A stretch of 32,033 bases of DNA. Source: Parvularia atlantis. Lineage: Eukaryota; Opisthokonta; Rotosphaerida. The notes below the pieces were generated by a model. That model was not told where the DNA came from, made no database searches, and worked only from the letters and a program-made list of their open reading frames with translations. The stretch spans positions 1 through 32,033 of the forward strand of contig CALSCO010001500.1 in assembly GCA_943704415.1 (NCBI GenBank), in the 5' to 3' direction. Numbering within the stretch: the first letter of the stretch is position 1; each line of letters opens with the position of its first letter. Positions 1 to 32,033 of the stretch are shown in pieces. Both the position numbers and the translations under genes were made by a program.

Positions 1-88
<88 letters not shown>
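1..88. repeat. (TC)n dinucleotide microsatellite
   Basis: This is an uninterrupted TC run from the first base of the window. It is followed by a short stretch ending in CAG at 112-114, where DHX34 coding sequence begins. The repeat therefore probably lies at the 3' end of a DHX34 intron, where it would act as a long pyrimidine tract. Its true length is unknown because the window cuts it. Confidence 0.95.
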
Positions 89-90
<2 letters not shown>

Positions 91-114
91 GCTTACACGC
101 GCGCACACGCCGCA

Positions 115-3100
115 GGTGAAGGAGTACCGCAACGCCGTGCACTTTTTCGAGGACTTTCTGCAGCGTAAGCGGTTCGCGCAGTTGCAAAAGTCGATCAAGG
201 TGCGGCTTCACTTTGCGCGGCAGCCGTGCGCAGGCTGAGACCGGCGCGGCGGGCGCGGCGGACAGGACCGCGAGGGTCTGCCCATCTACGCCTACCGCGA
301 GCAGATCGTCGAGGCCGTGCGCAACAACCCGGTCGTGATCGTCGCTGGCGACACGGGTGCGGCGCGCACGGGTCGTGCAATCGCGTGATAAGACGCGTGT
401 GGCAGGCTGCGGCAAGTCAACGCAGGTGCCGCAATACCTGATGGAGGCGCGCTTCCGGCGCATCGCGTGCACGCAGCCGCGGCGCATCGCCTGCCAGGCG
501 CTCGCGCGGCGCGTGAGCCACGAGAGCCTGAGCGTGCACGAGACCAAGATTGCGTACCAGGTGCGCTTCGACGCGACCGTCGCCGGCAACACGCGCGTCC
601 TGTTCCTCACGGAGGTGCGTGCGTGCGCTCGTGCGTGCTTGCGTGAGTGCTGCGGGGCTGACGCGCGGCCGCAGGGCCTACTGCTGCGCTACCTGCTCGG
701 CGACCCGCTACTCATGCGCTTCGACGTGATCATTGTCGACGAGGTGCACGAGCGGCACATCACGGGCGACTTTCTCATGGCCGTACTCAAGGTGCGTACG
801 TCGGGCTGTGTGCCGTGGCTCACGCCGGGCGCAGTCGGTCGTGGCCAAGCGGCCGTCGCTCAAGCTTGTGCTCATGTCGGCCACGATCAACGCCGAGATG
901 TTTGCGGTCTACTTTGGCAACGCGCCCATCATCCAGGCACGCGGCGAACGTGGCTGCAGCGCACGGGCGGCTGACGCTGCGCCGCCCAGGTGCCCGGGCG
1001 CATGTACCCGGTCACGGTGGAGTACGTACCGACGACCGAGGACCTGGACCTGCTGAGCGAGCGTAACTTCCAGCAGCGCGTCGAGGGCAACTTCAGCGTG
1101 CGCACCGGCCGTCCGCTGCTTGCGGCTTGACGTTGTGCACGCTGGCGCAGACGTCTGTTGTCGCGCGGCCCTCGAAGATCAACTCTGGTGCGACGGCACA
1201 GCGGTCCACGCGCCCCGTAGTGCTCACCGAGCGCACGGGCACGCGCCGCAGAGCCGTACCTGAAGATCCTCGAGCGCATCGACCAGGAGTACCCGGCAAC
1301 CGAGCGCGGTGACATGCTCGTGTTCCTCTCGGGCATCAACGAGATCTCGTTCCTTGCCGAGGAGCTGCGGCCGTACGCGGGCTACACCAAGTGTGAGACG
1401 CGATCGCCGCCGCTCCGCCTCACGCGCACGCGAACGCACGAGTAGGCGCTGGATCATCCTGATGCTGCACAGCTCGCTGTCGGTCGAGGAGCAGGACAAG
1501 GTGTTTGACATCGCGCCCGACGGCGTGCGCAAATGCATCCTGTCGACCAACATCGCCGAGACCTCGGTCACGATCGGTGTGCGCGCGCGCGTGCACGCTT
1601 CACAGTTTGGTGCCTGACGCGCGAGACGCCAGACGGCATCCGCTTCATCATCGACTCGGGCAAAGTCAAGGAGATGGGACATGAGTCGGAGACGCAGCTG
1701 ATGGTGCGTGTGCGCCCGCGCAGCGCGTGCTCGTGCCTGACACCCGTTCGCAGAAACTGCAAGAGTACTGGATCAGCAAAGCCTCGGCACAGCAGCGCGC
1801 GGGCCGCGCCGGGCGCACCGGGCCGGGCAAGGTGGCCGCGAGCGCGCCTGCTCGTCCGACCGCGCTCACACGCGCCCGCCGCTTGCACGCACCCAGTGCT
1901 TCAGGCTGTTCTCGCTGCGCGAGTACGACCACCTAAACCCGTACGCCGTGCCCGAGATCCTGCGCGTGCCCCTGCACTCGCTCATCCTCCAGATCAAGTC
2001 GCTCAACATGGGTGACCCGCGCGCGTTCGACCTCGTGCAAGTGCGGACTGCGCGCGTGCGCACAGCGTCACGTCTCATCGCTTGCACCTGCAGAAGCCGA
2101 GCTCGCCCGTGATCGAGGGCTACGTCGATTTTCTCAAGACGCACGGCGCGCTCACGCCCGACGAGCGCCTGACGCCGCTCGGCTACACGATCTCGCTGCT
2201 GCCCGTGGACTTTATCATCGCCAAGATGCTGCTGCTGGGCATCGTGCGTTGAACCGCTGTCGTGCGCGCTCGCCTTCACGCGCCGTCGCAGGTGTTTGAC
2301 ATGGTCGACCCGACGCTTACCGTGGCTGCGGCGCTCTCGGTGCAGTCGCCGTACGTGCGCCTGACCGACGACACGTCCGAGGCGCTCAAGGTGCGCACGG
2401 AGCGCGTGCAGGCGACAGCTGACGCGTCGACACAGAATCGCCAGGCGTTCGAGTCTGAGCACGGCGACGCATTCACGCTGCTCAACGTCGTCGACGAGTG
2501 GGTCGCCGTCAAGGCCGCGCGCGTGCGCGCTCGCAGTGCGCGCTTGCACCCGCCTCTGCTCACGGCCGGTGCAGGACCCCGGGCGTGCGCAGGACTCGTC
2601 GCGCGCGTGGTGCCGCCGCCACGGGCTTGAGGAGCAGCGCTTGTACGAGATCGCCAAGCTGCGGCGCCAGTTTGAGTCGGTGCTGGGCGAGAACAGGCGC
2701 GTGGCTGTACTGCGCCGCTGTGTGGCGTGCTGCTCAACTGCCCGGCCCGCAGGCTGCTGTCGGAGCGCGAGCACGCGACGTTCTTCGAGCGCAAGCGGCG
2801 CCACGCGGCCGACGTGCGCAAGGGGGGCAGTGTGACCGCGGCGGCGTGGTGCTGAGTCTAGCACTGCGCGAGCAGCGCGACGACGACGACGACCCGTCCG
2901 ACCACCGTGTCAAGCGGCAGCTGATACAGCAGGCGCGCATTGCGCAGTCGTCGCGCAAGCGCCGCTTCTTGCAGATGGACGGCTCGGAGGTGCGGCCTGC
3001 GTCTACCGCTATGCGTCTCACCGTGCGTGAAGAACCTCGACGCCAAGGTACTCGAGGCCGAGCGCAAGGCGGCGGCAGCCGCGGTCGCGGTGGCCGCAGC

Positions 3101-4947
3101 CGCAAATTCGTCAAGTGCGTTCACTGCTGCAACTGTGCATGCCCGCGCTCACGCTGCCTGCGAGCAGACAAGGCGCCTGTGGTGGACCTGGCCACGGTTG
3201 ACATCCGCGACCTCGACTTTCACCTCACGCACGACATTGAGGAGCTGCAGGCCAACGCGGTGCGTCATGCCCTCCTTCGCTCAACCTCGCTCAGCGCCAC
3301 GCGCGCGTCAACAGGCTGCGCGCAAGCGCTTCTCGACGTGGGAGATCGACCTGCTCAAGATCATCATCTGCAGTGGTGCGTGCGTGCGCTCGCGGGGTGT
3401 GTGCGAGTGGGCTGAGCTGGGGGCCGCGCCCCAGGGCTGTACCCCAACATCGCGATCGCGGACGAGGGCAACATGAACCGCAAGAACTCGGACCTGGTCT
3501 TCCACACGGCGCGCAAGCGCTTCGTTGTGCTGCACCCGACGTGCGTTTTCATCGGCAAGCCCGCGCTCGTCACACCGCAGCGCATCTCTGACGGTGCGTG
3601 CGCCACAACGGGCCTGCGGCTCGCCTCACGCATCACGGCGGGCGCGGCCGCGCAGACCAGCACCGCGCCGAGCTGTTGTGCTACCAGCAGCTGCTTGAGA
3701 CCACCAAGCCGTTCTTGATGAACCTGCAGCGGCTGCCGGCGCTGCAGACGTGCCTACTGTTCGCGCGCAAACGTGAGTGAGCGTTCAGGCGTTGGAGGCG
3801 GCCCTGACTTGCTGTTCGTGCACCCGCACAGTCGAGACCGACGACAGCGGCACGCGCCTGCTTGTGGACGACTGGCTAGACGTGCAGCTGGCCGACGCGA
3901 CGGTCCGTCTGTGTCTGGCCGTGCACGCATTCGCTCACCCGTGCGCGCGCATGCAGGAGGCTGCCGCGCAGCTCGTCATCAGCCACCGTTTCCGGCGGCT
4001 GTGGCAGCAGATGGTTGACCGCAAGGTGGCGCGCGCGGCCAAGGTGCGCACGCCAGTCGCGAGCACCACCGGCAGCGCGCTTACACGGTGCGGGCACGCC
4101 AGCGCATCTGGCCGTCATCGGGCGTCGAGGAGTCGTTCGCGGACTTGTCGGCCGTTTACGATACGCTCACGCCTGCCGTGCCCGAGGCGGGGGCGAGCGT
4201 GCCGCTGCCCGATATCCTGCCAGCGTGGATCGGGCAGATCCGGCGCGAGCTTCACGGCAAGGGCGACGAGGTTGCGACGGAGGAGCTGTCGCGTGCGCGC
4301 GGCGTGTGCAGCACGATGCGGCGCCGTGGCTGATCGACGAAACAAAAAACACAGGCAAGCTGTGCGAGTTCCTCGAGAGCCGGCCGCGGTACCGGCTCGA
4401 CGTCGTGCGCGCAGAGAACGTGGCCGCGGCGCACAAGCCCGACAGCGTCGGCACGGGGCCCGAGGGCGCACGCACCGTCGTCCGCCCGGGCCTGCAGGTG
4501 ACGACGTATCTGCGCTACGGCAGCATCAAGCCGCCCGAGGGCGAGGACGCGCGCGCCCGCGGCTACCTTGGTGCGCGTCGCGGACTGCTGGTTGTCATCG
4601 GCCGTGCTCACGGCGACACGGGCGTGCTGCTCAGACCACATGCTCAAGTGGTTCAAGTGCCCTACGTGCGGCGTCGAGATGATGGTCGACCGCGCCAAGC
4701 TGATGCAGCACCTGGACCAGTGCCAGCAGCGGCAGGCGCAGCGGGTGGCGGCGGCGGGCGCGGCACGATCGGCCTCGGAGCGGTGCGGCTGCGTTCAGTT
4801 TCGCGCGTGCGGCTCAACACATCGTACAGGGCCGGCACGCGCGCTTACACCTGCCCCGACTGCCGCCAGACGCTCGAGCTGACGCCGACCGAGATCCTGC
4901 GGCACCGGCGCACGCACGCGCCGCCCGAGACCGATGCCGCGCCGTAA
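115..4947 (+). CDS. DHX34: DHX34-type DEAH-box RNA helicase (NMD factor), 5' end missing
   Basis: This is a superfamily 2 DEAH helicase. In animals DHX34 promotes nonsense-mediated mRNA decay by helping UPF1 phosphorylation. About 20 short exons can be joined. In order they show motif I (AGDTG then [10 protein letters not shown], split by an intron), motif Ia (CTQPRRIAC), motif II as DEVH ([15 protein letters not shown]), motif III (SATIN), [10 protein letters not shown], and motif VI ([12 protein letters not shown]). After these come the winged-helix/ratchet and OB-type regions. The C-terminus carries the DHX34-specific features: a match at [20 protein letters not shown], a LLETTKPFL block, and two CxxC zinc-like motifs (FKCPTCG and YTCPDCRQ), the second followed by [13 protein letters not shown]. 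Together these favour DHX34 over the splicing helicases PRP2, PRP16 and PRP22. The N-terminus lies outside the window. The TAA stop is at 4945-4947. One intron (937-989) has a GC donor. The exon boundaries around 1100-1250 and 2700-2870 are not resolved. Coding resumes at [10 protein letters not shown] near 1255. Confidence 0.93.
937..989 (+). other. GC-AG intron in DHX34
   Basis: The exon before ends APIIQ and the exon after begins VPGRMYP. Animal DHX34 reads APVVQVPGRLFP without interruption at this point. The only donor that keeps this junction and frame is CAG|GCACG, so the intron starts with GC rather than GT. It is 53 nt long and contains CTGAC before its AG. Confidence 0.8.
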
Positions 4948-5016
4948 CTGTACTTATCACATGTAATCATCGGCAGTTTGCGCGAGGCACACAGCAGGAC
5001 CGAGGCAGCCCGCAGC

Positions 5017-6274
5017 ATGTCCGTGCGGGCCAAAGCCGCGTTCGCGCGGGCCGCTGACCGGGGAGGCCGTGCGTCGGCTCGCGGCCGTGCACAGGGACGT
5101 TGACGCGAAGCCCGCCGAGCCCGCCGTCGCCGCGAAGAAGGACGAAGGCGCTGCCACAGCGCCGACGACAGCCGACGACAAGGCCGTCGAGAGCAGCAGC
5201 AAGGCCGCCGAGGGCAACAGCAAGGCCGCCGAGGGCAAGCGTGCGTCGTCGCGTAGCCGCTCGCGCAGCCGCAGCCGCAGCCGCAGCCGCTCGCGCAGCC
5301 GTGGACGCAGCCGCGGCGGCCGCTCGCGCTCGCGCTCGTTCAGGTTGCGTTCGCGTTCGCGTTTCGCTCGCTTGCGTCGCTCAAAGTGCGGCCTCCTCGT
5401 CGCAGCTCGAGTCGGTCGCGGTCGCCGCGCGGTCGCCGGTCGCGCTCACGCTCGCGCTCGCCGTCGCCGCCGCCGCCGCCGACCAAGCTGCTCGTGTCGC
5501 GGCTGACGCGCAACGTGACCAAGGACCACCTGATGGAGATCTTCAAGCGCTACGGCAACATCAAGGCCATCGACCTGCCGATGGACCGGCGCAGTGCGTT
5601 CTCTCGCTTGCTCGTGCCCTGGCGCATGTCGATGCTGATGATGCCGCACGCGCGCGCCGCACAGTCGACAGCCACCGCGGCATCGCGTACATCGACTACG
5701 AGACGCGCGCCGACGCCGAGAAGGCACTCGAGCACATGAACGACGTGCGTGCGCTGCGTGGCGCGCCGTGCCCGAGCAGCCGTGTGACCGGGCGTGTGCG
5801 TGTGCGTGCGCGCAGGGCCAGCTGGACGGCAACGTGCTCGTGTGCTCGTTTGTGCTGCCGCCACTGCCGCGCCGGCCAGGTGCGAAGGCCGGTCGCGCGC
5901 GCTTGTGCGTGCCGCTCACCGCCTCGTGCAGTCGTGCAGCCGCGCCGCTGGTCGCCGCCGCGCTACGGCCGCCGCCCGCCGCCGCCCCCGCCGCGCTACG
6001 GCGGTCGTTTTGGCCGGCCGCAGGGCTTCCGGTGCGCGCTCTCGCGCGATCGCCCTCCGTGCACATGACTGACTGTCCGTGCGCCTCCGTGCGCCAGCTC
6101 GCCGCCGCGCTACCGCTCGCGCTCGCGCTCGCGCTCGCCGTACCGGCGCGGGTGCGTGACAGTGTGCGCACGCATGCACTGCCTTGCTGATCCCTGGTCA
6201 GCCGCAGCCGATCGCCGCGTCGGGGCCGTTCGCGGTCGCGGTCGCGGTCGAGCTCGTCGCGGTCGCGCTCGTGA
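5017..6274 (+). CDS. RNPS1: RNPS1-like SR/RRM protein (exon-junction complex / ASAP)
   Basis: RNPS1 binds the exon junction complex within the ASAP/PSAP complex, influences splicing and stimulates NMD. The N-terminal part is Ala/Lys/Asp-rich. A long Arg-Ser repeat follows (about 5245-5340, resuming about 5405-5460), then a Pro run. The single RRM begins near 5490 with LLVSRLTRNVTKDHLMEIF, almost identical to the animal RNPS1 block LTRNVTKDHIMEIF, and continues through YGNIKAIDLPMDR, GIAYIDYET and EKALEHMND. The tail is RRWSPPRYG plus further RS dipeptides, as in RNPS1, and ends SRSRS* at 6272-6274. The start is uncertain. ATG 5017 reaches the SR frame if a 70-nt intron (5025-5094) with a GC donor is removed. 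A second intron runs about 5347-5403. C-terminal exon joins between 5770 and 6200 are only roughly placed. The gene follows DHX34 on the same strand, about 70 bp after its stop. Confidence 0.9.
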
Positions 6275-6704
6275 CGATGCGGCCGTGGCGCTAGAGGTGT
6301 GTCGTTCCCGCGGCGTGGCGTCGTTCGTGTGCAGCCGCGTGCCCTCACTCCCTTACCCCGTACCCGTGTCGCAGCCTGTGTCTGTGTGTGCGCCTGTGAT
6401 TGGCTGGGCAGGCTGCGCGAAACGTGTTGCAGGTGTCGTCTGGGCGGCGTCGGCCCGAAGCGGCGATCGTGGCGCCAGGTCGACGGGCACTTTTCCTCCC
6501 TCCCGCATCGCGCCCGTCTGCTGCCGGCGCGCGCCCGCTGCCTCTCAGCCGCGCCCCGTTTGCTCGCAGCCGCCCGCCGCAGCCTCGCAGCACCTCGCCT
6601 CGCACGGCCCCGCCACAGCTCGCCGCAAGCCCCAAGCCACTCGCACGTGCGTCGACGGGCCGTGGCCGGCTTGGCGCCAAGTTAAGCGCCGTCGCGTTTG
6701 TAGC
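6275..6704. promoter_or_regulatory. Intergenic region with an inverted CCAAT box
   Basis: About 430 bp lie between the RNPS1 stop and the next start codon. I see no convincing coding signal. A GATTGGCTGG sequence near 6398-6407 is an inverted CCAAT box and could serve the downstream gene. The region is otherwise pyrimidine-rich 3'UTR or promoter sequence. Confidence 0.4.
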
Positions 6705-7235
6705 ATGGTCCTGCTCAACACCGCGCCCATCGAGCTCAAGCCCGCCGTCGCTGACACCGACGCACACCTCAAGCCCGCCGCCGCCGAGCTGCCCGCCGAG
6801 CCCGTCGAGCCCGCCAACCTTGTCGATGTCGACGTCAACGCCGGCGGCGCCGACCGTCCCGGCGCCATCGAGGTCGCATCCGCGCCCGCCGCCGCGCCCA
6901 AGGCCGAGGCCGCCACCGCTCCCGCGCCCGTCGCCGCGGCCGTGACCAAGCCGGTCGTAGATGAGGCCGTCGTTGACGAGGCCGCCGCGTTGCCGTGTGG
7001 CGCCAACGACGTGCCGTCGACCCAGCCGACCCAGCAGTGCATCCCGGCGTCGCAGGAGCCCGAGCCCGCCGCGGTCGACGCGCCCGAGGGCGGCAAGCGC
7101 GCGCGCATCGAGCCGGCCGAGGACTGCGTCGACGCGCACCCGGCCAAGGCGGCGCGTGCGGACGAGGAGGAGCCGGCGTCGGCCGAGCTCGTGGCCGTGG
7201 CCATCCCGCTCGACGGCGCCGCCTCCGCGGCGTGA
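6705..7235 (+). CDS. Ala/Pro/Glu-rich acidic hypothetical protein
   Basis: This is a single uninterrupted exon of 176 residues starting MVLLNTAPIELKP and ending at a TGA at 7233-7235. The protein is low in complexity and rich in Ala, Pro, Glu, Asp and Val. It has no predicted membrane segment. A basic patch (GGKRARIEP) near residue 130 could be a nuclear localisation signal. The composition is typical of a disordered protein. I recognise no family. Third-position GC bias and the protein-like acidic/Pro pattern support coding, but in DNA this GC-rich open frames arise by chance, so confidence is moderate. Confidence 0.5.
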   Translation: MVLLNTAPIELKPAVADTDAHLKPAAAELPAEPVEPANLVDVDVNAGGADRPGAIEVASAPAAAPKAEAATAPAPVAAAVTKPVVDEAVVDEAAALPCGANDVPSTQPTQQCIPASQEPEPAAVDAPEGGKRARIEPAEDCVDAHPAKAARADEEEPASAELVAVAIPLDGAASAA

Positions 7236-7650
7236 GCGTGCGTCCGCGCACCTCGCCCGGCCCCGCCCAGCCCATCTCCGCCTCGCCGCAAGCTCGTCCC
7301 TCGTGATCGTTCGTGTGTCTCGTCTGGTGTCCAAGGCGCATGGCAACGGGTGATCGTGATCGGTCGCTAGGCGCCCACGTTACCACAAACACAGCCACGT
7401 GGCGCGCCATCTCGTCATGCGGCGACTTCTTCCTTGGGGGCCGCGTGGCGCCTCTGTCGTGCTCTTCTTGCCGCCGGGGAGGCGCTGTGCGCGGCTGTGC
7501 ACGCAACCGTGAGGCGGCCCTGTCTGCGCTTTTGTTTTTTTCGCGGCGGCGGTGTGCTGGGCTCGTCCGCGTGATTTTACGGGGGGCCGCGTGGCTTCTC
7601 GCGCAGACGCCACCCCGCGTGGCTTCGCCGCAAAACCGCGCCCCTGACGC
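7236..7650. promoter_or_regulatory. Intergenic / 5' leader before the PKI-like gene
   Basis: About 415 bp contain T-runs (for example near 7529-7538) and look non-coding in all frames, although one + frame stays open. A CTGACGCGTGCGCACGCAG segment ends near 7650 and looks like a branch site plus intron acceptor. Part of this stretch may therefore be a first intron, with an unseen upstream exon. An in-frame ATG exists at 7340. Confidence 0.35.
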
Positions 7651-8983
7651 GTGCGCACGCAGACTGCGAGCCCTCGTTCAGCCCCGCGCCCGCCACCACG
7701 ACACGGTGACCCTTCGCCCGACGCACGTGGCCTCCGCGTCATCCTTCGTCGTCGCCACGGCACCGCGCGGCAGCAGCAGCAGCAGCGGCTTCGCGGCCAC
7801 GGCGCCGTCGAGCTTTGCCCACGGCGCGGCGGTGCAGCAGCACCACCAGCAGGCGATGCTGCGGGCCCCGTCGTCATTGCCGCTGGTCGCGAGCACGGGC
7901 GGGACGGGCGGCGGTAGCGGTGGCGGCGGCGGCAGCATGCTCATGCTCGAGGAGGAGGCCGGGTCGACCTGGGGCGACCCCTTCTTCCCGTCCAACGACA
8001 GCTTCCCCGAGCCGATGACGCGCGCGCGGTCGGATGCGCTGCATCCGCTGCACCCGGGCGCATCCTCGTCGTCCTCCTCCGCCGTCAGCCCGCCCTCGAC
8101 GCCCGTGCAGATGCCGCAGATGACCGTGGCCAACGGCAGCGCGTTCCTCGCCGGGCCGTCGACCTACTCCATGCCCGATCTGGCCCTCCCGCCCACGGCG
8201 CACTCGTCCGGCCGCTCGTCCGTCAGCGCCGACGACCTCAACCAGCCTGCGCACATTTTCGGCGTGCCCGGCCTGGGCAGTGCGAGCAGCGTCAGCCGGT
8301 CGATCCCGCTCAGCAGCTCGCCCAAGCCCATCACGACGCCGCGCGGTGCACACCCGTACGCGGCCGTTGCAGGCAAGCGGAGATCGCGCGCGACGAGCCG
8401 CAACGGTGTGACAGAAAAATTTCGCTTGCTCCCCTGTGACTTACACTGGGTTCGGCAGGCATCGACGACGACGACTCGCCGCAGTCTTACGACGAGGAGC
8501 GCCGGGTCGCGCTTGACGCCAAGGTGCGCGTTTGGCTGATGCCGATCCTCCGAGCGTCGCGTGCTCACCCGACGCGGTGCGCGCACGCAGGACTACCTTA
8601 GCCGCCGCGGAAGACGCAACGCGATCGCGAGCCTCGCCGACCAGCGCAGCCGCGCGGACGTGCACATGGTCGGGAGCCCGCAGAGCCTGCCGACGTGGCT
8701 GCAGTCGAGCACGCGGCCGGGCGGGGCCGGGAACGTGGCCACGGTGCCGTCGACGATGCCCTCGGGCGGGATCACGCGCGGCTTCTTCGACGTGGCCGTC
8801 GTCGCGCCGGTGCCGGCGGGCGTGCACTTTGGGACGTCGCTGCCGCAACCGGCGTCGGTGCTACTCGACCCGGCGGCGATGAGCCGCTTCCACCACCCGT
8901 ACTACAACGTGCCGTTCTTCGGGCACGCCGAGAGCGACGACAACCTTGAGGAGCAGTTCCGGCACTGCAAGGTCGGCGAGTAG
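7651..8983 (+). CDS. Ser-rich protein with a PKA-inhibitor (PKI)-like pseudosubstrate motif
   Basis: This is probably a regulatory protein that binds the catalytic subunit of cAMP-dependent kinase. Three exons join in frame. Exon A carries a Ser/Gly/Gln-rich region, with ATG 7856 the first internal Met, and ends KRRSRATSRN. A 53-nt intron (8406-8458) leads to IDDDSPQSYDEERRVALDAK. After a second intron (about 8524-8590) comes DYLSRRGRRNAIASLADQR. The segment RRGRRNAI matches the PKI inhibitory core RTGRRNAI: Arg15, Gly17, Arg18, Arg19, Asn20, Ala21 and Ile22 are kept, and Thr16 is Arg. Ala sits where a substrate Ser would be. The key Phe10 of PKI has no exact counterpart, though a Tyr lies nearby. 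Unlike PKI, which is about 75 residues, this protein is several hundred residues long. The rest (…NLEEQFRHCKVGE*) is unrecognised. The start is uncertain and may lie upstream, at 7340 or in an earlier exon, or at 7856. The stop is at 8981-8983. Confidence 0.6.
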
Positions 8984-9281
8984 CCCCTCACGCCGCGACG
9001 CGCCCACGTCTGCACGCACTCGATCACTGCCATCAATAGCAAACTGCGCTGTCTTGGCCCCCCCTCCCCGCGTCTCCCTCCCCTCCCCGCTCTTGCTGCT
9101 TGTTGTCTTTGCGCCTCCCATGACATTATTTATCGCCGAGAGCGCCTGCAGACAGGCGCCGACTGGGAGGTCGCCCACGTGGTCCGATCACTATCCGTGA
9201 GCAAGCGGTGCGGCATCGGCGCGTGACCAGCAGGGCCGTGCTCACGAACCGCGACTCGGCGCAGTGCACCACACAGCCTCA

Positions 9282-10350
9282 ATGGCAGCAGCTCTCGCGC
9301 GGTCAGTGCGCGCGGCGTGCGCGGCGCCGTCGGCCGTGCGCTCGTTTGCGACGACGGCGGGGCGAGGTGCGCTGCGTGCGGCGCGTGACGAGGCATCCGC
9401 CTGAACGGCGACGCCGCAGGCCAAGCCGCGCAACCCGGCGCGGCGCAGCAGGCCGGGACGGACGCCGGTGCGCCGTCGTCGAGCAGCGTGGCTCCGCTCG
9501 CGTGCTCACACGCAGAGCGCGCGCGCAGCCAACCCGCTGCACAGCTACGCGCAGTACCTCGTGAACGTTCTGCCCAAGTTTGTGCAGCAGACGTACGTGA
9601 GCCGCAACGAGCTCACGGTCTGCGTCGCGCCCGAGCACGTCATCCCCGTCATGACGTGCGCGCAGTCATCCGCACACTGCCGCGTGCTGACCCGTGCGAC
9701 GCAGCTTCCTGCGCGACCACACCTCGTCCCAGTTCAAGCAGATGGTCGACGTCGGCGGTGTCGACTGGCCCGCGCGCCCGTACCGCTTCGAGGTCGTGTA
9801 CAACATGCTCAGCCACCGGTACAACTCGCGCATCCGCGTCAAGACGTACTGCAACGAGACCACGCCCGTGCCCTCGGTTACGCCGCTATTCTGGTGCGCG
9901 TCACGCTCGCGTTTGCGCCGCTGTATGTGCGGTGACTGAGCGTCGCCGCACAGGGGCGCCAACTGGTTTGAGCGCGAGGCGTGGGACATGTACGGCATCT
10001 TCTTTGTCGGCCATCCGGACCTGCGCCGCATCCTGACCGACTACGGCTTTGAGGGTGCGCGTTGCGTGTGCCACGGCCGTGCGCGCTCGAGCTGACCCGT
10101 GTGTGCGCACAGGCCACCCGCTGCGCAAGGTGCCGCGCGTGTGCGTGCTTCTTGTGCGGCGTGCGCGCTCACCCCTGCCTGCGCGTCGCAGGACTTCCCG
10201 CTCACGGGCTACGTCGAGGTGCGATACGACGACGAGCTGAAGCGCGTGGTCGTGGAGCCGCTCGAGCTCACGCAGGAGTACCGCAAGTTTGACTTCCACT
10301 CGCCCTGGGAGCAGCTCGAGGGCGGCGTCAAGAGCAAAACGCAGGTGTAG
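9282..10350 (+). CDS. NDUFS3: NADH:ubiquinone oxidoreductase 30-kDa subunit (complex I NDUFS3 / NuoC / Nad9)
   Basis: This is a core peripheral-arm subunit of mitochondrial complex I, close to the iron-sulfur chain and quinone site. It starts [19 protein letters not shown] followed by RSFATTAG, a classic Arg/Ala/Ser mitochondrial targeting peptide. The mature part begins [20 protein letters not shown]. Further exons give [38 protein letters not shown] and the family signature [20 protein letters not shown]. The C-terminus is [20 protein letters not shown], ending [14 protein letters not shown] at 10348-10350. There are about seven exons split by introns of 50-90 nt. The one after GTDA ends at a CAG that gives A-NPLHSY in frame. 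All diagnostic residues are present and I see no damage. The gene is nuclear-encoded, as in opisthokonts. Confidence 0.96.
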
Positions 10351-10580
10351 ACGGGGGCGGTGTGCGCGAGCGGCGCTGGGGGGGTTCTGCTCGTTGTGTG
10401 CACGTGTGCCTGTGTCCGTGCACGCGGGATGTGCGGATTCTACGTTTGACAGGCGGCTCGCGCGAGATACAATGCGCCTCGCGCGGGAGGCGAATGACAG
10501 GGGCGTAGATGGGTTTAAGGGGCAGATGAACAGTGTGTGCATTGCGTGCGTGCAGTGACGAGCGGCGGGTGCGTAGTGTG

Positions 10581-11409
10581 TCAGTGGTGCAGCGTGGCCT
10601 GGCTGGGCGAGTCGCCCTTGATGGGCGTGAGGCGGATCGTCGCGACCGGCTGCTGCAGCCGCCCGCGGCACGCCGTCGCGTAGTACTGCTCGGCGTAGAT
10701 CTCCTGCCAGAACGGGAGCCCTGTGCGCGCGCACTCGTCAGACGGACCTGCTGCCTTTCCTGCGCACGCGCGGCGCGCACGCACCTCGCCGCCGCGGCAA
10801 GTCTGGCTTGAGCAGGGTTGACGTGCGGTGCTGGCGGATCTCGGCGAGCAGTTGCGGCGGCGGCGACTGCCGCCCGGCAGAGCGTGCGCGCGCGCTGGCC
10901 GCGGCGGACCCGGTGGCCGGCGTGGCGCTCGCGTAAGCCGAGAGCGGGCGCAGCGAGGCGACGGCGAGGCTGACGGGCGCGGCCTGCGGGCGGAGCAAGG
11001 GCGAGGTTGTGGTGGACGACGCGGCCGACGTGGCGCTCGGCGTGCCCGCAACCGACGTCGGCGTCGACATGGTCATCGTCCACATGCGCAGCGCCGAGGA
11101 CGCCGTCCCGCTGGCCGCGGCCGTCGCGGCGCCGCGCGGGCTGAGCGGGGCGAACGCGGCCAGGTCGACGCGGTCCAGGAACGACTCGTCGAGCGCGTCA
11201 ACCTCGTCCTCGCCGGCCGCGGCGCCGTCGTCGCCCGCGCCGGCGTCGGCCGTGTCGAGCTCGAGGTCGCGGCGGCGGCACTCGACGCTGCAGTAGACTG
11301 CGGCGCGTCACCCGAATCAGCACGTGGCCGGAACCAGGGCGCGTCACGGTGGCGCACCGCGGTCGCAGCGGCGCCCGCAGGCGATGCACCAGCTCAGGTC
11401 GACCTCCAT
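10581..11409 (-). CDS. Small CxxC/YCSxEC zinc-binding protein, Ecl1-like
   Basis: The predicted start is MEVDLSWCIACGRRCDR (ATG at 11409). After a roughly 60-nt intron it continues VYCSVECRRRDLELDTADA. The four cysteines form a compact CxxC…YCSxEC knuckle resembling the N-terminal motif of the fungal Ecl1 life-span/stress family (LDxCxxC…YCSxEC), so zinc binding is likely. The middle is acidic and then Ser/Thr/Pro/Ala-rich (RMWTMTMSTPTSVAGTPSAT). After another intron the C-terminus is GLPFWQEIYAEQYYATACRG, ending with a TGA at 10581-10583. A CCAAT box (inverted on the + strand near 11518-11523) lies about 110 bp upstream of the chosen ATG and supports that start. An upstream open stretch (about 11700-11827) could be a 5' exon. 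The molecular function is unknown. Confidence 0.6.
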
Positions 11410-11895
11410 GCACCGTGAGGGGCGCGGGACCGAGGCGGGTGGAGCAGGCCAAACGGGAAGTGCAGGCCGAATGACCTCTCTGCGCCTGAAATGTGCGTGT
11501 GACCACAAAGCGCGCCGATTGGTGCGATGCCTGATGTGATCGGGGGCCCACGTGGCCCACACGTGCGCATCTACAGGCGCTGCGTTCGTCACCACACGCT
11601 GTCGCACGTGCGCACACAGACGCGACTGATGGTTGTTCACGCGCGCGCGCGCGCGCGGGTCCGGTAGTTGAGGCTGGCGCGGGCGGACGGGCGCGCCGGT
11701 TTGAGCCTGCGCCGGGTGCGCCGTCCGATCGCGCGACGCACATCGCGAGCGCGCGCTGCTGCAACTCCTTGACCCGCGCAACGATCGCGCTGTCGTCCGT
11801 CGACGCACCCCAGAAGTGCCGCAGCACCGCGGCCGTGCCCTTGTCGGCTCGAAGAGTGCCGGAAACATAGAATCATTGCAGTTCAAAAGTTAAGT
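11410..11895. promoter_or_regulatory. Divergent intergenic region with CCAAT box, CG run and a doubtful exon
   Basis: About 485 bp separate the start codons of the Ecl1-like gene (-) and the M28 peptidase gene (+). The region holds an inverted CCAAT near 11518-11523 and an alternating CG run at about 11640-11657. On the minus strand it also holds a protein-like open frame around 11710-11850 containing HFWGASTDDSAIVARVKELQ. That frame has no convincing start or splice link to either gene. It may be an alternative first exon or chance. Confidence 0.35.
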
Positions 11896-14190
11896 ATGGG
11901 GCATAACAAGCCGGTGCGTCGTCGCCTCTCTCTCTCTCTCTCGTCGCCTCTCCCTCACGCCGCGCGCGCCCGCCGGCAGCACGCGTACGTGCACCTCGAG
12001 TACGACGACGGGCGCGGCGCGGGGCCGTCCGCGGCGCCGCTGACGTCGCTGTTCTCGGTCGAGCTCAAGCGGCCCAAGCTGAGCGTGTGTCCGGCTGCCC
12101 GTTGTCGCAGAGGCGCGGGCTGAGCGGCGGGTGGGCGGCGGCAGGCCGCGCTCATGTGCACGGGCGTGCTCGTCGGGTCCATCATCCTGCTCGTGCTGCC
12201 GCTCGTGTGGCTGTACGAGCGCACGACGGCCAACCCGGACCTGCCGCAGCTGGTCACCGTCAACGCGGCGCTGCGGCATCTGGCCGAGCTGCAGGTGCGG
12301 CGCGTGGCGTTGCCCCGGGCGACGGCCGTGCCGACGATGGCGTACAGGCGCGCGTCAACAATAGCGAGTTGCAGAACAGCCGCAGCCTCCGCCTCGGCTT
12401 CAACACGTCGCGCGACTACATTCTTGAGGCACGCGCTCTTATCTGATGCGTGCGTCACCGTGCGGATAGCTGACGGCACTGCGCAGGTGCTCGCCCTGGA
12501 CGCGCCCGAGCTGATCGTCACGCAGCAGCACTTTCCCGTCGACACATTTGAGGTGGCGTCCGGCCCCGGCACCTGCGCTGCTGATTGCCCGGTTGCGCGC
12601 AGGTCGTCGGCGCCACCGCCAGCAGCGCAGACGAGCAGGGCACGTACGCGTACACGACCGACTACACGGTGCGTCGCCCGCGTGGGCGTGAGCGTGGCGG
12701 CTCACGGCTCGCACAGGTCGCGCAGTACAGCAACGCCGGCGCGCTCACGCAGGCGTCGTTGGCCGTGAGCCTGGACGACTACTGCGCGAGCAGCGGGGTC
12801 GCGGCCGGTGCGGACGTGCTGCTTGTGACGCGGTTTGTCGGATCGCCCATGCCCGCTGCTTTGGCCGCTGACGACCGTGCGCGGACGGGCAGCGGCAACT
12901 GCACCTTCTACCAGAAGGCGATGAACGCGGCGGCCGCGGGCTACAAGGCACTGCTGGTGATCAACAACGTGCCCGGCAACGCACCCGCGGGCACGCTCTC
13001 GCAGACCGTGCCGATCGTCGTCCTGCTGCTCAGCCAGACCGCGGGCGAGCGCGTGCTGCAGTACGCGCCGGGCGGCACCGTCAGTCTCAGCGTAGCCACC
13101 GCCGTGCGCACGATCGGCACGACGTGCGTGCACACACGCGCATACGCACATGCACGGTGCTCACGGCCGCCGGCAGCAATGTCTGCGCCGAGCGCGACGA
13201 CGGCGACGACAACTCGGTGGTCATCGCCGGCGCGCACCTCGACTCGGTCGACGCCGGGCCGGGCATGAACGACAACGGGAGGCATGCGCCCCGCCGGCCT
13301 GGCCCGGTTCGCCCGCTCGCACTCACGCCCGCGGCGCAGCGGTGCTGCGGCCAACCTCGTGCTCGCGGTCGAGTACGCCCGCGCCGAGTTTGCGCCCTAC
13401 AACCGCATGCGCTTCTGCTGGTGGGCCGCCGAGGAGGCCGGGCTCAAGGGCTCGCGGTACTACGTCGCGCAGGCCCTGGCCGACCACAACGCGGACAAGA
13501 TCGTCGGTGTGTGTCGTGGGGCGCGGCCGTGTGATGTGTCGCACTGACGCGCGCGCGTCTCGCACGCTAGCCTACATTAACTTTGACATGATCGCGAGCC
13601 CCAACTACCGCCGCGGCCTGTACGACGCGTCGACGGCGGCGCTGCCCGCGCCCGGCTCGACGGTCATCGCCGCGTCCATCGCGCTGCAGGAGATGTTCCT
13701 GTGCGCGCTGCCGCCGCATAGACTTGCGGTGCCAGACGCTCACACATCGCACCGCAGCGCGCACTACGAGCTGCACGAGGAGGCCGTCGTCCTTGTGCCC
13801 ATGACGGGCCGCAGCGACTACCAGCCGTTCTTCGACGCGGGCATTGCCGTCGCGGGTCTCGAGGTGCGCCGGCCACGCTCACGTCGGCACGCTAACCAGC
13901 CGGGGCCCCCGCAGACGGGCGCCGAGGGCATCAAGTCCGTGACCGAGCGCGACATCTTTGGCGGCAGCGCCAACGTAGCGTACGACAGCTGCTACCACCA
14001 GGCTTGCGACACGCTCGGCAACATCAACACGGTGCGCGACGACTGACACAAACGCGCGCAACGCTCACGGCCACGCGGCGGGCAGGACGTGTACGCGACC
14101 AACCTGCAAGCGCTTGCGCATGTCATCCAAGAGATCGGCAGGACGGCCGACCTGCGCATGACGCTGCACGGCGCCGCGTCTGAGCAATGA
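11896..14190 (+). CDS. Membrane-anchored M28 family zinc aminopeptidase
   Basis: This is a probable aminopeptidase of the Aminopeptidase Y / Streptomyces aminopeptidase type, exposed to the lumen or cell surface. It starts MGHNKP|HAYVHLEYDDG. After a cytosolic region comes one transmembrane helix (LVGSIILLVLPLVWLY), giving a type II topology. A PA-like domain follows (YKALLVINNVPGNAPAGTLS, VPIVVLLLSQTAGERVLQYA). The catalytic M28 domain has AGAHLDSVDAGPGMNDNG (His and bridging Asp), FCWWAAEEAGLKGSRYY (Glu pair), AYINFDMIASPNYRRGLYD (Asp) and DSCYHQACDTLGNIN (last His), so the full two-zinc ligand set is visible. The family hallmark TGAEGIKS is present. The last exon is VYATNLQALAHVIQEIGRT and the stop is at 14188-14190. 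About eleven short introns interrupt the gene, and the first contains a CT run. The intron at 12429-12486 has a GC donor, forced by an in-frame stop just downstream. Confidence 0.94.
12429..12486 (+). other. GC-AG intron in the M28 peptidase gene
   Basis: The exon ends RDYILE at GAG|GCACGC and resumes at VLALDAPELIVTQ. An in-frame TGA shortly after the junction means the exon must end before it, and no GT lies between. The intron is 58 nt and contains GCTGAC near its 3' end. Confidence 0.7.
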
Positions 14191-14331
14191 CGCTCGGCTG
14201 CTTTTTTTTCCTGCTTGCTGCATTGGCGCCGTGAGCTCTGTGCTTTTTCATTCATGATGCCTCTGGGACTGACCGGGCAGAAGGTGAGGAAAACAGACGC
14301 ACATTGAGGGTGTGAAACGCAGACATGCGCC

Positions 14332-17241
14332 CTATTTGCGCATCGTGCCGAACTTTTTGGGCGAGCCGCGCGGCTCCGTGGGCGACGTGCCGCGCTCGGC
14401 GTAGGCTGTGCGGGGCGGCGCGTCAGCGTGGGCACGGCGAGGCACAGGCGCGCGCACAGGTGCGGAAGTAGGCCGAGGCCGACGTGTGGTGGATCGGCTC
14501 GGTCGGGCCGCTCGAGGGGCTCAGCAGCAGCGTCTCGAGGTATTTGTAGTACGTCTCGAGCGCCGTCAGCTGCTTTTGCTGTGGGCGCGCGTGAGCCAGC
14601 ACAGGGAGCAGCAGGCAGACGCGGCCGCGCACCTGCTTGATCTCGAGCGAGTCGCGTATCCGCCGCTGGTCGTCCTCGAGCGCGTTAAGCTGCTGGCACA
14701 CGCGATCCGACTGGTGCGCACGTTGTGAGACATGCGGTTGCAAGCACGCGGGCACCGACCTCATTCTGCAGGAAGATTTCGCGCTCCCACTCGGCCTCCT
14801 CGTGCGTCATCGGCCGCGTGGCCTTCTTGCGCTCCTTCATCGTCAGCTTGAGCTGCTTCTCGAAGCCTGATGTGCCGAGGCGATGAGATCGGCGAGCGAG
14901 CGGGCGAGTGCGCGCAAGACGGGCGGCGCACCCTTGAGGTCGAGGTCGACGATCTGCTCCTGCGACTCCTCAAACTGCTGGCGCTCGCGCAGCTGCATCT
15001 CCTCGAGCGATGACCACTCGAGCTGGTGCACCTGCGTGTACTGCAGCAGCTCCATCGCCTGCGAGCACGTGCATGAGCGATACAGCGCGCGACAGTGAGC
15101 GGCGCGCGCGTCTCGTGCCTTCATGCTCTGGTACCACGGCATGATCCACTTGAGCCGGTTGTGCAGCAAACGCTGCTCGAGCTCCTGCTGGTTGCGCTGC
15201 AGGTCTTCAAACAGCCTGCGCGCCGGCGTCAGCTGGGCCAATCACGGCGGCCGCTGAACGCGAGACGCACGCCCGCTCAAACTCCTCCGATTCGCTCTTG
15301 ACCTCGGCCGCGGTGGCCTTGCTCTGTGAGCGTGCGAGCCACGCGACCGTCAGCAAGCATGCGCACACGAACCCAGCAGCGACGCGCACCGTCGACTGCC
15401 GCAGGTTCATCTTGGATCGGCGCTGGAACTCCTTCAGGCGCTGCTGGGCGCGGCGGTTCATCTCGGCCTGTGCGCGCGACGTGCAGTCAGCTGCGGGCTG
15501 CCTGGCTGCGGGGCAGAGGGCGGGCCTGAAAGTCCTTCATGATCTGCGTCTCCCGCTTCTGCTGCGTGAGCAGAAGCGCATCGCGGTCGGCGATCTGCTT
15601 CTCGCGGTCCTTGAGCAGCTGCTCCTTCAGCTTAAGGTACGGCTGCGCGGCCAGGGCAGCGTCGCGTCAGCACGGCCATGCCGGGCAGCAGCAGCGATGA
15701 GCACCTTTAGCAAGTCCTTGTCGAGGTCGATGTTGGACGCCGGAAAGTCCTTGAAGCGTAGCTCGGGAAAGTCGCGGAAGGGCGACGTGGTGAGGTCAAA
15801 CACGGTCCCTCGCATGGCGAGCGATGCCGTGCGCCCGCTGCGCCGCCGCCCGCACGCCGTCAGCGCGGCGCACGCGCGGGTGCCGGCTCTTGCGGCCGCG
15901 CACCTGTACGTGGACGTGCGCTTGAGCTCGACGCGGTGCTTGGACGTGTTGCGCGAGATTGTCGACCGCCGCTTGAGCTGCTCCGTCCAGCTCGCCACGG
16001 GCGAGTCACTGCTGATAGCCAGGCCGGACGACGACGACGCGCCGCCGGGCGACGACGAGTCGGGCGAAAGCGCCTCCATGGTTGGCGACGACATGACTGA
16101 ACGCCCGGCGCGCACGTCAAAAAACACACACGCACGAGCATGTGTCAGCGCGGCGCCGCACCGTCCGCCGACTTGCCGCTGTCGAGCGAAGTCTGCGGCC
16201 GTAGCTGGCCGCCACCCGAGCCCATGTTTGTCGAGAGCGAGCGCGGGCGCGGGCCGTCCGTCGCGCTCGCGGCGCTCGCCTCGGCACCGCTGCTGCCGCT
16301 GCCGCTGCCGGCCACGCCGGTGCTGAGCGGCAGGGGTGATGACGCACGGCTGCGAGGGGTCGCCAACGGAGATGAGACGATGCGGGAAACGGCCGCAAGG
16401 GCGCGCAGCGCACAGCGAGAGCGGCGTCGGGCTCGGCTGGCGCGCGCCGGGCAGGCCGCTAGACGGCGAGGGCCCGATACGCCGCCGGCTGGCGCCGAGC
16501 ATGTTGTTGTTGTTGTTCACACCCGCTGCGCTGCTGCTGCTGCTGCTACTGTCGGCTGCCGGCGCGGATGGCAGCGGCGGGAACACTGGCGACGTGGTCA
16601 GCGACGGCAGCTGCACAAAAGAGCGTCGGCGGCGCCACCTTCAAGCGGCGGCGTCCTGCGCTTCGCGCTCTCGGCCGTGGGCGTCGGCGCGAGCGGCGGG
16701 CGCGCGCTGATGAGCTCAAGCGGCGGCGGGGGCAGCGACGTGAGATCGATACGCTGGCTGTTGATCGGCACGGCAGCGGCGGCGGCGGCGGCCGTCGGAA
16801 TGACGAGCGGCGGCGGCGGCGGTGCGCGGCCCAGCGACACGTCGACGACGAGGTTGCGGACGCGCTGGCCAATGCGCGTGGTCAGCACCGCGCGGGATCG
16901 GATGCGCAGCCAGGCCGCACCGAGGCCATCTGCTGCATCGCCTTGGCGTGCTCGGCGTCAGTGGCGGCGCCGTCCTCCTCCTCCTCTTCCTCCTCCACCT
17001 CGTCCTCGTCCTCGTCCTCGTCTGCCGCCGCCTCGCCCGGCCGCGGCGCCGCGAAGCGCAGCTGGCCCTGCACCAGCGGCGGCGGCAGCGGCGTCTGCGG
17101 CGGCGCGCCGGTCGCGGGCACGGGGGGCGGCGGCGGTGGCATCCGCGGCAGCACGTGCGAGGGGGGCGGCGTCAGCGCCGTCTGCGTGTCGTGCGGCGAC
17201 GTGAGAGACGCGCCTCCCCCCATTCGCGAAGCATCCCGCAT
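14332..17241 (-). CDS. Proline-rich, coiled-coil protein of unknown function
   Basis: The chosen start is MRDASRMGGGASLTSPHD (ATG at 17241). The N-terminal third has poly-Pro tracts (RMPPPPPPVPATGAPP), which could bind SH3, EVH1 or profilin. An acidic DEDEDE/EEEEE stretch and Ser/Asn homopolymers follow. A middle segment is basic and Ser/Thr-rich (SWTEQLKRRSTISRNTSKH), then comes FRDFPELRFKDFPASNIDL. The C-terminal half is a long charged coiled coil: KLKEQLLKDREKQIADRDAL, EDLQRNQQELEQRLLHNRLK, LRERQQFEESQEQIVDLDLK, MTHEEAEWEREIFLQNE and QQLNALEDDQRRIRDSLEIK. The last exon is TSPTEPRGSPKKFGTMRK*, with its TAG at 14332-14334. Exons near 15480-15540 and 16100-16620 are placed approximately. I recognise no family. 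The layout suits a cytoskeletal scaffold or adaptor, which is inference only. The gene is convergent with the M28 gene and divergent from SLY1. Confidence 0.7.
15059..15118 (-). other. Probable GC-AG intron in the coiled-coil gene
   Basis: On the minus strand the exon ends ATGAAG|GCACGAG and resumes at AMELLQYTQVHQ after a CAG. The 60-nt segment is a multiple of three and has no stop, so it could instead be retained coding sequence. Its composition and CTCAC motif look like the other introns. Confidence 0.5.
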
Positions 17242-17514
17242 CCGCCACCTGCACCCTCGCCGTGGTCGTTGTCGTGGCCATGCAAACGCGAGCTTGCGGC
17301 GATGTACGCGCTGCGGGGTGTGTGGCGTGTGCCGCGTCAGCCCCCGCTCCGCCCGCACGCCGAAAAAAAATCGCCGCGCAAGAGGCACACGGCGCCGTGG
17401 CGCCCTGCCCCCCCCGCGCCGAACCGCGCCGGCGTCGGACGGCGCCTGCCGCCAACGGGAAACGGGTGGTCAAACCGGCGCCCTCCGAACAGTGGACCCC
17501 CGATATCCACCATC
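17242..17514. promoter_or_regulatory. Divergent promoter region between coiled-coil gene and SLY1
   Basis: This 273-bp gap separates two divergent start codons. It contains an A-run (17363-17369) and a C-run near 17407-17416. I see no CCAAT box or TATA element and no coding signal. Confidence 0.4.
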
Positions 17515-20484
17515 ATGGCAAGCCTCCAGCAGCGCCAGCGCGGTGGGTGTGGGCGCGGCGGGATGCGGGCGCCTTGTGTGGGCTGACGGGCGCATCGGGG
17601 GGCGCGCGCGCAGACGCCGTCGTCGCGATGCTGCACTTCAACGAGGGCGAGGGTGCGCGCACGGTGGCGGTCGCGGCGGCGGCGGCCGCCGCATCGGGCG
17701 AGGTGGGGCCGGCGCGCGCGAGACGGAGCGATCGTGCGCAACCGGCTGATCGCGCGCACCACGTGGCAGCCCGGTGTGCTCGCGGACGACGTCGTGTGGA
17801 AGGTGCTCGTGTACGACCGCTTCGGGCGCGACGTGATTGCGCCGCTGCTGCACGTCGCGGGGCTGCGCGAGCACGCCGTCACGCTGCACATGTGTGGCAA
17901 GCGCACCAGTCGCCCGACCATCATCAGTGCTGACCGCACGCATCGCGCGCAGGCTCCTGCACACGGACCGCCAGCCGATCCCGGACGTGCCGGCCGTGTA
18001 CTTTGTCGAGCCGACGGCGGTGCGGTGACCGATAATGCGCGTGAAGGGCAGGCGCGGCTCACGGCGGGCGCAGGACAACATCCGCCGCATTGGCGCCGAC
18101 CTCGCCGCGCACCTGTACGACTCGGTCGCCATCAACTTCCTCTCGGCCGTGCCGCGGCCGCTGCTGGAGGAGCTCGCGGCGGCGGCGGTGCGGTCTGACG
18201 CGGCGGCGAGCGTGATGAAGGCGCGTGACTTGTCCTGCGTTGCACTGAGACTGATGTTTGGTCGAGCAGGTGTACGACCAGTACCTCAACTTCATCTGCC
18301 TCGAGCCGCAGCTGTTCTCGCTCAACCTGCCGAGCGCGTACCTCACGCTCAACTCGAACGCGAGCGACGGCGAGATTGAGGCGACGGTCGACGGCATCGT
18401 CAGCGGGCTATTCTCGGTGCTGGCGACGATCGGTCCGCGCGACGAGCCGCGCCGGCGCGCACCGTGCGGCTGACGCGTGTGGCGGTGCAGGCGACGTGCC
18501 CGTGATCCGCTGCGCGCGCGGCAATGCAGCCGAGATGGTCGCGCAGAAGCTCGACCAGCGCCTGCGCGACCACCTCGCTAACCCGCGGCACAACCTCTTT
18601 ATGGACGCGGCCAACATCGTGTCGCAGCAGCGGCCCGGTGCGGGCCGTCGCGTGACTGTAGGGGCGTGGGCTGACTGGGCAAGCGCGGTGTCGCAGTGCT
18701 CATCCTGCTCGACCGCAACATGGATCTGGCGACGATCCTGCAGCACCCGTGGTCGTACGAGCCGCTCGTGCATGACGTGCTGGACATGCGCATGAACCGC
18801 GTGGCAATCGAGGTGCTGTGCGTGTTTTGCTCTTGCGGCGCACTCACACGCACGCATGCAGGTGTCCGAGGGCGCAGCGACAAAGAAGAAGGAATTTGAT
18901 CTGGACCAGCGCGACTCGTTCTGGGCCAAGAATAGCAGCGTGCCGTTCCCGCAGGTTGCCGGTGCGTGCGTGGCAGTGACGCTCGTTGGACCCGCAACTG
19001 ACATGCGTCCTGGTGGCAGAGAACGTCGACACCGAGCTGGCCAAGTACAAGGACGCGTCGGAGAAGATCGCGCGGCTGTCGGGCGGGATGAACATGACCG
19101 ACCTGCAGACGTGCGCCAGCTCGCTCGCCGCGTCCGTGCGTGTGCGTGCGCTGACGATGCTGTGTGCGCAGTGCGGCCGCGTCGCCGCTTGGGGTCGACA
19201 CGGAGGCCCTGCGCGCGGCCGTGGCGACGCTGCCGCAGCTGAACGAGACGAAGCGCGTGGTGCGCCCGCCATCCCCCCCCCCCCCCCCCCCCGCGTGCAC
19301 AGGGACGGCACACGCGGCTGACGCGGCCGCGCCGCCAGCTCGACATGCACATGAACATCGCGACGGCGCTGCTCAAGGCGATCAAGGAGCGCCAGCTTGA
19401 CATGTTCTACACGGTCGAGGAGGGCATCACGCGGCAGGTGCGGTCCTGTGCTGCGTGCGTGTGGGTGCTGAAGAGAGAGAGAGTGCGCGCACAGACGAAG
19501 ACGGCGATCTTCGAGATCATCAAGGAGCCAACCAAGGGCACGCCGGACGACAAGGTCCGGCTCGCGCTCATCTTCTACCTGTCAACCGAAGAGGTCTCTG
19601 ACGCGGACGTGGCCGAACTCGAGGGCGCGCTACGTGCGGCCGGGTGCAACACGGGTGTGCTCAGCGCAGCCTACCTGCCCCGAGGCTGGCAGTTGACACA
19701 CGCGCGGTCGGCAGCGCCGCTCGCGTTTGTCAAGCAGCTGCGGAGCTACGGGCGCATGACGATGATGGCGACGCAGCCGGCCGTCAAGACGCCGACCGAC
19801 TCGCTGTTTGGGCTGCGGTCGCTGGGCTCGCGGGTGCGCATCCGGCGTTTGTGCGCGTGCGGTCTGACGTGGGTGCGGGCAGCTGACCGAGGGCCTGATG
19901 GAAGGCGGTCTGATGGACAACGCGGTGCAGATGCTCAAGTCGGGTGTGAACTCGCTCAAGACGATCCTGCCGTCCGATAATACGCTGCTGATCACGAAAG
20001 TGCGTGCACTCACGGGTGGGCATCGTGCGCTGACACGTGCGCGCGCGCAGATCGTCGACGCGATTATGGAGAACAAGCCCGGCAGCGACACCGACAGCTA
20101 CCTCTACTTTGACCCGAAGAGCGGCAAGCGCACGGACGGGCGGACGACGCCCAAGTGCGGCCGCCCGCACTGTTCCACGCTCGCGCGTGGGCTCACGAGA
20201 CGTGCAGAAACCGCGCGGCGACGCAGACGGCGATCGTGTTTGTCGTGGGCGGGGGCAACTACATCGAGCACCTGCACCTGCAGGAGTACAGCCGGGTGCG
20301 CGCTCCCGCGCCTGCGCCTGCTTGTGCGCGTGCGCTGATGCCTTTTTTTGCGCAGAACGCGATCAACCCAAAGACTATCACGTACGGCGCGACCGAGCTC
20401 GTCAACCCGCGCCAGTTCCTCAAGCAGCTGAGCGACCTAGCGGGCCCGCAGCCGGGTGGCGCGAGCGGACGTGCGGGCGCATAG
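17515..20484 (+). CDS. SCFD1: SLY1/SCFD1, Sec1/Munc18-family protein for ER-Golgi SNARE fusion
   Basis: SLY1 is the cytosolic SM protein that binds the syntaxin-5/Sed5 SNARE complex and drives ER-Golgi vesicle fusion. It starts MASLQQRQR, then [13 protein letters not shown], matching the SCFD1 N-terminus. Subsequent exons give [40 protein letters not shown] (family hallmark [14 protein letters not shown]), [58 protein letters not shown], and [15 protein letters not shown]. The C-terminal half gives [68 protein letters not shown] and [10 protein letters not shown]. The TAG stop is at 20482-20484. There are about 18 exons with introns of typical size. One intron contains a 20-nt C homopolymer. 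All landmarks occur in order and I see no break. VPS45 and Munc18 are excluded by the hallmark blocks. Confidence 0.95.
19273..19292. repeat. Poly-C (20 nt) inside a SLY1 intron
   Basis: A run of 20 C residues lies in the intron after QLNETKR. The intron ends with CTGACGCGGCCGCGCCGCCAG before [12 protein letters not shown]. The run makes this intron longer than its neighbours and may be a mutable polypyrimidine tract. Confidence 0.9.
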
Positions 20485-20534
20485 ACGTGTCATGTGTGTG
20501 GCGTGCAACCCCCCCCATTCTTTGTACAGCTCAA

Positions 20535-21791
20535 TCAGCTCCAGGGGCGCGTCATCGCGGCGCGGGCAGCGGGCGTGTACGTGGGCTGCGGTGGCTGGCG
20601 TGCGGAGACGGCGAATGCGGGCGCGGTGGGGTCGTACGGCTCCTCGCCGGGTGGCGGGCCGAAGAGCATCGCCGCGGGCGGTGGCGGCGGCGGGGGCCGT
20701 GACGCGCCGTGCGCGGGCGGGGCGGTGGCGGTGGCGGCGGCCGTGGGCTGTGGCGGGGCGCGCCGCGGCAAGCCCGCGCCGGGCGGGACGTGTGGGAGGC
20801 CCTCGGCGTACGCGTCGTAGTAGGCTGCGGGTGGCTGTGGCGCGGGTGGCGGAGCCAGGACGGTGGCCGGGTGGTGTGGCACGGGCGCGGGCGCGGCGTA
20901 GTAGGCGCCGCCGTCGTCGGCGAGGGCGTCCTGCCAGTACGGCGAGGGCTCGGGCTGGCGTGGCGGCGGGACAGGCTGCGGTGGCGGCGTCTGGTGGTGG
21001 TACGGGTGAGGTGGCGCGTACGTGGCCGGTGGCGGCTGGCGGTACTCGTCCTGCCGCGGCGGCGGCCGCATCGGCTGGCGGTACTCGTTCTGCAGCGGCG
21101 GCGGCGGCTGCATCGCCGGCCGGTAGTAGTCGGCCGGTGGCGGCCCGCGGTTCTCGCCACGGTACTCGGCGTGCGGCGGGCGAAAGTAGTCGACGGCGTG
21201 CGGCGTGCGGAAGTGCTCGGCGGCGGGCGGCGCACGCAGGTCGATCGATGGGCGGAACGCGCCGTCGCTGGTGGGCGCGGGGCGGTACAGCGCGCCGGGC
21301 GTCGGCTGCGGCTGCGGCGGCCGCGCGTACTGCGGCAGCGGCTCGTTGCGCCAGTACTCGCGCGGTGCGGGCGGTGCGCGGTCACGGTACGCATCGCGCT
21401 GCGCGTCACGGTCGCGGTCGCGGTCGCGGCGCGGGCCCGCAGCACCAGCGGCTGCGGGCGGGTAGCCGGCGCCGTAGTCCTTGCGGCTGTTCTCGCGCGC
21501 ACGCTCGACGATAAGCGGGCGACCGTGCAGCGGCACGCCGTTGGCGGCCATCCCAAGCTGCGTCTCCTCCTCGCTGTCGAACGTGACAAAGCCGAAGCCG
21601 CGGTTGCGGCCGCTGTCGCGGTCGCTGACGCACGTCGCGCGGACGGGCTGCGGCTGTGCTGTGAGGGACGCGGTGTGCGACGCGCGCGGGCAACGCACGC
21701 GGCAGTACTGCTGGAACAGCTCAAACAGGTCCTGCTCGGTCGTGCGGCTGTGCATGTTGCGCACGCACAGGCACAGCGGCAGACCGCTCAT
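20535..21791 (-). CDS. Single-RRM RNA-binding protein with Pro/Tyr/Arg-rich disordered tail
   Basis: It starts MSGLPLCLCVRNMHSRTTEQ (ATG at 21791). The RRM has RNP2-like LCVRNM and RNP1 RGFGFVTF. One intron lies within it: after QQYCR the text resumes PVRATCVSDRDSGRNRGFGF. The domain ends HGRPLIVERARENSR. The next 300 or so residues are disordered: a DRDRDRDAQRDAYRD basic-acidic stretch, then many YRPP, EYRQP and HPY-type units rich in Pro, Tyr, Gln and Arg, and a poly-Pro/Ala C-terminus ending MTRPWS* with its stop at 20535-20537. The architecture resembles glycine-rich/CIRBP-like or TAF15/FUS-type RNA-binding proteins, but the tail is Pro/Tyr- rather than Gly-rich. Tyr and Arg stickers suggest phase separation (inference). 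A specific orthologue cannot be named. It is divergent from cortactin across a 202-bp CCAAT-rich promoter. Confidence 0.88.
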   Translation of the reverse strand: MSGLPLCLCVRNMHSRTTEQDLFELFQQYCRVRCPRASHTASLTAQPQPVRATCVSDRDSGRNRGFGFVTFDSEEETQLGMAANGVPLHGRPLIVERARENSRKDYGAGYPPAAAGAAGPRRDRDRDRDAQRDAYRDRAPPAPREYWRNEPLPQYARPPQPQPTPGALYRPAPTSDGAFRPSIDLRAPPAAEHFRTPHAVDYFRPPHAEYRGENRGPPPADYYRPAMQPPPPLQNEYRQPMRPPPRQDEYRQPPPATYAPPHPYHHQTPPPQPVPPPRQPEPSPYWQDALADDGGAYYAAPAPVPHHPATVLAPPPAPQPPAAYYDAYAEGLPHVPPGAGLPRRAPPQPTAAATATAPPAHGASRPPPPPPPAAMLFGPPPGEEPYDPTAPAFAVSARQPPQPTYTPAARAAMTRPWS

Positions 21792-21829
21792 CGTTGAAGG
21801 GACGAGAAGGCGGCAAACGTGCTTCAATG

Positions 21830-21934
21830 ATTGGCTTGGGCGTGCAGCGAATCAGCGCACGAATCGTCATTGGGTGCGTAGCCAATCAGCGCGCGTAGCG
21901 TCATTAGGCGTGCAGCCAATCAGCGCGCTGTGCC
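21830..21934. promoter_or_regulatory. Bidirectional promoter with 34-bp-periodic CCAAT (NF-Y) repeats
   Basis: Three tandem units of about 34 bp each carry a CCAATCAGCGCGC-type core, starting at 21848 (variant CGAATCAGCGCAC), 21882 and 21916. Two ATTGG sequences, at about 21830 and 21869, are CCAAT boxes on the opposite strand. CCAATCAG is the NF-Y consensus. The array lies between the divergent starts of the RRM gene (21791, -) and cortactin (21994, +), so it probably drives both. Confidence 0.7.
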
Positions 21935-21993
21935 GAACCTGCACGCAGTTCTTCCGCGACGCTCGCCGCACCACCCCGCCCGTCCGCACGTCC

Positions 21994-23367
21994 ATGTGGA
22001 AGGCAGCCGCCGGTCAGAACGTCAAGGCCTCCGCGGCCGCAGCCGACGACGACTGGGACACGGACCCGGACTTTGTTGTTGCGTCTGCGCGGATCGATCC
22101 CCGCCCTCCCCAACGCGCTCAACGACGCGCTGCGTGCGCAGAACGACGTGAGCGAGAAGGAGCAGCGCAAGGGCGCCAAGACGGTCGAGGGCTCGATCAA
22201 GCCCAAGGACGCGATCGACGTGACGCAGCTGCGCTCGCAGGTCGTGAGCAAGAACGAGGAGACGGTCAAGAAGGAGTACACGGCCAAGGGCACGTTCGCG
22301 GCCGGCTACGGCGGCAAGTTTGGCGTGCAGACGGACCGCTTCGACAAGGCGTGCGCCCGCGCAGCACACGCGCCCCCGATCGGGCTGACCCGTGGCCCGC
22401 AGTCGGCCGTCGGCTACGACTCGGTCACGCCGCCTGGGCCTGCGCACTCGTCCGTGCCAAAGTACGAGAAGCCGACCGTCGTCTCGGCCCCGGCCAGCTC
22501 GATCAAGAGCAAGTTTGGTGCGCTGCGACGGCTTTCGATGGGTACATACACGCGCAGCTGACTTTGCCCGCTCGGGTTGTCTCCAGAGCAGCTCGGCGCC
22601 GGCGCCGGTGCCGACAAGGCCGCGCAGGACAAGATCGCGCAGGAGCGTGCGGCCCGTGCCGAGAAGGAGCGCGCCGAGCGCGAGCGCGTCAAGAAGGAGC
22701 AAGAGGCGCAGCTAGCCAAGGACAAGGCCGCGCGCGAGGCCGAGACCGCGGCCAAGGCGGCGGCCAAGGCCGAGGCGGACGCGCGCAAGGCGGCCGAGGC
22801 CCAGGCCCAGGCCGAGGCGCAGGCCGCGCACGCGCAGCCCGAGGAGCCCGCTTACGAGGAGCCGCAGCAGCAGTACGAGCAGCCGCAGGAGCCGGCCTAC
22901 GAAGAGCAGCCGCAGGAGCCGGCCTACGAAGAGCAGCCGCAGGAGCAGGCCTACGAGCAGCCGCAGGAGACGTACACCGAGGCGGTGCAGGGTGCGCGCT
23001 CGGCTTGGGCTGTTTAACCGCTTACCATGCTTCGTCTGCAGAGGCGCCGGCTGCCGGCGGCCAGGGCATGACCGCCATGGCGTTGTACGAGTACGAGGCC
23101 AGTGCGTCACTGGCCCGCTGGGACGCGCGCGTGCCTACGCACCACTCACACGCGCGCGACGTGGCAGATGGCGACGACGAGCTGCCGTTCAAGGAGGGCG
23201 AGCTGATCAGCAACATCGAGGTGCGCCTGTGCGCAGTGTGGCAGCCCCGCGTGACTGGCATGCGCATGTGCGCGGCCGCTCAGATCATCGACGAGGGCTG
23301 GTGGCGGGGAGAGTGCAACGGCCGCTGGGGCATGTTCCCGTCCAACTACGTCCAGGCCAACCAGTGA
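21994..23367 (+). CDS. CTTN: Cortactin (Arp2/3-binding, F-actin-binding, SH3)
   Basis: Cortactin activates Arp2/3, stabilises branch points and recruits SH3 ligands at the cell cortex. It starts MWKAAAGQNVKASA (human MWKASAGHAVSIA). The N-terminal acidic Arp2/3 motif DDDWDTDPDFV is intact, then NDVSEKEQRKGAKTVEGS. One full cortactin repeat follows: GYGGKFGVQTDRFDK|SAVGYDSV. Human cortactin has six and a half, so this is a minimal form. Next come PTVVSAPASSIKSKF, an Ala/Glu/Lys helix (KAAREAETAAKAAAKAEADA), and a Tyr/Pro/Gln region with repeated EQPQEPAYE units. The C-terminal SH3 domain has MTAMALYEYEA, ADGDDELPFKEGELISNIE and DEGWWRGECNGRWGMFPSNY (ALYDY, WW and PSNY hallmarks). The stop is at 23365-23367. 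Introns include one with a GC donor (22349-22402) in the middle of the repeat. The order and completeness of domains make this identification secure. Confidence 0.95.
   Translation: MWKAAAGQNVKASAAAADDDWDTDPDFVVASARIDPRPPQRAQRRAACAERREREGAAQGRQDGRGLDQAQGRDRRDAAALAGREQERGDGQEGVHGQGHVRGRLRRQVWRADGPLRQGVRPRSTRAPDRADPWPAVGRRLRLGHAAWACALVRAKVREADRRLGPGQLDQEQVWCAATAFDGYIHAQLTLPARVVSRAARRRRRCRQGRAGQDRAGACGPCREGARRARARQEGARGAASQGQGRARGRDRGQGGGQGRGGRAQGGRGPGPGRGAGRARAARGARLRGAAAAVRAAAGAGLRRAAAGAGLRRAAAGAGLRAAAGDVHRGGAGCALGLGCLTAYHASSAEAPAAGGQGMTAMALYEYEASASLARWDARVPTHHSHARDVADGDDELPFKEGELISNIEVRLCAVWQPRVTGMRMCAAAQIIDEGWWRGECNGRWGMFPSNYVQANQ
22349..22402 (+). other. GC-AG intron inside the cortactin repeat
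   Basis: The exon ends DRFDK at AAG|GCGTGC and the next begins SAVGYD. Animal cortactin repeats read DR.DKSAVGF without interruption. Using the nearby GT shifts the frame, so GC is the donor. The intron is 54 nt with GCTGAC before the acceptor. Confidence 0.8.
22876..22965 (+). repeat. 27-bp coding minisatellite in cortactin (EQPQEPAYE units)
   Basis: Near-identical 27-bp units encode EQPQEPAYE, with a shortened variant at each side. Each unit places a Tyr next to acidic residues (AYEE). It lies between the helical region and the SH3 domain, where animal cortactin carries its Src phosphorylation sites. Confidence 0.85.
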
Positions 23368-23400
23368 CGCGGGCGGGCACGGGCAGCCGAGGGGATGTCG

Positions 23401-23401
<1 letters not shown>

Positions 23402-23459
<58 letters not shown>
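23402..23459. repeat. (GT)n dinucleotide microsatellite
   Basis: About 29 perfect GT units lie in the 157-bp gap between the convergent stop codons of cortactin (23367) and the KDEL protein (23524). Confidence 0.97.
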
Positions 23460-23460
<1 letters not shown>

Positions 23461-23523
23461 CGCTTGCGTCGTGGCAGTCGCTGCGGCAAGAAACAACAAA
23501 GGAGGTAAAACCCGCGTCCCTCT

Positions 23524-24531
23524 TCACAGCTCGTCCTTGCCGCCCTTCTTCTTGGAGCCTTTGTCCTTGCCCTTGCTCTTGCCCTTCTTGTCCTTGCTGC
23601 TGGGCTCGTCCTTGGGCTTGGCCTCGTCCTTGGGCTCGGGCTCCTTCTCCTTGTGCTTGCCCTTCTTGCCCTCTTTCGCGGCGGGCTCGGGCTTGTTGGC
23701 GAGCGTGGGCGTTGGAGCGACGGCCGGTGTGCCCGTGGCCGTGGCCGTGGCCGTAGCCGGTAGTGCCGTGGCCGATGCTGTGGCCGGCGGTGCCGTGGCC
23801 GATGCTGTGGCCGGCGGTGCCGTGGCCGATGCTGTGGCGGGTGTTGTCGCAGTCGATGCGGTCGCGGCGGGCGTTGATGCGGCCGGCTTCGTCGCAGCCG
23901 CGGTAGCAGCCGGCGTTGTCGCAGCCGGCTTCGTCGCAGCCGGCTTCGTCGCAGCCGCAGTAGCAGCCGCAGTAGCAGCCGGCGTTGTCGCAGCCGGCTT
24001 GGCAGCGGTCTGCATGGGCGTGGGCACGGCCGTCGTAGCGGGCACGGTCGACGACGCGGCCACGGTTGACGCAGCACGCGGCACCGGCTCATTTTCGTCG
24101 TCTTCGTCGTCGTCATAGTCGTCCTCAAAGTCGGCGTCCTCAAAGTCGTCCTGCGCGCCGTTCTTGAAAAGCTGCTCGAGCGCCTGGACGCACTCGCGCT
24201 CGGCCGTCTCGAGCTCGTTCTTGTGCACGTGGCCGGCGCGGCCCGCGCTCGTCAGGTCACAGAACGCCTCGCACGCGTCCACGCGCGGCGGGCACAACTT
24301 CTGCGCGCGCCGTGCGCCGGGCGGATGTCAGACGTCGGTCAGCAACCCAAAGCCGATTCCGCCCACTTGATCCGCCGGCTTGCGCGTCGTGTGCACGTCC
24401 TGCGCGACCGCGCGCGTGCCCGTCGCCTGTGCGACGACGACCACCACGGCCAGCGTCGCGAACACGCCCGCGGCCGCCGCGGCCCAGCCCCACGCCGGCT
24501 GCTTGCGCTCGCTCTTGCCTCGCTTCCTCAT
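23524..24531 (-). CDS. Membrane-anchored ER-resident protein with C-terminal KDEL, unknown function
   Basis: It starts MRKRGKSERKQPAWG (ATG at 24531), then a hydrophobic segment AAAGVFATLAVVVVVAQA. This is either a signal anchor or an uncleaved/cleaved signal peptide. A short intron (donor GTGGGC after KPADQ) joins to KLCPPRVDACEAFCDLTSAG and ELETAERECVQALEQLFKNG, a small Cys-containing helical domain. Then come an acidic stretch (DDFEDADFEDDYDDDEDDE), a long Ala/Thr/Pro repeat region with 9-residue PATASATAP-like units, and a Lys/Glu/Asp-rich tail. The last four residues are KDEL, the ER retrieval signal, with the stop at 23524-23526. The acidic stretch could bind calcium, as in other lumenal proteins (inference). 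No family is recognised. The basic N-terminus favours a type II orientation with the bulk in the lumen, consistent with KDEL function. Confidence 0.8.
23760..23842 (-). repeat. 27-bp coding repeat (PATASATAP-type) in the KDEL protein
   Basis: Three tandem 27-bp units read GTGCCGTGGCCGATGCTGTG on the + strand and encode Ala/Thr/Ser/Pro 9-mers on the minus strand. They are embedded in a longer degenerate AAT/KPA-rich region to about 24000. Confidence 0.85.
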
Positions 24532-24567
24532 CGCACTGTCTACGCCCAGTTGCGCAGTCGAATGTAG
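24532..24567. promoter_or_regulatory. 36-bp bidirectional promoter/leader
   Basis: Only 36 bp separate the divergent ATGs of the KDEL protein (24531, -) and the Ank-EEP protein (24568, +). Both leaders must therefore be very short, or transcription must start inside the opposite gene. No clear promoter motif is visible. Confidence 0.6.
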
Positions 24568-26234
24568 ATGGCGTGGACACAGACGACATTGGCCGTTGGG
24601 CTGCTCGCTGTGGTCGTCGCGCTCGCGCTCGGCGGCGCGCGCCTCGACTGCGGCGACGCGCAGCGGGCTGTGGCGGGTGCAATCTGCACGGCGTTGCGCG
24701 GTGATGGCGCTGTCGCGACCGCGGCTGAGCACCGCGAGTGGGCGCGGATGACGGCACTGATCGGTGCGGGCGTCGATCGATGCGTCGCGGCGCCTCGCTC
24801 ACGCGCGACGGCGGTGGGTAGTCGGCGGCGCGTCGGTCAACGCGCGCGACACGTGGGGCAAGACCGCGCTGTACTACGCCAGCAAGCACGGCGAGGCGCC
24901 CTGGGTCGATGTACTGCTCGCGGCCGGCGCGGCCGTCGATCTCCCGTCGATTCAGGGCAGCACGCCGCTGATGGTCGCGGCCGCGGGCGGGCACGCGCAC
25001 GTCGTGGTGCGGCTGCTGTCTGCGGGCGCGCGCTCGGACGCGATCAACTGCGAGGGCAAGGACGCCGCCGCGTTTGCGGCCTCGTCGGCCGTGCGGGCGC
25101 TGTTGACCGACGCGGACGTCTCCGGAACGACGACACACACAAGCCAAAACGACGATCGCACTCTCGAGGCGTGCACGGCAGCGGGGCGCGAGCGAAACGG
25201 CGCCACTTGGATGCGCCTCGGCGAGCTGGCGAGCCGCGAGCGCCTGCGGCTGATGTCGTTCAACGTGCGCTACGGTACGCACGGCGATTGCACAACGGTC
25301 GCGTGGGCGCACCGGCGGCACCGCATCGGCGCTGCGCTGTGGACGCACGCGCCAGACGTTGCCGGGCTGCAGGAGGTGCTGCCAGACCAGCTCGCGGACC
25401 TGCGGCAGCTGCTGGCGGCGGCCGGGTATGAGGCGGTCGGCGTGGGGCGCGAGGACGGTCGCAGCGGCGGCGAGCACGTGCCGGTCTTCTTCGACGCGCG
25501 CCGGTGGGAGCTGCTGGCCGCGAACACGTTCTGGCTGTCTGAGGTGCGTGCGCGTTGCTCCAAGTTTCTGCTCAGCGTGACGCGCGCGACAGACGCCCGA
25601 CAGGCCCGGCAGCCACAGCTGGGACGCGTCGATCCCGCGCATCGCGACGGTCGTGCGGTGCATGGCTATGTGCGTGCCAGTGTGGCACATTTTGACCCTG
25701 CCTGCGTGCAGGCTGCGGCAGCGTGAGGGTGAGTACGCTCGGCACCTCGTTGTCATCAACACGCACCTCGACCACGAGGGGGCGCGCAGCCGCGTCAAGG
25801 CCGCGCAGATGCTGCGCGAGACCGTCGCGCGCGAGCACGCCGCATGCGACGCGCCCTGCGTTGTGGCCGTCGTCGGCGACCTCAACGACGGGCCGAGCTC
25901 GTCCACTTACGCTGAGCTGACTGCGACAGACCGCAACGCGCACCTGCTCGACGCGTTCAACGTCTCTGTTGTGCCGCCGACGGGGCCGGCGCGCTCGTTC
26001 ACCGGGTGCGCGTGCATGCATGCCGCTGCGTCGGACGTGACTGATGTGTCGCGCACGCTCAGCTTCTTTGGCGAGGTCGGTGCTGGCGCCGAGCGCATCG
26101 ACCACGTGCTGCTCGCGGGCGCGGCGGCAGCACACGTCGCGGTCGTGCACGCGGGCGTGGTGGCACTAGACGACGGCGACACCGCACTGCCCTCGGACCA
26201 CCGGCCGGTGCTCGCCGACCTCGTGTGGCTGTGA
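24568..26234 (+). CDS. Ankyrin-repeat plus endonuclease/exonuclease/phosphatase (EEP) fold protein with N-terminal signal/anchor
   Basis: This is a predicted metal-dependent nuclease or phosphodiesterase. It starts MAWTQTTLAVGLLAVVVALA then LGG, a signal peptide or signal anchor. An ankyrin region follows: after an intron starting near 24763, GGASVNARDTWGKTALYYAS, then AGAAVDLPSIQGSTPLMVAA and AGGHAHVVVRLLSAGARSDA. The EEP domain begins RLRLMSFNVRYGTHGDC (catalytic Asn), then DVAGLQEVLPDQLADLRQLL (Glu), GVGREDGRSGGEHVPVFFD, LVVINTHLDHEGARSRVKAA (His), VAVVGDLNDGPSSSTYAELT (Asp and Asn) and LPSDHRPVLADLVWL* (Asp-His). All catalytic positions are present. The substrate is open: the EEP fold covers DNases, sphingomyelinases, inositol phosphatases and deadenylases. 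The order of motifs resembles bacterial-type YafD-like EEP enzymes. The stop is at 26232-26234. The gene is divergent from the KDEL protein by 36 bp. Confidence 0.88.
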
Positions 26235-26614
26235 CTTGCCTCGGAGGTCGTTGTGCCGACGGTTTTGTGACGGGCCACACGTGGACGAGCCTGTGCGCCG
26301 CCGCCGTCCGCCGACTGCGCTGATCCTCCGCACCCGCAGAGCGACATGGACGTGGCCTCCCCGGGCCCGCCGGCGTACGAGTGGATCGGTAGCACAATGC
26401 GCCCGACACCACCGAGCTCGACATGACCGGCCCGGCCGGCGATGGTCGTGCTGGCGAGCTCGGCTCGCAACATCGGCCACGCCCACGACGAACGGCCCGG
26501 TGAGGCGCGGCAGGCCCATGATGAGGCCTGCCGCGCCACGCCGTCGACGGCGGGACGGGTGCGCGCGATCGATCGGCAATGATGTGAAGCAGACTGAGCA
26601 ACACGCGGCGCGTT
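26235..26614. other. Convergent intergenic region, no gene seen
   Basis: About 380 bp lie between two convergent stop codons. Frames stay open in places, but I see no family-like peptide, RNA gene or repeat. Confidence 0.5.
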
Positions 26615-29003
26615 TCACTTCTTCTTGCCCGCGGCCACGCGCGCCTGCCGCGCCAGGTCCTTGTTGCGGAAGATCATCTTGTCGATCTTCTGGCGCGCCT
26701 GGATGTCGCGGCAGACGTAGCCGAGCTTCTGCAGCGTCGTGTTCTTCTCAAGTGACGCGGCAAGCTTCGTCTCTGCGTGCGCGCAACAGTCTGAGACCGC
26801 GGCCCCGACCGCAGCCGGACACACAGCGCACCCGACTTGGCCGCGATCACCGTGCGCTGGTTGTTGAGCAGCATCTCCTTCACGGACGTGTTGACGAGGA
26901 GCATGTCGGCGAGCGCCTCGAGGCCGCCGCTGCCGAGGCTGCGTTGGGTGCGTCCGCCCGTCAGACACGCGCACGCTGCACATCGCGGGGCCAGCAGCAG
27001 CGCACAAGTTGCTTTCAAGGTTGACGATGCCAATCGACTTGTTGCCCGAGAGGCCCTTGGCGATCGCGATCGCGCCGCGCTCGTGGATGACCGCGTTGGC
27101 CGCGGCAAACTCGATCACGTGGTCGTGCTTGCTCAGCGCGTTGCCCAGGCGCACCTGCTGGTCCTCCGTAAAGTACCTGTGCGCACGCACGCACGTCCTG
27201 TGAGCCGTGCGCTGCGCGTGCGTGCGGTGACGCACTCGGCGTTGTTGAGGTTGATGCGCACGCAGTGCGGGTCGTTCGTCTCGAGCTGCCTGATGATCTT
27301 CTCGATCTGCTCCGTCTGCTCGCGCTTGGCCTCGTCCTTCAGCGTCGGGTCGTTGACGATGACCGCGCCGGTGGACACCAGCTTTGGGTCGGCCTTGACA
27401 ACGGCGGGCTGGGCAAGAGTGTTGGGCATCGCCACGGCAAAGTGAAGCACACGCACCTTGTCGTCCACGCCGAGGTCCTCCATCAGCTCCTTCAGCTCCT
27501 CCTCGGTGAGGCCGTCCAGGTCAAGGTCGTCGTCGCCGCCGCTGGAGCTCGCCTTGGGTTTGGCCGTCGTGGGCGACGATGCGGCCGGTGCGGCGGTCGG
27601 TGCGGCGGCCGGTGCGGCGGTGGTCGGGCTGCACGCGGCGTTCAGCCGGGTTGCGCACGGCCTGCAAGCGCGAGCGCACCTCACAAGCTCGCGTTGCGAG
27701 CCGCGCTCACGCTCGCGCTCGAGGCGGCGCTTGTTCCGGTACGCCTCAACGTCGGCTGGCGTCTCCTCCTGCGGTGCCGCTGCCACGACTGCTGCTGCCG
27801 CGGCGTCTGCTGCCGCAGCGTCTGCCTCCTCCTTGGCCTTGTGTGCGGCCACGGCCTCCTCCTCCTCCTGCTTGGCCTTGCGCTCCGCAGCAGCCGTAGC
27901 AGCGGCGGCCGCGGCCTCCTCCTCCTCCTGCTTGGCCTTGCGCGCAGCCTCTGCCGCCGCGGCCTGCCGCTCGGCCGCGCGCCGCCGTGTGCGCTCGGTC
28001 GCCTCGGCGTCGGCCTTAGCCTTGGCCTCGCGCTCCTCGTCTTCCTGGTTGGTCGACGCTGCCTCGGTGCGCTTGCGCTCTGCCTCCTCGTCCTCCTTGG
28101 CCTTGCGCTCAGCGTCGTCGCGCTCAGCCTCCTCCTTGGCTTTGTGCTCCGCCTCCTCCTTGGCTTTGCGCTCAGCCTCCTCCTTGGCTTTGCGCTCAGC
28201 CTCCTCCTTGGCCTTGCGCTCACGCTCCTCGCGCTCGGCATCGCCCGTAACCATAGGCTCAGACGCTGTGCCGTCGTCGCCGCGGCCGGCCATGCGCGCC
28301 GCACGCCGCGCCGCCAGCCGCGCCGAGACGCTGTCGGCCGCGTCGTCTGCGCTGGCCGCTGCTGCGGGCTTGGCGCCAGCGCTGCCACCGCGCAGATCGC
28401 CCTCGGGCCGCGGCACATCGGTCGTGCGCACGGCCTCCTCGAGCTTGGCCGTCGTGAGGTCGTCCTTGTTGTCGATGGTGAGGATGGCGTGGTGGTACTG
28501 CCACGTGCCGCGTGCCGCGTCCCGTGAGAACGGACGGACGGGCGGTTGCGCGGACGGGGCCGGCGCACCACAAAGTGGCCCGCCACCGCCCGCTTGTGCA
28601 CCGACGCCTTGGCCTTCTGCAGGCTCGTGGCGCTGGCCGGGTCGACAAAGACGACGATCACGTAGTCGTCTGCGAGCTTGACGTACCCGAACGAGACCGG
28701 GCCTTGGGACGTGCGCTCAGTACCAGCCCGCGCCACCCGCGCGCCACGCCACCCTCGAGCTTGGCGCGCATCTCGTCGACGCCGCCCGCGCCCGACGCCG
28801 TGATCGACAGCTTGTTGCGCGTCTCGCCGTAGCCCATGAGCAGCCTGTTTGCGTCGACGTGGTCGTCGCCGTGTGCATCAGGCCGATCACGCACACGACA
28901 GGCGACGGCGACGCCAGCGGCCGCACCAGTTCTCAGGCGCGGCGCCGCGGACCTTCTCGTACACCTCGAGCAGCTGCGGATCCGTCAGGTCACACGTGGC
29001 CAT
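26615..29003 (-). CDS. ADF-H domain + ER/K helix + tropomodulin-like LRR fusion protein
   Basis: This is a predicted actin regulator with an unusual architecture. It starts MATCDLTDPQLLEVYEKVRG (ATG at 29003). The ADF-homology domain of drebrin-like/coactosin type follows across introns: LLMGYGETRNKLSITASG, VSFGYVKLADDYVIVVFVDP, SLQKAKASVHKRAVAGHF and YHHAILTIDNKDDLTTAKLE. The same open frame runs on through VRTTDVPRPEG into a long helix of ERKAKEEA units and other Glu/Lys/Arg/Ala repeats (about 28250-27690). Then LTEEELKELMEDLGVDD resembles the first tropomyosin-binding helix of tropomodulin. The C-terminal part matches tropomodulin LRRs: EQIEKIIRQLETNDPHCVRI then NLNNAE, HDHVIEFAAANAV, NKSIGIVNLESN, EALADMLLVNTSVKEMLLNN and FRNKDLARQARVAAGKKK*. 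The stop is at 26615-26617. Tropomodulin caps actin pointed ends and ADF-H binds F-actin sides. Both halves are joined by continuous reading frame, not by guessed splicing. Confidence 0.87.
28125..28215 (-). repeat. 24-bp coding repeat (ERKAKEEA units)
   Basis: Tandem near-identical 24-bp units (TCCTTGGCTTTGCGCTCAGC on the + strand) encode ERKAKEEA on the minus strand. The pattern of alternating acidic and basic residues at i,i+4 is that of a stable single alpha helix rather than a heptad coiled coil. Confidence 0.85.
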
Positions 29004-29180
29004 GGCGCAGGGGTGCAGCTGGCTGCGCGGGTGGCTCGGTGCGGACGGAACGACGGACTAGAAAACGGAAAGTGCCCGCAACGCGCTGTGTACATCGCAT
29101 TTGTACGGTGACTGTCAACGGTGGCACCTACGGCGACCTCGTCGGTTTGACTCCTCGCCGCCTTCTTCTTCGCCGCGCAG

Positions 29181-31232
29181 TCAGTCATAAACAGAGGCGA
29201 TCGACTGGATCTGGTTCAGGTCCTTGAGCACGTGCGTCGGCCGGAACGAGAAGCTTGCCACGTCCTCCAGTTTGGTGATGCCCGTCAGCACGAGAATCGT
29301 GTCCATCCCGGCCTATGCGCGGCGAGCGTTTTGCTCAGCGTTCGCGCGCCCGCCTCTCGCACGCACCTCGAGCCCGCCCACGATGTCCGTGTCCATGCGG
29401 TCGCCGATCATCACGCACTCGGACGGGTCCGCGTGCAGCTTGAGCGCGGCCTGGCGGAACATCCACGCGTTGGGCTTGCCGCAAAAGTATGCCTGCCTGC
29501 CCGTGGCCTTCTCGATCGGCGCGCACAGGGCGCCGCATGCGGGCGAGAAGCCGTAGGTCGCGTTGTCGACCGCGTCGCAGTTGGTCCCGATCAGCTTCGC
29601 GCCGCGGTAGACGAGGTTGATCGCCTTTTCGATCTGGTCAAACGTGTAGTCGCGCGTCTCGCCCACGACGACGTAGTCCGGATTGTCGTCCTGCGCATGC
29701 CTGTGTGAGCATCACTCGGCACGCGGGGGCGCGCGGCACGACGTCACCGTAATCGAGTAGCCCACGTTGAGCAGCGCGGAGCGCAGACCACTGTCGCCGA
29801 TCACGTACGCGCGGCCGTTCGGCGTCTGAGCACCGAGCGCGTCAGTCGATGGCACATGCGCACTCGCACGCCACGCGCACCTGCGACTGCAGAAACATCG
29901 CCGTTGAGATGGCCGACGTGTGGAACACGTCCGGGCCGACCTCGAGGCCTGCGCAGGCGCCGCGCACGGCATCAGCCAACCGCACAGTGCACGCACGCAC
30001 GCACCATGACACGCGCACCTAGCCTCTTCAACTTGGCCTGGATCTCGAGCGGCGTGCGCGTGGACCCGTTCGTGAGGAACATGTACTTTTTGCCGGTCGC
30101 CTCGAGCCACTTGATCTGCGCGCGTCTCCGCGTGAGCCGGCGGAGCGAGGCACGCACAGACGGCAGCGCGCGGCGGCGCACAAACTCGACCACGCCCGGG
30201 AGCAGCCGGTCGCCGTGGTACACGACGCCGTCCATGTCGAGGATGAAGCACTTCTTGAGCGGGATGCCCTCGGCGCCGCGGCGCTCGCGCCTGCGCGCGG
30301 CTGCGTGCGCAGTGTGAGGTGTGCGTGGCGTGGCGTGACAGCAGGAGCGTACCCGACTTGACCGCGTCGATCAGCACCTCGTCGGCCTTGTGCCGGTCGC
30401 CGTCCTCGAGCACCTCGGCGTAGTAGTTCTGCGATCGCGTGGCACACGCGCACACTCAGCACCAGCCAGCAGCCAGCACTTGATGCCGCGCGCACCCGCA
30501 CGCGCGACGACAGCGCGATCAGCTTCTCCTGCGTGCCAAATACGGACAGGTCCTCGACGTGCTGCTTGAGGAACGTGGCCTTGAGCGGCTCGGTTGGCAC
30601 ATTCCTGCCGGCGCGACTCAGCTGAGCGGTGCACACACTCCGCAGGTATGCGCGCACTTGTCGTGCTTCTTGAGGATCTTGGCCACGGCCGTGTAGTTGA
30701 GCGTGCCAAACTCGCGCAGGAGCTGCAGCTCGACAAAGAGCGCAATCAGCTCCTGCCGCAGCTCCTTGGTCGCGGTGGCGTGGGTCGAGCTGGCGGTGGC
30801 GGTCTGCGGTGCCGCGCTCAGCACACTGTCAGCGCCCCGATTGCCCGCGCGCGCGTGCCTTCTCGACGAGCAGGTCCAGCTGGCCCGCCAGCTGCCGCTG
30901 CTTGGCCGCGAAAAAGTCCTCGGCACGGCGCACGTCGGCCGTGAGCTTGTCGAGGAAGCGCGAGCGCTGCTGCTGCACGCCCGCGACGGCATCGCTGCTG
31001 CCGTCCGACGCGAGTGGCGACAACAGCTGCTGCTGCTGCTGCTGTTGCTGCTGCTTCTGGTGCTCGGCGAGGAGGCGGATCTCGCGCTTGAGCAGGTTGT
31101 ACTCGATGTACTGGTCGCTCCACTCTGGGTTGGTGGCCGCGAGCAGGCTCAACCCTGCCGTGCACGCCGTACGTGCGTGTCGGCGCGACGCAGCCACCAC
31201 GCAAAGTCAGCGCCGGCCGCACCAAACTTCAT
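29181..31232 (-). CDS. SPX domain fused to NagD-type HAD phosphatase
   Basis: This is predicted to be a phosphate-responsive phosphatase. It starts MKFG|LSLLAATNPEWSDQYI, the conserved SPX start. The SPX domain continues EYNLLKREIRLLAEHQ, a poly-Gln/Ser insert, SRFLDKLTADVRRAEDFFAA, TKELRQELIALFVELQLL and LNYTAVAKILKKHDK|NVPTEP. The inositol-pyrophosphate pocket residues are present as the YNLLK Tyr/Lys pair and the KILKKHDK lysine cluster. After TFLKQHVEDLSVFGTQEKL and a linker (NYYAEVLEDGDRHKADEVLI) the frame runs in phase into KKCFILDMDGVVYHGD (HAD motif I). Then come KKYMFLTNGSTRTP (II), GRAYVIGDSGL, PDYVVVGETRDYTFDQIEKA, SPACGALCAPIEKATGRQ, CGKPNAWMF (III Lys) and CVMIGDRMDTDIVGGLE (IV). 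The PACGALC/GKP/GD series is closest to bacterial NagD/UmpH (class IIA, C2 cap), whose known substrate is UMP. The stop is at 29181-29183. There are about ten introns. Confidence 0.9.
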
Positions 31233-31298
31233 GACGGGCGTGCGGCGCGCAAGTGCGACGACCACGTGCCTGCACGACCACCACATCAATGACACAGC
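31233..31298. promoter_or_regulatory. 66-bp bidirectional promoter with CACGTG
   Basis: This is the whole gap between the divergent ATGs of the SPX-NagD gene (31232, -) and the next gene (31299, +). It contains a CACGTG E-box at 31263-31268. In yeasts the phosphate-starvation bHLH factor Pho4 binds CACGTG, but the hexamer is common in DNA this GC-rich, so a link is speculative. Confidence 0.4.
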
Positions 31299-32033
31299 AT
31301 GCCCGCGGTCCAGCTGCGACGCGACTTCTCCTCGATGCGCGCGCGCGGCGCGACGGCGGCCGGCGTGGCGGACGCGCGCGTGGTCGAGCGCAGTGGGCAT
31401 GAGCCGGACGCATTGCACGCGGCGCGCGCCCTCGTCGCCGAGCGCGGCGTGGCGGACGAGCCGGGCGAGGGCGAGCTGCTGAGCGTGATCAAGACGACGC
31501 ATCGCCCGCCCGAGACCGTGCACACGGGCGAGGCGCACGACCCGCAGCTGTCGGAGCGCTGGTCGGACGTGCAGTTCTCGCTGCTGCGGCAGATGTTTGA
31601 CGTGGGGCGTGTCAACGGGCGCAACGTGCTCATGGTCGCGTTCGAGCGCGTCACGACCGTTCTGCGCGGTGCCGTTCGCGCGCGTGCAGCCCGTGTGCGC
31701 ATGCGCAGACGCGCTCACGCCCCCCGCGCACCCGTCCGCTCAGTGTACGGCCCGGGTCCGCCGCCAAAGTCAATGAACGAGCTGCTGCGCAAGACGCGCC
31801 AGGCCGAGCGCACGTTGCCCGTGACGCGGCGGCGCTTTCTCGAGAACAACAACCCGGGCGGGACGCAGCGGCAGGTGCGCCATGGGTGTGCGCTCGTACG
31901 AGCACCGACCACACGGGGACGCACACACAGCGCCAGCAGCTGCAGGAGAGCGTCAACATGGTGCGTGCACGCCAGGCGGCGGTCGAGTACAAGGCACGCC
32001 ACTCGCCCTGGCATACGACAGACGCGCCCCCCC
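31299..32033 (+). CDS. Unknown protein, 3' end outside the window
   Basis: The ATG at 31299 opens MPAVQLRRDFSSMRARGATA and the frame stays open to the window edge. A likely intron (about 31665-31741) joins FERVTTVLR to VYGPGPPPKSMNELLRKTRQ. A second intron (about 31876-31931) joins NNNPGGTQRQ to RQQLQESVNMVRARQAAVEY. The first part is Ala/Glu/Arg-rich with LSERWSDVQFSLLRQMFDVG and GRNVLMVAFERV, which look like folded helical or beta segments. I recognise no family. The tight divergent arrangement with the SPX-NagD gene supports the start. No stop codon is reached, so length and C-terminus are unknown. Confidence 0.6.
   Translation, partial: MPAVQLRRDFSSMRARGATAAGVADARVVERSGHEPDALHAARALVAERGVADEPGEGELLSVIKTTHRPPETVHTGEAHDPQLSERWSDVQFSLLRQMFDVGRVNGRNVLMVAFERVTTVLRGAVRARAARVRMRRRAHAPRAPVRSVYGPGPPPKSMNELLRKTRQAERTLPVTRRRFLENNNPGGTQRQVRHGCALVRAPTTRGRTHSASSCRRASTWCVHARRRSSTRHATRPGIRQTRPP

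Follow-up and report, generated by a model that had tools for sequence, protein, structure and literature searches.

To our knowledge, tropomodulin, the best-known regulator of actin filament pointed ends, has been studied almost only in animals. Among the proteins with an ADF-H domain, drebrin, the drebrin-like protein (Abp1) and coactosin normally end in an SH3 domain or a disordered tail, and in drebrin the ADF-H domain is followed by a single alpha-helix. As to the pointed-end regulators, excerpts of one published account of tropomodulin-1 (Tmod1) state that its ABS1 binds the first actin subunit while ABS2 binds at the interface of the first three, that capping depends critically on residues 164-186, where ABS2 begins, that it also requires ABS1 along with the N-terminal segment of ABS2, and that Tmod1 finds pointed ends only when both its N-terminal half and ABS2 are present (PMC4571291). 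Leiomodins, according to the same excerpts, possess neither ABS1 nor TMBS2 nor the segment corresponding to 164-186, and they nucleate instead (PMC4571291).

The window analysed here, a stretch of DNA of 32,033 nucleotides, is one contig (C370) of an assembly of 16.25 Mb in 616 contigs, in which the genome searches were carried out. The gene model confirms, at the level of sequence, that a gene in this window encodes one protein composed of an ADF-H domain, then an ER/K helix, then a tropomodulin/leiomodin LRR, all joined in one reading frame. An earlier, sequence-only reading had proposed this three-part fusion, and each part is recovered: the ADF-H domain by PF00241 (E 6.8e-10), the helix with a length of 154 residues and the LRR by its best structural match (E 2.7e-23). 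That reading had also placed the gene at 29003-26615, and these coordinates agree exactly with a single nine-exon gene on the minus strand, its ATG at 29003 and its stop ending at 26615, with a spliced coding sequence of 1899 nt translating into 632 aa. The features are as follows.

26615..29003, minus strand: whole gene from ATG to stop (gene model), with eight GT-AG introns and GC3 of 0.83-1.00 in every exon
29003-28927, 28844-28753, 28702-28572, 28497-27680, 27628-27457, 27408-27236, 27176-27006, 26938-26832, 26772-26615, minus strand: exons 1-9
28435..28970, minus strand: ADF-H domain (cofilin/drebrin/coactosin-type), residues 12-121, over four exons (PF00241)
27680..28497, minus strand: exon 4, with the C-terminal end of the ADF-H domain and the entire charged helix in one unbroken frame
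27781..28242, minus strand: predicted ER/K single alpha-helix, residues 186-339, 154 residues, about 23 nm (charge pairing; AlphaFold2)
27629..27679, minus strand: intron 4, 51 nt, in frame, the frame being kept whether it is spliced or retained
27472..27510, minus strand: acidic LTEEELKELMEDL helix, resembling residues 22-34 of Tmod1 (start of the tropomyosin-binding helix) by eye only
27409..27456, minus strand: intron 5, 48 nt, in frame (gene model)
26633..27318, minus strand: tropomodulin/leiomodin LRR (ABS2), residues 461-627, exons 6-9, with the C-terminal cap helix (PDB matches, alignment)

The eight introns are short (48-82 nt), all with GT-AG borders, and six of them share the donor GTGCG. 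For intron 3, an alternative donor (GTG/GTGCGC) would add one valine, for a protein of 633 aa, and it gives a slightly better match to PF00241 (E 3.9e-10, versus 6.8e-10 with the standard donor). Introns 4 and 5 are each divisible by three in length, and exons 4-6 are in the same frame, so that the join between the helix and the LRR is intact whether these introns are spliced or retained. There are no stops in the 1262 nt of exons 4-6 (28497-27236), and under a first-order Markov null such a stretch stayed open in 21 of 5000 trials; as one antisense frame is likewise open across these exons, openness alone is weak evidence for coding. The case for a single gene rests on one frame showing homology at each of its ends and on the high third-position GC in all nine exons (0.83-1.00, with second-position GC at 0.33-0.56). 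The ADF-H domain had been described as running into the helix in one open frame; this is true of exons 4-6, which share a frame, but not of the domain as a whole, whose four exons differ in frame. A bacterial-type gene was excluded by the introns and by a sigma-70 scan of 26500-29300, which returned no sites.

The ADF-H domain scores 39.2 bits with PF00241, against a cut-off of 22.4, and covers profile positions 2-124 of 125. A Pfam scan of the whole 632-aa protein returned no families at E<=1, which we attribute to filtering by the low-complexity helix, and no NCBIfam match above cut-off was obtained for the protein. A six-frame PF00241 search of the genome itself found seven ADF-H places, and the fusion gene was not among them, because its domain is split across four exons. 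The PDB sequences nearest to the fused domain are those of drebrin (5y1z, E 0.0014) and the drebrin-like protein (1x67, E 0.0015); thus in its Pfam domain and its nearest structures the protein is akin to drebrin, Abp1 and coactosin, while it differs from them in ending in a tropomodulin LRR and in a short loop before strand 4, which lacks the lysine of human coactosin in an alignment that includes truncated sequences. A lysine at this place is important for F-actin binding. The alignment comprised human coactosin, three of the seven genomic ADF-H places (L001, L003 and L006), all of which carry K before strand 4, and a fragment of drebrin that ends before the lysine; L002, L004, L005 and L007 were left out. 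In L002 (twinfilin-like) and L007 (GMF-like) no lysine motif is visible by eye, and the lysine comparison is therefore one with side-binder-like members only. The fused domain has kept its basic helix-3 segment, SLQKAKASVHK, which resembles LQRAKTGTDK of coactosin. One of the aligned places, L003 (C531:4537-4692, minus strand), is an ordinary coactosin gene in which the lysine before strand 4 is retained, and it offers a useful reference for the fused domain from within the genome.

The charged stretch that follows contains only 3 large hydrophobic residues in 155. Its i,i+4 charge pairs are attractive in 51 cases and repulsive in 5, and the net of 46 was reached in none of 2000 shuffles; spacings of 1, 2, 3 and 5 show no excess, a spacing of 6 shows a weaker one (4/2000 shuffles), and the corresponding counts at spacings of 7 and 8 are 137/2000 and 2000/2000. 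A coiled coil in place of a single helix is ruled out, as there is no hydrophobic heptad stripe. AlphaFold2, given only the single sequence of the exon 4-6 frame as it reads in the window, predicts one helix of 154 residues (residues 86-239 of the submitted piece), with 10-residue means of pLDDT of about 73-94, and of 91-94 across piece residues 121-230, within a piece that is poorly predicted overall (mean pLDDT 63.5, pTM 0.26). The long charged helix noticed earlier is thus well founded, in i,i+4 pairing beyond all shuffles and in the predicted helix. At 0.15 nm per residue its 154 residues would span about 23 nm, and it may act only as a spacer.

When the last 233 residues were compared with the PDB, 36 sequences matched at E<=1, the best ten being leiomodins, tropomodulins and chimeras (2.7e-23 to 3e-14), while the best match outside of tropomodulin/leiomodin, to a different LRR protein, had an E of 1.6e-7. 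The top match is ABS2 of leiomodin-1 (4z79, E 2.7e-23), and Tmod1 (8f8t) matches at E 4.3e-20. The alignment with Tmod1 is ungapped over 167 residues, 51 of which are identical, and includes the cap helix; with Lmod1, 56 of 162 residues are identical. Of the 64 positions invariant in Tmod1, tropomodulin 1io0, Lmod1 and Lmod2, 36 are kept. When the LRR was used as a probe of the genome itself, it found four pieces of the fusion gene and one generic LRR (at C486, E 9.5e-4), and so no second tropomodulin was seen in the assembly.

The remainder of the protein departs from Tmod1. The tropomodulin N-terminal family, PF03250, which comprises TMBS1, ABS1 and TMBS2 and in a control covers residues 3-143 of a tropomodulin-1 (P0006), matches neither end of the fusion protein at E<=10, and it has no match in the genome either, which is not proof of its absence there. 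Measured start to start, the LTEEEL helix and the aligned LRR lie 48 residues apart, versus 157 in Tmod1, a stretch too short to accommodate ABS1 and TMBS2, and the segment preceding the LRR shows no clear alignment to the pointed-end element of Tmod1 (164-186). What the protein has in addition is the ADF-H domain and the ER/K helix. The LTEEEL helix itself had been called tropomodulin-like, and by eye it does resemble residues 22-34 of Tmod1; a PDB search with 35 residues, however, gave 10 hits at chance level with no tropomodulin among them, so the search does not identify it as a tropomyosin site, and we dropped it as proof of one. Leiomodins (Lmod1, Lmod2), which provide the best-scoring LRR, likewise have neither ABS1 nor TMBS2, nor a clear pointed-end element at the N-terminal side. 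They possess a C-terminal proline-rich region and a WH2 domain, whereas the fusion protein, which stops five residues past the aligned LRR, has neither, but has an ADF-H domain at its N-terminus.

The reading that we prefer, with a probability of roughly 0.45, is that the LRR makes its contact with actin at the pointed end or close to it while the ADF-H domain, on its stiff arm, makes a second contact, and that pointed ends are in this way stabilised or spatially organised. The LRR would dock, in the manner of Tmod and Lmod, on actin subunits of the pointed end or its vicinity, and would by itself hold the filament end weakly, since ABS1 and TMBS2 are missing. The ADF-H domain, kept at a distance by the stiff helix, would then supply a second contact in replacement of the lost sites, be it with the side of the filament up to about eight subunits away (the rise of actin being 2.75 nm per subunit), with a neighbouring filament or with another actin-linked partner, and the net effect would be on the stability or the spatial organisation of pointed ends. 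A second contact is plausible given that Tmod1, in the excerpted account, needs its N-terminal half together with ABS2 for pointed ends (PMC4571291). The reading also fits with a genome that has a tropomyosin and in which the LRR probe met no second tropomodulin. The short loop without lysine suggests that side-binding by the ADF-H domain may be lost. The sequence-only reading had gone further and combined side-binding, pointed-end capping and a helix acting as a ruler in one molecule; the domains for this are present, but the space too small for ABS1 and TMBS2, the chance-level LTEEEL helix and the missing strand-4 lysine all speak against the full combination. A more elaborate proposal, in which the ADF-H domain on its 23-nm rigid arm replaces the missing ABS1/TMBS sites and makes the protein a fungal-side molecular caliper, anchoring the pointed end at a defined place of the filament or network, we consider unlikely; were it true, the tropomodulin LRR would be older than animals and would have first acted without the tropomyosin-binding half.

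The protein could also be a nucleator or a side-binder in the manner of leiomodin, its LRR recruiting two or more actin subunits and its ADF-H domain acting, via the long arm, as WH2 does in leiomodin. Like the leiomodins, it is without ABS1 and TMBS2 and shows no N-terminal pointed-end element of ABS2 that can be recognised, and its best PDB scores are 86 bits with Lmod1 and 79 with Lmod2, versus 76 with Tmod1; in the 35 columns that separate the compared tropomodulins from the leiomodins it is Lmod-like in 10 and Tmod-like in 4. However, 21 of these columns fit neither, the Lmod-like letters may be merely ancestral, and ADF-H domains of the drebrin/coactosin class bind filaments, not monomers, so we regard this as possible but somewhat unlikely. 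The lack of room for ABS1/TMBS2, together with the lack of a clear counterpart of 164-186, leads us to favour the contact made by the LRR plus the ADF-H domain over such a nucleator.

If the short loop and the lysine missing before strand 4 are given more weight, along with the moderate PF00241 score (39 bits), the ADF-H domain might no longer bind filaments at all and be a GMF-like or docking module, leaving the LRR as the sole contact with actin. This appears rather improbable: the basic helix-3 segment is kept, much as in coactosin, and the case for the loss is thin, resting on one alignment with truncated sequences. Finally, it is barely credible that two adjacent genes, or an artefact of the gene model or assembly, have been read as one. 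Open frames do come cheaply here, with GC at about 70% and the antisense frame open over exons 4-6, and in-frame Met codons in these exons, beginning with those at 28293 and 28254, could initiate translation of a protein devoid of ADF-H; but within exon 4 a single frame covers both the helix and the end of the ADF-H domain, the frame of exons 4-6 runs on into the first LRR residues with splicing or without it, and GC3 is of the coding type in all nine exons.

As to relatives, a homologue search with the whole protein (words from residues 418-632) gave 2081 candidates, none at E<=1e-3, and missed known tropomodulins in the database as well; a search with the unspliced frame of 527 aa (residues 385-500) gave 576 candidates and no homologue. 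A search of the same database led by an alignment with Tmod1 found 1881 hits among 7990 scored candidates, and among the best 120 of these hits all were from vertebrates wherever the organism was named. Eukaryotic tropomodulins are thus in the database and were not reached by the whole-protein search, presumably through an exact-word rule, and the empty orthologue searches are accordingly not evidence of absence. Viral contigs (86 pattern matches) and GTDB contigs (146 pattern matches) provided no relatives. In the titles and abstract openings of the open-licence literature, neither the ADF-H/ER-K/tropomodulin-LRR architecture nor a fungal tropomodulin was found, and in the excerpts of one article (PMC6988429) tropomodulin is named only in a reference title. 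Judging from the sequences and from this literature, the individual domains are known while their combination appears not to have been described, in keeping with the earlier remark that no protein of this layout was known, which literature of this scope cannot prove. A non-animal protein in which this LRR comes without ABS1/TMBS2 and is linked by a rigid arm to an ADF-H domain would demonstrate that the LRR can join other regulators; the protein would be a natural test of which parts of tropomodulin are required for capping or nucleation and would help to date the origin of pointed-end control.

From its content, the genome appears to be that of an opisthokont, probably an early-diverging fungus. 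Its EF1A carries an insertion beginning with NMPWFKGW, which we take to be an opisthokont mark. Its tropomyosin (L013, C50:17411-17845, minus strand) is of the short class, with 158 aa as joined by eye, and matches PDB tropomyosins of 161-162 aa, presumably the fungal class, at E 1.4e-24 and 2e-24, while tropomyosin alpha-1 chains match at 1.1e-14 or worse; a second tropomyosin-like gene (L014, C452:465-785, minus strand) is below the Pfam cut-off. Zn_clus has four matches above cut-off, one of them separated by about 1 kb from the only match to Fungal_trans, and a Zn2Cys6 cluster beside Fungal_trans is a typical layout of fungal transcription factors. Glucan synthase (PF02364) has no match in the genome, which is not proof of absence but speaks against a typical fungus; SH2 (PF00017) and integrin beta (PF00362) have no match either, with the same reservation. 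Two of the features that bear on this placement are located as follows.

C399:15421-16764, minus strand: Zn2Cys6 cluster and Fungal_trans (L028, L030), about 1 kb apart
21994-23367, plus strand, in the window: cortactin, with an MWK start, an acidic DDDWDTDPDF motif, one repeat and a C-terminal SH3 domain

The cortactin gene, 3.2 kb from the fusion gene, is complete, has seven exons and encodes 335 aa, with one repeat (PF02218, E 2.6e-12) and an SH3 domain (PF00018, E 1.8e-16); its model requires a GC-AG donor at 22349 for one intron, and no other PF02218 match is listed for the assembly. Most known cortactins come from animals and lineages closely related to them. The sequence-only reading had looked toward unicellular holozoans, an affinity not favoured by the Zn2Cys6 cluster near Fungal_trans and the short tropomyosin, although the adjoining cortactin and the lack of a glucan synthase match point the other way. 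Other neighbours in the window were assigned by eye: ankyrin-like repeats followed by an endonuclease/exonuclease/phosphatase-like protein (about 24836-26234, plus strand), a HAD gene resembling 4-nitrophenylphosphatase or phosphoglycolate phosphatase directly upstream of the fusion gene (about 30370-29183, minus strand), and the start of an SPX-domain-like protein (LLAATNPEWSDQYIEYNLLKREI; about 31206-30829, minus strand).
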